Positions 1 to 64,000 of a stretch of 64,000 bases of DNA are shown one piece after another. The number at the start of each line of letters is the position of its first letter. Position 1 is the stretch's first letter. The DNA is from Glycomyces amatae. GTDB taxonomy: Bacteria > Actinomycetota > Actinomycetes > Mycobacteriales > Micromonosporaceae. Location of the stretch: positions 62,001 to 126,000 of the forward strand of contig NZ_JAJLQZ010000010.1 of the NCBI RefSeq assembly GCF_020991375.1, given 5' to 3'. A program made the position numbers and the translations under genes. The notes below the pieces were generated by a model, which had not been told where the DNA came from, made no database searches, and was given only the letters and a program-made list of their open reading frames with translations.

Positions 1-364
1 CGTCGAAGTACAGGGCCCGCTCGCGGTCCTCGCCGGTGGCGCGCTGGACCTCGGCGCCCGGGCGCGGCGGCACGAACACCTCCGGCTCGACCCGCGTCAC
101 CGTGACCTCGGCGGCCTCCTGCACCTGCGCCGGGAGCAGGCCCCCGGCGATGTCGAAGACGTCGGAGTCGAACTGGGCGCCCTCGTGGCGCGAGCGGACC
201 GAGGTGACCACGCCCGAGATGCGGACGGCGCCGACCCCCGGGACCTGGCGCTCGGTGGTCAGCACGTCGTCGAGCTGGGCGTAGGCCTCGGGGCCGACGC
301 CGACCCAGAACGACAGGGGCGTCGCGTCCTCCGTGCCGAGCACGCGTCCCACCGATTCACTCAT
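1..364 (-). CDS. HerA-like/DUF87 ATP-binding protein, N-terminal part (runs off window)
   Basis: Only the first 121 codons are present; the gene continues beyond base 1. The ATG is at 364-362 and the frame is open to the window edge. The visible part opens with SVGRVLGTEDATPL, followed by a beta-rich segment with VRISGVVTSVRSRHEGAQFD and TVTRVEPEVFVPP. This is the HAS-barrel that precedes the FtsK/HerA-type ATPase core in actinobacterial DUF87 proteins. The Walker motifs lie outside the window, so the ATPase assignment is family knowledge and not seen. The start overlaps the last 8 bases of the upstream pyrimidine reductase gene, so the two are probably co-transcribed and translationally coupled. 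HerA-type ATPases pump or unwind DNA, often with nucleases; the exact role here is unknown. Confidence 0.75.
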   Translation of the reverse strand, partial: MSESVGRVLGTEDATPLSFWVGVGPEAYAQLDDVLTTERQVPGVGAVRISGVVTSVRSRHEGAQFDSDVFDIAGGLLPAQVQEAAEVTVTRVEPEVFVPPRPGAEVQRATGEDRERALYFD

Positions 365-1142
365 CGCTCGATCCTCGCATGTAGCGCAGCATGAGGTTGC
401 CCCCGGCTTCGAGGACGTGTCGCAGCACGAGCGGCCGCGCCGCGGCGGCCGTCGGCTGCGCGCCGCGACCGGCGCCGTGGGCCTCGGCGATCCGCATCGG
501 ACCGGGCCCGACCAGCTTCGGCGCGAGCGTGAGGTCCAGCTCGTCGGCCAGGTCGGCCTCGACGAGGGACCCGAAGACGTGCGGCCCGCCCTCGCACAGG
601 ACCTGCCGCAGGCCCCGCTCGCGCAGCGCCGCCACGGCCGCGGCGAGGTCGACCTCGCCCTCCCCGGCGGCGATCACGTCGGCGACCGCTAGGAACGGCT
701 CGAGCCGCTCCTTCGCCAGGTCCGCCGGGACGATGAGGATCGGGCGCCGGGGCGCCTCGGTGAAGATCCCCGAGCCGGGGTCGAGCGCGGCCGTGCGCGA
801 GACGATCGCCATGACCGGCACCTCCGGCAGGCCCCGCGCCCGGCGCCACGCCATCCGGTCGGGGGAGAGCACCAGCGGCCCGTACCCCTCCGTGCGGACC
901 GTCCCCGACCCGGCGACGAGCACGTCGCACCGGGCCCGCAGGACCTTGAAGACCCGCTTGTCCTCCTCACCGGACAGTGGACCCGAGACCCCCTCGAGGG
1001 TCGCGGCGCCGTCGGCGCTGGAGACGAAGTTGACCCGCAGCCAGTCGGGCCCGGGCGGCTCGTAGGCCGCGTACACCTCGTCGTCGGTCAGTTCATCGAG
1101 TCTTCGGAAGCGCACCTCTGCCACGGCCACAAGGTAGCCCAC
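357..1142 (-). CDS. Pyrimidine reductase family protein (RibD C-terminal/DHFR-like fold)
   Basis: A 261-aa protein of the RibD-C family, which uses NADPH to reduce pyrimidine-type substrates as in riboflavin biosynthesis. The N-terminal segment WLRVNFVSSADGAAT and the later LCEGGPHVFGSLVEADLADEL are the family hallmarks: substrate loop, then the conserved EGG motif near residue 185. No deaminase domain is present, so this is a stand-alone reductase, as is common in actinobacteria. The listed start is a GTG at 1142; GTG codons five and seven codons further in are alternatives, and no start has a strong ribosome binding site. It overlaps the HerA-like gene downstream by 8 bases. A perfect inverted repeat lies about 30-57 bases upstream of the start and may control both genes. 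The real substrate is uncertain. Confidence 0.8.
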   Translation of the reverse strand: MGYLVAVAEVRFRRLDELTDDEVYAAYEPPGPDWLRVNFVSSADGAATLEGVSGPLSGEEDKRVFKVLRARCDVLVAGSGTVRTEGYGPLVLSPDRMAWRRARGLPEVPVMAIVSRTAALDPGSGIFTEAPRRPILIVPADLAKERLEPFLAVADVIAAGEGEVDLAAAVAALRERGLRQVLCEGGPHVFGSLVEADLADELDLTLAPKLVGPGPMRIAEAHGAGRGAQPTAAAARPLVLRHVLEAGGNLMLRYMRGSSDE

Positions 1143-1169
1143 GGGCCCGACAGCCCGGCACCGGGAGGT

Positions 1170-1199
1170 CCATTGTTTCGCATGCCTGTGCGAAAATGG
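1170..1199. promoter_or_regulatory. Inverted repeat, candidate operator of the pyrimidine reductase-HerA unit
   Basis: TTTCGCA at 1176-1182 and TGCGAAA at 1189-1195 are perfect 7-bp arms around a 6-base spacer. CCAT/ATGG at 1170-1173 and 1196-1199 extends the symmetry. It lies 28-57 bases upstream of the GTG at 1142, where a repressor or activator would act. The CGC-to-GCG spacing of 8 does not fit the ClgR box (5), and the core is not the TCGAAC-N4-GTTCGA LexA box. It could also act as a weak terminator for the lactone oxidase gene, which ends at 1248 and reads towards it. Confidence 0.5.
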
Positions 1200-1247
1200 G
1201 CGCTGTGTCGCGAAGCGATCATCCGAAGTGACCGGACGTCCCGCCCC

Positions 1248-2570
1248 TCAGGGGCCGAGGACCCGGTCCAGGTACGCGTTCGCGAACCGCCGGTCGGGGT
1301 CGGTCTCGTTCCGGACCCTCAGGAAGTCCTCGAAGTGCTTGTACCGCTTCGTCAGCGTCGCGGCGTCCAATGAGTGCATCTTGCCCCAGTGCGGCCGCCC
1401 CTCTGCCGCGTCGAAGACCGCCGCGCAGTCCTTGAAGTACGGTCCGTGGTCGTGCCGGTGGTACTGGTGCACCGCCACATAGGCCGTCCGGCGCCCGTGC
1501 GCCGTCGACAGCCAGATGTCGTCGGCGGCCGCGAAGCGCACCTCCACCGGGAACGAGACGGTGTGCCCCTGCCGCTCCACCATCGACTTGAGCTCGCGCA
1601 GCACCCCCGGCAGCGCCTCGCGCGGCAGCGCGTACTCCATCTCGCGGAAGCGCACCGTCCGCGGCGAGGCGAAGACCCGGTGCGAGCGGTCGGTGTACTC
1701 GCGGGCGCTCCAGACGCGCCCGGCCAGCCGGTTCAGGCCCGGCACCATCCGCGGGAACCGCGCCCCGACCCGGTTGCTCGCCTCGAACAGGGTGTTCTCG
1801 GTGAAGCCCTCGTTCCACCAGTACGACAGGGCGCCCGGCGACCGGCTCGGCTCGGACATCGCGTAGCGGTTGTTCCGCTTCGTCAGCGTCCGCTCGGTGT
1901 GCGGGAACCAGTAGAACTCGAAGTGGTCGTTCTCGGCCACCATCTCGTCGAGGCCCTCCAGGACCGCGTCCAGCCGCTCGGGCCGCTCGACCGCCTTGAG
2001 GCGGAACGCCGGGACGCACTGGAGCGTCACCTCCGCGATCACCCCGATCGCCCCGAGCCCGAGCCGGGCCGCGGCGAACAGCTCGGGCCGCTCGAACTCC
2101 GTGCACCGCGCGGTCGACCCGTCCGCGAGCACCAGCTTCAAGCCCTTCACCTGCCACGCGAAGCCCCGGTAGCGGTCGCCGGTGCCGTGCGTCCCGGTCG
2201 AGATCGCCCCCGAGATCGTCTGCCGGTCGATGTCGCCCATGTTCTCCAGCGCCAGCCCGTGCGCGTCGAGGATCTCGTTGAGCCGCCACAGCGGCATCCC
2301 GGCCTCCACCGTCACCAGGCCCGTGCGCTGCTCGACCGCGACCACCTGGTCGAGGCCGCCCATGTCCACCTGAACCCCGTCGGGGGCGGCGATGCCGCTG
2401 AAGGAGTGCCCCGCGCCGACCGCCTTGACGCGCAGGCCGTCCGCGGCCGCGTCGACCACCGCGGTGGCCAGCTCGTCGGCGCTGCCGGGCCTGACGGTCC
2501 GTGCCGGATCGGCGCTCTCGGTGCCCGACCAGTTCTGCCAGGGTGAGGATCCCATCGCGGCGGCTCCCAT
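1248..2570 (-). CDS. D-arabinono-1,4-lactone oxidase family FAD-linked oxidoreductase
   Basis: A flavoprotein of the aldonolactone oxidase family (about 440 aa from the chosen start) that oxidises sugar lactones or alditols with O2. The FAD-binding_4 domain occupies roughly the first 180 residues. It contains VGAGHSFSG, whose His is the usual covalent flavin attachment site in this family, and the TISGAISTGTHGTG loop. The C-terminal ALO domain ends with RPHWGKMHSLD and FANAYLDRVLGP, as is typical. The open frame extends upstream to 2687, but the ATG at 2570 has GGAG five bases before it, and the next ATG at 2555 also has GGGAG at a usable distance. The longer N-terminal reading has no family similarity. 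It lies divergent from, and about 180 bases away from, the TnpB element. Confidence 0.82.
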   Translation of the reverse strand: MGAAAMGSSPWQNWSGTESADPARTVRPGSADELATAVVDAAADGLRVKAVGAGHSFSGIAAPDGVQVDMGGLDQVVAVEQRTGLVTVEAGMPLWRLNEILDAHGLALENMGDIDRQTISGAISTGTHGTGDRYRGFAWQVKGLKLVLADGSTARCTEFERPELFAAARLGLGAIGVIAEVTLQCVPAFRLKAVERPERLDAVLEGLDEMVAENDHFEFYWFPHTERTLTKRNNRYAMSEPSRSPGALSYWWNEGFTENTLFEASNRVGARFPRMVPGLNRLAGRVWSAREYTDRSHRVFASPRTVRFREMEYALPREALPGVLRELKSMVERQGHTVSFPVEVRFAAADDIWLSTAHGRRTAYVAVHQYHRHDHGPYFKDCAAVFDAAEGRPHWGKMHSLDAATLTKRYKHFEDFLRVRNETDPDRRFANAYLDRVLGP

Positions 2571-2749
2571 ATCCACTCCGGTTGAATTTGAGGTGCACTT
2601 CACATTAGTCTTCACCGTCTCCATTTCCCAAGCGCCCCGACCGCTCTCACGGAGGTTGCCACGGTAGGCCACGAGGAACGGGACCATTGTTTGCGTGGGG
2701 GCAAGACCTGAGAAAGAGTCTTACCATCTGCATTCGTATTATGTGAGAC

Positions 2750-3901
2750 ATGGCGATCACGGCCCGGCACCGGGCATACAGATTTCGGTGCTATCCGACG
2801 CTTGAACAGGCTCGGCAGCTGGTTCAGACGTTCGGATGTGTCCGCCTGGTCTACAACATGGCGCTGGATGCCAGAGCGAAAGCCTGGTACCGCCGTCAGG
2901 AGCGGGTCAACTACGTCCAGACCTCGGCGTTGCTGACGAAGTGGAAACGGCGCAACGACCTCGCATTCCTCAACGAGGTTTCATCCGTTCCGTTGCAGCA
3001 GGCGCTCAGGCACCTTCAGCATGCGTATGCGGGGTTCTTCGAGAAGCGAACTGACTACCCACACTTCAAGCGAAAGCGGGTCGGGACCGGTTCGGCCGAG
3101 TACACGAAGTCCGCATTCACGTTCCGTGCCGGCGAGTTGAGGCTTGCCAAGCAGGCGGACCCGCTGCGGATCAGGTGGTCCAGGCCGCTGCCGCATGGGT
3201 CGGAGCCCACGATGGTGACCGTTTCCCGCGATGCTTCGGGCCGCTGGTTCGTCTCGATGCTCATCGAGGAAGACATCCCCACCCTGCCCGAGCGTGGCGA
3301 AGCGGTCGGGGTGGATGCGGGGCTGTCGGCCCTGTTCACGCTTTCAACCGGTGAGCGGATCGTGAACCCCCGCCATGAGCGTGGCGACCGGGCGCGCATC
3401 CGCCAGCGCCAACAGGCGCTCTCACGCAAGCGGAAAGGATCGAACAACTACCACAAGGCCCAGATTCGTCTGGCTCGCGCGCATGCGCGGGTGGCGGATC
3501 GACGGCGCGACTTCCTGCACAAGCTCACCACTCGACTGGTTCGCGAAAACCAAGTGATCGCGGTCGAAGACCTGAATGTGCGTGGAATGCTGTCGAACCA
3601 CACCCTCGCTCGAGCGATCGCCGACGCTTCCTGGTCGACCTTCCGCAGGATGCTGGAGTACAAGGCCGAATGGTACGGCCGGGACCTCGTCGTCGTCGAC
3701 CGGTTCATGCCCTCTTCCAAAATCTGCTCCGCCTGTGGGACCATCAAGCGGACCATGCCGCTCAATGCGCGCACCTTCACCTGCTCTGACAAGGCATGCG
3801 GGCATGTGGAAGACCGTGATGCGAACGCGGCCAAGAACATTCTGGCGGCCGGGCTGGCCGTTGCAGCCTGTGGAGACGGTGTAAGACCAAAGCGCTCCTA
3901 G
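2750..3901 (+). CDS. tnpB: RNA-guided endonuclease TnpB
   Basis: A 383-aa TnpB, the transposon-encoded ancestor of Cas12 nucleases. It binds an omega RNA from its own 3' region and cuts DNA next to a short TAM. It starts with the usual YRFRCYPTLEQ helix-turn-helix region. The RuvC-like site looks complete: Asp in GVDAGLSALF (about residue 192), Glu in AVEDLNVRGM (about 278) and Asp in EDRDANAAKNI (about 361). The zinc ribbon CSACG/CSDKACGH lies between the second and third acidic residues. Length is normal for the family and no frameshift is seen, so it is probably active as a nuclease. There is no canonical Shine-Dalgarno; the ATG at 2750 is the first in frame. Confidence 0.93.
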   Translation: MAITARHRAYRFRCYPTLEQARQLVQTFGCVRLVYNMALDARAKAWYRRQERVNYVQTSALLTKWKRRNDLAFLNEVSSVPLQQALRHLQHAYAGFFEKRTDYPHFKRKRVGTGSAEYTKSAFTFRAGELRLAKQADPLRIRWSRPLPHGSEPTMVTVSRDASGRWFVSMLIEEDIPTLPERGEAVGVDAGLSALFTLSTGERIVNPRHERGDRARIRQRQQALSRKRKGSNNYHKAQIRLARAHARVADRRRDFLHKLTTRLVRENQVIAVEDLNVRGMLSNHTLARAIADASWSTFRRMLEYKAEWYGRDLVVVDRFMPSSKICSACGTIKRTMPLNARTFTCSDKACGHVEDRDANAAKNILAAGLAVAACGDGVRPKRS

Positions 3902-3986
3902 CGCGGCGGCGACCGTCGACGAAACAGGAAACCCAACCGGGCGACCGGTCGGACTCCGCTCCCTCCGGGGAGGGAGGGAAGCCAAC
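3850..3986 (+). ncRNA. Predicted omega RNA (reRNA) scaffold of TnpB
   Basis: In characterised IS200/IS605 elements the guide RNA is processed from the tnpB 3' end and ends exactly at the element's right end, with the guide read from flanking DNA. Here the tnpB tail and the following 85 bases contain a palindromic GACCGGTC (3943-3950), a strong CTCCCTCC/GGAGGGAG stem (3959-3976) and the terminal GGAAGCCAA. The guide would therefore start at about 3986-3987 (CTAACCCCACATGACC). The 5' boundary is a guess based on family size. Confidence 0.5.
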
Positions 3987-4018
3987 TAACCCCACATGAC
4001 CTGCGGAAGGGAAGTCGG

Positions 4019-5272
4019 ATGGGCTACCACGGAGTTACGAGGACCGATGCCCCGCCCGGAACGGGCGCGCCCGAGCACCGGTTCGCCGAACTGGGCCGCG
4101 CCACCAGGGGACTCCAGCCGCCGTTCGCCGTGGTCGACCTCGCCGCCTTCGACACGAACGCGGCCATCCTGCGCCGCAACGCGATCGGCAAGCCCCTGCG
4201 CCTGGCGAGCAAGTCGCTGCGCTGCCGGGCGCTCATGCGCCGGGCCCTGGGCCAGCCGGGCTTCAAGGGCGTCCTCGGCTTCACCCTTCCCGAGGCGCTG
4301 TGGCTCGCCGCCGACGGGGACGGCGGGTTCGAGGACGTCGTCGTCGCCTACCCGACCGCCGACACCGACGCGCTGCGCGCGCTCGCGGCCGACGACGAGC
4401 TGGCGCGCCGCATCACCCTCATGGTCGACTCGGTCGAGCACCTGGACTTCCTCCAGCGCCATGTGGAGCCGAACCCGTCGCGGCCGCTGCGGCTGTGCCT
4501 GGAGCTCGACGTCTCCCTCGAACTGCTCGGCGGACGCGTCCACATCGGCGCCCACCGCTCCCCGGTGCACACGCCCGAGCAGGCCATCGCGATGGCGCAC
4601 GAGATCGACAAGCGACCGGGGGTGCGCCTGGTCGGCGTCATGGGGTACGAGGGCCAGATCGCGGGCATCCAGGACGCCTACAGCGCCGCGGTCCTGCGCT
4701 ACCCGCTGGTGCGGCTGATGCAGCGGATCTCCAGGGCCGAGCTGGCCGAGCGCCGCGGCGAGGCCGTCGCGGCCGTCCGCAGCGTCGCCGACCTCGAGTT
4801 CGTCAACGGCGGCGGCACCGGCTCGGTCGTCTCGACCGCCGCCGACCCGTCCGTCACCGAGATCGCGGCGGGCTCGGGGCTCTACTCGCCCGCGCTGTTC
4901 GACGGGTACCGGTCGATCCGCCCCCTCCCGGCCGCGTTCTTCGCGCTCCCGGTGGTCAGGCGCCCGCGCCCGGGGATCGTGACCGCGCTCGGCGGCGGCT
5001 GGATCGCCTCCGGCGTGCCCGGACCCGACCGGCTCCCCAAGCCGACGTTCCCCGCCGGTCTGAAGTTCTCCAGGACCGAGGGCGCCGGCGAGGTCCAGAC
5101 GCCGCTGCGCGGCCGGGCCGCCGACGGCCTCGCGATCGGCGACCGCGTGTGGATGCGCCACGCCAAGGCCGGCGAGCTGGCCGAGCGCGTCAACTCGATC
5201 CACCTCGTCTCCGGCGGCGAGGTCGTGGACGAGGTCCCGACCTACCGCGGCGAGGGCCGCGCCTTCGCCTGA
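4019..5272 (+). CDS. Amino acid deaminase/aldolase, alanine racemase-fold (D-threonine aldolase-like) PLP enzyme
   Basis: A 417-aa protein with an alanine-racemase-type N-terminal TIM barrel. The PLP lysine is probably the one in RLASKSLRC (about residue 65). The C-terminal part around LPKPTFPAGLK and GDRVWMRHAKAGEL matches the metal-binding domain of DSD1-type D-threonine aldolases and D-serine dehydratases. It contains GGGTGSVVST, the phosphate-binding glycine loop. Such enzymes act on beta-hydroxy D-amino acids in the cytoplasm; the substrate cannot be read from the sequence. In other actinomycetes a protein like this is often near an aldonolactone oxidase, and here the TnpB element lies between the two. 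The start is the ATG at 4019. Transcription ends at the strong hairpin at 5308-5356. Confidence 0.82.
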   Translation: MGYHGVTRTDAPPGTGAPEHRFAELGRATRGLQPPFAVVDLAAFDTNAAILRRNAIGKPLRLASKSLRCRALMRRALGQPGFKGVLGFTLPEALWLAADGDGGFEDVVVAYPTADTDALRALAADDELARRITLMVDSVEHLDFLQRHVEPNPSRPLRLCLELDVSLELLGGRVHIGAHRSPVHTPEQAIAMAHEIDKRPGVRLVGVMGYEGQIAGIQDAYSAAVLRYPLVRLMQRISRAELAERRGEAVAAVRSVADLEFVNGGGTGSVVSTAADPSVTEIAAGSGLYSPALFDGYRSIRPLPAAFFALPVVRRPRPGIVTALGGGWIASGVPGPDRLPKPTFPAGLKFSRTEGAGEVQTPLRGRAADGLAIGDRVWMRHAKAGELAERVNSIHLVSGGEVVDEVPTYRGEGRAFA

Positions 5273-5307
5273 GCCCCGTCGCGGGCCGGTCCCGCGTCCT
5301 CCGCGAA

Positions 5308-5356
5308 CGCCGACGGGCCCGGCGGGACGGTGATCGTCCCGCCGGGCCCGTCGGCG
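5308..5356. terminator. Bidirectional hairpin terminator
   Basis: A perfect 22-bp stem (5308-5329 with 5335-5356) and a five-base loop GTGAT. It lies 36 bases after the aldolase-like stop and 24 bases after the stop of the convergent penicillin-binding protein gene. There is no U-tract, as is usual in actinobacteria. Confidence 0.85.
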
Positions 5357-5379
5357 TCAGGGCTCAGGCGCGCCGCGCC

Positions 5380-8265
5380 TCAGTCGTCGTCATCGCGTCC
5401 GTTCCCGTTGTTGTTGCCGTTGTTGTTCCCATTGTCGTTCCCGTTCCGGCCGCCGTTCTCGCCCCCGCCCGGCTCGCACAGGCCGAACGCCTCGGAGATC
5501 GGGTCGCACTGCTCATTGCCGTTGTTGTTGGGCGGCGGCGCCTGCTCGCAGTGCGAGTCGGTCGGGAACTGCGCGCAGTACTTGCTGTCGGCGTCGACCT
5601 TGCCGTTCTCGTTGAGGATGTCGCGGATGGACGGCGAACCGGAGTGCATCGGCTCGCCCCAGGCCTCGGCGTCCCAGCCCTCGGCCTCGATCGAGCCCTC
5701 CATGAACTGCTTCCACACCGGGTAGCTCAAGGTGCCACCGAAGACGTTGCTGGTGCCGCCGTCGGTGTTCAGCAGCGGCGCCGACTCGGCGGTCGCGTTG
5801 CCGACCCACGCCGCGATGCTCAGCTGCGGGATCGCGCCGACGTACCAGGTGTGGGCGTTGGCGCTCTCGTCGTAGTCGTCGCCGGCCTCCCAGGTGCCGG
5901 TCTTGCCGGTGTAGGGCCGGTCGATCGCGCCGCCGTCGCCCTCGATCTCGGAGCCGACCCACTGGAGGTCGCGGGCGATCCCGGCGTCCAGCGCCTGGTC
6001 CGTCTCCAGCTCGCGGATCGGCGGGACCTCCTCGCCGTCGCGGTCGATGACCTTCGAGACGAAGTGCGTCTCGACGTACTCGCCGTCGTTGGCGATCGTG
6101 GCGTACACCGCGGCCATGTCCATGACCGAGGTCGGGTACTGGCCGAAGCTGATCTGGTAGTCGAACGGGGAGCGCGGGTCCTCCAGGTCCAGCGGCGTGC
6201 GGATCGGTTCTCCGTTCTCGTACCCGTTGACCGAGGCCATCGGGTCGATGTTGCCGTTCGCGTCGGTGACGTAGCCCTCGCCGTCGGGGACGACGTTGTG
6301 CACCGTGTAGGTGATCGTGCCGTCGTCCTCGACGTAGAACCGGTAGATGTCGCCGGTCGACTGGTTCTGCATGGTGCGCAGGCCCATCCGGATCGAGGTC
6401 TCCAGGACCGTGGTGGCGCCGTAGTCCTCGGCGATCGCGTACATCGGCGTGTTCTTCGACCTGCGGACCGCCTCGGTCAGGGTCATGTCCTCGAACGCGT
6501 CGCTGCCGGAGTTGTGGAGCTCGCCGCCGTTGGTGGATCCGAGGCTCTCGAACGCGCGCGGCGAGTCGGCGTTCCACCACGAGTCGATCGAGTCGCCGTT
6601 CATGATCGCGGTCGCGGCGGTGACCATCTTGAACGTCGAGGACGGCGGGTGCGGGTTCTCCATGCCGGCCTTGTCGATGCCCAGGCCGTTGTCCCCGCCG
6701 TAGTAGCCCAGGACGGCGCCGGTGTTCGGGTCGACCGCGACCACGGCGCTGGCCATCGACTCGTTGTACTCGTAGAGCGCGGCGTCCTCGTTCTCGTTGA
6801 CGAACTCGAAGAACCCGTCGTCGTTGCGGTACTCCTCGGCGGCGGCCGTCTCGGTGACGATGTTGCCCTCCTCGTCGACCAGGTTGCCGTCCTCGTTCTT
6901 CTCGCGCCGCAGGTCGCCCCGGCTCGCCGTGGTGAACGCCTGCTTCTGGACGTCCGGGTCGATGGTGAGCTCGACGGTGTAGCCGCCGGTGTTCTCGTCC
7001 TTGCCGTAGAAGTCGTTCTGCGTCAGGCCGTAGCGGCTCTCCAGCTCGGCCCAGACGTAGCCGTCGGTGGGGTTGGTGATGAAGCCGGTGGGGGTGTCGT
7101 GCCCCCACGAGCCGGGGTTCTCCAGGGCGTCGAGGGTCTCGGGCATCCCGGCGTCCAGCTGCTCCTGGACCTGGGCGAGCTGCTCCTCGTCGAGGTCGTC
7201 GGTCAGGGTGAGCAGGGACTCCATGCCGTGGGTCCAGCGGTCGAGCGGGGCCGTGCTGTCCTCCCCGGCGATGCGCGGGTCGAACGAGCCGTCGCCGGCC
7301 TTGACCTGCATGACCAGCATCATGCCCTCGCCCCAGGTGAGGTCCTCGACGTTCTTGCCGAACCAGGTCTGGGCGGCGGCGGCGATGCCGTAGGTGCCGC
7401 GGCCGTAGAAGTTGAGGTTCAGGTAGTGGAGGAGGATGTCCTCCTTCGTGTTGTCCTGCTCCAGCTTCATGGCCATGACGGCCTCGCGGGCCTTGCGGCC
7501 GTAGCTGAGGTCGTCGCGGATGTCCATGACCATGCCCGCGTACTGCTGGCTGATGGTCGAGGCGCCCTGGGTGTCGCCGCCCTTGAGGTTGTTGATCAGG
7601 GCGCGCATGGTGCCCTTGTAGTCGACGCCCTCGTGCTCGAAGAAGTCCTTGTCCTCCAGGGCCAGCAGCGACCAGACGACCGTGGGCGGGATGTCCTCGT
7701 ACTTGTCGACGAGCTTGCGGGTGTACTCGCCGTAGCCCGCGACCTGGGTGGAGCCGTCCGAGTAGGTGAACGTGGTGGACTCGCCGAATGCGAGGTCCTG
7801 CGGTTCGGGCACGCTCTGGAAGAACCAGGAGCCGGCCACGGTGATCGTGCCCAGCAGCATGAGGCACACCATGATGAGGGCCGCGTAGACGCGGCGGCGG
7901 CGCTTCGAGATGCGCTTCCGCTTGCCTTTGCGCCCCGGGCCGGCGGGCCCGGCGTCGGCCTTGGGGCGGGCGGCGCCGACCACCGAGGCCCGGCCGACGC
8001 CCCCGCGGGGGACGCTGCCGACGGCGGGGCCGCTCCCGGGAACGGAGGCGCTGCCGCTCGAGGGCGCTCCCGGCGCTCCGGGGGCCGCCGGGCCGGGGGG
8101 GACTCCCGGGCCTCCGGGGACTCCCGGGCCTCCGGGGACCGCGGGGCCGACGGGTCTGCCCGGTACGGCGTGACCTGCGGGCCGGACGGGACCGGCGCTC
8201 CCGCCCGGGTACGCCTTCGGCGGTTCGGCCGAGGGGTCCGGGTTGGGGCGGTAATAGTCGCTCAT
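5380..8265 (-). CDS. Class A penicillin-binding protein (bifunctional GT51 transglycosylase/transpeptidase)
   Basis: A 961-aa membrane-anchored peptidoglycan synthase. It has a long Pro/Gly-rich cytoplasmic tail (about residues 15-100), a basic stretch, and one TM segment (about 126-149). The GT51 domain carries [10 protein letters not shown] (catalytic Glu near 204) and GASTISQQ (about 234-241). The transpeptidase has SSTFK (Ser about 543), SKN (about 603) and KTGT (about 788). The C-terminus is an Asn/Gly/Asp-rich, probably disordered tail ending in four Asp. The start is the ATG at 8265 ([10 protein letters not shown]). An in-frame upstream reading to 8334 has no family support. The 280 bases upstream to the next gene hold no gene that I can support. 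Function is high confidence; the role among several PBPs is unknown. Confidence 0.92.
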
Positions 8266-8546
8266 GCTCAACCATCCACGAGTTGTGAGGTGCCGGTCCT
8301 CGGCGCGCGGCCCCGAGTCGGCTTCGGCGGGCACCGCCGAGAGATGAGTCGGGCCCGGCGGGAGTCCGCAGAACCCTGGATGTTAGCGGAACACGCCCGG
8401 TTAGCGAGGAGTGCTCGGTTCCGCGGGTGAGGAAGGCCGCTTGCCGACCACCTTAGACCGCCGCCGCCATGCGCAACGGGCGTGTCAAGGATGAAACGGG
8501 CATAAACTGACACTCTGGGGCAGTATGCGATCGCAGGCGCATTCGG

Positions 8547-10187
8547 CTACGCCGCGACCCCCCGCGCGGCCTGCCGTCCCGAGAACAGGCACCCGCCCAG
8601 GAACGTCCCCTCCAGCGACCGGTACCCGTGCATCCCTCCGCCGCCGAACCCGGCGGCCTCGCCGGCCGCGTACAGCCCTGGCAGCGGCTCCCCGTCCGGG
8701 CGCAGCACCCGCCCGTCCAGATCGGTGTGCAGGCCGCCCAGGGTCTTGCGGGTCAGCAGGTGCAGCCGCACGCCGATGAGCGGCCCGGCCTTCGGGTCCA
8801 GCAGCCGGTGCGGCGACGCCACCCGGATCAGCTTGTCGCCCCGGTAGTTGCGCGCTCCGCGCAAGGCCGTGACCTGCAAGTCCTTGGTGAACGTGTTCGA
8901 CATCTCGGCGTCGCGCGCCTCGACCGCCGCCCGCACCGTCGCGAAGTCCAGCAGGTGCTCCCCGGTGATCCCGTTCATCTTCGCCACCAGCTCGGGCAGC
9001 GTCGCGGCCACCGCGAAGTCCGCGCCGTGCTGCTTGAACGCCTCCACCGGCCCGGGGGCGCCCGGCAGCACCCGCTTGAGCAGCAGCCTCACGTCCTTGC
9101 CGGTCAGGTCCGGGTTCTGCTCCGACCCCGAGAGCGCGAACTCCTTCTCGAGGATCTTCTGGGTCAGCACGAACCACGTGTACTCGTGGCCGGTGGTCAT
9201 GATGTGCTCCAGCGTCCCCAGGGTGTCGAACCCGGGGAACAGCGGCGCGGGCAGCCGCTTCCCGGTCGCGTCCAACCACAGCGAGGACGGCCCCGGCAGG
9301 ATCCGGATGCCGTGGTGCGGCCAGATCGGGTCCCAGTTCTCGATGCCCTCGGTGTAGTGCCACATCCGGTCCCGGTTGATCAGGTCCGCGCCCGCGCGCT
9401 CGGCGATCCCCAGCATCCGGCCGTCGACGTGCGCCGGGACCCCCGAGATGAGCCGCTTCGGCGCCGTCCCGAGGCGCGCGGGCCAGTGCTCGCGCACCAG
9501 GTCGAAGTTCCCTCCGATGCCGCCCGAGGTGACCACCACGGCCTCGGCCGCGAGCGAGAACTCGCCCAGGGCCTCGCGGCTGGTCGAGGCGCCCCGCGCC
9601 GACTCGTCGGGCGCGAGCAGCGTCCCGGACACGCCGGTCACCGCCCCGTCGGTCACCGTCAGCTCGTCGACCCGGTGCCGGAACTTCAGCTGCAACCTGC
9701 CGTCCTGCGCCGCCCGGCGCACCCGCTGCGCGAACGGCTCCACGACGCCCGGGCCGGTGCCCCACGTGATGTGGAAGCGCGGCACGGAGTTCCCGTGGCC
9801 CTGCGCCGTGTAGCCGCCGCGCTCGGCCCAGCCGACGACCGGGAAGAACCGGACGCCCATGCCGTGCAGCCAGGCCCGCTTCTCGCCCGCTGCGAAGTCG
9901 ACGTAGGCCTCGGCCCACTTGCGGGGCCACTCGTCCTCGGGCCGGTCGAATCCGGCGGTCCCGAGCCAGTCCTGCCACGCCAGGTCGCGCGAGTCCTTGA
10001 CGCCCATGCGCCGCTGCTCGGGCGAGTCCACGAGGAACAATCCTCCGAACGACCAGAACGCCTGGCCCCCAAGGGACTGCTCGCCCTCCTGGTCCAGCAG
10101 CGTGACGGTCTTCCCGAGCCGCACCAACTCCGCGGCGGCCGCCAGTCCGGCCAACCCCGCTCCGACCACGATGACGTCGCTGTCCAT
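8547..10187 (-). CDS. FAD-binding dehydrogenase (fumarate reductase/KstD-like flavoprotein)
   Basis: A 546-aa cytoplasmic flavoprotein. It begins with an ADP-binding Rossmann motif DVIVVGAGLAGLAAA. It has the GG-loop LGGQAFWSFGG near residue 40, and the C-terminal FAD motif GLYAAGEAAGFGGGGMHG with LEGTFLGGCLFSGR. This layout is that of the FAD_binding_2 family, which includes flavocytochrome c fumarate reductases and 3-ketosteroid delta-1-dehydrogenases. The annotation FAD-binding dehydrogenase is used for close actinobacterial relatives, and the substrate is not known. The ATG at 10187 directly precedes the Rossmann strand. It is co-directional with the flavin reductase family gene upstream (76 bases away), so they may share a transcript. 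Confidence 0.85.
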   Translation of the reverse strand: MDSDVIVVGAGLAGLAAAAELVRLGKTVTLLDQEGEQSLGGQAFWSFGGLFLVDSPEQRRMGVKDSRDLAWQDWLGTAGFDRPEDEWPRKWAEAYVDFAAGEKRAWLHGMGVRFFPVVGWAERGGYTAQGHGNSVPRFHITWGTGPGVVEPFAQRVRRAAQDGRLQLKFRHRVDELTVTDGAVTGVSGTLLAPDESARGASTSREALGEFSLAAEAVVVTSGGIGGNFDLVREHWPARLGTAPKRLISGVPAHVDGRMLGIAERAGADLINRDRMWHYTEGIENWDPIWPHHGIRILPGPSSLWLDATGKRLPAPLFPGFDTLGTLEHIMTTGHEYTWFVLTQKILEKEFALSGSEQNPDLTGKDVRLLLKRVLPGAPGPVEAFKQHGADFAVAATLPELVAKMNGITGEHLLDFATVRAAVEARDAEMSNTFTKDLQVTALRGARNYRGDKLIRVASPHRLLDPKAGPLIGVRLHLLTRKTLGGLHTDLDGRVLRPDGEPLPGLYAAGEAAGFGGGGMHGYRSLEGTFLGGCLFSGRQAARGVAA

Positions 10188-10263
10188 CGCCCGCGCCTTC
10201 CCCAGCAGCAGATACGGCGCCTACTGGCGCGTAGGGGAGGTATACCAGGACCCCGCCGCCGCG

Positions 10264-10893
10264 TCAACCGGACGATGCCATCCCCTGATGCGGCATCCGC
10301 CAGGCCTCGGCGAGCCGGGACGGGTGCACATTGGCGCCGCCGCCGAAGAACTCGCAGAACTTCATGATCAGCGGGTCCCATCCGACCGGGTCGACATGGT
10401 CCGTTCCGGGGATCACGAGCCGCTCCTCGACGTGCGCCCGCACGACCCGCACCTCGACGGCGCTGGCCGTCTCCGCGAACGCGTGCACCGCCTCGACCGC
10501 GCACTCGAGCTGGATCGGGCACTCGGCGACCCGGGGCGGGGCGACCCGCTCCGACGCCTGCGGCGTCAGCCCGGCCGCCCCGAACTTGTCGGCCTCGAAC
10601 CGGTACCCCTTGGCGGCCTTGGTCTCCGGGACGGGACGGGCGCCGGTCAGCGGCGCCAGCAGGTCGACCGAGGCGGCCATGTCGGCGGAGGCCAGGTTCA
10701 GCACGCACTCCCGCTCCCGCAGCAGGTTCTCGGTGGTCTTGGACCGGTTCCCCATGCCGAGCATGCACGACTGCTTCAGCCACCAGGCCGAGGACATGGG
10801 CGCCAGGTTCGCCGACCCGTCGGCGTTGCGGGTGCTGACGAGCACCACGGGGGTGCCGAAGTACAGCACCTTCAAGTCGAGACCGACATGCAT
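10264..10893 (-). CDS. Flavin reductase family protein
   Basis: A 209-aa protein with the FMN-binding split-barrel pattern of flavin reductases and NADH:FMN oxidoreductase-like proteins: TPVVLVSTRNADGSANLAPMSS near residues 14-35, SKTTENLLRERECVLNLAS, and a C-terminal HVDPVGWDPLIMKFCEFFG. It probably binds FMN or FAD and reduces it for a partner oxygenase. No obvious partner is adjacent except the FAD dehydrogenase downstream in the same direction. The start is the ATG at 10893. It is divergent from the restriction-like gene at 11060, with 166 bases between them for both promoters. Confidence 0.78.
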   Translation of the reverse strand: MHVGLDLKVLYFGTPVVLVSTRNADGSANLAPMSSAWWLKQSCMLGMGNRSKTTENLLRERECVLNLASADMAASVDLLAPLTGARPVPETKAAKGYRFEADKFGAAGLTPQASERVAPPRVAECPIQLECAVEAVHAFAETASAVEVRVVRAHVEERLVIPGTDHVDPVGWDPLIMKFCEFFGGGANVHPSRLAEAWRMPHQGMASSG

Positions 10894-11059
10894 GGCGGGA
10901 GCCTCCAGAGATCGAGCCGCGGAAGCCTCAATCGAACCCGCCGCCGCCCCCGCCGCCCGGCCGAAAAACGACGTCGGGTTCCCGCCCCCGCCCGCCCTCT
11001 CGACCGCCTAGACTGGTGTCCCCCTTGAAGACACGCCGCGCCGGAGGTCACGACGGTCG

Positions 11060-12277
11060 ATGCCCGACGACAAGACGATCAAGCCCGGCGACAAACGCAG
11101 CCGCGCCGAGATCCGGGAGGTCTGGGGCGGTTCGCCTCAAGGCGGCATCGCGCCCTCCAGGGAGTCCGCATCGGTGCTGATCTACTCGGATCCCGGCCGG
11201 GGTGAGCAGCTCGGCTACCACGACGGCTGGCTCGCCGACCCCGACGGCGAACTGGTCTTCGAGTACACCGGCCACGGCCCGGCGGGCCATCAGAAGATGT
11301 GGATCGGGAACAAGGCCATCCGCGACCACGCCCTGCACTCGAGGACCCTGCGGGTCTTCGCGGCCAGCGGCGCACCGAACCGGCGACCGCAGGAGTTCGA
11401 GTACCTCGGCGAGTTCGCACTCGACGAGGACGAGCCCTTCTATGAACGCGAAGTCCCCGACGAGAACGGCGCCCTCCGGATGGTCTTCGTGTTCCGGCTC
11501 CGCCCGGTCGGCGAGATCGCCGTGGAGGACGACCACCGACTGCCGCCCGCCCGGGACACCACGGCCACGAAGTGGAAGCCGCCGTCACCGCAGGACGTCG
11601 CCGCGGAGACCACCAACCGGACCATCCCGGCCGAACGCAACACCCGGACCCGCACCACGCGCAAGGCGATGGACGAAGCGGCAGTGGAACGTCTCGAAGC
11701 CGAACTGTGCGCGAGGTTCGAAGCGCATCTGGTCGCGCGCGGCCACGCGGTGCATCGCTACGAGATCAGGGTCAAGGGCGAACGCGGCATCCAGCGCACC
11801 GACACCTTCGACGCTACGGCGGAGGTCCTCTATGAGGCCAAGGCCAAGGCCGATCGTGACTCGATCCGGATGGCGATAGGGCAGCTCCTCGACTACCGCC
11901 GCCACATCGACCCCGCTCCGGCGGGCTTGGCGATCCTCCTTCCTGAAGCGCCCGGCGACGACCTTCGGGGACTCATCGCATCGGTCGGCATGTCATTGGT
12001 CTACGAGCAGAACGGCGTGTTCAGCGCTTGGCCGGTGCCGGATTCACAGACCACCGGACCGGCCGGCCGTTTACCGGCCGGCCGCCGCGTTCCCGGTCGG
12101 GTCTTCAGACCTCCGGGGGCGGCCGGGCCGGATCAGGCGGGGAGATCGCCCCTTGGGGGATCGGCGGCGGGAGTTCCCAGGCCGCGTCGCGGAGTTGGGC
12201 GGCCAAGTGGTCGGCCGCGGCTTCGATGTCCTCGCGGCGGAGCTTGTCGCCGAGCCGGTTCGACGCGATACGGCTGA
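11060..12277 (+). CDS. Probable modification-dependent restriction nuclease: ScoMcrA-like SRA domain plus PD-(D/E)XK-type domain
   Basis: Residues about 10-170 (EVWGGSPQGGIAPS, LIYSDPGRGEQLGYHDGW, FEYTGHGPAGHQKM, GNKAIRDHALHSRTLRVF, EFEYLGEFALDEDEPF, VFVFRLRP) fit the SRA-like modified-base reader of ScoMcrA-type proteins. Residues about 215-325 resemble a small PD-(D/E)XK nuclease: FDATAEVLYEAKAKA supplies D...EAK, followed by RMAIGQLLDYRRH. A variable linker joins them. The family logic is a type IV system that cuts DNA carrying modified bases; specificity cannot be read. The conserved part ends near residue 332. The remaining about 70 codons are low-complexity, run across a terminator-like hairpin and overlap the convergent gene, so they are probably read-through sequence. 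No methyltransferase partner is adjacent. Confidence 0.7.
   Translation: MPDDKTIKPGDKRSRAEIREVWGGSPQGGIAPSRESASVLIYSDPGRGEQLGYHDGWLADPDGELVFEYTGHGPAGHQKMWIGNKAIRDHALHSRTLRVFAASGAPNRRPQEFEYLGEFALDEDEPFYEREVPDENGALRMVFVFRLRPVGEIAVEDDHRLPPARDTTATKWKPPSPQDVAAETTNRTIPAERNTRTRTTRKAMDEAAVERLEAELCARFEAHLVARGHAVHRYEIRVKGERGIQRTDTFDATAEVLYEAKAKADRDSIRMAIGQLLDYRRHIDPAPAGLAILLPEAPGDDLRGLIASVGMSLVYEQNGVFSAWPVPDSQTTGPAGRLPAGRRVPGRVFRPPGAAGPDQAGRSPLGGSAAGVPRPRRGVGRPSGRPRLRCPRGGACRRAGSTRYG
12060..12084. terminator. Terminator-like hairpin inside the 3' end of the restriction-like frame
   Basis: A 10-bp self-complementary arm CGGCCGGCCG occurs at 12060-12069 and again at 12075-12084 around TTTAC. It sits where the conserved nuclease domain has just ended and 21 bases before the stop of the convergent small gene, so it looks like the original bidirectional terminator. 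Confidence 0.55.
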
Positions 12278-12392
12278 GGATCAGGATGTTCAGGGCCGTC
12301 TCGCGGAGCAGATCGGTCAGGGCGATCCGCTTGCGCGCGCCCGATACGGCGGTGATGGCATCGGCGAGGTCGTCGAGTTCGGGTGTGGACAT
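12105..12392 (-). CDS. Small alpha-helical hypothetical protein
   Basis: A 95-aa protein of unknown function. The ATG at 12392 has a strong AGGAGG five bases upstream, which supports it as a real gene and rejects the longer in-frame reading from 12455. It is predicted mostly helical (LDDLADAITAVSGARKRIAL, REDIEAAADHLAAQLRDA) with a proline-rich tail (PPPIPQG). No membrane segment or metal motif is visible. Its last 173 bases are antisense to the run-on end of the restriction-like gene. Confidence 0.6.
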   Translation of the reverse strand: MSTPELDDLADAITAVSGARKRIALTDLLRETALNILILSRIASNRLGDKLRREDIEAAADHLAAQLRDAAWELPPPIPQGAISPPDPARPPPEV

Positions 12393-12561
12393 CGGTTCCT
12401 CCTGCTGTGCAGTTGTGCCGGACTGATCCGGTACGCCAAGTGTGCGAACCGGCACCGACAGTTTCCGTCCTTGCGAAGAGGATCGTGACGCAGATCATTC
12501 ATGGAGTCGAGCCGGCCGCGCCCGACCAGGGCGCGGCCTTACCGCCCCGGCTTTTCAATGC

Positions 12562-13377
12562 TCAAGCGCGGCAGAGGAGTTCGCCGTGGGGGATCATCAG
12601 CCAGGACTCCTCGCCCCGCCCCCAGGCCTTCCACGCCTCGGCGATCGCCTCCAGGTCCTCCCGGGTGGCGTGGCCGCCTTCGAGGGCCTGCTCGGCGAAG
12701 TCGGAGTGCAGGCTGCGCTCGGCCCACAGATCGCCCCACCAGATGCGGTCCGCCTCGTCCGAGAAGGTCCACGTCGAGGAGGTGGCCTCGATCGCCGCCT
12801 CGGGGAACCCCGCCCGCAGCGCCCAGGACTTCAACCTCCGCCCCGCGTCCGGCTCCCCGCCGCCCGCCCGGGCCACCGTCTCGTAGAGGTCCAGCCAGTG
12901 GGTCAGCCCCCGCGACTCGGGGAACCACGTGAAGGCCGCGTAGTCGCTGTCGCGCACGGCGATCAGCCCGCCGGGCCTCGTCACGCGCCGCATCTCCCTC
13001 AGGGCCTGGACGGGGTCGCCCACGTGCTGGAGCACCTGGTGGGCGTGCACGATGTCGAACGAGTCGTCCGCGAACGCGAGGTCGTGCACGTCGGCCTCCT
13101 GGAACCGCGTGTTGGTCAGCCCGCGCTCGGCGGCCGCCGCCGCGGCCTCGGCCAGCACTCCGGCCGCGTAGTCGACGCCGGTCACATGACCCTCGTGCGC
13201 GATCGCGGCCAGGTCCGCGGTGATGGTGCCCGGGCCGCAGCCGATGTCGAGGATCACGTGGTCCGACTTGAGGTACGGCAGCAGGTGCGCCGCCGAGTTC
13301 TCCGCCGTGCGCCAGGAGTGGGACCGCAGGACCGACTCGTGGTGGCCGTGGATGTACTTCGCCGTCTCGGATGCCAT
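12562..13377 (-). CDS. Class I SAM-dependent methyltransferase
   Basis: A 271-aa cytoplasmic methyltransferase of the UbiE/Methyltransf_11 type. SAM motif I is ILDIGCGPGTIT (about residues 42-53), the acidic residue that contacts the ribose is in VTGVDYAAG, and motif IV is FDIVHAHQVLQHV, followed by LREMRRVTRPGG. The C-terminal third (SWALRAGFPEAAIEA, then RIWWGDLWAERSLHS) is typical of actinobacterial methyltransferases of unknown substrate. The start is the ATG at 13377. It is alone in its orientation block, with the APH-like gene following upstream on the same strand 56 bases away. Confidence 0.85.
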   Translation of the reverse strand: MASETAKYIHGHHESVLRSHSWRTAENSAAHLLPYLKSDHVILDIGCGPGTITADLAAIAHEGHVTGVDYAAGVLAEAAAAAAERGLTNTRFQEADVHDLAFADDSFDIVHAHQVLQHVGDPVQALREMRRVTRPGGLIAVRDSDYAAFTWFPESRGLTHWLDLYETVARAGGGEPDAGRRLKSWALRAGFPEAAIEATSSTWTFSDEADRIWWGDLWAERSLHSDFAEQALEGGHATREDLEAIAEAWKAWGRGEESWLMIPHGELLCRA

Positions 13378-13433
13378 GCCGAAGAGACTATCCGCCCGAT
13401 TTCATTAAATGGGAGCCTCATTCCACATGATGG

Positions 13434-14402
13434 TCACCATGACCGGCGCGCGGCCAGCCAGTCGGCGGCCGCGAGGCCGCTCCAGCGCTGGTGCCTGCGG
13501 ATGTAGGGGGAGACGTCCGGGATCAGGTCGCCGGCCGACTCGCCGAGGTAGTAGCCGGCGATCGAGGCCAGGGCGGTGTCGAGCTGCTCGGCGGCGACGC
13601 CGGCGGCGGTGGGGTGCTTCCAGAAGAGGGCGTCGGCGTCGTGGCCGTCCCCGTGGGCCGCCACGAGGAGGCACGCGGTGTCGAACCAGGTCGCGTGGAC
13701 CTGCACCCAGTTCCAGTCGCAGATCCAGGCGCGGTCCGCACCGAGGACCATGTTGTCGGGGCGCAGGTCGAAGTGCGTCACCGAGTCGGCCCTCAGCGCC
13801 TCCTCGATGCCCGACTCGAGGGCGGCCAGGTCGTCGACGCGGCCCTCCAGGACCGCCGGGACGGGGAAGGGCCGCTGCGAGCCGGAGGCGACCCCGGTGA
13901 ACTGGCGCAGCTTGTCGCCGATGGGGTCGGCCCGCACGCCGATGTCCAGCAGGGACCGCGGCGCGGGGGCGAGGGCGGCGGCCGCCTCGGCCCAGGCCTC
14001 GAGCATCAGGTCGAGGTCGCGCGGGGACATCGGGAGCGTCGGCGCGCGGCCGTCGACGGCTTCGAAGCCGAGGACGGTCCAGTCCTCGAAGTCGGCCGCG
14101 AACTCGAGGCGGGGCGCGGGGACGCCGTCGGGGAGGGCCGGGTTGACGCGGGCCTCCTGGCGGTAGGCGTCCAGCGCCCAGGACCGGTCGCGGCCCGCGG
14201 CCTTGACGAAGAGCTCCGCGCCGGACTCGGCGCGGACGCGGGCGGCGAAGCCGCCGCTGAAGCCGCCGCCGGCCATGCGGACCTCGGCGGGCGCGCCGCC
14301 GAGCTCGCCGACGACGCGGTCGCGCACGAACGCGGGGAGGGTCTCCCAGGCGGCGCGCACCGCGGTGGCGTCGTAGGGGACCGTCGGGCCGAATCGGGAC
14401 AT
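13434..14402 (-). CDS. Aminoglycoside phosphotransferase family kinase
   Basis: About 322 aa from the ATG at 14402. The catalytic loop is THFDLRPDNMVL (Asp and Asn of the HxDxxxxN motif) and the metal-binding motif is WICDWNWV, in place of DFG. The N-lobe has FSGGFAARV as the nucleotide loop and LFVKAAG with the ATP lysine. Such APH-fold proteins phosphorylate small molecules; resistance to an antibiotic is not implied. The frame is open to 14525, but the residues before MSRFGPTVPYD are not conserved. No clear ribosome binding site is seen at any candidate start, so translation may be leaderless or start at a nearby GTG. Confidence 0.78.
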   Translation of the reverse strand: MSRFGPTVPYDATAVRAAWETLPAFVRDRVVGELGGAPAEVRMAGGGFSGGFAARVRAESGAELFVKAAGRDRSWALDAYRQEARVNPALPDGVPAPRLEFAADFEDWTVLGFEAVDGRAPTLPMSPRDLDLMLEAWAEAAAALAPAPRSLLDIGVRADPIGDKLRQFTGVASGSQRPFPVPAVLEGRVDDLAALESGIEEALRADSVTHFDLRPDNMVLGADRAWICDWNWVQVHATWFDTACLLVAAHGDGHDADALFWKHPTAAGVAAEQLDTALASIAGYYLGESAGDLIPDVSPYIRRHQRWSGLAAADWLAARRSW

Positions 14403-14596
14403 GGGGAGAGTCTGGGCCACGGGCGATCGGGAAGCAACCGGATTCCGGTTCGGAGGGCAGGGGGAACGCATCAGCGCTCGGTTTCGAAGCGCCCCCGATT
14501 CGATGATGCCCCGGGGGTCCGACACGGGATCTCGGCCCTGTTCGAAACGCGCCGGGCAGAGGGCGCCGGTGCCCGGAGCGGGCCCGTGGACTGAGA

Positions 14597-14634
14597 GGCC
14601 CTCACCGCCGTGGTGGGGACGGCGGCGAGGGGCC
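14597..14634. terminator. Hairpin terminator downstream of the 14644-15075 gene
   Basis: GGCCCTCACCGCCGT (14597-14611) pairs with ACGGCGGCGAGGGGCC (14619-14634) with one bulge and one mismatch. It lies ten bases past the stop of the minus-strand gene ending at 14644. Confidence 0.7.
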
Positions 14635-14643
14635 GTTCCTATT

Positions 14644-15075
14644 CTAGGCGCTCGCGAGCAAGGATGGAATCACCACCGGCAGCACATAGCAGCCGATGTC
14701 CCCGACCTCGCTGTACGCCAGCGCCCAGCGCGCGGTCTTCGCGTCCCGGCACAGCACCACGAAGGCCACCATGCAGCTCAGCGCCCGCTGGGCGTCCGTC
14801 ATGAACTGGAGCCACGACTCGGCCTGCGCCGGATCGGGTTCCAGCACCGCGTCGAACAGCAGCGCGAGCAGCCGCTCGCCGTCCTTGGCGTACGCCGCCG
14901 CGACGCACACGCGCAGCCGGTTGGGCTGCCTGGGGAGGGTGATGGTCCTGCGGCTCACGGCGATCGAGTCGTAGGCGGGGAGGTCGGGCCCCTGTGTGCA
15001 GTTGTACAGCTCGGTGGCGAATTCGGGGCGCGTCTCCATCAGCATGGCGAGGAGTTCGTTGTACTCGATCGACAT
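14644..15075 (-). CDS. Hypothetical protein, 143 aa
   Basis: Unrecognised. The ATG at 15075 (MSIEYNELLAMLMET) has AGGAA eight bases upstream; the longer frame from 15165 is less likely. The sequence is a soluble mixed alpha/beta pattern with RPEFATELYNC, PNRLRVCVAAAYAKDGERLL and a hydrophobic C-terminus GDIGCYVLPVVIPSLLASA. It has four Cys with no clear metal pattern. It stands alone between two terminators, so it is probably monocistronic. No function is proposed. Confidence 0.55.
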   Translation of the reverse strand: MSIEYNELLAMLMETRPEFATELYNCTQGPDLPAYDSIAVSRRTITLPRQPNRLRVCVAAAYAKDGERLLALLFDAVLEPDPAQAESWLQFMTDAQRALSCMVAFVVLCRDAKTARWALAYSEVGDIGCYVLPVVIPSLLASA

Positions 15076-15230
15076 TCGAGTTCCTAACTTCCGCGTGGGG
15101 TCACAAAAGGTGGGTTGTAGGAACAACGAAGACACGGGACGACGGTTACGGGTGAATGTCCGCAATTGAGGAGGTCACGCGTTGTGAGCGGTCCACTGCG
15201 GAACCGCTGGTGGGCCCGGGTGCGGGAACG

Positions 15231-15273
15231 CCGAAGGGGCGCGGCGGATCTCGGATCCGCCGCGCCCCTTCGG
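15231..15273. terminator. Perfect terminator hairpin of the lpdA-sucB unit
   Basis: A perfect 20-bp stem (15231-15250 with 15254-15273) and a three-base loop TCG, 18 bases beyond the sucB stop. It is among the strongest stems in the window. Confidence 0.9.
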
Positions 15274-15291
15274 ACGATCGCCCCGCAGGCC

Positions 15292-17070
15292 CTACAGGCC
15301 CAGCTGGTGCTCGAAGTTGCCCTCTTCGATGCGCTTGGTGACCGCTTCGAGGAAGCGGGCCGCGTCGGCGCCGTCGATGAGCCGGTGGTCGTAGCTGAGC
15401 GTCAGGTGCATGACCGAGCGCACCGCGATGATCTCGCCCAGCTCCGGGTCGTTGATCACGCGGGGGCGCTTGACGATCGCGGCGGTGCCGAGGATCGCCG
15501 ACTGGCCCAGCGGCACGATCGGCGTGTCGAACAGCGCGCCGACCGACCCGGTGTTGGTGATGGTGAACGTGGCCCCGAACAGGTCGTCGGGCGCCAGGCC
15601 GCCTTCGCGGGCCTTCTTGGCGATCTCGGCGATCCGCTTGGCCAGGCCCGGGATGTTGAGGTCGCCGGCGTCCTTGACGACCGGGACGATGAGGCCCTTC
15701 GGCGTGTCCACCGCGAAGCCGACGTTCTCGGTCTCCGGGTACGTGACCGTCTTCTCCTCCATGTTCATGGAGGCGTTGACGACCGGGTACTGCTTGAGCG
15801 CCTCGATCGCGGCGACCGAGAAGAACGGCAGGAATGAGAGCTTCACACCGTGGCGCTCGAGGAACTCGTCCTTCTTCGCCGCGCGGAGCTTCGCCACCTT
15901 GGTGACGTCCACTTCGCGCACCGTCGTCAGCTGAGCCGTGGTCTGCATCGAGGAGAGCAGGGCCTTGGCCGCCGACTGGCGCAGGCGCGACATCTTCTCG
16001 GTGCGGCCGCGCAGCGGGCTGACCTCGACCTTGGCCGGAGCGGCCTTCGCCGGGGCCGCCTGCGCCGGAGCCGCGGCGGGCTCGGGGGCCTTCTTGGCGT
16101 CGATGACGGCCTGGACGTCCTCCTTGCGGATGCGCCCGCCCACGCCGGAGCCGGAGACCTCGTCGAGGTCCACGCCGTTCTCCGAGGCGAGCTTGCGCAC
16201 CAGCGGCGTCACGTAGGAGCCCGAGGGCTTCGATGCGGACGGCGCGGCCGCGGGGGCCTGGGCGGCGGGCGAGGCGGCCCGGTCCTGGGCGGCGGCCTCA
16301 GGAGCGGCGGCCGTCTCGGGCTCGGCCGGGGCCGGCTTCGTCGGGGTCCCCTCGGACCGGGCCGGAGCGGGCGCCGGCTCGGGCTCGGACTTGACCTCGG
16401 GCGTCGGCTCGGCCTGCGGCGCGGCGGCCGGAGCGGCCTGGCCGGAGCCGATGATCGCGAGCACGGAACCGACCTCGGCGGTCTCGTCCTCGTTCACGCG
16501 GATCTCCAGCAGCGTGCCGGCGGCCGGGGACGGGATCTCCGTGTCGACCTTGTCGGTCGAGATCTCCAGCAGCGGCTCGTCGACCTCGACGTCGTCGCCG
16601 ACGGCCTTGAGCCACTGCGTCACGGTCCCCTCGGTGACCGACTCGCCCAGCTCGGGGAGCAGCACCTCGGAGCCCTCGGCGCCGCCGGAGGCGGCCGGGG
16701 CCTCCTCCGCGGCGGGGGCCGGGGCCTGCTCGGCGGCGGGCGCGGCCGGAGCGGGCTCCGGCTCCGGCTCGGGTTCGGGCGCCGCGGCGGGCTCCTGCGA
16801 GGGCGCCTCAGGGGCGCCGCCGCCGGCCTCGGACGGGTCGCCGATGATCGCCAGCTCGCCGCCGATCTCCACCTCCGCGTCCTCGGGCGCCACGATCTTC
16901 AGCAGCACGCCGGCCACAGGGGAGGGCACCTCGGTGTCCACCTTGTCGGTCGAGACCTCGAGAAGGGGCTCATCGACCTCGACCGTGTCGCCCTCCTTCT
17001 TGAGCCACTGCGTCACGGTCCCCTCGGTGACCGACTCACCGAGGGCGGGCATCGTTACCGATGTCGACAT
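15292..17070 (-). CDS. sucB: Dihydrolipoamide acyltransferase (E2) of a 2-oxo acid dehydrogenase
   Basis: A 592-aa E2 subunit that moves acyl groups from E1 to CoA on swinging lipoyl arms. It has two N-terminal lipoyl domains (about residues 1-80 and 120-200), each with the lipoylated lysine in STDKVDTE. Pro/Ala/Glu-rich flexible linkers follow, then a peripheral subunit-binding domain ([16 protein letters not shown]). The catalytic domain ends in [17 protein letters not shown], with the HxxxDG catalytic motif. The layout fits the actinobacterial SucB/DlaT that serves both oxoglutarate and pyruvate complexes. The ATG at 17070 is preferred. A TTG four codons upstream touches the AGGAG, which therefore sits 12 bases from the ATG. 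lpdA (E3) lies 27 bases upstream in the same operon. Confidence 0.93.
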
Positions 17071-17097
17071 CGTTTCGTTCAACTCCTGTACTCGTGC

Positions 17098-18486
17098 TTA
17101 GTCGTGGACGTGGAGCGGCTTGCCGGCCAGCAGCATGGCCGCCTCGCCGATCGCCTCGTTCTGCGTCGGGTGCATGTGGATGAGGTTCGCGACGTCGTCC
17201 GCGTACGCCTCCCAGTTGTAGATCAGCTCCGCCTCGCCGATCTGCTCGGAGATGCGGGCGCCGACCATGTGGACGCCGACGATGGGGCCGTCCTCGACCG
17301 AGACGAGCTTGATGAAGCCCTGGGTCTTGAGGATGATCGACTTGCCGTTCCCTGCCAGGTTGAAGGTGACGGACTTGATCTTGTCCTCGCCGTACTGCTC
17401 CTTGGCCTTGTCCTCGTTGAGGCCCACCGAGGCCACCTCGGGCTCGGTGAAGGTCACGCGCGGGATGCCGGTCTCGTCGATCGGGGCCGGGTTCAGGCCC
17501 GCGATGCGCTCGGCGACGTGGATGCCCTGGAGGAAACCGCGGTGCGCGAGCTGGATGCCCGGGACGATGTCGCCGACGGCGTACACGCCCGGGACGTTCG
17601 TCTGGAGGTTCTCGTCGACGAGCACGAAGCCGCGGTCGACGTTGACGCCCTGCTCCTCGTAACCCAGGCCGGCGGTGACCGGGCCGCGGCCGACGGCCAC
17701 GAGCACGAGGTCGCCCTCGACGACGGTGCCGCCCTGGATCGTCACCTGGACGCCGGAGGCGGTCCTCTCGACCTTCTCGAAGAACTTGCCGGTGTGGAAC
17801 TTGATGCCGCGCTTGCGGAACGCGCGCTCGAGCTGCTTGGAGGAGTCGGCGTCCTCGGCGGCGATGAGGCGGGGGAGGCCCTCGATGATCTCGACCTCGA
17901 CGCCGAGCGACTTCCAGGCGGAGGCGAACTCGACGCCGATGACGCCGCCGCCGATGACGATGGCCTTGTTCGGCAGCTCGGTGAGCTCGAGCGCGTGCTC
18001 GGAGGCGATGATCCTCTCGCCGTCGATCTCCAGGCCCGGGAGGGTCTTGGAGTACGAGCCGGTCGCCAGGACGATGTTGCGCCCGGTGACGGTCCGACCG
18101 TCGTCGACCTGGACCGCGTTCGGGCCGACGAGCTTGCCGGAGCCCTGGATGAACTCGACCTTGTGGGCCTTGACCAGGCCCTGGAGGCCCTTGTACAGGC
18201 GCGACACGACGTCGTCCTTGTACTTCTTGACCGCCGGCATGTCGACGCCCTTGAACTCGGCGAGGACGCCGAACTGCTCGGACTCGCGCGCCGTGTCGGC
18301 GACCTCGCCGGCGTGCAGCAGGGCCTTGGTGGGGATGCACCCGCGGTGCAGACAGGTGCCGCCGACCTTGTCCTTCTCGATCAAGGCCACCGACAGCCCC
18401 AGCTCGGCCGCGCGGAATGCGCTGGCGTAGCCGCCGCTGCCACCGCCCAGGATCACCACGTCGTATCCTGCGTTCGGGTCGCTCAT
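17098..18486 (-). CDS. lpdA: Dihydrolipoyl dehydrogenase (E3)
   Basis: A 462-aa flavoprotein disulfide reductase that reoxidises dihydrolipoamide with NAD+. The FAD Rossmann motif is VVILGGGSGGYASAFRAA. The redox disulfide is GGTCLHRGCIPTK, the NAD motif is AIVIGGGVIGVEFAS, the second FAD motif is YAVGDIVPG, and the C-terminal catalytic His-Glu pair is HMHPTQNEAIGE. All key residues are present. The start is the ATG at 18486 with GGGAG just upstream; the longer frame to 18534 is not needed. It is the first gene of an lpdA-sucB operon, and the E1 subunit is not in this window. Confidence 0.95.
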   Translation of the reverse strand: MSDPNAGYDVVILGGGSGGYASAFRAAELGLSVALIEKDKVGGTCLHRGCIPTKALLHAGEVADTARESEQFGVLAEFKGVDMPAVKKYKDDVVSRLYKGLQGLVKAHKVEFIQGSGKLVGPNAVQVDDGRTVTGRNIVLATGSYSKTLPGLEIDGERIIASEHALELTELPNKAIVIGGGVIGVEFASAWKSLGVEVEIIEGLPRLIAAEDADSSKQLERAFRKRGIKFHTGKFFEKVERTASGVQVTIQGGTVVEGDLVLVAVGRGPVTAGLGYEEQGVNVDRGFVLVDENLQTNVPGVYAVGDIVPGIQLAHRGFLQGIHVAERIAGLNPAPIDETGIPRVTFTEPEVASVGLNEDKAKEQYGEDKIKSVTFNLAGNGKSIILKTQGFIKLVSVEDGPIVGVHMVGARISEQIGEAELIYNWEAYADDVANLIHMHPTQNEAIGEAAMLLAGKPLHVHD

Positions 18487-18702
18487 AGCTCTCCCTGACT
18501 TAACGATGCTTAGGTTCGCGGTCCATCCTTCCACCGGACGCGGCGCTGTGGACGACTAGCCCGATGGAATGGAGTGTGCAACACCATTCAACCGCTTGGC
18601 AGGGGCTTCGGAAAGTCATGTTCGTGTGCGGCTGGACACAGGCGTGAGCAGGCGTGTGTACGCTTGGAATTCGACGCGTCGTCGGGTGCGGAAGGATCGA
18701 CA

Positions 18703-19035
18703 GTGGGCTTGTTCGGACGGAAGAAGAAACAGGGCAAGGGAACGCTGGACCGAGCCTCCGACAACGTGGACCAGCGCCATCTCATCGACTTCATCAAGAC
18801 GCGCCAGGGCGTCGAGGCCTACCTCGAGCCGAAGACCACCGTCACCGAGACCACGGTCATGCTCATCGCCCACGACGGCGAGTGGACGCGGCGCCGGGTC
18901 GACGGACCGGCGGGGGCGTTCGCCTTGGGCCGCAAGCACAACGTCCCGGTCTACGAGGTCGCCAAGACCGGCTACCCGCAGCGCAAGCGCGACTTCGACG
19001 CCCGTCGGAAACTCGAGCAGCAGCGCCGCCAGTAG
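18703..19035 (+). CDS. Conserved actinobacterial protein of unknown function, 110 aa
   Basis: A small soluble protein often annotated as oxidoreductase in actinobacteria without biochemical basis. I use the GTG at 18703 (MGLFGRKKKQG), which has GGAAGGA at a good distance; the upstream reading from 18574 is not conserved in style. It has a basic N-terminus and the motifs LDRASDNVDQRHL, VTETTVMLIAHDGEWTRRR and VPVYEVAKTGYPQR. The gene is divergent from lpdA and convergent with pepA, a neighbourhood that recurs in related genomes. It has no cofactor-binding motif, so the function is unknown. Confidence 0.75.
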   Translation: MGLFGRKKKQGKGTLDRASDNVDQRHLIDFIKTRQGVEAYLEPKTTVTETTVMLIAHDGEWTRRRVDGPAGAFALGRKHNVPVYEVAKTGYPQRKRDFDARRKLEQQRRQ

Positions 19036-19102
19036 GCGGGTCGAGGCCCCTTTCCGGCAACGATCGCGCAAACTTCCGCGCACCGTCCCGCCACATGGCG
19101 GT

Positions 19103-19136
19103 GAGGACGGGGCGCGGCCTGCCGCGCCCCGTCCTC
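19103..19136. terminator. Bidirectional terminator hairpin
   Basis: A perfect 16-bp inverted repeat (19103-19118 with 19121-19136) lies between the convergent small protein gene and pepA, six bases past the pepA stop. Confidence 0.87.
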
Positions 19137-19142
19137 CTCGCC

Positions 19143-20600
19143 CTAAGCGGCGAACTCCTCCAGCAGCGCCACCAGCGTCCGCAGCGGCCGCCCGGTCGCG
19201 CCCTTGCTGATGTACCCGTACGCCGAGTCCGAGTCGGCGGGCCCGGCGATGTCCAGGTGCGCCCACGGCAGGTCCTCGGGCACGAACTTCGACAGGAAGA
19301 TCCCGCCCTGGATCATGTGCCCGTCCCGCTTGAGGCCGGTCGCGCACTGCGACACGTCGGCGATCGAGGACTCCATGAGCTTGACCAGGTCCTCCGGGAA
19401 CGGCATCGCCCAGCCGGGCTCGCCGGTCTCCTCGCCGAGGCGGCGCAGCCGCTCGGTCTCCGCGTCGGTGCCCATGAGGCCCATGGTCCGCTTGCCGAGG
19501 GCGATGACCTGCCCGCCGGTGAGGGTCGCGACGTCGTAGAGCGCGTCGGGCTCGTCCTCCAGGGCGCGCGAGATCGCGTCGGCGAGCACCAGGCGGCCCT
19601 CGGCGTCGGTGTTGAGGATCTCCACGGTCATGCCGTTGCGGATGGTGAGCACATCGGACGGGCGGTACGAGGAGCCCGACAGCATGTTCTCGGCCAGTGC
19701 GACGGTGCAGGTCACGGCCACGTTCAGGCCCAGCTTCGCGGCGGCGACAGTGGCGCCGACGACGGCCGCGGCCCCCGCCATGTCGCCCTTCATGTCCCAC
19801 ATGCCCGCGCCCGGCTTGACGTTGATGCCGCCGGAGTCGAAGGTGATGCCCTTGCCGACGAGCGCGACGTGCTTGGCCGCGCCCTCGGGCCGGTAGGAGA
19901 GGCGGACCAGGCGCGGCTCGGCCGCGGAGCCGCCGCCGACGGCGAGGACGCCGCCGTAGCCGCCCGCCGAGAGCGCCTCGGCGTCGAGGACCTCGACCTC
20001 CAGCCCCGCGTCGAGGGCGGCCTGCCGAATCTCGGCGGCGAAGGTCGGCGGGCGCAGGAGGTTCGCGGGGGCGTCGGCCCAGTCCTTGACGAGCGCGACG
20101 CTCTCGGCGAGCACGGCGGCCTTGCGCAGGGCCTCCTCGGTCGCGCCGTAGACGCTCACGGCGGCGGGCGGCTCGTCGCCGCCCCCGTCGGTCTTGTAGC
20201 CCTCGAACCGGTAGGCGCCCAGGGCCGCGCCGACCGCGGTGGCCCCGGGGTCGCCCTCGAACGCGATGGCGACGGAGTCCTTGCCGAACGCGGCCCGGAC
20301 GGCGGTGCCGGCGGCGCGGCGCAGGGTCTCGTCGTCCAGGTCCTCGGCGTCGCCCAGGCCCACCGCGTACACGAGGCCCGCGGCGAGCCCCTCGGGTGCG
20401 GGCAGGCGCGTCAGCGAGGAGGCCCCGCCGGTGTTGCCGAGGTCGGCGAGCTGCCGGGCGAGGCGGCCGCCGAAGGCGGCGTCGACGCCCGCGGCGCTCT
20501 CGGGGATCTCGGGGGCGTCCTCGCCGGAGAAGACGCCGACGACGAGCACGGCGGCCTCGGCGGCGGCCAGGTCGCCGGAGGCGCTGATCAGATCAGTCAC
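19143..20600 (-). CDS. pepA: Leucyl aminopeptidase (M17 family)
   Basis: A 485-aa cytosolic two-metal aminopeptidase that removes N-terminal residues from peptides. The C-terminal catalytic half has [16 protein letters not shown] (metal Lys and Asp), [11 protein letters not shown], and the family signature [13 protein letters not shown] (about residues 325-337). The N-terminal half is the variable M17_N domain. The GTG at 20600 has AAGGATG upstream. It is divergent from gcvT, with a 79-base shared promoter region. In Streptomyces pepA also lies next to lpdA-sucB and gcvT, which supports vertical inheritance. Confidence 0.94.
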
Positions 20601-20679
20601 GATCCATCCTTACGTGTGCGGGTTTCGGGGATCAAATGCTCCGATCCTAGCCACTGGGACGCGCGATAGGCTCTCTCCC

Positions 20680-21846
20680 ATGTCCGACTTGCCTGAACCC
20701 ACGCCACTGCTGACCTCGCCGCTGCACACCCGTCACGCGGCCCTCGGCGCCAAGTTCGCCGAGTTCGCCGGCTGGGACATGCCGCTCCAGTACCCGAGCG
20801 GGGTGCTCGCCGAGCACCAGGCGGTGCGCACCCGGGTCGGCGTCTTCGACGTCTCCCACCTGGGCAAGGTGTGGGTGCGCGGGCCGGGCGCGGCGGCCTT
20901 CGCGAACCGCTGCCTGGCGAACGACCTGGACCGGATCGGCGCCGGCGGGGCCCAGTACACGCTGTGCCTCGACGAGTCCGGCGGCGTGGTCGACGACCTC
21001 ATCGCCTACCGCTTCAGCGACGACGAGGTCTTCCTGATCCCCAACGCCGCCAACACCGCCGAGGTCGCGCGGCGCCTGTCCGAGGCCGCGCCCGAAGGGA
21101 TCGAGGTGCGCGACGTGCACCACTCGTTCGCGGTGATCGCGGTCCAGGGCCCGGACTCGCCGGGCATCCTGCGGTACCTCGGGCTGCCGCACGACCACGA
21201 CTACATGACCTTCCGGGAGCACCTGGTCGACCACGCCGACGTCATCGTCTGCCGCTCCGGCTACACCGGCGAGACCGGCTACGAGCTGGTCGTCCCGAAC
21301 GAGGCGGCGGGGGACCTGTGGGACGCGATGCTCGTCGCCGGCGCGGCCCCGTGCGGGCTCGGCGCCAGGGACACGCTGCGCCTGGAGATGGGCTACCCCC
21401 TGCACGGCCAGGACCTGAGCATGGACATCACGCCCGTGCAGGCGCGCCTGAACTGGGCGATCGGCTGGGACAAGCCCGAGTTCTGGGGCAAGGCCGCGCT
21501 CGAGGCGGAGCGGTCCGCGGGGCCGAAGCGGCGCCTGTGGGGCCTGGAGGCCACCGGCAGGGGCGTCCCGCGCGCCCACATGACCGTCCTCGACCCTGCC
21601 CTCAACGACCCTGCCCTCAACGACCCCGCCAACGACCCTGCTCTCAACGACGCCGCCCCCGACGGCGAACGGGCGGTCGGCGAGACCACCTCGGGCACGC
21701 ACGCGCCGACCCTGAAGAAGGGCGTCGCGCTGGCGCTCCTGGACGCCGCGTACAAGCCGGGCGCCGAGCTCGAGCTGGACGTGCGCGGCCGCCGGTTGCC
21801 GGTGCGCGTCGTGAAGCCGCCCTTCACCGCGTCCGACCCGCATTAG
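20680..21846 (+). CDS. gcvT: Glycine cleavage system T protein (aminomethyltransferase)
   Basis: A 388-aa protein that transfers the methylene group of glycine from the H protein to tetrahydrofolate. The N-terminal part has [20 protein letters not shown] and [15 protein letters not shown] with the catalytic Asp region. [23 protein letters not shown] and [20 protein letters not shown] follow. The C-terminal barrel contains an unusual Asp/Asn/Pro/Ala/Leu insertion made of a 15-bp tandem repeat at 21592-21654. The rest ([11 protein letters not shown]) is normal. The ATG at 20680 starts [11 protein letters not shown]; the long frame upstream is the antisense of pepA. No P or H protein gene is nearby. 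Confidence 0.93.
21592..21654 (+). repeat. In-frame 15-bp tandem repeat inside gcvT
   Basis: GACCCTGCCCTCAAC occurs twice in perfect tandem (21592-21606, 21607-21621). A copy that has lost one codon follows (21622-21633), then a copy with a single base change (21634-21648). It encodes repeated DPALN units and keeps the frame. Confidence 0.9.
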
Positions 21847-21851
21847 GCGGC

Positions 21852-21874
21852 GGGCCGCCCCGTCCGGGCGGCCC
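21852..21874 (+). terminator. gcvT terminator hairpin
   Basis: GGGCCGCCC (21852-21860) pairs perfectly with GGGCGGCCC (21866-21874) across CGTCC, six bases beyond the gcvT stop. Confidence 0.8.
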
Positions 21875-21882
21875 GGGAGCAG

Positions 21883-21930
21883 ATCGCGTGCATGCGCAGG
21901 TCGCCGAGCCGCGCCCGCCGTGCACGCGAT
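21883..21930. promoter_or_regulatory. Long-spaced inverted repeat upstream of the uronate operon
   Basis: ATCGCGTGCA at 21883-21892 and TGCACGCGAT at 21921-21930 are perfect 10-bp arms separated by 28 bases. They lie 87-134 bases before the first gene of the operon. This may be paired operator half-sites or an RNA stem; the role is open. Confidence 0.4.
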
Positions 21931-21959
21931 ATCGACATGTTGTGACGGGTCCGGCCCTT

Positions 21960-22005
21960 GTCTGCCGCCAGGTTCTCAGATAGCGTTTACCAGAACCTCG
22001 CAGAC
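21960..22005 (+). promoter_or_regulatory. Two-step hairpin or operator next to the ribosome binding site of the uronate operon
   Basis: GTCTGC (21960-21965) pairs with GCAGAC (22000-22005), and AGGTTCT (21970-21976) pairs with AGAACCT (21992-21998), leaving a 15-base apex. The structure ends a few bases before the AAGGAG that serves the ATG at 22017. It could be a repressor operator overlapping the promoter or an RNA hairpin controlling access to the ribosome binding site. Confidence 0.5.
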
Positions 22006-22016
22006 GAAGGAGTCAC

Positions 22017-23327
22017 ATGTCAGGCCAGCCGCACCGCTATGCCATCGTCGGGACCGGATCGCGCGCCTCGATGTACGTCAGGGCCATCATCGAGCGGAGC
22101 GACACGACCAGCCTCGTCGCGCTCGCGGACACCAACCCCAAGCGGATCGCCCACCACGTCAAGGCCATCGAGGACGCCGGCGCCGCGGCCCCCGCCGTCT
22201 ACGCCGCCGCCGACTTCGACCGGCTCCTCGCCGAGACCGAGCCCCAGACGGTCATCGTCACCTCGGTGGACGCCACGCACCACGAGTACATCCTGGCCGC
22301 CTTGGCAGCCGATTGCCACGTCATCTCCGAGAAGCCGCTGACCACCACCGCCGAGCACGCCGCCGCCATCCTCGAGGCCGAGGCGAAGTCCCAGGGCACG
22401 GTCACCGTCACCTTCAACTACCGCTACAACCCCCTCCACGAGAAGGTCGCCGAGCTGCTGCGCGAGGGCGCCGTCGGCGAGATCACCTCCGTCGGGTTCG
22501 ACTGGCTCCTGGACACCCGCCACGGCGCCGACTACTTCCGCCGCTGGCACCGCGAGGCCGAGCACTCCGGCGGCCTCCTCGTCCACAAGTCCGGCCACCA
22601 CTTCGACCTGGTCAACTGGTGGCTCGACGCCGCGCCCGTGCGCGCCTTCGCCAAGGGCCGCCTCGCCTTCTACGGCGAGAACGGCAAACGCACCGGCCAC
22701 GACCGCGGCTACGACCGCGTCCACGGCTCCTCCCTGGCCTCCGACGACCCCTTCGCGCTCCACATGGCCGAGAACACCCAGCTCAAGGCCCTCTACCTGG
22801 ACGCCGAGGACGAGGACGGCTACATCCGCGACCGATGCGTCTTCGCCCCCGGCGTCACCATCTACGACGACATGATGGCCCTGGTGGACTACGACTCGGG
22901 CGTCACGCTCTCCTACCGGCTCACCGCCTACTCGCCCTGGGAGGGCTACCGGGTCCACTTCAACGGGACCCAGGGCCGCCTCGAGCTGCTCGTGGTCGAG
23001 AACGACCACGTCAACCCCGCGCTCAAGGGCCCGAACGGCGCCAGCGTCCACGGCACGCACGCCGCCCCCGAGGAGGGCTGGTACGAGCTGACCCTCCACC
23101 CGTTCTGGACCAAGCCCACCAAGATCGACCTGGGCGAGTACAACCGCGCCGGCCACGGCGGCGGCGACGTCCGGATGCTCGGCGTCCTCTTCGACGGCGA
23201 CACCGACCCGCACGACCGCTCCGCGAACGCCCAGGACGGCGTGAACGCCCTGGCCGCGGGCCTGGCCTCGAACGAATCCATCGCGACCGGGCAACCGGTT
23301 TCGGTCGCCGACCTCCTCAAGAAGTAA
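22017..23327 (+). CDS. Gfo/Idh/MocA family oxidoreductase
   Basis: A 436-aa NAD(P)-dependent sugar dehydrogenase-type protein. It has an N-terminal Rossmann fold with YAIVGTGSRASMYVRA, the conserved EKP motif in VISEKPLTTTAEHA (about residue 108), and FNYRYNPLHEKV at the domain junction. HKSGHHFDLVNWW supplies the usual catalytic-region His/Asp pattern. Length is longer than the typical 330-390 aa because of a C-terminal beta domain with a tyrosine/aspartate-rich stretch. It is the first gene of a five-gene operon with uxaC 8 bases downstream, so it probably handles a uronate-derived sugar or a glycoside. The start is the ATG at 22017, with AAGGAG upstream. The substrate is unknown. Confidence 0.85.
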   Translation: MSGQPHRYAIVGTGSRASMYVRAIIERSDTTSLVALADTNPKRIAHHVKAIEDAGAAAPAVYAAADFDRLLAETEPQTVIVTSVDATHHEYILAALAADCHVISEKPLTTTAEHAAAILEAEAKSQGTVTVTFNYRYNPLHEKVAELLREGAVGEITSVGFDWLLDTRHGADYFRRWHREAEHSGGLLVHKSGHHFDLVNWWLDAAPVRAFAKGRLAFYGENGKRTGHDRGYDRVHGSSLASDDPFALHMAENTQLKALYLDAEDEDGYIRDRCVFAPGVTIYDDMMALVDYDSGVTLSYRLTAYSPWEGYRVHFNGTQGRLELLVVENDHVNPALKGPNGASVHGTHAAPEEGWYELTLHPFWTKPTKIDLGEYNRAGHGGGDVRMLGVLFDGDTDPHDRSANAQDGVNALAAGLASNESIATGQPVSVADLLKK

Positions 23328-23335
23328 GGGTTCCG

Positions 23336-24823
23336 ATGGGCCTCCACCCCGACCGGCTGTTCCCGGCCGACGAACGCACCCGACTGATCGCCCGCGAGAT
23401 CCACCAGCGCACCACCGACCTGCCGCTGGTGAGCCCGCACGGCCACGTCGACCCGCGCCTGATGTCGGAGAACCGGCCGTTCCCCGACCCCGCGCGGCTG
23501 TTCGTCGTCCCCGACCACTACCTGACCCGGATGCTCTTCAGCCAGGGCGCGACCCCCGGCGAACTGGGCGTCCCCTCGGCCGAGGGCGAGCCGTCCGAAG
23601 TCGACGGGCGCACGATCTGGCGCCGCTTCGCCGAGCACTACCACCTGTTCCGCGGCACCCCCTCGAAGCTGTGGCTCGACCACACCTTCGCGGAGGTCTT
23701 CGGGATCTACAAGGAGCTCGGCGCCGACACCGCCGACGAGTTCTACGACCACCTCTCGGCGCGGCTCGCCGAACCGGCGTACCGGCCCCGGGCCCTGTTC
23801 GACCGCTTCAACATCGAGGTGCTCGCGACCACCGAGTCCCCGATCGACTCGCTGGAGCCGCACGCGGCGCTCGCGGCGCTCCCGGCCGCCGGCGGCCGCC
23901 GCTGGGGCGGGAAGGGCGGCAAGGTCGTCACGACCTTCCGCCCGGACAACCTGGTCGAACCCGACTGGCCCGGCTGGAGGGACCGCGTCGCGAAGCTGGG
24001 GGAGATCACCGGCGAGGACACGACCGCCTTCGACGGCTTCCTCGCCGCGCTGCGGGCCCGCCGCCAGGACTTCATCGCCGCCGGCGCCACCTGCTCCGAC
24101 CACGGCAACCGGACCGCGATGGCCCTCGACGACCCGAAACTGGCCGCCGAGATCTTCCAGAAGGCCCTCGCCGGCGACCTGGAAGGCGAGGAGCACCGCC
24201 TCTTCCCCGCCCTCATGCTGGTCGAGTTCGCCCGCATGAGCGTCGAGGACGGCCTGGTCATGCAGCTCCACCCGGGCTCGGAGCGCAACCACAACCAGTG
24301 GCTCTACGAGGGCTGGGGCCGCGACGTCGGCGGCGACATCCCCGCGGCCACCGAGTACACGCGCTCCATCAAGCCCCTGCTCGACGCCTTCGGCAACCAC
24401 CCGCGCTTCCGGATCGTGCTCTACACCCTCGACGAGACGGTGTTCAGCCGCGAGATCGCCCCCCTCGCCGGCGGCTACTCCGCCGTCTTCGCGGGCGCGC
24501 CCTGGTGGTTCCTCGACTCGCCCGAGGGCATGCGGCGCTTCCGCGAGACCGTGCACGAGACCGCCGGGTTCTACAACACGGCCGGATTCGTGGACGACAC
24601 CCGCGCGTTCTGCTCGATCCCGGCCCGGCACGACGTGGCCCGCCGGATCGACGCCTCCTACCTCGCGCGCCTGGTCGCCGAGCACCGCATGACCGAGGAC
24701 GAGGCCGCCGAAGTGGCCGTCGACCTCGCCTATAACCTCCCTCGCAGGATCTACGGACTGGACCGGCACCCGTCGCCCGGCCCGACCGTCCCGCCCCGCT
24801 CGACTTCCCCCCAACCGGAGTAA
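23336..24823 (+). CDS. uxaC: Glucuronate (uronate) isomerase
   Basis: A 495-aa UxaC-type member of the amidohydrolase superfamily that converts D-glucuronate to D-fructuronate and D-galacturonate to D-tagaturonate. The metal motif HGHVDPRL is near residue 34. Further family signatures are WRRFAEHYHLFRGTPS, EVLATTESPIDSL, TTFRPDN, QLHPGSERNHN and FAGAPWWFLDSPEGM. It ends with LAYNLPRRIYGL and a short Pro/Ser tail. The ATG at 23336 has AAGGG upstream and follows the Gfo/Idh/MocA stop by 8 bases; the next gene follows after 5 bases. This gene anchors the operon to uronic acid catabolism, in keeping with the pectate lyases at 34-36.5 kb. Confidence 0.93.
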   Translation: MGLHPDRLFPADERTRLIAREIHQRTTDLPLVSPHGHVDPRLMSENRPFPDPARLFVVPDHYLTRMLFSQGATPGELGVPSAEGEPSEVDGRTIWRRFAEHYHLFRGTPSKLWLDHTFAEVFGIYKELGADTADEFYDHLSARLAEPAYRPRALFDRFNIEVLATTESPIDSLEPHAALAALPAAGGRRWGGKGGKVVTTFRPDNLVEPDWPGWRDRVAKLGEITGEDTTAFDGFLAALRARRQDFIAAGATCSDHGNRTAMALDDPKLAAEIFQKALAGDLEGEEHRLFPALMLVEFARMSVEDGLVMQLHPGSERNHNQWLYEGWGRDVGGDIPAATEYTRSIKPLLDAFGNHPRFRIVLYTLDETVFSREIAPLAGGYSAVFAGAPWWFLDSPEGMRRFRETVHETAGFYNTAGFVDDTRAFCSIPARHDVARRIDASYLARLVAEHRMTEDEAAEVAVDLAYNLPRRIYGLDRHPSPGPTVPPRSTSPQPE

Positions 24824-24828
24824 ACGCG

Positions 24829-26139
24829 ATGCCTTCTTCTGTGTCGACCAGGATCGAACGACTCGAGGTCCACGACGTGCGGTTCCCCACCGCCACCGCC
24901 GGCGACGGTTCGGACTCGATCAACCGCGCCGACTACTCGGCCTGCTACGTGGAGCTGTTCACCGACGGCGGCCCCACCGGCACCGGCTTCACCTTCACCG
25001 GCGGTCGCGGCACCGAGATCGTCGCCTCGGCCGTGCGGGCCTTCAGGCACCTGGTGGTCGGCAGGACCGTCGAGGAGATCTTCGCCAATCCGGTCGAGTT
25101 CTCCCGCTCCCTCGTCCAGGAACCGCAGATCCGCTGGCTCGGCCCCGAGAAGGGCGCCACCCACATGGCCGTCGGCGCCATCGTCAACGCCGTGTGGGAC
25201 CTGCGCGCCAAGCTCGAGGGCAAGCCCATGTGGCGCCTCCTCGCCGAGATGGACTCCGCCGAGCTCGCCGCCCAGATCGACTACCGGCACATCGAGGACG
25301 AGCTCACCCCCGCCGAGGCCGAGGCGATCCTCGACGAGGGCCGCGTCGGCTACGAGGACCGCCTCAAGGTCCTCGAGAACGACGGCTTCCCCGCCTACAC
25401 CACCTCCGTGGGCTGGCTCGGCTACTCCGACGACAAGGTCCGGGCCCTCACCGAGCAGGCCGTCGCCGACGGCTGGACCGCCGCCAAGATGAAGGTCGGC
25501 TCGCCCGACGTCGCCGACGACGTGCGCCGCGCCCGGATCATCCGCGACGTGCTCGGCCCCGACCGCCTGCTCATGATGGACGCCAACCAGATCTGGTCGG
25601 TCCCCGAGGCGATCGCGAACATGCGGCAGCTCGCCGCGTTCGACCCGTACTGGATCGAGGAGCCCACCCACCCCGACGACATCCTCGGCCACGCGAAGAT
25701 CGCCAAGGCCGTGGCCCCGATCCGGGTCGCCACCGGCGAGGTCGCCGCCAACCGCGTCATCTTCAAGCAGCTCCTCCAGGCCGAGGCCATCCGCGTCTGC
25801 CAGATCGACGCCTGCCGCGTCGGCGGCGTCCCGGAGGTCCTCGCGACCCTCCTCATGGCCGCCAAGCACGGCGTCGAGGTCTGCCCGCACTCCGGCGGCG
25901 TGGGGCTGTGCGAGTACGTGCAGCACCTCGGTATGTTCGAGTACCTTCGCATCGGCAGGACGCTGGAGGGCCGCATGATCGAGTACGTCGACCACCTGCA
26001 CGAGCACTACACCGACCCGGTGACCGTGGTCGACGGCCGCTACCGCCTGCCGACGCAGCCGGGGTACTCGGTGACCCTCAAGGACGAGTCCATCGCCGAG
26101 TTCTCCTTCCCGAACGGGCCCGCGTGGCTGCGCTCATGA
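24829..26139 (+). CDS. Enolase-superfamily sugar acid dehydratase, L-fuconate dehydratase-like
   Basis: A 436-aa protein of the mandelate racemase/FucD type. The first domain has VRFPTATAGDGSDSINRADYSA and FTFTGGRGTEIVASAV, as in L-fuconate dehydratases. The barrel carries the KxK base motif in AAKMKVGSP, metal ligands in MMDANQIW, WIEEPTHPDD and ATGEVAANR, and the catalytic His in EVCPHSGGVGLCEYVQH. All catalytic residues of the family are there. In this operon it sits between uxaC and a uxuB-like gene, where a D-mannonate dehydratase would be needed, so its true substrate may be D-mannonate or another uronate-derived acid. The start is the ATG at 24829, five bases after uxaC. Confidence 0.87.
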   Translation: MPSSVSTRIERLEVHDVRFPTATAGDGSDSINRADYSACYVELFTDGGPTGTGFTFTGGRGTEIVASAVRAFRHLVVGRTVEEIFANPVEFSRSLVQEPQIRWLGPEKGATHMAVGAIVNAVWDLRAKLEGKPMWRLLAEMDSAELAAQIDYRHIEDELTPAEAEAILDEGRVGYEDRLKVLENDGFPAYTTSVGWLGYSDDKVRALTEQAVADGWTAAKMKVGSPDVADDVRRARIIRDVLGPDRLLMMDANQIWSVPEAIANMRQLAAFDPYWIEEPTHPDDILGHAKIAKAVAPIRVATGEVAANRVIFKQLLQAEAIRVCQIDACRVGGVPEVLATLLMAAKHGVEVCPHSGGVGLCEYVQHLGMFEYLRIGRTLEGRMIEYVDHLHEHYTDPVTVVDGRYRLPTQPGYSVTLKDESIAEFSFPNGPAWLRS

Positions 26140-27509
26140 ACGACGTCCTAGCGAACGAGAACGTCAAGCGGCTCCCCGGGGACGTGCGCGTCCCCGGGGA
26201 CCGCCCCCAGACCTCCGGCGTCCTCCACCTCGGCGCCGGCGCCTTCCACCGCGCCCACCAGGCCGTCTACACCGACGACACCGACTGGGGCATCACGGTC
26301 GCCGCGCCGAGCTCGCGCGGCGTCATCGACGCCCTCGCCGCGCAGGACGGCCTGTTCACCGTCGCGACCCTCGGCCCCGAGGGCGCCGACATGCGCGTGA
26401 TCGGCTCCATCGTGGACACCCTCCACGTCGCGACCGAGCGCGAGCGGGCCCTCGACCTCGTCGCGGCCGAGACGACCCACGTCGTCACCCTCACCGTCAC
26501 CGAGAAGGCCTACCGCGACCCGCGGGGCGTCCCCGGGCTCCTCGCCGAGGGCCTCGCCCGCCGGGCCGCCCGCCACGGCGCGCCCCTGACCGTCCTGTGC
26601 TGCGACAACCTGCCCGACAACGGCAGGACCACCCGCGCCGCCGTCGAGCCCCTCCTCGACGGCGCCGACAAGACCGGTGCCACCCGCGCCTGGGCCGAGG
26701 AGCACGTCACCTTCCCCTCCAGCATGGTCGACCGGATCGTCCCCGCGTCCACCCCCGCGACCTACGAGCGGGCCCTGGCCGGACTCGGCGTCGCCGACCT
26801 CGCCGCCGTCGAGGCCGAGCCGTTCACCCAGTGGGTCATCGAGGACGACTTCGCCGGGCCCCGGCCCGACTGGGACGCGACCTTCACCGACGACGTCGCC
26901 GGATGGGAGCGCCTGAAACTGCGCACCCTCAACGGGGTCCACTCCACCCTCGCCTACCTCGGGGCCCTCGCCGACGTCGAGACCGTCAGCGAGACCCTCG
27001 CCCTCCCGGGGGCCGAGGACTTCGCGCGCTGGCTCATCGCCGAGCAGATCGCGCCGAGCCTCACCCCGCCCGACGGGCAGGACACGGTCGCGTATGGCGA
27101 GAGCGTCCTCGAGCGCTTCGCCAACCCCGGCATCCGGCACCGGTGCGTCCAGATCGCCATGGACGGCTCCCAGAAGCTCCCGCAGCGGCTCTTCGCGACG
27201 ATCGCCGACCTCGCCGAAGCGGGCGTCGACCTCGACCTCATCGCCCTGCCGCTCGCCGCCTGGACCCGCTTCTGCGCCGGCCGCAGCGACTCCGGCGCCG
27301 AACTGCCCCTTGACGACCCGCTGCGGGACGTCATCCGCCGCAACCTCGCGGCGGCCGGGTCCGACCCGGCCGCGCGCGTCGACGCGATCCTCGGCCTCGA
27401 CCTCGTCCCCGCGGCCGTCGCGGACCACCACCAGCTGCGCCGGGCCGCCGCCAAATGGCTGCGCGAACTCGACCGGCACGGCGTCGCCACCACCCTGGAG
27501 CACCTGTGA
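26136..27509 (+). CDS. uxuB: Mannitol dehydrogenase family protein, probable fructuronate reductase
   Basis: A 457-aa polyol/uronate dehydrogenase of the mannitol dehydrogenase family. The N-terminal Rossmann region is SGVLHLGAGAFHRAHQAVY (about residues 27-45). The catalytic K...N..H set lies in KLRTLNGVHSTLAYLG. The C-terminal domain has FANPGIRHRCVQIAMDGSQKLPQRL. UxuB-type enzymes reduce D-fructuronate to D-mannonate with NADH; UxaB and mannitol dehydrogenases are close relatives, so the exact sugar is inferred from uxaC in the same operon. The ATG overlaps the stop of the preceding gene by four bases (ATGA), a sign of translational coupling. Confidence 0.83.
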   Translation: MNDVLANENVKRLPGDVRVPGDRPQTSGVLHLGAGAFHRAHQAVYTDDTDWGITVAAPSSRGVIDALAAQDGLFTVATLGPEGADMRVIGSIVDTLHVATERERALDLVAAETTHVVTLTVTEKAYRDPRGVPGLLAEGLARRAARHGAPLTVLCCDNLPDNGRTTRAAVEPLLDGADKTGATRAWAEEHVTFPSSMVDRIVPASTPATYERALAGLGVADLAAVEAEPFTQWVIEDDFAGPRPDWDATFTDDVAGWERLKLRTLNGVHSTLAYLGALADVETVSETLALPGAEDFARWLIAEQIAPSLTPPDGQDTVAYGESVLERFANPGIRHRCVQIAMDGSQKLPQRLFATIADLAEAGVDLDLIALPLAAWTRFCAGRSDSGAELPLDDPLRDVIRRNLAAAGSDPAARVDAILGLDLVPAAVADHHQLRRAAAKWLRELDRHGVATTLEHL

Positions 27510-28678
27510 CCGACAAGACCCCGCCCGCCAGCCCGCCGCCGCCCGGACCCGACGGGGCTCCGCCCCGGCCCTCTCTTCCGCGGATCGCCCTCGTGGGCGC
27601 CAACGGCTACGGCCTGCACCACCGCCGCAACCTCGAACCGCGCCGCCGGCGCGGGGAGATCGCGTTCGTCGGGATGTGCGACACCGCCGAGGTCCACGAG
27701 GACGAGCAGGCCCCCGTCGGAGACATCCCCGTCTTCGACGACTACCGGAAGCTGCTCGACGAGACCGACCCGGACGTGGTGATCATCGCGACGCCGCCGC
27801 CGACCCACCTGCCGATCGCGAGCGACGCCATGCGCCGCGGCAGCGACGTCTACCTCGAGAAGCCCCCCGTCGCGAACCTCGAGGAGTACCGGCGGCTCTA
27901 CGAAGTGATGACCGAGACCGGCCGCAACGTCCAGGTCGGGTTCCAGGCCCTCGGCTCCCACGCGTTCAACGCCCTGCGCGACGCGATCGAGGCCGGCCGG
28001 CTCGGGCGGGTCGAGGCCGTCGGCGTCGCCGGCTCCTGGCGCCGCCCCGACTCCTACTACCGCCGCTCCCCGTGGGCCGGCAAGCGCGAGGCGAACGGCG
28101 TCCTCATCGCCGACGGCGCCCTCGCGAACCCGTTCGCGCACGCCTCCCAGGAGGCCATCGCGCTGGCGGGGGACTGGCCCCTCGCGGGCCCGATCGAGCT
28201 CGAGCGCCTGCGCACCCGCGAGCGGATCGAAGTGGACGACACCGCGGTGTGGCGCGGCACCAACCTCAACGGCGTGCGGATCACCGTCGCGGTGACCGTC
28301 TGCGGCGACCGCAAGCTCGAGGGCGACGTCTACGTGCGCGGCACCGAGGGCGAGGCCTGGTTCGAGTACCCGACCGACCGCCTCCTCCTGCCCGGCGAGA
28401 CCGAGCCGAAGCAGTACGGCCGCACCGACCTGCTCGACAACCTCCTCGCGCACCGGCAGCGGGGCGTCGGCCTCATCTCGGGCCTGCGCCGCGCGAAGAC
28501 CTTCACCGGCGTCCTGGAGACGGTCCTGAACGACCCGATCCCGCGCCTGGTCGACGCCGCTTCACTCGAACGGGTGGAAGACGACACGGTGACCGTCCTC
28601 AAGGGCGCCGACCAGGCCGTCGAGGACGCCGCCCGCCAAGGCCGCCTCTTCAGCGAACTGGGCCTTTCCTGGGCGTAA
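27506..28678 (+). CDS. Gfo/Idh/MocA family oxidoreductase (second copy)
   Basis: A 390-aa NAD(P)-binding protein. After a Pro-rich leader it has RIALVGANGYGLHHRRNLEP (Rossmann loop), VIIATPPPTHLPIA, and the EKP motif in VYLEKPPVANLEEYR. VGFQALGSHAFNALRDAIEAG stands at the domain junction. It differs strongly from the copy at 22017, so they are not a recent duplication. The GTG at 27506 overlaps the TGA of uxuB by four bases (GTGA). It is the last gene of the uronate operon; a 132-base gap separates it from the membrane-signalling cassette. Substrate unknown. Confidence 0.85.
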   Translation: MTDKTPPASPPPPGPDGAPPRPSLPRIALVGANGYGLHHRRNLEPRRRRGEIAFVGMCDTAEVHEDEQAPVGDIPVFDDYRKLLDETDPDVVIIATPPPTHLPIASDAMRRGSDVYLEKPPVANLEEYRRLYEVMTETGRNVQVGFQALGSHAFNALRDAIEAGRLGRVEAVGVAGSWRRPDSYYRRSPWAGKREANGVLIADGALANPFAHASQEAIALAGDWPLAGPIELERLRTRERIEVDDTAVWRGTNLNGVRITVAVTVCGDRKLEGDVYVRGTEGEAWFEYPTDRLLLPGETEPKQYGRTDLLDNLLAHRQRGVGLISGLRRAKTFTGVLETVLNDPIPRLVDAASLERVEDDTVTVLKGADQAVEDAARQGRLFSELGLSWA

Positions 28679-28810
28679 CGCCCGCCGGGACCCCTCCCGG
28701 GGCGCCGGGATTAGCCTCGGACCGAGCATTCTGCGGACAGCGCGCATGGCGCCGCTGCCGTAGAGTGCTCTCCATCCGTCGCCGATCCCGTACCCCCCGG
28801 GAGTTCTCCA

Positions 28811-29368
28811 GTGTCCTTCGGACGTCGCAACTTCAGAAGCGTCGACTCCTCGTCACCGCTGTCGCTCGCAGGATGGCTCTTCGCCGACCTGGCGCTGCTG
28901 CTGTTCATCATCACCATCGCCGTGGCCGCCGACTTCCCGCCCGTCGACGCCGAGGCCGCCGAGGAGACCACCGCCTCGCCCTCCCCGACCCCCTCGCCCA
29001 CGCCGGAGCCCTCGCCGACCGTCGAGCCCGGCGTCCAGTCCGAACCCCACGTCTTCTACGTCGACTCCGACGGCGCGGGGCTCATCGACGGCGACTCGGG
29101 CGCCGAGAAGGCCCTCGTCGCGGACCTCGAAGACGACTTCGCCGCCCTGGTCGCCGAGGGCTACACGGTCGGCTTCGCCCTGACCTTCGGCGGCGCGGTC
29201 GAGCCCGGCGTCGGCGGCGCGATGGCCGAGGCCGCCAACGAGGTCATGGTGGCCGCCTTCCCCGAGCTCTTCGGCGACGCGCCGACCCGCCACTTCTGGA
29301 CCTCGAGCGGCAAAGAGGACATCGACGTCGGCACGCTCCAGATCGAACTGTTCCTGCTCGTCGTCTGA
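28811..29368 (+). CDS. Single-pass membrane protein with small OmpA/MotB-like extracytoplasmic domain
   Basis: A 185-aa protein. One TM segment at residues 17-40 (LSLAGWLFADLALLLFIITI) carries an Asp (residue 26) near its cytoplasmic end, as in MotB/ZorB-type stators. A Ser/Pro/Thr-rich linker (about 52-75) follows. The 110-residue outer domain has a gamut of spaced small residues (AMAEAANEVMVAAFPELFG, then TRHFWTSSGKEDIDVG), reminiscent of a minimal OmpA-like fold. The MotB/ZorB resemblance is by layout and short motifs only; I cannot show homology. It is the first gene of the five-gene cassette 28811-33964, followed after 19 bases by a two-TM coiled-coil protein. Start: the only in-frame ATG at 28811. 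Confidence 0.65.
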   Translation: MSFGRRNFRSVDSSSPLSLAGWLFADLALLLFIITIAVAADFPPVDAEAAEETTASPSPTPSPTPEPSPTVEPGVQSEPHVFYVDSDGAGLIDGDSGAEKALVADLEDDFAALVAEGYTVGFALTFGGAVEPGVGGAMAEAANEVMVAAFPELFGDAPTRHFWTSSGKEDIDVGTLQIELFLLVV

Positions 29369-29387
29369 GCGTCCTGGAGGACGAACC

Positions 29388-30767
29388 ATGATCATGTTCC
29401 CGAACCAGCGCGTGGTCCCCGCCCCCGCGGCGGCGGCCCCGCCCATGCCGATGTCGAAGTACGGACCGGGCACCGACGCCGCCGACGCCACCGCGAAAGA
29501 GCTGGAGGACCTGGCCTCCCGCGAGGAGTTCGCCGGGCGCGCCAGGCAGCTGCGCTCCCTCGCGGGCGCCCTGCGCGACCCCGACGAGGCCCGCGGCTGG
29601 AGGGACATGCCCCTCCACGCCGTCTTCGCGAACCTCCCGCTCGACCCGGGCCCGCGCACCCGCGGCAGGGTGCTCCAGGGGCTCTACATCCTCCGCGCCG
29701 CCGTCGTCTTCCTGCCGCTGCTGGTGTCCTGGTGGGGCATCCACGGCGCCGTCGACGCCTACCGGCGACAGCTCGACGCCGACGCCGACCTGGGCGCCCA
29801 GAGCTTCTTCCGCGACTGGCTCAGCGGCTTCGACGGCGAACTCATGCTCAGCTTCGACCGGATGGCCTTCACCGTCGTCGTCTGCATCCTCGTGCTCATC
29901 GCCGTCTCGGCCGCGGTCGAATGGTGCCAGCGCCTCGAGCACGACCGCGACGCGCGGTCCGAAGCGGACCTGCGCGACCGCGTCGACGCCGCCCTCACCG
30001 AGGCCGGACTCCACTTGAACGCCGCCCCGCGCGCCACCGGCGAGGAGGCCGAGCGGCAGCTCGCCGAGATGGTCGCCCACTCCGCCGACCTCATCGAGGC
30101 CCTGGTCGACACCGTCCGCAGCGTCCAGGCCGACCTCGCCGCGCTCGCCGACTCGACCGGGGAGTTCCGGGCCGTCGTCGCCGGCCTCGACGGCGGCGCC
30201 CGCGAGATCGCCGCCGCCACGGACCGGCTCGGCGCCACCGTCGGCGCCGAGCAGTCCAAGGCCGCCCAGGTCTTCCAGGACGCCGGCGCCGCCGTCGCCC
30301 GCGACATCGCCGAGGTCGCCGCCGACCTGCGGACCGGCCTGGCCGACCAGCAGACCGAGGCGGCCGACGTGCTGCGCCGCGTCGGCGACCTCGTCATCGA
30401 GGCGGTCGGCCAGGGCGAGCGCCACCGCGACGCCGTCGGCCGGCTCCTGCGCGACAACCGCGAGGAGGACGCCCGCGCACTGGCCGAGGCGATCGCCGAG
30501 CGGCAGACCGAACTGGCCGACGAGCTGCGCCGCGCCGGCGAGGCGATCGCCGCGAAGCTCAGCGACACCGTCCAGGTCGACGTCGATCCCCGACTGAAGC
30601 ACCAGCTCGACGCCGTCGAGCACTCCAACCTGCAACTGCACGCCGCGCTCGACGGGCTCGCCCGGTCCGTCCAGTACCTCGGCGACCACATCGGGCAGTC
30701 CCCCGGGCTGCTCCCGGCGGTGGTCCCGCCCAAGCGCGGCTGGTTCGGCATCAAACGAGAGAGATGA
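29388..30767 (+). CDS. Two-TM membrane protein with long cytoplasmic coiled coil
   Basis: A 459-aa protein. An N-terminal segment of about 95 residues is followed by TM1 (about 97-120, with LYILRAAVVFLPLLVSWW), a 37-residue loop, and TM2 (about 158-178, with MAFTVVVCILVLIAVSAAV). About 250 residues of heptad-rich Ala/Glu/Asp/Arg coiled coil follow, to about residue 430. A basic tail ends WFGIKRER. The layout of few TMs plus a long cytoplasmic tail recalls ZorA and, in part, MotA/ExbB proteins or chemoreceptor-like signalling rods, but there is no diagnostic motif. It pairs with the preceding single-TM protein and ends 4 bases before the VWA gene. Likely role: membrane sensor or channel that passes a signal to the phospho-relay genes; inferred. 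Confidence 0.65.
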   Translation: MIMFPNQRVVPAPAAAAPPMPMSKYGPGTDAADATAKELEDLASREEFAGRARQLRSLAGALRDPDEARGWRDMPLHAVFANLPLDPGPRTRGRVLQGLYILRAAVVFLPLLVSWWGIHGAVDAYRRQLDADADLGAQSFFRDWLSGFDGELMLSFDRMAFTVVVCILVLIAVSAAVEWCQRLEHDRDARSEADLRDRVDAALTEAGLHLNAAPRATGEEAERQLAEMVAHSADLIEALVDTVRSVQADLAALADSTGEFRAVVAGLDGGAREIAAATDRLGATVGAEQSKAAQVFQDAGAAVARDIAEVAADLRTGLADQQTEAADVLRRVGDLVIEAVGQGERHRDAVGRLLRDNREEDARALAEAIAERQTELADELRRAGEAIAAKLSDTVQVDVDPRLKHQLDAVEHSNLQLHAALDGLARSVQYLGDHIGQSPGLLPAVVPPKRGWFGIKRER

Positions 30768-30771
30768 ACCC

Positions 30772-31431
30772 ATGGAACAAGTCCTTCCCTTCTACGTGGT
30801 GTGCGACGAGTCCTACTCGATGGCGAACGTCATCGACGACCTGAACAACGGACTGCGCGAACTCCACGCCGCCGTCGGCTCCGACCCGGTCGTGGCGGAC
30901 AAGACCCGCTTCGGCGTGATCGGCTTCTCCGACGACGCCGAGGTCCTCCTCGAACTGTCCGACCTCAGCGAGGTCACCCAGATGGCGGGCCTGGCCGTCA
31001 AGGGCGGCACCAACTTCGGCGCGGCCTTCAAACTGCTGCGCGACACGATCGACGCCGACGTGGCCCAGCTCAAGAACGACGGCTGCCGCGTCTACCGCCC
31101 CGCCGCGTTCTTCCTCTCCGACGGCCAGCCGAACTACGAATGGAAGGACGACTACGACCGGCTCACCGACCCCGCCTGGAAGCCCCGCCCCAACATCGTC
31201 GCGTTCGGCTTCGGCTCGGTCGACGAGGCCACCATCGCCTCCATCGGCACGTTCAAGTCCTTCATCGCGAACGGCACCCTGAGCCCCGGCAAGGCCCTCC
31301 ACGAGTTCGCCTCCGCGCTCACCAAGTCGATCGTCCAGTCCGGCACCAACATGACCGACGACGGCAAGGTGGAGCTCCAGGTGCCCAACGAAGTACCCGG
31401 TTTCACCAGGCTCGAAGCCGACGAGCTCTGA
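30772..31431 (+). CDS. TerY-type VWA domain protein
   Basis: A 219-aa von Willebrand factor A domain protein. The metal-ion-dependent adhesion site is complete: D12-E-S14-Y-S16 in FYVVCDESYSM, Thr 80 in KGGTNFGAAF, and Asp 117 in FFLSDGQPN. The protein is almost only the VWA fold, as in TerY. In TerY-P systems a VWA protein, a PP2C phosphatase and an atypical kinase form a phospho-signalling triad; the next two genes here supply the phosphatase and kinase. It starts 4 bases after the coiled-coil gene and has AGAGAG upstream of the ATG at 30772. Cytoplasmic; probably an adaptor whose binding depends on Mg2+ and phosphorylation. Confidence 0.88.
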   Translation: MEQVLPFYVVCDESYSMANVIDDLNNGLRELHAAVGSDPVVADKTRFGVIGFSDDAEVLLELSDLSEVTQMAGLAVKGGTNFGAAFKLLRDTIDADVAQLKNDGCRVYRPAAFFLSDGQPNYEWKDDYDRLTDPAWKPRPNIVAFGFGSVDEATIASIGTFKSFIANGTLSPGKALHEFASALTKSIVQSGTNMTDDGKVELQVPNEVPGFTRLEADEL

Positions 31432-31442
31432 GGGGGCCCGGC

Positions 31443-33053
31443 ATGACCGAGGGCAAACTGGACCTGGTCCCACCGCCGGCCCCGCCCGCCTGGGGCGACC
31501 GCGCCGAGCCGTGGGTGCCCGACACCGTCGGCCGCCGGGCCAAGGCCGCCGAGGCGGCCTGGAAGCTCGACCCCGACCCGGACTTCCCCGATACGGTCCT
31601 CGACCGGGGGCGCCTCGGCGACATCGAGGTGCTCGCCTGCGCCGCGCGGGGCTCCAAGCACCGCTTCGAGGGCACCGCCCGCCAGGACGCGGCGATCGCG
31701 CGCGCCGCGGCGGGCTCATGGGCGCTGGCGGCCGTCGCCGACGGCGTCGGCTCGGTGCCGGACAGCCAGCAGGCCTCCACGGCGGCCGTGCAATGGCTGC
31801 TCATCGAGCTCACCCGCCGCCTCGAAACCGGTGAGGCCGAACCCCACAAGATGGTGAGGGCGGCGTTCGGCGAGGTGAACCGCCGGCTCGTGAACCTCGG
31901 CGGCCCCAAGACCACGCTCACCGCCGCGGGCGTCGAGGCGCTCCCCGGGCCCGACGGCAGGTACCGGTCCTGGGTCGCCGCCGTCGGCGACAGCCCCGTG
32001 TACTTCCTCCGCGACGGCAGGCTCGTCGCCGTCTTCGACCTCGAACGCGAGGACGAGTTCGGCACCGCCACCGACGCGATGCCCGACCGGGACCTCCGGA
32101 ACCGCCTCCGCCTCCGGTCGGCGCCGATCCGACCCGGCGACGCCCTGGCCCTCGTCAGCGACGGCATCGGGGACCTGCTCGGCGCCAGATCCGAGGAGCC
32201 CAAGGCGTATTTCGCGGAGCGCTGGGGCGCCGCGCCGAACCCGGTGGACTTCATGCGCCACGTGCAGATCCGCTCGCGCGGCTTCGACGACGACCGGTCC
32301 GCGGCCGTGCTCTGGGCCGCCCCCGGCCCCACCGGGCAGGACGCGCCCGCACTGCGCGACGCCGCCAGGCCGTCGGCGGCCCACGACGTCGAGATCCGGG
32401 CGGGGCGGCTGCGGGGCCTGGAGGTCAGGGCCGTGTCGAGCCGCGGTCTGGAGGCCGCGCGCGAGGGCCGCCGCCGACGGGCCCGCACCGTCCTGTTCGA
32501 ACGCGCCGGGCGGCTGGTCGCGATCACGGCGGCGCCGACGGGCGTCGACGCGACCGCCGACCACGTCGGACCGTGGGTCGCGGCGGTGCGGGAGGCCGTC
32601 GAGGGCTTCCCGCCCGACCACCCCTCCTCGGAGTGGATGCCGAACCTCTGGAGCCTGGCGGTGCGCGCGTTCGACGCGACGCCCGGCGCCCGGCTCGACG
32701 AGGTCGCGACCGCCGTCCTGTGCGCCGAGCCCTCGCCGGGCGGCGCCGTGGACTACGAGCTCGCGCTCGCCGGCCCGGTGTCGGCGGCGATCTTCGGCGC
32801 CGGGATCCACCAGGAGCTGGGCACGATCCGCGCCCCCGAGCACCGGTGGGGCACCGGCCCGGGCGAGGTGCCCTGCCGCGTCCACGTCGACCGGCTCACC
32901 CCCGACCAGGGGCTGCTGCTGACCGTCGGGGTCGACCCGGCCCGGTTCGCGCGGCTGCCGGAGCGGCCGGGCCCGCTGGAGGCCTACGGGGTGCTGGAGG
33001 GCGAACGCGCCGAGGAGGACCAGCTGGCGCTGGTGCTGTGGGGTGAACGATGA
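31443..33053 (+). CDS. PP2C family serine/threonine phosphatase with a second, degenerate PP2C-like domain
   Basis: A 536-aa protein. The first PP2C domain (about residues 55-295) keeps the acidic metal ligands: Asp in RQDAA (82), ADGVGS (100), LVSDGIGD (240) and FDDDRSA (282-284). The second half (about 318-536) repeats the fold pattern, with LEVRAVSSRGLEAA, GRLVAITAAPTGVDATADHVG, LLLTVGVDPARF and EDQLALVLWGER. It lacks the Asp residues at the ADG and SDG positions, so it is probably a non-catalytic sensor. It starts 11 bases after the VWA gene (ATG at 31443) and overlaps the kinase by four bases. Presumed to dephosphorylate targets of the neighbouring kinase, perhaps the VWA protein. Confidence 0.85.
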   Translation: MTEGKLDLVPPPAPPAWGDRAEPWVPDTVGRRAKAAEAAWKLDPDPDFPDTVLDRGRLGDIEVLACAARGSKHRFEGTARQDAAIARAAAGSWALAAVADGVGSVPDSQQASTAAVQWLLIELTRRLETGEAEPHKMVRAAFGEVNRRLVNLGGPKTTLTAAGVEALPGPDGRYRSWVAAVGDSPVYFLRDGRLVAVFDLEREDEFGTATDAMPDRDLRNRLRLRSAPIRPGDALALVSDGIGDLLGARSEEPKAYFAERWGAAPNPVDFMRHVQIRSRGFDDDRSAAVLWAAPGPTGQDAPALRDAARPSAAHDVEIRAGRLRGLEVRAVSSRGLEAAREGRRRRARTVLFERAGRLVAITAAPTGVDATADHVGPWVAAVREAVEGFPPDHPSSEWMPNLWSLAVRAFDATPGARLDEVATAVLCAEPSPGGAVDYELALAGPVSAAIFGAGIHQELGTIRAPEHRWGTGPGEVPCRVHVDRLTPDQGLLLTVGVDPARFARLPERPGPLEAYGVLEGERAEEDQLALVLWGER

Positions 33054-33964
33054 GTCCGAACGACGAACCGACCAGCCTGGACGAACTGGGGGCGCTCACC
33101 AAGCTCGCCGACGGCGGCCAGGGCGCGGTCTACCGGGCCGCCCGGATGCCGGGGGAGCTGTTCAAGCGCTACCTCGACCCGTCGCAGCTCAACGTCGGCG
33201 AGCTCAAGCGCCTCATCCGCCGCATCCACGCCGACGAGCGGTCCGAACGCGTGCGGGAGACGATCCTGAACGGCACCGCCTGGCCGACCGGGGTCGTGCT
33301 CGAGGACGGCAGGCACGTCGGGATGATGATGCCCGAGGCCCCGCCCCGGTTCAGCACCTCCATCGGCGGCAAGTCCCGCCTCAAGGAGCTCCAGTTCCTG
33401 ATCTTCGAGCCCAAGCCGATGTGGAGAGAGGTCGGACTCCCCGACGCCGAGCAGCGCCGCGAGCTCGTGACGGGCTATGTGCGCCTGTTCAAGGCCCTGC
33501 ACGACGCCGACGTCGTCATCGGCGACGTCTCGCCGCGGAACCTGCTGTGGACGTTGGACCCCGCCCCGGCGGTCTACGCCATCGACTGCGACGGGTTCCG
33601 CGTCAACGGCTACCCCGCCGCGACGCCGCAGGCGCAGACCCCCGACTGGGTCGACCCGGACCAGGAGACCGGCCGCGCCTCGTTCGACAGCGACCGCTTC
33701 AAGCTCGCGCTCCTGGTGATCCGGGTGCTGCTCGTCGAACCGAAGGCCACCCCGCAGCAGGTCGCCGCCGACCCCCGGCGCCGGGGCGTGCTCGGGGACC
33801 GGCTCGCCGAACTGGTCCAGAAGACGGCGGGAGGCGAGCGGTGCCATGCCGTCGAGTGGCTGCGCGCGTTGGACGACCGGCCCACCCTCTACTTCGATCC
33901 GCCGCGCAGGCGCGAGCGGCCGGAGCCTCCTGAAGGCCCCGGCCGCCCTACGCTCCGTTTCTGA
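33050..33964 (+). CDS. Atypical serine/threonine kinase of the TerY-P (HSK-like) type
   Basis: A 304-aa kinase-fold protein. The nucleotide loop is LADGGQGAVYRA (residues 19-30), a candidate ATP lysine is in ELFKRYLDP (39), and the catalytic loop is VIGDVSPRNLLW (Asp 159, Asn 164). The metal-binding motif is AIDCDGFRV in place of DFG. The HRD-like His is replaced by Ile-Gly, as in other members of these short kinases. All residues needed for phosphotransfer seem to be present. The ATG overlaps the phosphatase stop (ATGA). The stop codon is followed directly, without a single base between, by the stop of the convergent pectate lyase gene. It completes the VWA-phosphatase-kinase triad. Confidence 0.82.
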   Translation: MSPNDEPTSLDELGALTKLADGGQGAVYRAARMPGELFKRYLDPSQLNVGELKRLIRRIHADERSERVRETILNGTAWPTGVVLEDGRHVGMMMPEAPPRFSTSIGGKSRLKELQFLIFEPKPMWREVGLPDAEQRRELVTGYVRLFKALHDADVVIGDVSPRNLLWTLDPAPAVYAIDCDGFRVNGYPAATPQAQTPDWVDPDQETGRASFDSDRFKLALLVIRVLLVEPKATPQQVAADPRRRGVLGDRLAELVQKTAGGERCHAVEWLRALDDRPTLYFDPPRRRERPEPPEGPGRPTLRF

Positions 33965-35380
33965 TCAGTTCGCGCCGGCCGCGCCGGTCACGATGGACTT
34001 GACCTGCGACGGGGTGTCCAGCGAGTAGCTGTACGGCACGCCGCCGACCGAGCCGTTCGACTGCGGTGTCGACGTGTTCACCAGGTGGTTGTTCCTGGAC
34101 ACGATCCGGCCGTCGTCGGACGAGCCCTCGCCGATGTGCACGGCGTCGTCCGCGTTCTCCAGGTAGTTCCCCTCGAACAGGACGCCGGCGTTCTCCGTGG
34201 TCGCCACGCAGTAGGACCCGATGTTGACGTAGTAGTTGCTGTACACGTGCACGGTCTCGCCGAAGCGGACGCGCGGGGTGCGCTGGTTGGTCCCGTTGAA
34301 CCAGTTGTGGTGGTAGCTCACCCGCAGGTGCCCGATGTCCTGGCCGCCATTGCCGTCGGAGTGGCCCAGCAGCATCGTCTTGTCGGTGCCGTTGAACTTG
34401 TTCCAGGACACCGTGATGAAGTCCGAGCCGCGCTTGATGTCGAGCGCGCCGTCGTACCCGGTGCCGAAGGTGTTGTTGTCGAACCACAGGTTCGTCGACT
34501 CGTCCTGGACGTTGACGGCGTCGTCGTCCCAGTCGTCGAACGTCATGTTCTGCACGATGACGTTGTGGACGGAGTCGAACTGGAGTCCGCCGCCGGTGAT
34601 CCGGGCGCCGGAGTTGCCGATGATCGTGGTGTTGGAGCCGACGTTGACCATGCCGGACAGGGAGATCGTGCCGCTGACGCGGACGGTCTTCGCGGAGCCG
34701 CCGGACACGGCCGAGGTGAACGCGGAGGCGGAGGAGACCGTCGTGGAGGAGCCGCCGGCGCCGCCGGTGGTCCCGCCGTTCTGGGTCGCCCAGCCCTGGA
34801 GGCCCTGCGGCGCGGGGTCGCCGCCGCCGCCGGGCGCCGTCGCCCGCCACTGTTGGTTCCATTCGCCGGTCGCGGTGTACTGCGAGATCCGCGAGCCCGA
34901 GGAGGTGGACCACTCCCAGACGTCGAGCGCCTTGCCGGAGAAGCGGTTCACGAACGTCAGGTAGCCGTCCGAGCTCTCGGTGATGCGCCACTGCTGGTTG
35001 GTGCCGCCCAGGTCCGTGTACTGGGCGATGGTGGCGCCGTCGTTCGCGTTCCACTCCCAGATGTCGAGGACCAGGTTGGAGTGTCGGACCTGGATCTTGT
35101 AGTAGCCGCTGCCGACGTCGATGAAGCGGAACTGCTGGCTGGTGGCGGTGCTCGCCGCGTTCTGGACCAGCTGGGCGCCGCCCGAGGAGGAGGAGCCTTC
35201 GATCTGGAGGTTCAGGCCGGAGTGCCGGGATTGGAGCGTGTACCACGTTCCGGCCTGGAAGGCGTTCGACTGGGGCGGGTTGAGCACGCTGATCGACAGC
35301 GCCGCCAGCAGCGCCGCCGCGAAGGCCGCGATCAGCGCGATGGCGCGTCTGGACCGGAGGGTGGATCTGATCGTCGTCAT
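33965..35380 (-). CDS. Secreted pectate lyase (PL1) with N-terminal ricin-type carbohydrate-binding module
   Basis: A 471-aa extracellular enzyme. A Sec signal peptide spans about residues 1-40 (RRAIALIAAFAAALLAALSI). A ricin B/CBM13-type module of about 140 residues follows, with repeated QxW units (TSQQFRF, TNQQWRI, WNQQWRA) that bind sugars. A Gly-rich linker leads to a right-handed beta-helix pectate lyase domain with FDDWDDDAVNVQDESTNLW, LDIKRGSDFITVSWNKF, SYHHNWFNGTNQRTPRVRFG and VHVYSNYY. The catalytic Arg is in RTPRVRFGE. It cleaves polygalacturonate by beta-elimination. The ATG at 35380 has AGGA nine bases upstream. A CAACATA-N12-TATGTTG operator lies in its promoter. Co-directional with the second lyase. 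Confidence 0.93.
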   Translation of the reverse strand: MTTIRSTLRSRRAIALIAAFAAALLAALSISVLNPPQSNAFQAGTWYTLQSRHSGLNLQIEGSSSSGGAQLVQNAASTATSQQFRFIDVGSGYYKIQVRHSNLVLDIWEWNANDGATIAQYTDLGGTNQQWRITESSDGYLTFVNRFSGKALDVWEWSTSSGSRISQYTATGEWNQQWRATAPGGGGDPAPQGLQGWATQNGGTTGGAGGSSTTVSSASAFTSAVSGGSAKTVRVSGTISLSGMVNVGSNTTIIGNSGARITGGGLQFDSVHNVIVQNMTFDDWDDDAVNVQDESTNLWFDNNTFGTGYDGALDIKRGSDFITVSWNKFNGTDKTMLLGHSDGNGGQDIGHLRVSYHHNWFNGTNQRTPRVRFGETVHVYSNYYVNIGSYCVATTENAGVLFEGNYLENADDAVHIGEGSSDDGRIVSRNNHLVNTSTPQSNGSVGGVPYSYSLDTPSQVKSIVTGAAGAN

Positions 35381-35411
35381 TGACGCCGTCCTTTCGATGG
35401 AGGGGGAGTAC

Positions 35412-35437
35412 CAACATATTGATGGAACTCTATGTTG
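35412..35437. promoter_or_regulatory. Palindromic operator upstream of the PL1-CBM13 lyase
   Basis: CAACATA (35412-35418) and TATGTTG (35431-35437) are perfect 7-bp arms with a 12-base spacer, 32-57 bases before the start codon at 35380. AT-rich half-sites in a GC-rich genome make a transcription factor site likely. Confidence 0.55.
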
Positions 35438-35489
35438 ACGGTAAACCGCGCCGGACAGCGTTTGCAAGACCGTGGTCCAAAATAGAAAG

Positions 35490-35523
35490 AGACGGGACCG
35501 GCGATGCCTCGTCGGTCCCGTCT
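35490..35523 (-). terminator. Terminator of the second pectate lyase gene
   Basis: AGACGGGACC (35490-35499) pairs perfectly with GGTCCCGTCT (35514-35523). It lies 31-64 bases past the stop of the lyase gene at 35554, upstream of the next lyase promoter. Confidence 0.8.
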
Positions 35524-35553
35524 GGCGTTTGGCAAGCGTTGATACTGGCGGGA

Positions 35554-36549
35554 CTAGCCCGCCCCGGCGCCGCTTCCCACGATGCCGGGGATCTGGTCGG
35601 CCGGGTCCGCCGAGTAGCCGTACGGCAGGTCGGTGTTCACCGAGCCGTTCGTCAGGATCTCGCCGGAGTTGTCGAGCACGTTGTCGAACTCGACCAGGCG
35701 CCCGTCGCTCGAGGAGCCCTCGCCGATGTGCGTGGGCTCCTCGACGTTCTCGAAGTAGTTCGCCTCCACGATCACGCCCGCGTCCTCGGTGGTCGCGATC
35801 CCGTAGGAGCCCACGTCCTTGTAGTAGTTGTTGAACACGTGGACCTGCTCGCCGAAGCGCACGCGCGGGTTCCGCTGGTTCGTGCCGTTGAAGAAGTTGT
35901 GGTGGTACGTCACCCGCAGGTGGCCCTCGTCCTGGCTCCCGTTGTCGTCCGAGTGGCCCAGAAGCATGTTCTTGTCGTGGCCGTCGAACCGGTTCCAGGC
36001 CACCGTGATGTAGTCCGAGCCGCGCTTGACGTCCACGCAGCCGTCGTTGCCCACCCCGAAGGTGTTGTGGTGGATCCAGATGTTCGTCGAGGACTCCTGG
36101 ACGTTGATCGCGTCGTCGTCCCAGTCGTCGAAGGTCAGGTTGGTGATGATGACGTTCGACTGCTCTGAGACGTCCAGGCCGCCGCCGGTGATCCGGGCGC
36201 CGGAGGCGCCGACGATGGTCGTGTCGGACGCGACGTCGTTCATGCCCGAGATGCTGATCGAGCCGGTGAGGCGCACGATGAGGCCGCCCTCGCCGATCGC
36301 GGACAGGAACTCGGAGGCGCTGGAGACGCCGACCTCTTCGGAGCCGCCGGAGACGCCTCCGTTCAGGCTCGCCCAGCCGACGACGCTCTGGAGCGCGCCG
36401 ACATCGGTTGCCGTGGCGGTGCCGCCCTCCTCGGCGCCGGCCTGCTGGGCGGCCCAGAGGCCGACCCCGCTCGCGGCCGCCGCAGCGCCCGCACTGGAAG
36501 CGAGGAGCACGCGCCGCTTGATGCGCGGCGCTGCCGGGTTGGTGCTCAC
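35554..36549 (-). CDS. Secreted pectate lyase (PL1), single domain
   Basis: A 331-aa enzyme. The N-terminus IKRRVLLASSAGAAAAA has paired Arg and a weakly hydrophobic core, so it may use the Tat pathway. The beta-helix domain is close to that of the neighbouring lyase: FDDWDDDAINVQESSTN, VDVKRGSDYITVAWNRF, TYHHNFFNGTNQRNPRVRFG and VHVFNNYY. The catalytic region RNPRVRFGE is intact. No carbohydrate-binding module. The two lyases are probably an old tandem duplication, the other having gained a ricin module. The GTG at 36549 has GAGAGGAA upstream. Two palindromes at 36581-36623 lie in its promoter. Confidence 0.92.
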   Translation of the reverse strand: MSTNPAAPRIKRRVLLASSAGAAAAASGVGLWAAQQAGAEEGGTATATDVGALQSVVGWASLNGGVSGGSEEVGVSSASEFLSAIGEGGLIVRLTGSISISGMNDVASDTTIVGASGARITGGGLDVSEQSNVIITNLTFDDWDDDAINVQESSTNIWIHHNTFGVGNDGCVDVKRGSDYITVAWNRFDGHDKNMLLGHSDDNGSQDEGHLRVTYHHNFFNGTNQRNPRVRFGEQVHVFNNYYKDVGSYGIATTEDAGVIVEANYFENVEEPTHIGEGSSSDGRLVEFDNVLDNSGEILTNGSVNTDLPYGYSADPADQIPGIVGSGAGAG

Positions 36550-36580
36550 GATTGCGTTCCTCTCGATTGTCGGAATGTCG

Positions 36581-36623
36581 CATTCCCGCGTTAAGCCGGG
36601 AATGAATTGAAATGTATCGATAC
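36581..36623. promoter_or_regulatory. Two palindromic operators upstream of the single-domain pectate lyase
   Basis: CATTCCCG (36581-36588) and CGGGAATG (36597-36604) are perfect 8-bp arms with an 8-base spacer. Ten bases on, GTATCGATAC (36614-36623) is a perfect 10-bp palindrome of the LacI-family type. Both lie 32-74 bases before the GTG at 36549. A substrate-responsive repressor is plausible; no regulator gene is adjacent. Confidence 0.55.
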
Positions 36624-36834
36624 GCTACCCCGGTTCTCCGCGTAAGGCAAGCGATTGCGGCGAGGGTTCCCGCGAAATCTTTCGACGCAACCCGCATCCT
36701 CGTGTCTACCACATAACGCTCGAAAGCCGCATTTCCACACTGCGTAGTCAACCGGTGTCCAAACGGCCTCCCGCGGGCCTGGAAAACGTCTTCCTGTGAG
36801 GGGGCGGTTCCGCGGGACGTGCTACAAACTCCTC

Positions 36835-37815
36835 ATGGCGCTTTTCGACCTCCCCCTGGAACAGCTTCGCGAGTACCGGCCCGACGTCCCCGAACCGGCC
36901 GACTTCGACGAGTTCTGGAAGTCCACGCTCACCGAGGCCGCCGGCCGCGACCTCGACGTCCGCCTCGAACCGGTCGACACCGGCCTGGTCACCGTGGACG
37001 TCCACGACGTCGTCTTCAACGGGTTCGGCGGCCACCCCATCAAGGCCTGGCTCCTCAAGCCCAAGGGCGTCGAGGGCCCGCTCCCGTGCGTGGTCGAGTA
37101 CATCGGCTACTCCGGCGGCCGGTCGCTCCCGTGGGCGCACACGATGATCCCCGCCGCGGGCTGGGCCCACTTCGTCATGGACACCCGCGGGCAGGGCTAC
37201 GGCAACTGGCAGCCCGGCGACACCGGCGACCCGTACGGCACCACCGGCCCCACCAACAAGGGCTGGATGACCCAGGGCCTCGAATCGCCCGAGCACTACT
37301 ACTACCGGCGCGTCTTCACCGACGCCGTCCGCGCGGTCGACGCCGCCAAGGGCCTCGACGGGATCGACCCCGACCGCATCGTGGTCGCGGGCGGCAGCCA
37401 GGGCGGCGGCATCACCCAGGCCGTCGGGGGCCTGCGCGACGACCTCGCGGGCGCCATCGTCGACGTCCCGTTCCTGACCCACTTCCGCCGCGCCGTCGAG
37501 ATCACCGACGCCTTCCCCTACCAGGAGATCGTCGAGTTCCTCTCCGGCCAGCGCCTGCGCGAGGACGTGGTCTTCGGGACCCTGAACTACTTCGACGGCC
37601 TCCACTTCGCCGCCCGCGGCACCGCCCCGGCCCTGTACTCGGTGGGCCTGATGGACGACGTCTGCCCGCCCTCGACGGTCTTCGCGGCCTACAACCGCTG
37701 GCAGGGCGAGAAGCGGATCACCGTGTGGCCGTGGAACAAGCACGAAGGCGGCGGCATCCACGTCCGCGGCGAGCACCTCAAATTCCTCTCCGAACGGCGA
37801 GTTGCGGGCAGCTGA
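36835..37815 (+). CDS. Acetyl xylan esterase/cephalosporin-C deacetylase family hydrolase
   Basis: A 326-aa alpha/beta hydrolase of carbohydrate esterase family 7 type, which removes acetyl groups from xylo-oligosaccharides and related compounds. The nucleophile is the Ser in VAGGSQGGGITQ (about residue 186), and the Asp is in YSVGLMDDVCPPST. The His is in WNKHEGGG near the C-terminus. FVMDTRGQGYGNW and HYYYRRVFTDAVRAVD are further family signatures. No signal peptide, so it acts in the cytoplasm on imported oligosaccharides. The ATG at 36835 is chosen over the in-frame start at 36796; neither has a clear ribosome binding site. It is divergent from the pectate lyases, which suggests a shared plant-polysaccharide role. 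Confidence 0.88.
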   Translation: MALFDLPLEQLREYRPDVPEPADFDEFWKSTLTEAAGRDLDVRLEPVDTGLVTVDVHDVVFNGFGGHPIKAWLLKPKGVEGPLPCVVEYIGYSGGRSLPWAHTMIPAAGWAHFVMDTRGQGYGNWQPGDTGDPYGTTGPTNKGWMTQGLESPEHYYYRRVFTDAVRAVDAAKGLDGIDPDRIVVAGGSQGGGITQAVGGLRDDLAGAIVDVPFLTHFRRAVEITDAFPYQEIVEFLSGQRLREDVVFGTLNYFDGLHFAARGTAPALYSVGLMDDVCPPSTVFAAYNRWQGEKRITVWPWNKHEGGGIHVRGEHLKFLSERRVAGS

Positions 37816-37926
37816 CGCGCCTGGTGGAAATCTGAGCCGCGGTTCGCTCGTCGCAAGTACTGCTCCGCTGCGCTCCGCTTACGTACTGGCTCCTCACGAA
37901 CCTTGTCAGATTTCCACCAGACACGC
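37815..37926. repeat. Nested imperfect palindrome between convergent genes
   Basis: Three sets of arms share one centre: a perfect 15-bp outer pair (37821-37835 with 37906-37920), then GGTTCG/CGAACC (37841-37846 with 37897-37902), then AGTAC/GTACT (37856-37860 with 37883-37887). The apex repeats CTCCGCT twice. It lies between the esterase and hisN stops. It is much larger than the other terminators here and may be a dispersed REP- or MITE-like element. Confidence 0.7.
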
Positions 37927-37969
37927 CATCCATCCCGCAATCGCCGCTCGGACACATGCGTTCGGGCTC

Positions 37970-38770
37970 TTACGACTCTCGGATTTTGAGGCGCTCCAGG
38001 GCCTGCTCGTGCAGCAGCCCGTTCGTCGCCAGCGCCGAGCCGCCGTCGGGGCCCGGGCGCCCGCGCAGGTCCGTGAACGTCCCGCCCGCCTCCTCCACGA
38101 TGAGCGCCAGCGGCGCCAGGTCCCACAGGGCCACCTCGGGTTCGGCCGCGATGTCCACGGCCCCCTCGGCCAGCAGGCAGTACGAGTAGAAGTCGCCGAA
38201 CCCGCGCTCGCGCCACGCCTCGTGGAGCATCCCCAGCATCGCGCCCTGCCGGTCCAGTCTGGTCCAACCGGTGATCGAGGAGATGCTCACCGACGCGTCG
38301 GAGAGCTTCGCGACCTTCGACACCTCGATGCGCTTGCCGGCGCGCTGGTCGCGCCCGGCGAAGGCGCCCGCGCCCTTCATCGCCCACCAGCGGCGCCCCA
38401 GCGCGGGGGCGCTGACGACGCCCACGACCGGCTCGCCCCGGTCGAACAGGGCGATGAGCGTGGCCCAGATCGGCACGCCGCGAACGTAGTTGCGGGTGGC
38501 GTCGATCGGGTCGATGACCCATTTGCGGCCCGAGGCGCCCGGGTTGTCGCCGTACTCCTCGCCGAAGATCCCGTCGCGGGGCCGGGCGCGACCGAGCGTC
38601 GAGCGCAGCACCTCCTCGATGGTGGTGTCGGCGTCGGAGACCTCGGTCATGTCCGGTTTGGACGAGACCCGCAGGTCGGAGGAGCGGAACCGGCCGGTGC
38701 CGATCTGGGCGGCGCTGTCCGCGAGCAGATGCGCGAGGCCGAGATCGTCGTTGTAGCTGGAGGTGGGCAT
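37970..38770 (-). CDS. hisN: Histidinol-phosphatase, inositol monophosphatase family
   Basis: A 266-aa Mg-dependent phosphatase for the penultimate step of histidine synthesis. Metal ligands are visible in GIFGEEYGD (Glu), VIDPIDATRNYVRG (Asp-Pro-Ile-Asp) and the late ALWDLAPLALIVEEAGG (Asp). The DPIDATRN variant in place of DPIDGTxN is typical of actinobacterial HisN as distinct from inositol monophosphatases. The ATG at 38770 starts MPTSSYNDDLGLAH. It is downstream of rsgA and aroA in the same orientation, as in Streptomyces, where this block also precedes sigR. A broader sugar phosphatase role cannot be excluded. Confidence 0.88.
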   Translation of the reverse strand: MPTSSYNDDLGLAHLLADSAAQIGTGRFRSSDLRVSSKPDMTEVSDADTTIEEVLRSTLGRARPRDGIFGEEYGDNPGASGRKWVIDPIDATRNYVRGVPIWATLIALFDRGEPVVGVVSAPALGRRWWAMKGAGAFAGRDQRAGKRIEVSKVAKLSDASVSISSITGWTRLDRQGAMLGMLHEAWRERGFGDFYSYCLLAEGAVDIAAEPEVALWDLAPLALIVEEAGGTFTDLRGRPGPDGGSALATNGLLHEQALERLKIRES

Positions 38771-38835
38771 GGGCTCATCCTACTGAGCCGCCGCGGCGCC
38801 CCCGGCCCGGCGAGGCGACTGCCGGGTGAACGCCG

Positions 38836-39900
38836 CTAGTTCTTCGTGTCGGCCTCGTTGAGGGAGGCCAGGACGCGCCGGAAGGAGGCGAGGCGGCCCG
38901 CGCGCGGGTCGTCGGGGCCGATGGCCGCGTCCAGGGCGCAGTCGCCGATCTCGGGGGTGTGCGTGCACCCCCGCGGGCAGTCCTGCGCGACCTCCTCGAG
39001 CTCGGGGAACGCCTTGAGGATCGAGTCGGCGGTGACGTGCGCGAGCCCGAAGGAGCGCACGCCGGGCGTGTCGATGACCCAGCCGCCGCCGGGCAGCGCG
39101 AAGGAGACGGTGCTGGTGGAGGTGTGGGAGCCCTTGCCGATGGCGCGGACCTCGCTGACGGCGCGCCCGGCGCCGGGCACGAGCCGGTTGACGAGCGTGG
39201 ACTTGCCGACGCCGGAGTGCCCGAAGAACACGTTCTCCTTGCCGCGCAGCAGCTCCCGGAGCTCGTCGAGGGGCGCGTCGGGTTCGGTGGCCGTGATCGT
39301 CAGGTCGAGCTGGGAGTAGTAGGCGCGGACCTCGGCGACCAGTTCGGGCGCGAGGTCGTGCTTGGTCAGGCACAGCACGGGGTGGACGGCGGCGTCGTAG
39401 GCGGCGACGAGGCACCGGTCGACGAAGCCGTAGCGTAGGGGCGGGTCGACGAGGCTGGCGACGACCACGAGCTGGTCGACGTTGGCGACGACGACGCGCT
39501 CGTTGGCGTTCTCGTCGTCGGCCGAGCGGCGCAGCTCGCCGTGGCGCTCGGCGATCCGGACGATCCGCGCGAGCGTCCCGGGGCTCCCGGTCAGGTCCCC
39601 GACGAGGGCGGCCCGGTCGCCGACCACGATGGACTGCCTGCCGAGCTCGCGGGCCTTCATGGCGGTGACGGCGACGCCGTCGACCAGGCACGTGTAGCGG
39701 CCGCGGTCGACGGCGGTGACGAACCCCTCGACCGCGTGCTCGTGCTTGGGGCGGATCTTGGTCCGCGGGCGGGACCGGCGGGTGGCGCGCACCCGCACAT
39801 CGTCCTCGTCCCACTCCTCCTCGTCGTCACCGTCGGAACCAGCGCTGCTGAAACCGGTGCCGTCGAGGTCGGCGTCGTCCCTCCAGCCCCGTCCCGGCAC
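38836..39900 (-). CDS. rsgA: Ribosome small-subunit-dependent GTPase A
   Basis: A 354-aa circularly permuted GTPase that helps mature the 30S subunit. An acidic/basic N-terminal extension (SAGSDGDDEEEWDEDD, then RSRPRTKIRPKHEH) precedes an OB fold. The G motifs come in permuted order: G4 LCLTKHD, then G1 GHSGVGKSTL, then G3 DTPGVRSFG. A C-terminal zinc knuckle follows in CPRGCTHTPEIGDCAL. The GTG at 39900 shares its G with the last base of the aroA TAG, so translation is coupled. I reject an in-frame reading further upstream because it is the shadow of aroA. Confidence 0.92.
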   Translation of the reverse strand: MPGRGWRDDADLDGTGFSSAGSDGDDEEEWDEDDVRVRATRRSRPRTKIRPKHEHAVEGFVTAVDRGRYTCLVDGVAVTAMKARELGRQSIVVGDRAALVGDLTGSPGTLARIVRIAERHGELRRSADDENANERVVVANVDQLVVVASLVDPPLRYGFVDRCLVAAYDAAVHPVLCLTKHDLAPELVAEVRAYYSQLDLTITATEPDAPLDELRELLRGKENVFFGHSGVGKSTLVNRLVPGAGRAVSEVRAIGKGSHTSTSTVSFALPGGGWVIDTPGVRSFGLAHVTADSILKAFPELEEVAQDCPRGCTHTPEIGDCALDAAIGPDDPRAGRLASFRRVLASLNEADTKN

Positions 39901-41219
39901 TAGGCCCCGTTCCCTTCCGGCCGGTCGCCGTGGACGGCGCGCTCCCAGGCCTCGGCGAAGTCCGGCCAGGTCTTGGAGACGCAGGCGACGTCGTCGAGCA
40001 CGAGCCCGGGGACGACGAGTCCGGCGACGGCGCCGGCGTGGGCCATGCGGTGGTCGGCGTAGGTCGCCCAGGTGCCGGGGGCGCGACCGCCCCGGTTGAC
40101 GCGCAGGCCGTCCTCGAACTCGTCGACGTCGGCGCCGAGTTTGCGCAGCTCGGTGACCAGGGCCGAGACCCGGTCGGTCTCGTGGCCCCGGATGTGGGCG
40201 ACGCCGCGGATGGTGAAGGGCCCCCCGTCGACCCCGAAGAGGGCCGCGAGGGCGGGGGTGAGCTCGGAGGCGTCGGCGAGGTCGAGCTCGGTCGGGATGA
40301 GGCTCGGCGAGCCGGCGACGGTGAGGCCGCCGCGGCTCCATTCGACGCGGGAGCCCAGGCGCGTGATGACGTCCCGGATCCGGTCCCCGGCCTGGGCGGT
40401 CTCGACGGGCCAGCCCTCGACGGTGACGCGGCCGCCGGTCGCGACGGCGGCGAGGAGGAACGGGGCGGCGTTCTGCAGGTCCGGTTCGATGACCCATTCG
40501 CGGCCCTGGAGCTCGCCGGGGGCGACCCGCCAGCGGTCCGGCTCGGTGTCGTCGACCTCGGCCCCGGCCTGGCGGAGCATCTGCACGACCATGTCGAGGT
40601 AGGGGCGGCTGGGGACCGGGCGGTCGCCGACGTGGCGCAGGTCGAGGCCCTGCTCGAAGCGGGGCGCGGCCATGAGCAGGGCGCTGACCAGCTGCGAGGT
40701 CTTGGAGGCGTCCACGGCCAGCTCGCCGCCCTTGACGGCGCCGGCGGCCTCCACGGTGAACGGGAGGGCGAGGCGCCCGCCGTCCTCGACCTCCACGCCG
40801 AGGTCGCGCAGGGCCTTGATGACGCCGTCGTTGGGGCGCTCTCGGGCGTGGGGGTCGCCGTCGAAGGCGACCGGGCCGTCGGCGAGGGCCGCGACGGGCG
40901 GCAGGAAGCGCATGACGGTCCCGGCGAGGCCGCAGTCGACCGCCGTGCCGCCCTTGAGCGCGCCGGGCTCCACCGTCCACCGGTCGTCGTCGCCGGTGTC
41001 GACGCCGACGCCGAGGGCGCGCAGCCCTTCGACCATGAGGAGGGTGTCCCGCGCGATCAGCGGCCGCCGGATGACGGAGGGGCCGGAGGCGAGCGCGGCG
41101 AGGACGAGCGCGCGGGCGGTCATCGACTTCGAGCCGGGCACGCGGACGACCGCGTCGATCGCGGCCTCGGCGTACGGGGCCGTCCAGCGGCGCTTCTCGG
41201 GGGCGGCGGTTGCGTTCAC
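39900..41219 (-). CDS. aroA: 3-phosphoshikimate 1-carboxyvinyltransferase (EPSP synthase)
   Basis: A 439-aa shikimate pathway enzyme that joins shikimate 3-phosphate and phosphoenolpyruvate. Visible signatures are VPGSKSMTARALVLAALASG (substrate loop), CGLAGTVMRFLPPVAALADG (the LAGTVMRFLPP glyphosate-site motif), DASKTSQLVSALL and VNRGGRAPGTWATYADHRMAHAGAV. The GTG at 41219 is the start. The stop overlaps rsgA by one base. It heads an aroA-rsgA-hisN block, divergent from the SRAP gene with 131 bases between. Confidence 0.94.
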   Translation of the reverse strand: MNATAAPEKRRWTAPYAEAAIDAVVRVPGSKSMTARALVLAALASGPSVIRRPLIARDTLLMVEGLRALGVGVDTGDDDRWTVEPGALKGGTAVDCGLAGTVMRFLPPVAALADGPVAFDGDPHARERPNDGVIKALRDLGVEVEDGGRLALPFTVEAAGAVKGGELAVDASKTSQLVSALLMAAPRFEQGLDLRHVGDRPVPSRPYLDMVVQMLRQAGAEVDDTEPDRWRVAPGELQGREWVIEPDLQNAAPFLLAAVATGGRVTVEGWPVETAQAGDRIRDVITRLGSRVEWSRGGLTVAGSPSLIPTELDLADASELTPALAALFGVDGGPFTIRGVAHIRGHETDRVSALVTELRKLGADVDEFEDGLRVNRGGRAPGTWATYADHRMAHAGAVAGLVVPGLVLDDVACVSKTWPDFAEAWERAVHGDRPEGNGA

Positions 41220-41350
41220 GCCGCCATTCTAGAGGCCCGTCCCCGCGGGGCGGGACGCTCGGCGCGCGGGCGGGCCGCCGCGGGGCCTCCCGGCGGCCGC
41301 GTCCGGAATTGGGGGACCGGGATGTCGGTGGCGGGGGTTACGGTGAGGGC

Positions 41351-42091
41351 ATGTGCGGAAGGTACGCCAACAGCAAGTCGGGGCCGGCCATGGCCGCGCT
41401 CTTCGACGCCGAGGACCTCATCGCGGGCGCCTGGGACCCGAGGTACAACATCGCGCCGACGGCGCAGGCCCCGCTGGTGCGCCGGTCGAAGTCGCGCGGC
41501 GGCCGCGTGGTCGAACTGGGCCGCTGGGGCCTGGTCCCGCCGTGGGCCCCCGATCCGGGCATCGGCACCCGCATGTTCAACGCGCGCATCGAGACCGTCT
41601 CGTCCTCGCGCGCCTACAAGCGGCCCTTCGCGTCCCGCCGGGCGCTCGTCCCGGCCGACGGCTGGTACGAGTGGCGCAAGCTCCCCGGCGGCGGCAAGCA
41701 GCCCTACTTCTTCACCCGCCCCGGCGGCGTCGTGTTCGCCGGGCTGTGGGACGTCTGGCGCGTCGACGAGGAGAAGGACCCGCAGGCCGCGGGGCAGGGC
41801 GACCTGAACCTGCTCACCTTCACGGTCCTCACCTGCCCGGCCATGGGCGAGGCGATGGAGACCATCCACGACCGGATGCCGTACGTCCTGCCGCCCGAGC
41901 GGTTCGCGGCCTGGCTGGGGGAGGAGGACGCCGAGGAGGCCGAGCTGCTCGCCGGCCCCGCCCCCTCGCTGCCCGGGGAGCTGGAGATCCGCAAGGTCGG
42001 CCGCGCCGTGGGCCGCACCGGCAACGAGGGCCCCGAGCTCGTCGCGCCGATCGGCGGCGACGACGGCCCCTCCACCCTCCCAGGATTGTGA
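41351..42091 (+). CDS. SOS response-associated peptidase (SRAP, HMCES/YedK family)
   Basis: A 246-aa protein that crosslinks covalently to abasic sites in single-stranded DNA through its Cys 2, shielding them from breakage. The invariant MCGRYAN start is seen, and so are RYNIAPTAQAPLV, NARIET with RPFASRRALVPADGWYEW (Glu), and the late HDRMPYVLP (His). All active-site residues are present. The initiator Met must be removed to expose the Cys, so the ATG at 41351 is certain. It lies next to aroA and the sigR cluster, a genome-stability/oxidative-stress neighbourhood found in related actinobacteria. Confidence 0.93.
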   Translation: MCGRYANSKSGPAMAALFDAEDLIAGAWDPRYNIAPTAQAPLVRRSKSRGGRVVELGRWGLVPPWAPDPGIGTRMFNARIETVSSSRAYKRPFASRRALVPADGWYEWRKLPGGGKQPYFFTRPGGVVFAGLWDVWRVDEEKDPQAAGQGDLNLLTFTVLTCPAMGEAMETIHDRMPYVLPPERFAAWLGEEDAEEAELLAGPAPSLPGELEIRKVGRAVGRTGNEGPELVAPIGGDDGPSTLPGL

Positions 42092-42237
42092 ACTCAATCA
42101 CTATCCTTGAACGGTATCTGTACCCCAGGTCGTCGGTCTTTCGTGTACAAGCCGCTGCCGGCTGAAGGGAATCGCTTTCCGCGCCGAGTCGCCTCGCGCG
42201 GGAAGGGCCTGCGGCGGATGGAAAAAGGGAGGCAGCA

Positions 42238-42591
42238 ATGCGGCGAATCCGCCCCGAGGAGGTGGCCCGAGCCCGGAGAGACCCCCGGCTGCTCGACGCC
42301 GCCGAGTACCGCAACGAGATCATCCGAGGCGCCTACCGGATGAGCGGCGACGACTGGCTTCGCCGCGGCAACTGCGCCGACGTCGAACCCGACGTCATGT
42401 ACCCCGAGCCCCGCGAGCCCATCGACGAGGCGCTCGCCATGTGCGCGTCCTGCCCGGTGCGCACGCCCTGCCTGGTCCGGGCGCTGGAGGCCCGCGACCG
42501 CCACGGCGTCTGGGGGGCCACCGCGCCCCGCGAGCGCCGCGCCATGATCGAGGTCTGGAAGGACATCAACCCCCTCGCCGTGGGCGCCTAG
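42238..42591 (+). CDS. WhiB family [4Fe-4S] transcriptional regulator
   Basis: A 117-aa Wbl protein. The four cluster ligands are Cys 46 (RRGNCADV), Cys 69 and 72 (AMCASCPVR) and Cys 78 (TPCLVRALE), followed by the turn motif HGVWGATAPRERRAM. This is the C-x22-C-x2-C-x5-C pattern of the family. The [4Fe-4S] cluster senses O2 or NO, and the protein acts with a sigma factor region 4. GGGAGG lies just before the ATG at 42238. It is placed between the SRAP gene and sigR, so a redox-response role is likely. The subclass (WhiA/WblA-E) is not assigned. Confidence 0.9.
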   Translation: MRRIRPEEVARARRDPRLLDAAEYRNEIIRGAYRMSGDDWLRRGNCADVEPDVMYPEPREPIDEALAMCASCPVRTPCLVRALEARDRHGVWGATAPRERRAMIEVWKDINPLAVGA

Positions 42592-42937
42592 CCCCGCGAC
42601 ACCGACGGCCGCGACCGCCCGCCCGGGCGCATCGCGGCTTCTCGGTGCTCCGGGGGCGTCCCGCCGCAGCTCGCGCCCCGGGCGCCGGAACCTCCCCGGG
42701 CCGGCGGCGGTGTCAAGTCCGCCGACCCGGGGCAGGTACTGGGAGTTCACGCGCCGGTCGCCCGGCGCGATCAAGGCCCTCGCGGGCCCACTCACGATAA
42801 CGAGTACCTGCACTGAAAGTTACCGCTTACCTCCATAAAGTAGTAATTTGGGGAGTTTTGCGAACTTAGCACACTTCATCCGAATCCGAGCCGCCACCGA
42901 GTGTGTCGAAAGCGACTGCCGGGCCGCGGACGGGCAC

Positions 42938-42963
42938 GGAATGAACCCACCGCCCCCGGCGTT
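42938..42963 (+). promoter_or_regulatory. SigR-type promoter of sigR
   Basis: GGAAT at 42938-42942, an 18-base spacer and GTT at 42961-42963 match exactly the sigma-R consensus GGAAT-N18-GTT described in Streptomyces. It lies about 100 bases before the sigR start and implies autoregulation. The rest of the 471-base gap 42592-43062 has AT-rich stretches at about 42820-42860 (likely a second promoter) and no gene that I can support. Confidence 0.8.
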
Positions 42964-43062
42964 GTGCCGTGCGAGTCTCCGAACCGGCTCGTCGGATCGA
43001 CGCCCCGCCGCCTCGGCGGGGACCCGCAGAGCCGAGCACCTGCACAGCGAGGAGCGCATCGC

Positions 43063-43851
43063 ATGACCACCACCGTCCGCGGACGCGAGCACGAGCGCCT
43101 GGCCGCGCTCCTGAACGGCCCCGAATGGACGCCGTCCCTCAACGGCGACCCCACCCCCGACATGGTCGGCGGCGTCACGACCGCCCGCATTTCCACCGAT
43201 CCCGCCACCGCACCTGCCGTAGGCTCGGAAGAGGCCTACGAGAGGGAGACGGTGACCGAGGAAGGCAGCGAGAGCACCCAGGAGCGGCGCGAGCGGTTCG
43301 AACGCGACGCCATGCCCCTGCTCGACCAGCTCTACGGCGCGGCCCTGCGCATGACGCGCAACCCCGCCGACGCCGAGGACCTCGTGCAGGAGACCTACCT
43401 CAAGGCCTACTCGAAGTTCCACCAGTTCCGCGAGGGCACCAACCTCAAGGCGTGGCTGTACCGGATCCTCACCAACACGTACATCAACTCCTACCGCAAG
43501 AAGAAGCGCCAGCCGCTGACCTCGCCCACCGACGAGATCACCGACTGGCAGCTCGCGGACGCCGAGTCCCACTCGGCCTCGGGACTGCGCTCGGCCGAGA
43601 CCGAGGCGCTCGACCACCTGCCGGACTCGGACGTCAAGGACGCCCTCCAGCGGCTCGGCGAGGACTTCCGCCTCACGGTCTACCTCGCCGACGTCGAAGG
43701 CTTCTCCTACAAGGAGATCGCCGACATCATGGGCACGCCGATCGGCACCGTCATGTCCCGACTGCACCGGGGCCGGCGGCAGCTGCGACAGCTGCTGAGC
43801 TCGTACGCCGCCGACCGAGGACTGTCGCCCGCACGGGAGGTACAGCAGTGA
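43063..43851 (+). CDS. sigR: ECF sigma factor SigR (thiol-oxidative stress)
   Basis: A 262-aa ECF sigma factor in the long reading, 199 aa from a second start. Region 2 has [39 protein letters not shown] and [20 protein letters not shown]. Region 4 has [18 protein letters not shown] and [19 protein letters not shown]. The 63-residue N-terminal extension is outside the sigma core. A GTG at 43252 (MTEEGSEST) with GGGAG just upstream gives the short form. In S. coelicolor sigma-R is likewise made as a stable short and an unstable long isoform. The rsrA start overlaps the stop. It directs thiol-homeostasis genes on disulfide stress. Confidence 0.94.
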
Positions 43852-44150
43852 CCAGCCCTGAACCGCCGGAGAAGCCCAAGCTCGACTGCCGCGAGGTCCT
43901 CGAGGAGGTCTACCTCTACCTCGACGCCGAGTGCTCCGACGTCCGCCGCGACGTGATCCGCGACCACCTCGACGAATGCTCGCCCTGCCTGTCCGAGTAC
44001 GGCATCGAGCAGGAGGTGCGCACCATCGTGCACCGCTGCTGCAGCAACGAGAAGGCGCCCGACGAGGTCAAGGCCCGCCTGCGCCAGAAGCTCAGCGCGA
44101 TCGAGCAGGTCAGCGAGATCTTCAGCGAAGTCGCCGAACGCGACCGCTGA
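43848..44150 (+). CDS. rsrA: Zinc anti-sigma factor RsrA
   Basis: A 100-aa ZAS-family anti-sigma factor. Cys 14 ([10 protein letters not shown]) and the H-x3-C-x2-C set His 40, Cys 44 and Cys 47 ([12 protein letters not shown]) match the zinc ligands of S. coelicolor RsrA with a constant offset of three. A further Cys pair (HRCCSNEKA) is at 64-65. Oxidation of the Cys pair to a disulfide releases SigR. The GTG at 43848 overlaps the sigR TGA (GTGA) and has GGGAGG upstream, so the two proteins are made together. It is convergent with a TetR gene 22 bases away. Confidence 0.95.
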
Positions 44151-44172
44151 CCCCGCCCGATCACGCGGCCTC

Positions 44173-44769
44173 CTAGGACCCCGACCGCTCGGCGTCGTTC
44201 GACTCGATCATGCCGATCGAGATCTGGAGCGCCGCCTCGCGGATCTCCTGCTCGGAGTCGTCGCTCCGCGGGAAGGTGATCCAGTTGGCGTAGAGCGTCG
44301 TGATCGCGTCCCACGCCCGCAGGCGCCGCAGCAGCGGATCGCCGGCCTCGACCAGGAGCGCGTGGAGGCGGCGCTGCCGCATCCGGAACACCGACATCCG
44401 GTCCAGCCGCGTGAGCGCGGCCTGGTTGTTCTGCATGAACTTCAGCACCGGCACGTGCGCGCGGATGACCTCCGCGTAGCGGCGCAGCAGCTCGGTGCGG
44501 GTCTCCAGGTCCCGGGGCCGCGTGTCGCCCCATTCGCAGATGCGGTCGAGGTCCACCGCATAGGACTCGAAGAAGCTCGCCGCGATGTCCTCCTTCGTCT
44601 TGAAGTGGTAGTACAACGCGGCCTTGGTGACGCCGAGGTGCTCGGCGATCTCCCTGAGAGAGGTGTGCTCGTAGCCGTGCTCGCTGAAGAGCGCGATCGC
44701 GGTCTGCTGGATCCGCTCGCGGGTGCTCGGCTGGCTCTGCTCGCGCGCTTCGCGCGGCGACTCGGTCAT
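44173..44769 (-). CDS. TetR/AcrR family transcriptional regulator
   Basis: A 198-aa repressor. The N-terminal helix-turn-helix is typical: RERIQQTAIALFSEHGYEHTSL, then REIAEHLGVTKAALYYHFKTKE (about residues 18-60). The C-terminal ligand domain has no recognised subfamily motif. It is alone in its orientation, upstream of the bL37 gene on the same strand and convergent with rsrA. The start is the ATG at 44769. Targets are unknown. Confidence 0.88.
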   Translation of the reverse strand: MTESPREAREQSQPSTRERIQQTAIALFSEHGYEHTSLREIAEHLGVTKAALYYHFKTKEDIAASFFESYAVDLDRICEWGDTRPRDLETRTELLRRYAEVIRAHVPVLKFMQNNQAALTRLDRMSVFRMRQRRLHALLVEAGDPLLRRLRAWDAITTLYANWITFPRSDDSEQEIREAALQISIGMIESNDAERSGS

Positions 44770-44851
44770 GTGGGCAAGTCTCGTTCTTGTCCGTGTCGAC
44801 TAGTGCGGTCGCGGGGCAGTCGCGGCCACGGGCCGCCTGCCCCGCCAAGCG

Positions 44852-44926
44852 CTAGCTGTTCGGCCGCTTCCCGTGGTTCGCGGACTTCTTCTTGCGAGCC
44901 TTGCGCTTGCGTGCTGCTTTCGCCAT
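44852..44926 (-). CDS. Ribosomal protein bL37 (24 aa)
   Basis: A 24-residue, extremely basic peptide beginning MAKAARKRKARKKK and ending SANHGKRPNS. This matches the actinobacterial large-subunit protein bL37 of mycobacteria, whose ANHGKRPN C-terminus is nearly invariant. An AGGAGG lies five bases before the ATG at 44926. The TAG is at 44854-44852. It has no other candidate in its frame and is below the usual length cut-off of gene callers. In mycobacterial ribosomes bL37 fills a cleft near the peptidyl transferase centre region of 23S rRNA. It is monocistronic and between a TetR gene and the SIS gene. Confidence 0.9.
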   Translation of the reverse strand: MAKAARKRKARKKKSANHGKRPNS

Positions 44927-45097
44927 GGCTCCTCCTTCGCTCGGTGGACAATGCAGAGACCAACCTTACCGGCACCTGCGGGGCCGCCAGGAGGGCGTTG
45001 ACGTGTGGTGGTGCTCATCGGAGTGTCGGCGCCACCGCGGGCGCGGCGCAGCGGGGGCGTGGGATGGTGGACGGGCGTGGACCCGGTCGACTACGCT

Positions 45098-45131
45098 TCA
45101 TTATGAAGGTTTATTTAATATTTAGTAGTAT
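45098..45131. promoter_or_regulatory. AT-rich island with promoter-like elements
   Basis: The 34-base stretch TTCATTATGAAGGTTTATTT onward is about 80% A/T in a roughly 70% GC genome. It lies 22-55 bases before the SIS gene start and contains TTTAAT/TAGTAT -10-like sequences. It may be a strong promoter or a regulator site. The exact start of transcription is unknown. Confidence 0.5.
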
Positions 45132-45152
45132 CCGTTGCGCAAGGAGTGCCCC

Positions 45153-46304
45153 GTGAACCAGCCCCAGGTCGGCGCCGCCGAGGAGACCGCCACTCTCGAG
45201 AACGGCACCGCCGCGACCGACGCCGAGCACCACCGCTCCGCGGACCGCGAGCAGCCCCCCGCGGGCGCCGGCATGGCCGCCGACATCGCCGAGCAGCCCG
45301 GCGTGTTCACCGACCTGCTCGACAACGGCGCCCCCGAGATCGCCCGCATCGCGAAGATCATCGCCGACCGGCGCCCCCGCTCCATCGTCTTCACCGCCCG
45401 CGGCACCTCCGACCACGCCGCCCTCTACGCGGCCTACCTCACCGAGATCCGCCTCGGCCTGCCCGCGAGCCTCGCCAGCCCCTCGGTCGTCACCGTCTAC
45501 GACGCCCGCCCCGACTGGTCCGACAGCCTCGTCATCGCCGTCTCCCAATCCGGCGGCTCACCCGACCTCGCCCAGGTCGTCGCCGCCGCCCGCGCCTCGG
45601 GCGCCCTCACCCTCGCCGTCACCAACAACCCCGCCTCCCGCCTCGCCTCCGAGGCCGAACTCCACCTCGACGTCCGCGCCGGACACGAGCGGGCCGTCGC
45701 CGCCACCAAGACCTACACCGCCGAACTCCTCACCCTCCTGCTCCTCGTCGAAGGCATCCGCACCGGCACCGGCCGCCTCGAGGCCGCCGAGGCCGCCGCC
45801 CTCGACAAACTCCCCGAACTCGCCCAAGGCGTCCTGGACGACACCGGCGCCGAAGAGCTCGCCGGACGCTACCGGTTCGCCTCCCGCTTCGTGACCACCG
45901 GCCGCGGCTACGCCTACCCCACCGCCCGCGAGACCGCCCTCAAGCTCATGGAGACCTCCTACCTGCCCTCCCTCGCCTTCTCCGGCGCCGACCTCCTCCA
46001 CGGACCGCTCGCCATGGCCGACCCGGGAGTGCCGGTCCTCGCCGTCGTCGGCTCCGGACCCGGCGGGCACGCCATGTGGAACGTCCTCTCCCAGCTCGGC
46101 AAGCAGCGCGCGGACGTCGTGATCGTCGGCGCCGCCGACGTCCCCGGCCAGAGCGCCCGTCTCGCCACACCGGCCGTCGACGAACGCGTCGCCGCCCTGC
46201 TGGACATCCTCCCGCTCCAGCGGCTCGCCCTCCACCTCGCCATCGAACGCGGCGAGAACCCCGACGCCCCAAGGGGACTCAAAAAAGTCACCGAAACGAT
46301 GTGA
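45153..46304 (+). CDS. SIS-domain sugar isomerase/deaminase (GlmS C-terminal-like)
   Basis: A 383-aa protein with two SIS domains and no glutaminase domain. The first SIS has SIVFTARGTSDHAALYAAYL and VIAVSQSGGSPDLAQVV (the SQSGGSPD phosphosugar motif). The second has FVTTGRGYAYPTARETALKL. AVAATKTYTAELLTLLLL and SGADLLHGPLAMA are also typical of GlmS isomerase halves and of NagB-II/AgaS-type deaminases. It likely acts on an amino sugar phosphate such as glucosamine 6-phosphate. The GTG at 45153 has AAGGAG upstream and follows an AT-rich promoter region. The N-terminal 45 residues are non-conserved. A DasR-type operator was looked for but not seen. Confidence 0.85.
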   Translation: MNQPQVGAAEETATLENGTAATDAEHHRSADREQPPAGAGMAADIAEQPGVFTDLLDNGAPEIARIAKIIADRRPRSIVFTARGTSDHAALYAAYLTEIRLGLPASLASPSVVTVYDARPDWSDSLVIAVSQSGGSPDLAQVVAAARASGALTLAVTNNPASRLASEAELHLDVRAGHERAVAATKTYTAELLTLLLLVEGIRTGTGRLEAAEAAALDKLPELAQGVLDDTGAEELAGRYRFASRFVTTGRGYAYPTARETALKLMETSYLPSLAFSGADLLHGPLAMADPGVPVLAVVGSGPGGHAMWNVLSQLGKQRADVVIVGAADVPGQSARLATPAVDERVAALLDILPLQRLALHLAIERGENPDAPRGLKKVTETM

Positions 46305-46386
46305 GCCCAGCTCGGCAGGGGGCGCCACCGCGGGTGTTCACCTTCGGTTCACCCTCCCGTTCACCCGTCTCCGTAAACTCTCCGTC

Positions 46387-47616
46387 ATGCAGGCTCCACT
46401 CGCCGCGCAGGCCGGCACCACCGAGATCGTCTGGCAGGACAGGCGATACCGGGCGCGCGCGATCGCCGGCGGCGCCGCATTCGAGCTCTACGCGGACACC
46501 CCCGAACCCGGATTCCACCCCAGCGGCAAGACCTTCCACCGCTACGTCCACGCCTCCGAAGTGGTCAGCAGCGGCGGCGAACTCCTGCTCGCCGGCGTCG
46601 CACCGGTGTCGGTCCCGGTCATGCCCGGGGCCGACGCCGCCACCGTCCACCGCTACAGCCAGAACCCGCGCATCGGCCCCGCCGAGCGCGCGCTCGTCTC
46701 CGCGGTGCGCGCCACCGCGTTCGTCACCGGCGGCACCCGCATGGTCAAACCGCTCAGCCGCCACCAGGTGGCCCGCCAGCTCACCTCGGCGCCCCTGGTC
46801 GGCGGCGTCTGCTTCCGCGAGTTCGACGTCGCCCACCTGCGCGCCCCCGAGGACCGCATCGTCCTCTCCGGCGACCCCGACGACGTGCGCGACACCGCGT
46901 TCACCCTGCGCTGGAAGGCCATCGCCGCCTGCGACTACACCAGCACCGAGGCGGCCAGCTTCCCCGGCCTCGTCGGCGTCCCCGGGCGCGAGCGGCGCGG
47001 GTCGATGATCCTGGGAACCGGGTTCCTGCCCAGCGGGACCCACCTCATCCCCGAGTTCGCGACCGCGGGCCTCGCCGACCTGCCGCTGACCGCGCGCGCC
47101 GAGATCCTGGCGTACACCGCGGACGGCGCGGAGGTCGCGCTGTTCCAGTACCAGCCGCAGACGAACGTGTGGAACCGGATGGCCGGAGCCCGGCACCGCG
47201 ACCTGGTCAACCGCATCCCGGGCCTGGAGACCGGCCGGGCGCTGTTCCGCGTCGACCCCTCCGTCCACGCCGGACTCATGGGCGACCACGAGGGCCGGCG
47301 GGTGCCGGTGACCGCCGACCCCGGGCACGGGTTCAACGCCTACGCGCGCGGCGCGGTGAGCCGCAGCCCGGTGACGCGCCCGCAGCGGTTCCACACCCGC
47401 GCGCGCTGGCGCGACGTCGAGGTGCTCGCGCTCGGCCGCAACGAGGACTGGGTGCGGCTGCGCCTGAGCCAGCCCGACATCGAGGCGATCATGGCCACCG
47501 ACGCGACCTGCGTGGAACGGGGCGTCTACGAGTGCTGGGCCCCGCGGGCCGAACTCGAGGACCCCCGCACGGTCACCACCGAATACCCCGCGACCGCCGA
47601 CCCCGCCGGAAGCTGA
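46387..47616 (+). CDS. Hypothetical protein, 409 aa
   Basis: I do not recognise this protein. It is soluble, with no TM segment or signal peptide. It seems to have a repeated beta-rich N-terminal region (TEIVWQDRRYRARAIAGGAA, then HRYVHASEVVSSGG), a middle with RWKAIAACDYTSTEAASFPG, and a Trp/Arg-rich C-terminus (RARWRDVEVLALGRNEDWV). The segments AFELYADTPEPGFHPSGKTF and GVYECWAPRAELED suggest repeated SH3-like or sugar-binding beta folds, but this is weak. The ATG at 46387 follows a possible -10 (TAAACT). Codon use is like the neighbours, so it is a real gene. It is convergent with the dprA cluster. Confidence 0.7.
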   Translation: MQAPLAAQAGTTEIVWQDRRYRARAIAGGAAFELYADTPEPGFHPSGKTFHRYVHASEVVSSGGELLLAGVAPVSVPVMPGADAATVHRYSQNPRIGPAERALVSAVRATAFVTGGTRMVKPLSRHQVARQLTSAPLVGGVCFREFDVAHLRAPEDRIVLSGDPDDVRDTAFTLRWKAIAACDYTSTEAASFPGLVGVPGRERRGSMILGTGFLPSGTHLIPEFATAGLADLPLTARAEILAYTADGAEVALFQYQPQTNVWNRMAGARHRDLVNRIPGLETGRALFRVDPSVHAGLMGDHEGRRVPVTADPGHGFNAYARGAVSRSPVTRPQRFHTRARWRDVEVLALGRNEDWVRLRLSQPDIEAIMATDATCVERGVYECWAPRAELEDPRTVTTEYPATADPAGS

Positions 47617-47976
47617 ATCCTCCGCCCCCTCACGCGCCCGCGACGACGGGCCCGACCGGCGGCCGCCGGATCGCCTCCCTCGTCGAACGCACTCGCGCAC
47701 CTCCTCGGGGGCCCCTCCCCCCCCCGCCCCCACCCCACCCACCCCTCGGATCTTGTTCGCGGTGCACCGCGGTCGGTCTGCTGTCCATCGCGCCCGGCGC
47801 GGGTCCGGCCGGGCCGGGCCGGTCATGACTCGGCCTTCGACTCGGCGGACGGTCGCCCGCGGGCGGCGCCCTCGGTCGGTTCAGGTTCCCGCCCCCTTCC
47901 CACTCGGGTCTCCGTGCCTCAGCTGACGCTGAAGGCGGCGGGACTCCCTTCGGGTCTCTGATCATCGGGTCTCCGC
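47617..47976. other. Gene-free, C-rich intergenic region with G-quadruplex-prone tract
   Basis: This 360-base gap between convergent genes has no supported gene. At 47711-47747 there is a tract of C-runs (CCCC, then C9, C5, CCCC, CCC, CCCC). On the minus strand, which is the dprA coding strand, this gives several G-runs able to form a quadruplex in the dprA 3' transcript. TCGGGTCTC occurs three times (47905, 47951 and 47966). Confidence 0.6.
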
Positions 47977-49140
47977 TCAGGCGGCGCCTCCCCTCGCGAG
48001 GCGCCAGCGGTCGTCTATGCGGTCCACCCAGCCCGTCCTGCGCAGGCGCTCCAGGGTCTCCGCCGCGGTCGCCGCCGGGACCCCCGCCGCTGCCGCCAGG
48101 CGTCCGGCCTCCACCACGTACCCCCTCGGCAGCGCCTCCACGATCCGGGCCTCGACCTCCGTCAACCCGTCGAAGGGCCTTCGCTGCGACGGCGGCGGCG
48201 TCGCCAGCGGGCCGCCGATGCCCGTGAGGTCCTCGATCACCTCCTCGGCCCTGGTCACCAGCCGCGCCTCCCACGGCTCCCTCGCGAGCTGATGCGCCCC
48301 CGCCGACAGCGACGAGGTCACCGGCCCCGGCGTGAACATCAGCACCCGGCCCAGCTCCGCCGTGTGCCGCGCCGTGTTGCGCGCCCCCGACCGGTGGGCG
48401 GCCTCGATCACCACCGTGCCCGCCGACAGCGCCGCGATCACCCGGTTCCGGGTCAGGAAGCGGTGCTTCATCGCCGAGGAACCCGGCGGCCACTCGCTCA
48501 CCAGGAGCCCCCGGTCCACGATCAGGTCGAACATCGGGCCGTTCGCCTTCGGATACGGCAGCTCCACACCCGAGGCCAGCACCGAGACCGTCGCCCCGCC
48601 CCTGGCGATCGCCCCCAGGTGCGCCGCCCGGTCGATCCCGAAGGCGCCGCCCGACACCACGGTCCAGCCCGCCTCCGCCAGGTCGGCCGCCAGATCGTCG
48701 GCCAGGTGCTGGCCGTACTCGGTCGCCGCCCGCGACCCGACGATGGCCACCGACCTGCCGCACAGCGCGGCGAGATCGTGCCCGCCCCGCACCCACAGGC
48801 ACCGCGGCGGCCGCACGTGCGGCTCGTCGGCGTCGCAGACCATGAGCAGGTCCCGCAGCTGCTCGGGCCAGTCCGGATCGCCGGGGATCAGGACGCGGGC
48901 GCCGCACGCCTCGGTGGCCGCCGCGATCTGCGCGGCCCGGTCGGCCGGGTCGAAGGTGCAGGCGATCATCGCGGAGGTGAGGCGTCGCAGGCGCTCGGTG
49001 GCATCGCCCTCCCAGAGGCGCTTCACGGCCTCGACGGGCCCGACCTCCTCGACGAGGTCGTCCAGGTCGGCGTCGCCGGGCTCCACCATCGACGACAGCA
49101 GCATCAGGGCGAGACGGGGATCGTTCGGCAGGTTCGTCAT
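47977..49140 (-). CDS. dprA: DNA-processing protein DprA
   Basis: A 387-aa protein that loads RecA on incoming single-stranded DNA. The Rossmann-like core has VAIVGSRAATEYGQHLADDL, VVSGGAFGIDRAAHLGAI, TVSVLASGVELPYPKAN, GLLVSEWPPGS and HRFLTRNRVIAALS. All the usual SGGA and GID motifs are there. A winged-helix domain closes the C-terminus (VEARIVEALPRGYVVEAGRL). The ATG at 49140 has GAGGAGG five bases upstream; the in-frame start at 49176 is less likely. It follows yifB, yraN and the M23 gene in the same orientation, a common actinobacterial order. Confidence 0.93.
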   Translation of the reverse strand: MTNLPNDPRLALMLLSSMVEPGDADLDDLVEEVGPVEAVKRLWEGDATERLRRLTSAMIACTFDPADRAAQIAAATEACGARVLIPGDPDWPEQLRDLLMVCDADEPHVRPPRCLWVRGGHDLAALCGRSVAIVGSRAATEYGQHLADDLAADLAEAGWTVVSGGAFGIDRAAHLGAIARGGATVSVLASGVELPYPKANGPMFDLIVDRGLLVSEWPPGSSAMKHRFLTRNRVIAALSAGTVVIEAAHRSGARNTARHTAELGRVLMFTPGPVTSSLSAGAHQLAREPWEARLVTRAEEVIEDLTGIGGPLATPPPSQRRPFDGLTEVEARIVEALPRGYVVEAGRLAAAAGVPAATAAETLERLRRTGWVDRIDDRWRLARGGAA

Positions 49141-49197
49141 CGGTCCTCCTCGGTGCGGCGCATACGCCTGGTCCACATGGGTCTCGGTCCTCTTCGG

Positions 49198-50739
49198 TCA
49201 GCTCAGCGTGTAGCCCAGGCGCAGTTCGCTCGCGGCCGTGACGTCCTCGGCCGTCGGCCGGCCGTGCTCGCGCAGGTCCGCGATCGTCCAGGCGAGCTTC
49301 AGCACCCGGTCGTACCCGCGTGCGGTGATGCGCTCCTTCAGCAGCAGTTCGTCGGCGCTCCGCCGCACCGGGGCGGGCAGGCGCCAGCGGGCCGAGCGCA
49401 GCGCCGGGCCGGGCACCTCGCTGTTCAGCCGCCACGGCTCCCCGCCCTCGGTCCACCGGGCCGCCGCCGCTTCCCTGGCCCGCATGACGCGCTTCGCCAC
49501 CGCCTCGGACGGCTCGGACTCCGCGACCTCGGCCAGGATCGCCGAGGGCGGCACCGCGGGCAGGTGCACCCGCAGGTCGACCCGGTCCAGCAGGGGCCGG
49601 GAGATCCGTTGCAGGTAGCCGCGCCTGACCGCGGGCCGGCAGACGCAGTCCTGCGGCTTGTTCGGCGCGCACGGGCACGGGTTCGCCGCGAGCACGAGGA
49701 TCACCTTGGCCGGGTAGCTGACCGAGGTGTTGGCGCGCCGGATGCGGACCTTGCCGCTCTCCAGCGGCTGGCGCAGGGCGTCGAGCACCGACCGGCTCCA
49801 CTCGGGCGCCTCGTCGATGAACAGCACGCCGCGGTGCGCGAGGGCCAGCGAGCCGGGCCCGACGTGGCCGTGGCCGCCGCCCACCAAGGCCTGCATGGTC
49901 GTCGAGTGGTGCGGCGCTTCGAACGGCGCGTAGTGGAGCAGTTCGGCCGCCCCGCCGGTGAGCCTGCCCCGCAGCGAGTGCAGGGAGGTCGCCTCGACCG
50001 CCTCGGCGTCGGTCAGCGGCGGCATGATCGACGGCAGCCGCTCGGCCAGCATCGTCTTGCCCGCCCCGGGCGGGCCCACCATCAGCATGTGGTGCCCTCC
50101 TGCGGCCGTGATCTCCAGGGCGCGGCGCGCCGCCGCCTGGCCCCGCACGTCGGCGAGGTCCGGCAGCGGCGCCTGCGGCGCGGTCGCCGACCGCGTCACG
50201 GGCTCGAGCGCCGCCTGGCCGAAGACCCAGGCGACCAGCGTCGCCAGGTCGCGCGGGGCCAGCACCGTCATGTCCTCCACCAGTGCCGCCTCCGCGGCGT
50301 TCTCGGGCGAGACGATCGCCTGGCGCATCCCGCTCCGGCGGGCCTCCATGAGCGCCGGCAGCGTCCCCGGCACCGCCCGGAGGGTGCCGTCGAGGCCGAG
50401 CTCCGCCAAGAGCACCGTGTCGTTCCACCGCTCGACCGGCAGCGTGTCCGCGGCGCACATGATGGTCACCGCGAGCGCGAGGTCGGCGGCCGAGCCGGTG
50501 GTCGGCACCGACGCCGGACCGAAGTTGACGCTCACCGACCGGTCCGGGAACCGGAGCGCGGAGTTGGCCATCGCGGACCGGACGCGGGTCTGCGCCTGGT
50601 TGACGACGCTGTCGGGCAGCCCGGACATGCGGACGGTGTCGGCGCCCTTCGCGGCGGACTTGAAGACCGAGGCCTCCACGGTGACCGCGACGGCGGTGGC
50701 GCCGATCATGCAGACGGTGTTGGTGCGCGCGTAACCCAC
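49198..50739 (-). CDS. yifB: YifB/ComM family Mg chelatase-like AAA+ ATPase
   Basis: A 513-aa AAA+ protein. In other bacteria ComM is a hexameric helicase that promotes integration of transforming DNA. An N-terminal ChlI-like domain (MSGLPDSVVNQAQTRVRSAM) is followed by the Walker A motif GPPGAGKTMLAERL (about 213-226) and the Walker B motif RGVLFIDEAPEW. A Cys-rich insert NPCPCAPNKPQDCVCRP sits in the AAA core, and the C-terminal Mg chelatase lid ends LRLGYTLS. The GTG at 50739 overlaps the 3' end of yraN. It is next to dprA, which supports a role with ssDNA or recombination. Confidence 0.92.
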   Translation of the reverse strand: MGYARTNTVCMIGATAVAVTVEASVFKSAAKGADTVRMSGLPDSVVNQAQTRVRSAMANSALRFPDRSVSVNFGPASVPTTGSAADLALAVTIMCAADTLPVERWNDTVLLAELGLDGTLRAVPGTLPALMEARRSGMRQAIVSPENAAEAALVEDMTVLAPRDLATLVAWVFGQAALEPVTRSATAPQAPLPDLADVRGQAAARRALEITAAGGHHMLMVGPPGAGKTMLAERLPSIMPPLTDAEAVEATSLHSLRGRLTGGAAELLHYAPFEAPHHSTTMQALVGGGHGHVGPGSLALAHRGVLFIDEAPEWSRSVLDALRQPLESGKVRIRRANTSVSYPAKVILVLAANPCPCAPNKPQDCVCRPAVRRGYLQRISRPLLDRVDLRVHLPAVPPSAILAEVAESEPSEAVAKRVMRAREAAAARWTEGGEPWRLNSEVPGPALRSARWRLPAPVRRSADELLLKERITARGYDRVLKLAWTIADLREHGRPTAEDVTAASELRLGYTLS

Positions 50740-51232
50740 GGCGGTCCCCCTGACGGTGTTCGAGTGCGATCCGGCGGGCGCCGGTGACCGTGAGCGCGAG
50801 CCGGTCGACCCGCCACGGCTGGTCCGTTCGGCAGTGCTCCCGGAGCCAGGCCCGGGCGAGCCGCTCGACCTGGCGGACCTTCTCGCCGTCGACGGCGCCC
50901 AGCGCGCCGCCGTGGCTCTCGGACCGGCGGGTCTTCACCTCGCAGAAGACGACCGTGTCCGCGCTCCGGGCGACCAGGTCGAGTTCGCCCCGCCGGTGCC
51001 GCCAGTTGCGGGCGAGGATCTGCATCCGGTGGCGGCGCAGGTGCGCGGCCGCGAGCCGTTCGCCGAGCCGCCCGAGCTCGTGCGGGGTGAGCCGGCGCAG
51101 GCTCGTTCCGGCGGTCGGCCGCGATGCGCCGGCGGGGCGGCGGGGCCCGCTTCGCCGTGCGGACCAGGGGACCGCGCTCGATGCGGAGGCGCTGCGGCCG
51201 TGCGGCGCGCGCTCGGTGCCGTCGGCGTTCAC
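50738..51232 (-). CDS. yraN: YraN family (UPF0102) nuclease-fold protein with no usable stop codon
   Basis: The UPF0102 domain is clear: TPHELGRLGERLAAAHLRRH, QILARNWRHRRGELDLVAR, then TVVFCEVKTRRS (the D...EVK of a Holliday-junction-resolvase-like fold). It ends RIALEHRQG. The GTG at 51232 overlaps the M23 stop (GTGA). In this frame no stop follows; it stays open through yifB and dprA, out of frame with them, to 47630. A one-base change in the G5 run at about 50747-50751 would give a stop 13 or so residues later. So the 3' end is either an indel artefact or a genuine loss of stop. I end the feature at the start of yifB. Confidence 0.7.
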
Positions 51233-51978
51233 GGCCGGGCCCCGGTCGGGACAGCGGGGTGCGCCGCGGCGGCGGTGCGTCGGTCTTCCGCTGCGGCCGT
51301 GGCGCTGTCGCCTGAGTGCTCGGCCGCCTGCACGGCGCGGCCCGGGCGGGGGAGGAGCCGCACCTTGCCGGCCCCGAAGAGCAGCATCGGGTCCAGGTAC
51401 AGCGGCCCCCGTTTGAGGCCGAGGTGGAGGCAGGCCGCTGCGGGGCAGGAGGCGTGGCCGGGCTGGAGGCGCCCGACGGCCTGGCCCGCGGCGACCGCCT
51501 CGCCCGCGGCCACGAGCGGTTCGACCGGCTCGTAGGTGGTGCGCAGGCCGTCCGCGTGGGCGACGCTCACGACGCCGCGGCCCGCGAGGTCGCCGGCGAA
51601 GACCACCGTGCCCGCCCCCGCGGCCACGACCTCCTGTGAGTCCGCGGCACCGAGGTCGACCCCGCGGTGGCCCGGCATCCACGGCAGCGGCGGCGGGTCG
51701 AACGCGGTCAGCAGGTCGAGGCCGTCGACCGGCGGCCTCCAGGGGCCCCGGTCGGCGGCGGGGCGGTAGCCGGGCGGACCGCCCGGCGGCCGTGGGGCGG
51801 TCCCGGCACCGCCGCTCGCTGCGGGTTCGGCGCCCGGCGCGACGGCCTCCGCGCGGTGGAGGCCGGGCGGGGGACCGGCGTCCGCGGCCTCGGCGAGCGT
51901 GGGGACGAGGATCGCCGCGCCGGCGAGGAGCGCCGAGGTGATGAGGCTGATGACCATCGCGTTGTGTAGTTGTCGCAT
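51229..51978 (-). CDS. M23 family metallopeptidase (LytM-like), secreted
   Basis: A 249-aa protein. An N-terminal signal or anchor segment (VISLITSALLAGAAILVPTL) is followed by a Pro/Gly-rich stretch. The LytM fold has HRGVDLGA (first zinc ligand region), VSVAHADGLRTTYEPVE and HLGLKRG (last His). The usual upstream His-x3-Asp is kept as HRGVD, so the zinc site seems nearly complete. It would cut peptidoglycan cross-links. A disordered Ala/Arg-rich tail ends the protein. The start is the ATG at 51978. Located upstream of rpsB in reverse orientation, as in Streptomyces. Confidence 0.85.
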   Translation of the reverse strand: MRQLHNAMVISLITSALLAGAAILVPTLAEAADAGPPPGLHRAEAVAPGAEPAASGGAGTAPRPPGGPPGYRPAADRGPWRPPVDGLDLLTAFDPPPLPWMPGHRGVDLGAADSQEVVAAGAGTVVFAGDLAGRGVVSVAHADGLRTTYEPVEPLVAAGEAVAAGQAVGRLQPGHASCPAAACLHLGLKRGPLYLDPMLLFGAGKVRLLPRPGRAVQAAEHSGDSATAAAEDRRTAAAAHPAVPTGARP

Positions 51979-52421
51979 GACTCAATGCTGACGGGGCTGT
52001 CCGGTATCGGCAAGGACGAGTTCGGTGCCTGTGGATAACTCCGTTCGCGCCCTTCCCACCTGCTTGAACGCCGCAGCGTGGATCGGGCGGTTCGGGCGCC
52101 TGCGGGTGCGGCGCCGGTCACGGGGGCGGATTGCCTCTGTCACTGCCGCCCACCGCGTTCTCGGCGGCCCGAGCGCCCCAAGTACACTGATGGGAGCGGA
52201 TCGGCGCCCTCGCGCGCCGAACCGACTTCGCGCGCTCGCCGCGGCCCGACCTCCATCGCTCGCCCGTCACGGGCGCCTTGCGACGGATGCGGTCCGGCCC
52301 TAGCGATCTCCCAGGTCCGGGACCTCCCGGTTGCAGATCGCCGGAGGCGGGCGCCAGGCGCGGGACGTCCGGACTTCGGGCGCCTCCCGCGAACGAACCA
52401 GGGAACGAAAGGAACACAACC
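51979..52421. other. Intergenic region: rpsB promoter/leader and an isolated DnaA-box-like site
   Basis: This 443-base gap has no supported gene. A perfect TTATCCACA (reverse complement TGTGGATAA at 52030-52038) matches a DnaA box, but it is single. TACACT at 52183-52188 is a good -10 for rpsB; a clear -35 was not found. This leaves a 5' leader of about 225 bases with GC-rich complementary segments before the rpsB ribosome binding site, which may mediate ribosomal-protein autoregulation. Confidence 0.5.
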
Positions 52422-53270
52422 GTGTCGGTTGTCACCATGAGGCAGCTGCTTGAGAGCGGCGTGCACTTCGGCCACCAGACCCGTCGCTGGAACCCGAAGA
52501 TGAAGCGGTTCATCCTCACCGACCGCAACGGCATCTACGTCATCGACCTGCGCCAGACCGTCGACTACGCGGCCAAGGCCCACGACTTCGTCAAGAACGT
52601 CGTGGCCGAGGGCGGCGAGGTCCTGTTCGTGGGCACCAAGAAGCAGGCCCAGGAGGCCGTCGCCGAGCAGGCCCAGCGCGTCGGGATGCCGTTCGTGAAC
52701 CACCGCTGGCTCGGCGGCATGCTCACCAACTTCCAGACCATCCAGAAGCGCCTCATGCGCCTCAAGGAACTCGAGATCATCGAGGCCAACGGTGCGGCCA
52801 ACCGCACCAAGAAGGAAATGCTCCAGCTCATGCGCGAGAAGGACAAGCTCGAGCGCACGCTCGGCGGCCTCCGCGACATGGAGAAGACCCCGGCCGCGAT
52901 CTGGATCGTGGACACCAAGAAGGAGCACATCGCCGTCGACGAGGCCCGCAAGCTCGGCATCCCCGTCGTCGCGATCCTCGACACCAACTGCGACCCCGAC
53001 GAGGTCGACTTCCCGATCCCCGGCAACGACGACGCGATCCGCTCCGTCGCGCTGCTGACGAAGATCATCGCCGACGGCGCCGCCGAAGGCCTCCTGGCCC
53101 GCTCCGGCGGCCGAGGCGAGAAGGCCGAGGGCGAGCCGCTCGCCGAGTGGGAGAAGGAGCTCCTCGTCGAGGGCGAGAAGCCCGCCGAGGCTCCGGCCGC
53201 TGCCGAGGCGCCGGCCGTCGCCGAGACCCCGGCCGCCGAGGCCGGCGAGCCGACCACCGACGAGAAGTAA
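52422..53270 (+). CDS. rpsB: 30S ribosomal protein S2
   Basis: A 282-aa protein on the 30S subunit. [20 protein letters not shown] is the invariant N-terminus, with [32 protein letters not shown] and [10 protein letters not shown] further on. The C-terminal 60 residues are an Ala/Glu/Pro-rich tail, common in actinobacterial S2. The GTG at 52422 has AAAGGA nine bases upstream. It heads the conserved rpsB-tsf unit, 11 bases before tsf. Confidence 0.97.
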
Positions 53271-53281
53271 GAAGGGGAGCA

Positions 53282-54094
53282 ATGGCCAACTTCACGATGG
53301 CTGACGTCAAGAAGCTCCGGGAAGCCACCGGCTCCGGGATGATGGACGTCAAGAAGGCCCTCGAAGCCGCGGACGGCGACTACGACGCCGCCCTCGAGGC
53401 CCTGCGCATCAAGGGAGCCAAGGACGTCGGCAAGCGCGCCGAGCGCACCACGGCCCAGGGCCTGGTCGCCCAGTCGGGCGGCACGCTGCTCGAGCTGCTG
53501 TGCGAGACCGACTTCGTCGCCAAGAACGGCGCGTTCATCGAGCTCGCCCAGACCCTGGTCGAGCTGGCCGACGAGGTCCGCCCCGCCGACGGCGAGGCGT
53601 TCGCCAAGGCCGAGCTGAACGGCAAGACCGTCGCCGAGGTCGTCCAGGACGAGTCCGTCAAGCTGGGCGAGAAGCTCGTCGTCGGCCGCGTCGGCTCCCT
53701 CGACGGCGACGTCGCGGTCTACATGCACCGCAAGGCCGCCGACCTCCCGCCGGCCGTCGGCATCCTCGTCGCCTACACCGGCGACGCCGAGGCCGCCCGC
53801 CAGGTCGGCATGCAGGCCGCCGCGATGCGCCCGAAGTACCTCGCCAGCGACGAGGTCCCCGCGGACATCATCGAGGGCGAGAAGCGCGTCGCGCTGGAGA
53901 CGGCCAAGGAAGAGGGCAAGCCCGAGCGCGCCTGGGACAAGATCGTCGAAGGCAAGGTCAACGCCTACTACCGCGACTTCGCCCTGCTCGAGCAGAACTC
54001 GGTCATCGACAACAAGAAGTCCGTGAAGCAGGTCCTGGCCGAGGCCGGCACCGAGGTCACCGGCTTCATCCGCTTCGAAGTCGGCCAGGAGTAG
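53282..54094 (+). CDS. tsf: Elongation factor Ts
   Basis: A 270-aa nucleotide exchange factor of EF-Tu. The N-terminal UBA-like domain has [32 protein letters not shown], the core motif that touches EF-Tu, is near residue 78. [19 protein letters not shown] and [13 protein letters not shown] mark the C-terminal domains. Length is normal. AGGGGAGCA precedes the ATG at 53282. A perfect 11-bp hairpin follows at 54146. Confidence 0.97.
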
Positions 54095-54145
54095 CGAGCG
54101 GTCCGCGCGAGCGGACTACACTGGCTCCAGCCGTAAGCACGGGAA

Positions 54146-54171
54146 GGGGCGGCGGCGCAGGCCGCCGCCCC
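54146..54171 (+). terminator. rpsB-tsf terminator
   Basis: GGGGCGGCGGC (54146-54156) pairs perfectly with GCCGCCGCCCC (54161-54171) across GCAG, 52 bases beyond the tsf stop. Flanking GGAA/TTCC may extend it. Confidence 0.85.
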
Positions 54172-54267
54172 GTTCCATGCCTGGGGAAGACACCGCCGCG
54201 GTCACCGCGACCGGACGGCGCCGCCCGGTCGTCGCCAGCGGGACCGCGCGCAGAGCAGGGGAGTGCC

Positions 54268-54993
54268 ATGAGTCAAGACACGTACCGCAGGGTCGTGCTG
54301 AAACTGTCCGGCGAGGCCTTCGGCGGCGGGTCCGTCGGCGTCGACCCCGACGTCGTCCAGGGCGTCGCCCGCCAGATTGCGGCCGGCGTGGCCGCGGGCG
54401 TCCAGGTGGCCGTGGTCGTCGGCGGCGGCAACTTCTTCCGCGGGGCCGAACTCCAGCGCCGCGGCATGGACCGCGCCCGCGCCGACTACATGGGCATGCT
54501 CGGCACCGTCATGAACTGCCTGGCCCTCCAGGACTTCCTGGAGAAGGAGGGCGTCGACACCCGCGTCCAGACCGCCATCGCCATGGCCCAGGTCGCCGAG
54601 GCCTACCTGCCGCTGCGCGCCATCCGCCACCTCGAGAAGGGCCGCGTCGTCATCTTCGGCGCCGGCGCCGGCATGCCGTACTTCTCGACCGACACCGTCG
54701 CGGCCCAGCGGGCCCTGGAGATCGGCGCGCAGGTCGTCCTCGTCAGCAAGAACGGCGTCGACGCGGTCTACACCGCCGACCCCAAGACCGACCCCGCCGC
54801 GCAGCGCCTCGACGACATCACCTTCGACGAGGCCCTCAAGCGCGAGCTCATGGTCGTCGACCAGGCCGCCTTCAGCCTCTGCAAGGACAACTCCCTGCCG
54901 ATGCTCGTCTTCGGCGCCGACGACGACGGGAACCTGCGGCGCGCCATCGTCGGCGAGCAGCTCGGCACCCTCATCCACGCCGCCGACGACTGA
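54268..54993 (+). CDS. pyrH: UMP kinase
   Basis: A 241-aa bacterial UMP kinase of the amino acid kinase fold, which makes UDP from UMP and [16 protein letters not shown] (N-terminal ATP loop), [47 protein letters not shown] and [16 protein letters not shown] (C-terminal) are standard. The ATG at 54268 has GGGGAG upstream. It is in the order tsf-pyrH-frr-cdsA, but a terminator and 173 bases separate it from tsf, so it may have its own promoter. Confidence 0.96.
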
Positions 54994-55114
54994 GCCCGGC
55001 GCCCCGGCCCCGGCCGGGACCCGGCCGCGCTGAGGACATCCACGCCACCGAGGACCGACAGCGGGACGGTACGGTCAGAAGTGCTGTCAAGCCGCGAGAG
55101 AATGTGAGAACACC

Positions 55115-55672
55115 GTGATCGACGACACCCTCCTCGAAGCCGAGGAGAAGATGGAGCGGGCCATCGAGCACGCCAAGGAGGAATTCGCGGCCATCCGCAC
55201 CGGTCGCGCCTCCTCCGCCATGTTCAACCGGATCACCGTCGACTACTACGGCGCCCCCACCCCGATCCCGCAGGTCGCCTCGATCGCGATCCCCGAGCCG
55301 CGCATGGTCCTCGTCAAGCCCTTCGACGCCTCGCAGCTCAAGGACATCGAGGACGCCATCCGCAACTCCAACCTCGGTGTCAACCCCGCCAACGAGGGCA
55401 CCCAGCTGCGGCTGAACCTGCCCCCCATGACCGAGGAGCGCCGCCGCGAGATGATCAAGGTGGCCCGCACCAAGGGCGAGGACGCCAAGATCGCCATCCG
55501 CAACGTCCGCCGCAAGGCCAAGGACGAGATCGGCAAGGCCGTCAAGGACGGCGAGGTCTCCGAGGACGAGGGCCGCTCCGGCGAGAAGGAGCTCGACGAC
55601 CTCACCGGCCGCTTCACCGGACACGTCGACGAACTCGTCAGCGCCAAAGAGTCCGAGCTGCTCGAGATCTGA
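55115..55672 (+). CDS. frr: Ribosome recycling factor
   Basis: A 185-aa RRF which, with EF-G, splits the post-termination ribosome. [66 protein letters not shown] and [14 protein letters not shown] are the family signatures. The length is exactly the usual one. The GTG at 55115 is the start; no strong Shine-Dalgarno is seen (GAGAATGTGAG). The stop overlaps the cdsA ATG by one base. Confidence 0.96.
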
Positions 55673-56628
55673 TGAGCGCGATTCCCGACGGTTCGCCCGG
55701 CCGTCGCCCCCGGCCGTCCCCGGACGAGCGAGGGCCCGGCGCCGCCGAGACCGGCCCCGAAGCGACCGGCCCCGAAGCGACCGGCGCCGAGGAGCGGAAG
55801 CCCAAGGCCGGCCGCAACCTGCCCGTCGCCATCGGCGCCGGCCTCGGCATGGCCGCGGTGGTCCTGGCCTCCCTGCTGATCCAGCCCGTCGCCTTCCTCG
55901 GCCTGGCCGTCGTCGCCATCGCCGTCGCCTGCTGGGAGACCGGCACCGCGATGCGCAGGGGCGGCAAGAACGTCCCGGTGATCCCGCTGGCCGCCGCGGG
56001 CGTCCTCATCGTGGTCCTCGCCTGGTTCGGCGGGGCCACGGGCCTGCTCCTGGGCACCGCCGTCGGCGTCGCGGCCCTGTTCGTGTGGCGCCTCTCCGAG
56101 GGCGCCACCGGCTACCGGACCGACATCCCCGCCGCCGCGCTCGTCCTCGTCCAGGTGCCGTTCCTGGCCGGGTTCGTGATGCTCCTGGCCGCGTCCGAGA
56201 ACGACTCGGCCCGCTTCATCGACGGCGCGGCCGCGCAGGTCATCATCGCCCTGTTCACCGTCGTCTGCTCCGACACCGGCGGGTACGCCGCCGGGGTCAT
56301 GTTCGGGCGCCACCAGATGACCCCGCGCATCAGCCCCAAGAAGTCCTGGGAGGGCCTGGGCGGGTCGATCGTCGCCGCCGCCCTGGGCGGCTCGGTCACC
56401 CTCTGGGTGTTCTTCGGCGTCTCCATCCCGCTGGGCGTGGCGTTCGGCGTGTGCGTGGCCCTGGCCGCTACGTTGGGGGACCTGTCCGTCTCGCTGCTGA
56501 AGCGGGACCTCGGCATCAAGGACATGAGCAATCTCATCCCCGGCCACGGCGGGGTGATGGACCGTCTCGACTCGATCCTCATGGTGGCCCCGGTGGCCTA
56601 TGTGTGGTTCCGTTACCTGCTCGGGTGA
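55672..56628 (+). CDS. cdsA: Phosphatidate cytidylyltransferase
   Basis: A 318-aa integral membrane enzyme that makes CDP-diacylglycerol for phospholipid synthesis. A Pro/Glu-rich cytosolic N-terminus with a short tandem repeat (TGPEATGPEATG) precedes about seven to eight TM segments. The signature of CDS proteins is at the C-terminus: SLLKRDLGIKDMSNL, then PGHGGVMDRLDSI. SPKKSWEGLGGSI is the other conserved block. The ATG overlaps the frr stop by one base. It is followed by rlmN after 100 bases. Confidence 0.94.
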   Translation: MSAIPDGSPGRRPRPSPDERGPGAAETGPEATGPEATGAEERKPKAGRNLPVAIGAGLGMAAVVLASLLIQPVAFLGLAVVAIAVACWETGTAMRRGGKNVPVIPLAAAGVLIVVLAWFGGATGLLLGTAVGVAALFVWRLSEGATGYRTDIPAAALVLVQVPFLAGFVMLLAASENDSARFIDGAAAQVIIALFTVVCSDTGGYAAGVMFGRHQMTPRISPKKSWEGLGGSIVAAALGGSVTLWVFFGVSIPLGVAFGVCVALAATLGDLSVSLLKRDLGIKDMSNLIPGHGGVMDRLDSILMVAPVAYVWFRYLLG

Positions 56629-56728
56629 TGTGTCCTGATTGGTGTATCCGTTGAAGGAGGGCCCGGGGTGAATTCCGCGATCCGGGGTTGGCGGGTCCAG
56701 TGCCTGTCATGCGAGACTAGGTCGTGAC

Positions 56729-57877
56729 ATGTCTGTAGCACTCACGTTGACCGAACCGCGCCCCCGCAAGGCCGCGCCCCGCCACCTCGCCGACCTCGAC
56801 CTGGCCGGGTGCCAGTCCGTCCTCTCCGAGATCGGCCAGCCCGCCTTCCGCGCCAAGCAGCTGCGGCAGCAGTACTTCGGCCGCCACGTCGGCGACGCGG
56901 CGCTCATGACCGACCTGCCGGCCGCCTCCCGCGAGGCCATCGGCGAGGCGCTGCTCCCGCAGCTGCTCCAGCCGGTCAGGGTCGACTCCTGCGACGACGG
57001 GCAGACCGTCAAGGCCGTCTGGCGCCTCTACGACGGCGCGCTCGTCGAGAGCGTCATCATGGCCTACCCCGACCGGGTGACCGCCTGCGTGTCCTCACAG
57101 GCCGGATGCGGGATGGCCTGCCCGTTCTGCGCCACCGGCCAGGGCGGCCTGACGCGCAACCTCACCACCGCCGAGATCGTCGACCAGGTGGTCGCCGCCG
57201 CGCGCATCGCGGCCGAGCGCGGCCTGGGGCGCCTCTCCAACATCGTCTTCATGGGCATGGGCGAGCCGCTGGCCAACTGGGCCCGGCTCAAGAGCGCCCT
57301 GCGCCTCATCACCGGGCCCGTGCCCGACGGGATCGGGCTCTCGGCCCGCAACATCACCGTCTCCACGGTCGGCCTGGTGCCCACGATCAGGAAGCTCTCG
57401 GAGGAGGGCCTGCCGGTGACGCTGGCGGTCTCGCTCCACGCCCCCGACGACGAGCTGCGCGACGAGCTCGTCCCGATCAACACGCGCTGGAAGGTCGCCG
57501 AGGTCCTGGAGGCGGCCTGGGAGTACGCTCGAGTGACGAAACGTCGTGTCTCGATCGAGTACGCGATGATCAGGGACGTGAACGACCAGCCCTGGCGGGC
57601 GGACCTCCTCGGGAAGCTGCTCGCGGGCAAGCTCGTCCACGTGAACCTGATCCCTCTGAACCCCACGCCGGGGAGCCGGTGGGACGCCAGTCCCAAACCG
57701 GTCGAGGCGGAGTTCGTTCGGCGGCTGCGAGCCGCGGGTGTGTCCACGACGGTGCGCGATACGCGCGGCCAAGAGATCGACGGCGCCTGCGGGCAGCTGG
57801 CCGCTTCGGTCCGGGAGGCCGGGACCCCCGGTCGCGCCGGCGCGAAGCCGGGCGGCGCCTCCGGCGCCGCGGCATGA
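56729..57877 (+). CDS. rlmN: 23S rRNA (adenine(2503)-C(2))-methyltransferase
   Basis: A 382-aa radical SAM enzyme that methylates A2503 of 23S rRNA and A37 of some tRNAs. The cluster motif [11 protein letters not shown] (C-x3-C-x2-C) is at about residue 126. The other essential Cys are in [10 protein letters not shown] and, near the C-terminus, [47 protein letters not shown] and [13 protein letters not shown] are standard. The ATG at 56729 starts [14 protein letters not shown]. The next gene begins 22 bases after the stop. Confidence 0.95.
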
Positions 57878-57899
57878 GGCGGAGAAGGGTGGCTTGGTA

Positions 57900-59897
57900 G
57901 TGGCGAGTCATGGTGACCGGTTCCGGCGCCGGGCGTTGAGCCGGGGCTACAAGGTCGACGAGGTCGACGCGTTCCTGGACCGCGTGGAGGCGACACTGGC
58001 CGGCGAGCCGGTGGGCAGCCCCGTGTCGGCCGACGAGGTGGACGACGTCGTCTTCAGGGTCCGCTTCGGCGGCTACGACGAGTGGCAGGTGGACGTCTAC
58101 CTCGACCGGGTCGCGCGTCAGCTCGCCGAGTTGGAGGAGCGCGGCGTCCTCGGCACCGCCCCCGCTCCCGACTACGGCAAGCCCGACACGGCCGCTCCCG
58201 CCCCGCCCGCGCAGCAGGCCCCCGGTTCGCGCCGGGCCCCCGAGACGCAGGCCACCCAGGTCATCCCCGCTCAGGACATGATGGCCGCCCGCGAGATGGC
58301 GCCCCCGCCGCCCGCGCCCGAACCGGTCGGCCGCGGACGCGGCGCCGCCCGGGCCGCGGCCGCCCCGCCGGACGCCGAAGGCTTCGGCGACCTGCGCGGC
58401 GACGACGACGAGGGCTTCGGCTTCCTCGCCGGACCTCCCGGCGACGACTACGACGACCCGTTCGCCAAGCGCGGCGGCGCCGACCAGGGCCGCGGCGGCC
58501 CTGACTTCGGCGGCCCTGACTTCGGCGGACGAGGCGGCGGCCAGGACTTCGGCGGCCGCGGCCAGGGCGACTTCGGTCCCCCCCGCGACGACTTCGGGCC
58601 GAGCCAGGGTGACTTCGGCCAAGGCGACTTCGGCCGCGACGAGTTCGCCGCCCCGCGCGGCGGCAACGGCTTCGGCCCCCGCGGCGGCCCCGAACCGGGC
58701 GTCTACGGCAACGACTTCGGCGGCCCCCGCGGCGCCGAACCGGCACGCGGCGACTTCGGGGCGCCCGCGCCGTCCGGCCCGCGCGCCGGCATGCCCCAGG
58801 ACGGCCCCCAGGCGGGCCCCGTCCCGCACGGCGCCACCGAGCAGCTGCCGCTCCAGTCCGACGCCGGACGCGGCGGCTTCGCCCCGAACGACGTCCCCGG
58901 CTACCCCGCCAACGACGGCCCGGGCGGCTATGCCCCGAACGACGGCCCGGGCGGCTATCCCTCTAATGACGCCCCTGGCGTCTATGGTCAGAGCCGCCGT
59001 CCCGACCCCGCGCCCGGGTTCGGCGCGGCCTACGACGACGAGTTCGGCGACACCGGGAACCGCCGCGCGGCCATGCCGCACCAGTCCCCGCAGCCGCCGA
59101 TGCCCCAGGGCCCCATGGGCCACCAGGGGCCGCCGACCGGCTCCATCCCGCAGGCCGGGCGCTACAACCAGCCCGAACCCGAGCCGATGCCGCCCGCCGC
59201 GCCCACCCAGGCGATCCCGCAGAGCATGGTGCCGCCCATGGGCCGCCCCGAACCGCAGCAGCCCGACCCCTACGGCGCCCCGCGCGGACGCGAGTACGGC
59301 CAGGGCGGGTTCGGCCCCCAAGGGCAGCAGGAGGACACCGGGTACGGCCGCCGCGCGGCCGCGCCGAGCCCGCCCATGCAGGGCGGCTACGACCGCGGCA
59401 TGGCGCACGAGCCCACCGGCGGCTTCGGCCCGCCCCCCGGCCCCGACAACGGCTTCGCGCCGCAGCCGGGCCCGGCCGACACCGGCTTCGGCGGCCCCGG
59501 CCGCGGGGCCGCCACGCCGCCGGACTTCGGCCGCCGCAACCCCTACGAGGGCCGCGGCGCGTTCGAGGCCCCGGGGCGCCACGGCCGCGAGGAGATGACC
59601 ACCGAGATGCGCGCCTCGGACTCCCCGTTCACCCCCGACGACGTGCAGCGCCTGGAGCAGCTGCGCCGGGCCTTCCAGCCGCGGCGCTTCGGCTCGGGCT
59701 ACGACCCCGGCCAGGTGGACCAGATGTTCGACGCGGTCTCCGCGGCCATGACCGGCCGCAACCCCGTGCCGCTGTCGGACCGCGAGCTCGACACCAGCCA
59801 GTTCTCACTCGTGCAGGGCGGCTACTTCGAGGCGGAGGTGGACTCGGCGCTGCGCGAGGTGCGCGAGATGTTCGCCCGCCGCGGCATGATGCACTGA
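57900..59897 (+). CDS. DivIVA-domain repeat protein with a long disordered linker
   Basis: A 665-aa cytoplasmic protein. Four DivIVA-like helical repeats are arranged as two pairs at the ends. The N-terminal pair is at residues 8-35 (SRGYKVDEVDAFLDRVEA) and about 49-80 (FGGYDEWQVDVYLDRVARQL). The C-terminal pair is at 584-619 (GSGYDPGQVDQMFDAVSAAM) and 635-665 (GGYFEAEVDSALREVREMF). Between them, about 500 residues are low-complexity, rich in Gly, Pro, Asp, Phe and Arg, with DFGG-type repeats. DivIVA proteins mark curved membranes and cell poles; this one may be a scaffold. The GTG at 57900 is used; a TTG two codons before is possible. Confidence 0.85.
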   Translation: MASHGDRFRRRALSRGYKVDEVDAFLDRVEATLAGEPVGSPVSADEVDDVVFRVRFGGYDEWQVDVYLDRVARQLAELEERGVLGTAPAPDYGKPDTAAPAPPAQQAPGSRRAPETQATQVIPAQDMMAAREMAPPPPAPEPVGRGRGAARAAAAPPDAEGFGDLRGDDDEGFGFLAGPPGDDYDDPFAKRGGADQGRGGPDFGGPDFGGRGGGQDFGGRGQGDFGPPRDDFGPSQGDFGQGDFGRDEFAAPRGGNGFGPRGGPEPGVYGNDFGGPRGAEPARGDFGAPAPSGPRAGMPQDGPQAGPVPHGATEQLPLQSDAGRGGFAPNDVPGYPANDGPGGYAPNDGPGGYPSNDAPGVYGQSRRPDPAPGFGAAYDDEFGDTGNRRAAMPHQSPQPPMPQGPMGHQGPPTGSIPQAGRYNQPEPEPMPPAAPTQAIPQSMVPPMGRPEPQQPDPYGAPRGREYGQGGFGPQGQQEDTGYGRRAAAPSPPMQGGYDRGMAHEPTGGFGPPPGPDNGFAPQPGPADTGFGGPGRGAATPPDFGRRNPYEGRGAFEAPGRHGREEMTTEMRASDSPFTPDDVQRLEQLRRAFQPRRFGSGYDPGQVDQMFDAVSAAMTGRNPVPLSDRELDTSQFSLVQGGYFEAEVDSALREVREMFARRGMMH

Positions 59898-59914
59898 GCC
59901 GTCCGCGAGACGGG

Positions 59915-59944
59915 GAGAGGGGGCCGCTGCGGCGGCCCCCTCTC
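59915..59944 (+). terminator. Terminator of the rlmN-DivIVA unit
   Basis: GAGAGGGGGCCGC (59915-59927) pairs perfectly with GCGGCCCCCTCTC (59932-59944) across TGCG, 18 bases past the stop of the DivIVA-repeat gene. Confidence 0.88.
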
Positions 59945-59972
59945 GCGTCCCGGTCCTCCCCGGAGACGACGA

Positions 59973-59995
59973 AACCGGCCGCGGTGCGGCCGGTT
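59973..59995 (-). terminator. Terminator of the small membrane protein gene
   Basis: AACCGGCCGC (59973-59982) pairs perfectly with GCGGCCGGTT (59986-59995) across GGT. It serves the minus-strand gene ending at 60017. Confidence 0.82.
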
Positions 59996-60016
59996 CCCCC
60001 AAGTCGGTGTCGGGCG

Positions 60017-60235
60017 CTAGCGAAGGCCCGTCTTGCGCAGCCACGCGTCGGAGACGATGACGCCGAGCAGCACCACCGCGGTGATGATGAGGAACGCGTC
60101 CTCGACCCAGCCCGTGTGGTTGCCGAACAGGTACGCCAGGTTGATGACGATGCCGACGCCCAGCGCGGTGTACAGCGCCTTGCGGCTGGTGGGCTTGCGC
60201 TGGTCGGGCGCGAGAATCTGCTCTTCGGCAGCCAT
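60017..60235 (-). CDS. Small membrane protein, DUF2631-like
   Basis: A 72-aa protein with a short cytosolic N-terminus (MAAEEQILAPDQRKP) and two TM helices, about 22-37 (LYTALGVGIVINLAYLFG) and 47-64 (AFLIITAVVLLGVIV). It ends DAWLRKTGLR. This fits the DUF2631 family, which lies near rlmN and dxr in mycobacteria and relatives; the assignment is by size, topology and place. A GGAGGAG lies five bases before the ATG at 60235, which decides the start over the longer reading from 60505. Function unknown. Confidence 0.75.
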   Translation of the reverse strand: MAAEEQILAPDQRKPTSRKALYTALGVGIVINLAYLFGNHTGWVEDAFLIITAVVLLGVIVSDAWLRKTGLR

Positions 60236-60365
60236 GTGAACTCCTCCAACCTCTCCGGTGGTCGCAGACAGTCTCGCACGCCACATGCGCGAACGTCCCG
60301 GCCCCGTCCGAGCTGTGACTTGTAGAGTGAGTGTTCGTCGTCCCCGTGCTTCCGGAAGGGTAACC

Positions 60366-61922
60366 GTGCGCATCACCGGTACTGGCCACGCCAGCATGTT
60401 CATCGAGACCGCCGCAGGATCGATCCTGTGCGACCCCTGGGTGAACCCCGCGTACTTCGCCTCCTGGTTCCCCTTCCCCGACAACTCGCGGCTCGACTGG
60501 GACACCCTCGGGCAGGCGGACTACCTCTACGTCTCGCACCTCCATCGGGACCACTTCGACGAGGAGAACCTCACGAAGCACATCAGCAAGGACACCACCG
60601 TCCTGCTGCCGGAGTACCCCACCTCGGAGCTGGAGTCGGAGCTGCGGGCCCTGGGCTTCCACAAGTTCATCAAGACCGTGTCCGAGGAGATCGTGGAGCT
60701 CCCCGGCGGCGTCAAGGTCATGATCCAGGCGCTCACCAGCCCCACCGACGGCCCCATCGGCGACTCCTCCCTGTGGGTCGAGGACGCCGACGGCACGCGC
60801 CTGCTCAACCAGAACGACGCCCGCCCCACCGACATGAGCGTCTTCCTCCAGCACGGCAAGATCCACGCCCACCTGCTCCAGTTCTCTGGCGCGATCTGGT
60901 TCCCGATGGTCTACGAGCTGCCCGACAGCGCCAAGCGCGCCTTCGGGAAGCAGAAGCGCGAGCGCGGCTTCGACCGCTCGCTGCGCTACATCGACGACGT
61001 CAAGGGCGACTGGGTCTTCCCGATCGCGGGCCCGCCGTGCTTCCTGGACGACGAGCTCTACCAGTTCAACGACGTGTTCGGGGACGAGGGCAACATCTTC
61101 CCCGACCAGCTGTCGTACACGGACTGGCTCGAGGAGCAGGGGCACGACAAGAACATCGTCCTGCTGCCCGGTTCGGTCGCCGAGGTCAAGGCCGACGGCA
61201 GCGGCTCGGTCGAGCACCCCGTGGACGACCTGCGCGAGTGGTTCGCGAACAAGAAGCAGCACCTGGACGAGTTCAAGGAGCGGATGCAGCCGCGCATCGC
61301 CGCGGAGAAGGCCTCCTGGTCCCACCCCGAGATCGACGTCCTGGAGACCCTGCGCGAGCGCATCGAGCCGCTCATGGCCCAGGCCGAGCACATCGCCACC
61401 GGCGTCGGCGGGCCGGTCCGCTTCGACCTGACCGCGCCCGACTCCGACGACGTGGTCGAGTCGATCATCTTCGACTTCCTCGAGCGCAGGATCTACCCAG
61501 ACGACGGCGCGAAGGTCCGCTACCGCTTCCGCACCGAGCGGCGCCTCATCGAGCACCTGCTGCACATCCGCGAGGTCGACTGGGTCAACTCGCTGTTCCT
61601 GTCCTGCCGGTTCACCGCCGCGCGCATCGGGCAGTACAACGAGTACGTGTATGCGTTCTTCAAGTGCCTCTCCGAGGAGCGGCTCCAGTACGCCGAGGGC
61701 TGGTACGCCGAGCAGCGCCCCGACGACGAGGACATCACCGTGCAGGGCTGGCAGTTCCAGCGCCGCTGCCCGCACCTCAAGGCCGACCTGTCGGTCTTCG
61801 GCAAGGTCGAGGACGGCGTCCTCACCTGCCAGATGCACGGCTGGAAGTGGAACCTGAAGTCCGGCAAGTGCATGACGTCCGTGGGGCACGACATCCGAAG
61901 TGCTCGCGCTGAGGATGCGTGA
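60366..61922 (+). CDS. namH: MBL-fold/Rieske protein, probable UDP-N-acetylmuramate hydroxylase (NamH-like)
   Basis: A 518-aa protein with an N-terminal metallo-beta-lactamase-like domain (TGTGHASMFIETAAGSILCD, then the HxHxDH metal motif in VSHLHRDHFDEE) and a C-terminal Rieske [2Fe-2S] site: CPH in RRCPHLKADL and C-x2-H in LTCQMHGWKW. This pairing and the length match mycobacterial NamH, which oxidises the N-acetyl group of UDP-MurNAc to N-glycolyl. That modifies peptidoglycan and raises lysozyme resistance. The role here is inferred by family. The GTG at 60366 is the start. The last eight codons and the stop lie in a 34-bp tandem repeat, so the C-terminus is possibly recently changed. Confidence 0.78.
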   Translation: MRITGTGHASMFIETAAGSILCDPWVNPAYFASWFPFPDNSRLDWDTLGQADYLYVSHLHRDHFDEENLTKHISKDTTVLLPEYPTSELESELRALGFHKFIKTVSEEIVELPGGVKVMIQALTSPTDGPIGDSSLWVEDADGTRLLNQNDARPTDMSVFLQHGKIHAHLLQFSGAIWFPMVYELPDSAKRAFGKQKRERGFDRSLRYIDDVKGDWVFPIAGPPCFLDDELYQFNDVFGDEGNIFPDQLSYTDWLEEQGHDKNIVLLPGSVAEVKADGSGSVEHPVDDLREWFANKKQHLDEFKERMQPRIAAEKASWSHPEIDVLETLRERIEPLMAQAEHIATGVGGPVRFDLTAPDSDDVVESIIFDFLERRIYPDDGAKVRYRFRTERRLIEHLLHIREVDWVNSLFLSCRFTAARIGQYNEYVYAFFKCLSEERLQYAEGWYAEQRPDDEDITVQGWQFQRRCPHLKADLSVFGKVEDGVLTCQMHGWKWNLKSGKCMTSVGHDIRSARAEDA

Positions 61923-61997
61923 GTCCGGTCGAAGTGCTCGCGCTGAGGATGCATGAGCGCAGCAGAAGCGCTCGCGCCGAGGGCTGAAGCCCGGCCG
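61896..61997. repeat. 34-bp tandem repeat over the 3' end of the namH-like gene
   Basis: Three consecutive units of 34 bp start at 61896, 61930 and 61964. Units 1 and 2 share a perfect 23-base core (CGAAGTGCTCGCGCTGAGGA plus TGC); unit 3 is degenerate. Units 1 and 2 each carry an in-frame TGA at the same place; the first is the gene's stop. Confidence 0.85.
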
Positions 61998-62010
61998 CCT
62001 TCGCGCATCG

Positions 62011-62053
62011 ACGTGTGAGGGGCGTGCCGCGATCGCGGCACGCCCTCACACGT
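62011..62053. terminator. Bidirectional terminator hairpin
   Basis: ACGTGTGAGG/CCTCACACGT and GCGTGCCGCG/CGCGGCACGC form one 20-bp stem with a single G bulge and AT at the apex. It lies between the NamH-like gene and the convergent TetR gene. Confidence 0.87.
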
Positions 62054-62155
62054 TCCCGCTACTCGTCGAGCACCGGCGCGTCGGGCTTGTCCGGAGCCGC
62101 CTGCGCGGCCGCAGGCCCTCGGCCGAGCCGGCCTGTCCGATATCGGACTCGGCGG

Positions 62156-62926
62156 TCAGACTTCGAGGCCGAAGTCCTTCAGCATGGCCATGATCTGGGT
62201 CTTGTAGTACTCGTCGACGTTCTCCTGGACGGGCAGGCTGCCGAAGGTCTCCATGACCACCAGGCCGAACACGCGGATCCAGGCCGAGGTGAAGGTGAAG
62301 ACCCACGGCAGCGGCACGGGCTCGCCGACGATGAAGGCGCCGCACTGGTCCTGGAGCTCCTTCGCCAGCGCCTCGGAGACCTCGGGCATCGGCGGGCCCC
62401 CGGGGGTCCCGCCGCCCTCGCGCTCGGTCTGCTTCCAGAACCCGGCGAACTCGCGCCCGCACAGCTGGGAGTGCTCCAGGGACTTCAGGGTGATCGGGTC
62501 GACGTCCTCGGGCGCCTGCTCCAGGCGCCGCCCGTCGACGGACATGGCGCCGTTGCCCTCGGGATAGGAGATCATCAGCTCGAACTCGCGGCGGTGCCCC
62601 ACCGCCCAGCCGCGGAAGGTCCAGACCCAGGCCTTCATCCGTTCGAGGTGGTCCTCGGGCGGCGATGCGTCCATGGCTTCGCGGGTGTCGCCGATAAGTT
62701 CGTCGTAGAAATCGCAGCACAACTGGATCAGGAGGGCGTCGAGGCTGTCGAAGTACCGGTAGAGGGCCGCAGGGGTGACTCCCACCTCCCGGGCGATCGC
62801 GCGGAGGGAGATCCCGCTCGGCCCCAGCTCCTGGAGCTGTTTCCGGGCGCTCGCCTTGATCTCGGCGATGGTCTCGGCGCGCATCCGCTCGCGGCGGGTC
62901 GGGCCGCCCGCGGTGTTCGAAGTCAC
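62156..62926 (-). CDS. TetR/AcrR family regulator with WHG-type ligand domain
   Basis: A 256-aa repressor. The HTH region is RAETIAEIKASARKQLQELG, then ISLRAIAREVGVTPAALYRYFDS (about residues 16-58). The long C-terminal domain has WVWTFRGWAVGHRREFELMIS and DQCGAFIV, as in the TetR_C WHG subgroup. It is divergent from an MMPL transporter with 169 bases between, so it most likely represses that transporter and itself. The ATG at 62926 starts MTSNTAGGPTRRERM. Confidence 0.9.
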   Translation of the reverse strand: MTSNTAGGPTRRERMRAETIAEIKASARKQLQELGPSGISLRAIAREVGVTPAALYRYFDSLDALLIQLCCDFYDELIGDTREAMDASPPEDHLERMKAWVWTFRGWAVGHRREFELMISYPEGNGAMSVDGRRLEQAPEDVDPITLKSLEHSQLCGREFAGFWKQTEREGGGTPGGPPMPEVSEALAKELQDQCGAFIVGEPVPLPWVFTFTSAWIRVFGLVVMETFGSLPVQENVDEYYKTQIMAMLKDFGLEV

Positions 62927-62976
62927 TGGACTCCTTCTGCTACAAATCGGTTAACAGCGTTGACTCTCATGAGGGG

Positions 62977-62994
62977 CGTTCATTAGAGTGAACG
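62977..62994. promoter_or_regulatory. Inverted repeat, candidate TetR operator
   Basis: CGTTCA (62977-62982) and TGAACG (62989-62994) with a 6-base spacer. Related half-sites (AACAGCGTTGAC, ACGGCGTTAGC) flank it. It lies in the divergent promoter region of the TetR and MMPL genes. Confidence 0.6.
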
Positions 62995-63095
62995 GCGTTA
63001 GCTAAATGATCGACGCTTACCATCGTACCGCCGAACGGCGCTCCGGCACCAGCGGTCACACACCCCCTCTCCGCAACACTCATAGGAGAAAACCC

Positions 63096-64000
63096 ATGTA
63101 CTCCCTGCTAGGCCGTGCGGTCATCAAGGCCCGATGGCTCATCGTGGCCGGAATCGCCGCCGTCTTCGCCGTCGGCGCCACCTGGGGCCTCGGCGTCTTC
63201 GACGAGTTCACCGACGGCGGCTTCGTGTCCGCCGAGTCCCGATCGGTGCTCGACGCCGAGACGATCGAGGAGGAGTTCGGATCGATCGGCGCCGACGTCG
63301 TGGTCCTGTACTCCTCCGACACGATGACGATGGACGACCCCGCCTTCGCCGACGCCGTCGAGGGCGCCGTCGCCGACATCGAGGGCATCGATGAGGTCGA
63401 GAGCGTCGCATCCTACTCCGGCACGCGGTCGCCCGCATTCGTCGCCGAGGACGGCCACGCGACCTTCGCGGCCGTCACCCTCGCGGGCGCCTCCGACGAC
63501 GAGAACTCCGGCATCTACGAGGAGATCGAGGACGAGCTGCGCGGCGCCGGGGACACCGGCGGCCTCGACGTGTCGCTCGGGGGCGGCGCGGCCGTCTTCG
63601 CCGACCTCAACGAGCAGGTCCAGCACGACCTGGAGATCGCCGAGATGATCTCGCTGCCGATCCTCCTGCTCATCATGATCGCGGTCTTCGGAGCCCTCGT
63701 GGCCGCCTCGCTGCCGCTGCTCATCGGCGGCATGTCGATCCTCGGCGGCTTCGCCATCACCCGCGTCATCGCCGAGTTCACCGACGTCTCGGTGTTCGCC
63801 GCGAACGTCATCACCATCATCGGCCTCGGCATGTCCATCGACTACTCGCTGTTCGTGCTGCGGCGCTTCAGGGAGGAACTGGCCCAGGGCCGGACCAAGC
63901 GCACCGCGGTGCTCAACACCGTCGCCACGGCCGGGCGCACCGTGATGGTCTCGGGCCTCATCATCGTCCTGTCCATGGGCGGCCTGCTCCTGGTCGACGT
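63096..64000 (+). CDS. MMPL family RND transporter, N-terminal part (runs off window)
   Basis: The first 301 codons are present and the frame is open to the edge. TM1 is at about residues 13-32 (ARWLIVAGIAAVFAVGATWG), followed by a large periplasmic-type loop to about 185. Then come TM segments ISLPILLLIMIAVFGALV, LPLLIGGMSILGGFAITRV and NVITIIGLGMSIDYSLFVLRRFREEL, with the conserved GMSIDYSLF Asp/Tyr motif. MMPL proteins export lipids or drugs using the proton gradient. AGGAG lies just before the ATG at 63096. It is divergent from the TetR gene that probably controls it. Confidence 0.92.
   Translation, partial: MYSLLGRAVIKARWLIVAGIAAVFAVGATWGLGVFDEFTDGGFVSAESRSVLDAETIEEEFGSIGADVVVLYSSDTMTMDDPAFADAVEGAVADIEGIDEVESVASYSGTRSPAFVAEDGHATFAAVTLAGASDDENSGIYEEIEDELRGAGDTGGLDVSLGGGAAVFADLNEQVQHDLEIAEMISLPILLLIMIAVFGALVAASLPLLIGGMSILGGFAITRVIAEFTDVSVFAANVITIIGLGMSIDYSLFVLRRFREELAQGRTKRTAVLNTVATAGRTVMVSGLIIVLSMGGLLLVD

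Follow-up and report, generated by a model that had tools for sequence, protein, structure and literature searches.

A TerY-P-like kinase switch joined to a candidate envelope-sensing membrane pair in a recurrent five-gene unit of actinobacteria

The closest described systems to the locus studied here include switches built from a VWA protein, a PP2C protein and a kinase (TerY-P), and stator-like membrane complexes (Zorya). Stand-alone TerY-P-like modules have been reported to be antiphage (PMC11090510), and kinase-PP2C-vWA triads have already been published in actinobacterial GTPase systems (PMC7159879, section 29). The main text of the latter source does not contain the terms "MotA" or "TolQ," and a membrane pair of this kind is missing from its section 29. 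For Zorya, PMC11890865 places the membrane Asp of ZorB at residue 21 or 24, gives ZorA a conserved Ser/Thr in a membrane helix, and starts the tail of type II ZorA near residue 100. An earlier note on the DNA analyzed here held that no system of its composition had been described; in the literature searched, this stands for the five-gene set, although the triad within it is in print.

The window (the whole 64,000-nucleotide stretch of Glycomyces amatae DNA that was analyzed) carries such a triad behind two membrane protein genes. As the earlier note had read them, the genes B, A, V, P, and K are co-directional on the + strand from 28811 to 33964, separated by 19, 4, and 11 bases and then by a 4-base overlap. 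The features are as follows.

28811..29368, + strand: gene B, GTG start, 185 aa; single membrane helix, Pro-rich linker, outer alpha/beta domain
29388..30767, + strand: gene A, 459 aa; N-terminal region, two membrane helices, long coil-like tail predicted to be cytoplasmic
29697..29921, + strand: membrane core of A, about residues 104 to 178; helix 1 with PLLxSWxG motif, loop FFxxWLxGFxG, helix 2
30772..31431, + strand: gene V, VWA protein, 219 aa, MIDAS intact
31443..33053, + strand: gene P, 536 aa; PP2C first domain with metal-site motifs and C-terminal probable pseudo-phosphatase domain
33050..33964, + strand: gene K, protein kinase, 304 aa; catalytic residues present, no membrane helix by hydropathy

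The five genes form a real unit, as had been claimed, and they co-occur in several actinobacterial genera. We found B, A, V, P, and K together at 12 examined loci, in two gene orders (the window, L014, L015, L018, L017, L016, L034, L035, L036, L037, L159, and L161; in L035, P escaped the search but was recognized by reading the locus). Four of these loci are from Glycomyces (window included), one is from a second genus of the family, one is from Pedococcus, one is from a further family, and the remaining 5 are from a genus taken to be Streptomyces. Because the same genes recur outside Glycomyces, their grouping is not due to chance. Five of the full loci were retrieved by V-only searches that were blind to A and B (3/3 loci in one search and 2/11 in another). 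A and B are neighbors in every B-containing locus read, with the exception of L041, which we judged to be a false match. Within Glycomyces, the unit is present in 4 of 22 genomes at a single site, and its flanking genes adjoin each other in 13 of the 18 others. The B family comprises 196 proteins above threshold; of these, 120 were listed, the majority without a name or called "hypothetical." A phylum-wide B-profile search, which scored 8 candidates per genome, matched 6/396 genomes, namely, the window's own and five near an E value of 1e-6; weak B matches were seen in G012 and G030. Plasmids yielded no B relative and one V relative at 39%.

The residue that first suggested a likeness of B to motor B subunits is Asp26 (codon 28886-28888), which lies inside the sole membrane helix of the protein (residues 16 to 40 in the model). 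This position is acidic in 60 of 60 readable rows (47 Asp and 13 Glu, with 1 gap) of a 61-row alignment (A4) made from 55 of the 120 listed B proteins and six rows from the window and other loci. The B helix matched ExbD/TolR with an E value of 5e-4 over 17 columns against a two-sequence profile, with Asp26 falling on ExbD Asp25 and 0/200 column shuffles scoring as high. The comparison bears out the suggested likeness, and we retain it as suggestive. A MotB-like assignment was rejected (6 to 15%, with 4/200 shuffles equally high), and none of the 61 B relatives matched the ZorB, MotB, or ExbD models (ZorB at E values up to 1). The outer domain, of about 110 residues, was confidently modeled as an alpha/beta fold (AlphaFold2 mean pLDDT, 86.5) in the order beta-alpha-beta-alpha-beta-beta; it has no detectable similarity to MotB or ExbD profiles. 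A single member of the 61 has a weak match to a peptidoglycan-binding lipoprotein family (PA1041; E value of 0.018).

Protein A has hydrophobic segments around residues 104 to 122 and 159 to 178, followed by a long coil-like region, as judged by reading and hydropathy. P110, W115, F140, and W144 are invariant, and position 114 is Ser or Thr in 26/27 rows. The membrane core showed no detectable homology to MotA, ExbB, or TolQ (hhalign probability under 1%) and gave one chance match to PDB sequences (E value of 1). MotA_ExbB does not figure among the complete Pfam matches of four members or among the families listed (25 of 63) for 17 members, and the host genome has no MotA_ExbB or MotB_plug match. 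PADLOC ZorA matches in the window's A are confined to residues 181 to 433, which form the coil-like tail. The ZorA2 model matched 17/296 genomes, including the window's own, and the matches listed all lie at model positions 171 to 410. We therefore did not accept A as a ZorA homologue: its ZorA2 match (2.9e-6), to the C-terminal part of the model only, was read as coil similarity. With no stator homology detected in the membrane core of A, "ZorAB-like" is an analogy. The earlier proposal of a MotA/MotB-like pair of the ZorA/ZorB kind is thus not supported for A, which has two helices and matches ZorA in its tail only; nor did profile comparison lend that proposal support from the outer domain of B.

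The other three proteins are TerY-P-like, in line with the earlier reading. V matches the VWA family (Pfam, 4.5e-8), and its MIDAS DESYS, Thr, and Asp residues are present, so that the site can be called intact, as had been noted. The first domain of P matches PP2C_2 (6.4e-22) and has the metal-site motifs. These motifs have been lost from the second half, a probable pseudo-phosphatase that profile comparison still shows to be PP2C-like (96.9%; E value of 1.9e-10). The tandem PP2C described earlier is borne out by profile for both halves, with metal-site motifs only in the first. In K, residues K39, D159, N164, D179, and D181 are invariant in 6/6 aligned sequences. Weak PADLOC matches of K to the antiphage kinases MkoA and PD-T4-6 (4e-5 to 4e-4) may reflect general kinase similarity. 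In a 25-row tree (without a set of class loci and the short second V of L118), the V proteins of units with A/B fall on one side of a branch (0/500 shuffles as low), with a modest support of 63/76.

The kinases distinguish triads with and without the membrane pair. By hydropathy scan, the kinase has no membrane helix in 12/12 A/B units (10/10 plus 2/2), whereas it carries one in 13/13 scorable sister triads without A/B (8/8 plus 5/5), with sister kinases counted only if they share the strand of V and lie no more than 2 kb from it, and with loci that are not phylogenetically independent. Left out of the count were L119 (no kinase found), L122 (a fragment), L163 (contig end), L160 (V without P, with a weak kinase match on the other strand), L168 (two helix-bearing kinases on the opposite strand), L038 (a distant triad whose kinase has no helix, with A/B on the other strand), and the sister locus L169, whose kinase lies 3.5 kb beyond P and has no membrane helix. 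Extra kinases at L034:4570-6837 (with a helix) and in L115 (a weak second match) were also uncounted. Because kinases are helix-less with A/B and helix-bearing in triads without it, A/B likely stands in for the kinase's own membrane input.

Most likely, then, A/B is an ExbD-like envelope-sensing module wired to a TerY-P-like switch. We give an even chance to a fuller account, in which the membrane pair, with the acidic helix residue of B and the predicted cytoplasmic coil of A, would sense the condition of the envelope and likely govern the kinase/phosphatase switch associated with the VWA protein, probably to signal phage attack or envelope stress. A and B, neighbors in the loci read, would form one complex; the outer domain of B would touch the wall or a ligand; the B carboxylate and the Ser/Thr of A helix 1 would couple ion flow or helix rotation to the A coil; V and K would receive the signal from the coil; and P would reset it. 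The earlier idea of a membrane-gated signaling device gains from the recurrence of the unit, its TerY-P-like triad, and the carboxylate in ExbD register, and loses from the lack of stator homology in A. That lack also weighs against our account, as do the B outer domain without MotB or ExbD similarity, the absence of a recognized effector, and the pectin locus of the Glycomyces units.

The same membrane carboxylate (acidic in 60/60 readable B rows) would suit an effector as well as a sensor: A/B could be a gated ion leak under the control of the kinase/phosphatase switch, which would open it on infection and so cause depolarization and death. No other recognized effector gene was found within the five-gene unit by Pfam and PADLOC profiles, which would leave that role to the pair. 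However, the kinase-fused membrane helix of the sister triads fits an input or anchor, and the A/B pair also occurs near Hsp70 and GTPase genes, so we regard an effector role as unlikely. Chemoreceptors have two helices around a short outer loop and then a long coil, a topology that A matches. A might accordingly be a coiled-coil transducer of that kind, with B as a separate wall- or ligand-binding anchor and no ion movement. The lack of stator homology in A would fit, and one relative, P0019, bears an automatic UniRef name starting "Methyl-accepting chemot." Yet no chemoreceptor domain is among the complete Pfam matches of four members or among the families listed (25 of 63) for 17 members, and an acidic residue in B's only membrane helix (60/60) makes little sense unless it handles ions or forms a polar contact between helices; we hold this arrangement, too, to be improbable.

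The genomic setting bears on whether the unit serves conflict at all. In 4/4 Glycomyces genomes that have it, the unit is flanked by a Gfo/Idh gene on one side and by genes for pectate lyases or similar proteins on the other (gene identities Pfam-checked for the window only), as expected if it served polysaccharide (pectin) sensing or regulation. But the Gfo/Idh gene is kept without the unit in 18/22 Glycomyces genomes, with a pectate lyase next to it in 13 of these, and outside Glycomyces no pectin gene stands beside the unit among the genes read; such a role is very unlikely. McrBC lies within about 1 kb of two units (L034 and L035; the latter also neighbors a UvrD helicase and an Eco57I-type methylase), and a TIR gene lies 3 kb from the Pedococcus unit (L016). 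These neighbors speak only indirectly for the defense role suggested in the earlier note, and the Glycomyces units lie among pectin genes.

A bolder form of the preferred sensor reading is tentative at best. Here, A/B would be a minimal stator of five two-helix A proteins around an ExbD-like B dimer, serving as an exchangeable envelope-sensing front end in which ion-driven turning of the A coil switches the kinase. It would have replaced the kinase's own membrane receptor in triads and would also plug into Hsp70/DO-GTPase conflict systems. The pair is found elsewhere next to Hsp70 genes in L038 and no more than 3 kb from DO-GTPases in L039, the only locus near which DO-GTPases were found. We know of no motor with a membrane part smaller than such a two-helix A stator. 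If true, ion-motive force and envelope damage would be read out as protein phosphorylation. The unit itself would link two themes of bacterial immunity, the stator-like complexes of Zorya and the VWA-PP2C-kinase switches of TerY-P. It also suggests, in a form open to testing, where such switches get their input: from a membrane helix on the kinase or from a separate B/A module. The B family is a marker for discovering further systems.

Compared with TerY-P, the unit has adjacent VWA, PP2C, and kinase genes; V appears TerY-like in its Pfam match and MIDAS, and the PP2C is present. The TerY-P kinase bears a C-terminal zinc ribbon or OB-fold, whereas K has neither (no ribbon Cys pairs in 304 aa and no such Pfam domain), and here the triad stands behind the genes of a separate membrane pair, B and A. 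With the third theme of the GAP1-N2 GTPase-centric conflict systems (PMC7159879), it shares an actinobacterial kinase, PP2C, and standalone vWA, and A/B likewise occurs near DO-GTPases (L039) and Hsp70/GrpE-like genes (L038). Unlike those systems, the window shows no DO-GTPase with GAP1: no GTPase family matched in nine flanking proteins scanned, one of which matched nothing. Two genes upstream in L019 may be a P-loop/GAP1-like pair by their motifs; neither has a Pfam match. Unlike Zorya, the A core has no ZorA profile match and B no ZorB profile match, and the partners are a kinase switch, with no ZorC/D, ZorE, or ZorF/G PADLOC match in V, P, or K. As in the Zorya features cited above, B has a single helix with a membrane Asp (residue 26 here) and an outer domain, and A has a conserved Ser/Thr in a membrane helix and a long C-terminal tail. 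Unlike ExbBD, TolQR, and MotAB, A has two membrane helices and shows no detectable homology to the MotA_ExbB family; what the unit shares with them is the membrane carboxylate of B, acidic in 60/60 rows and in register with ExbD Asp25.

The five genes of the cassette run in one direction with the spacing that the earlier note had described, gaps of 19, 4 and 11 bases and one 4-base overlap, and their coordinates agree:

28811-29368, + strand: gene B, single-helix membrane protein, first of the five
29388-30767, + strand: gene A, two membrane helices and a coil-like tail, 19-base gap after B
30772-31431, + strand: gene V, VWA protein, 4-base gap after A
31443-33053, + strand: gene P, PP2C protein, 11-base gap after V
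33050-33964, + strand: gene K, kinase, 4-base overlap with P

To determine whether the membrane pair (A/B) co-occurs with the V-P-K triad elsewhere, relatives were searched with B (matches in 7 of 41 genomes), A (5 of 61) and V (3 loci among genome contigs). Together, these searches identified five more loci in which the five proteins are consecutive: G. arizonensis (L014), G. buryatensis (L015), a third Glycomyces (L018), another genus of the family (L017), and Pedococcus (L016), where the order is A-B-V-P-K rather than B-A-V-P-K. A Streptomyces B protein matched 8 of 150 genomes of a genus taken to be Streptomyces, since a Streptomyces protein matches in it at up to 87% (it is called Streptomyces below); four of these loci (L034 to L037) are full A-B-V-P-K units; the L035 phosphatase was missed by the search and identified by reading the sequence. 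Another Streptomyces locus (L040) has A and B with no recognized partner, one further A/B pair lacks the triad (L019), and one Streptomyces B match (L041) was discarded as a false hit. A search with V only, across 394 genomes of the class, yielded 11 V loci besides that of the window, two of which carry all five genes (L159, from another family, and L161, from Streptomyces). A long open frame at L160:8871-9524 encodes a V relative of 51% identity, and A, B, and P were not detected alongside. The full set is thus present in 12 loci, the window included, and the five-gene unit is real, recurring, and patchily distributed.

The triad proteins largely bear out their initial assignments. An intact MIDAS had been claimed for V, and DxSxS and the subsequent Asp are retained in 10/10 units checked, as is the Thr, which lies in its usual setting in 6/10 and in a GGxTS setting in four Streptomyces units. 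The window's P, described as a tandem PP2C, does contain two PP2C-like domains; however, only the first has metal-site motifs, which the second (window 32340-33050; hhalign 96.9%, E 1.9e-10) has lost. P is shorter (322-437 residues) in Pedococcus and four Streptomyces units. The assignment of K as a kinase is upheld by Lys39, Asp159, Asn164, Asp179, and Asp181, kept in 6/6 aligned kinases, and by a match (5e-8) to the kinase part of lanthionine synthetases; the Pfam kinase model did not match K.

We found that full units and triads without A/B differ in where a membrane helix lies. V occurs at 14 loci in 11 of the 150 Streptomyces genomes, and 10 of the 14 lack A/B. Such sister triads, from the Streptomyces set and the class sample, were scored by a simple hydropathy scan if a readable kinase lay on the same strand <2 kb from V. 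In every scored sister-triad kinase (8/8 and 5/5), the kinase domain is followed by a membrane helix, whereas none of the 12 cassette kinases (10 + 2) has one outside that domain; in L037 the sole flagged hydrophobic segment falls inside the kinase domain. Two loci that could count differently stand outside these counts: L169, whose helix-free kinase is 3.5 kb past P, and L038, where the triad is distant, its kinase lacks a helix, and A/B lies on the opposite strand. A tree built from 25 V proteins separates the members from A/B units from the rest at a branch (one change, 0/500 shuffles as low, support 63/76). Because kinases are helix-free in full units and helix-bearing in sister triads, the plain reading is that the switch's membrane input can sit either in the kinase or in the A/B pair. 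In five other Streptomyces-type triads (L115 to L118 and L120), the VWA genes are in tandem and the kinases bear a membrane helix plus a long tail; by reading, a cyclase-like or CRP-like gene is close to some of them.

Ahead of the unit lies a Gfo/Idh gene, which is kept in 22/22 Glycomyces genomes. The unit follows it in four, and in 13 of the 18 unit-free genomes a convergent pectate lyase match follows it within the 1.5 kb examined, mostly within about 100 bases and in one at about 0.4 kb. Glycomyces genomes therefore either have or lack the whole unit at a single place; in the remaining 5/18, the pectate lyase was seen only in part or not at all within 1.5 kb. The window unit is flanked by genes for sugar-acid metabolism, pectate lyases, and esterases. 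At L034:13233-16707 and L035:11658-15000, a McrB-like AAA gene and McrC sit no more than about 1 kb from the unit, on opposite sides in the two loci, and a TIR protein gene is 3 kb from the Pedococcus unit. At L035, a UvrD helicase gene adjoins K and an Eco57I-type methylase gene is more distant; a phage-type integrase gene (L017:6622-7674) is about 0.6 kb away from the L017 unit. Reading of the genes around L036 and L037 revealed no neighbor of any of these defense or integrase types. Neighbors outside Glycomyces differ from the pectin setting. A/B also occurs in other company. At L038:7005-15785, B and A share a strand with two Hsp70-type genes, one of them Pfam-confirmed; a GrpE-like gene is there too, as is what reads as a probable FNIII-repeat protein, which Pfam did not match, and the opposite strand carries a separate VWA-PP2C-kinase triad. 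At L039:8925-15940, genes that match DO-GTPase1 and DO-GTPase2 are no more than 3 kb away from B and A.

A B profile search scored 7,997 candidates and found 196 proteins. Names among the 120 matches listed are actinobacterial except for one Chloroflexaceae bacterium protein (P0114), so the family extends beyond actinobacteria; most are "hypothetical" or absent, and "Biopolymer transporter," "Motility protein B-like N-terminal domain," and "LytR/CpsA/Psr regulator C-terminal" each appear once as automatic UniRef names. Three relatives (P0078, P0089, and P0114) have long Pro-Thr repeat stretches. Across 61 aligned rows, GWLFA is nearly invariant and is followed by Asp (47), Glu (13), or a gap (1). 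The AlphaFold2 model of B (mean pLDDT 86.5; block means 97-99 at residues 81-160) has a helix at 16-40 and a well-defined beta-alpha-beta-alpha-beta-beta outer domain, an element order that would suit an OmpA-like fold; profile comparison gave no match supporting that fold. In profile comparison, the helix of B matched ExbD/TolR (E 5e-4 over 17 columns) with Asp26 aligned on ExbD Asp25; reversed alignments gave E 0.2 or worse and 0/200 column shuffles reached the score. Models of MotB, ExbD, OmpA, and ZorB matched 0/61 members, and a peptidoglycan-binding lipoprotein family weakly matched one (E 0.018).

A and B each have a single match in the 6.2-Mb host genome, where MotA_ExbB and MotB_plug found none (the same searches were positive in 8/14 and 4/14 control genomes, respectively). 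The likeness of A to ZorA/MotA proposed in the earlier note was not sustained: profile comparison of the membrane core gave no MotA or ExbB/TolQ match, and the hits of the window protein to ZorA models fall in the long coil-like tail after its two helices and are not specific. Sequence comparison of A with solved structures returned nothing except one chance hit. P110, W115, F140, and W144 are invariant in 27 rows, 26 of which have Ser or Thr at position 114.

A paper on stators describes a channel of two A-subunit helices and the B helix (PMC12505986), and one on Zorya describes a ZorB Asp packed against a ZorA Ser/Thr and a type II ZorA tail beginning near residue 100 (PMC11890865). Residue 114 of A resembles that ZorA Ser/Thr, and an A with two helices and a conserved Ser/Thr would supply the least that a stator-type channel requires, by analogy and not as proof. 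We propose that B assembles with A into a membrane complex in which the outer domain of B may feel the wall or a ligand, and the B carboxylate and the Ser/Thr of A could couple ion movement or a helix-packing change to A's coil. The coil would present V and K, and K and P would then set the phosphorylation state of targets. This stator-type reading, though analogical, would be directly testable. The A/B pair is an uncharacterized family, in which B has one strong motor-like feature and A is an unproven partner.

The view that no system of this composition has been described holds within the open-licence literature searched, where neither the membrane pair nor the five-gene set was found. The triad itself is TerY-P-like. 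Antiphage action of TerY-P-like modules by themselves is reported (PMC11090510), and the main text of PMC7159879, from which "MotA" and "TolQ" are absent, describes kinase-PP2C-vWA triads in actinobacterial GTPase-centered conflict systems.
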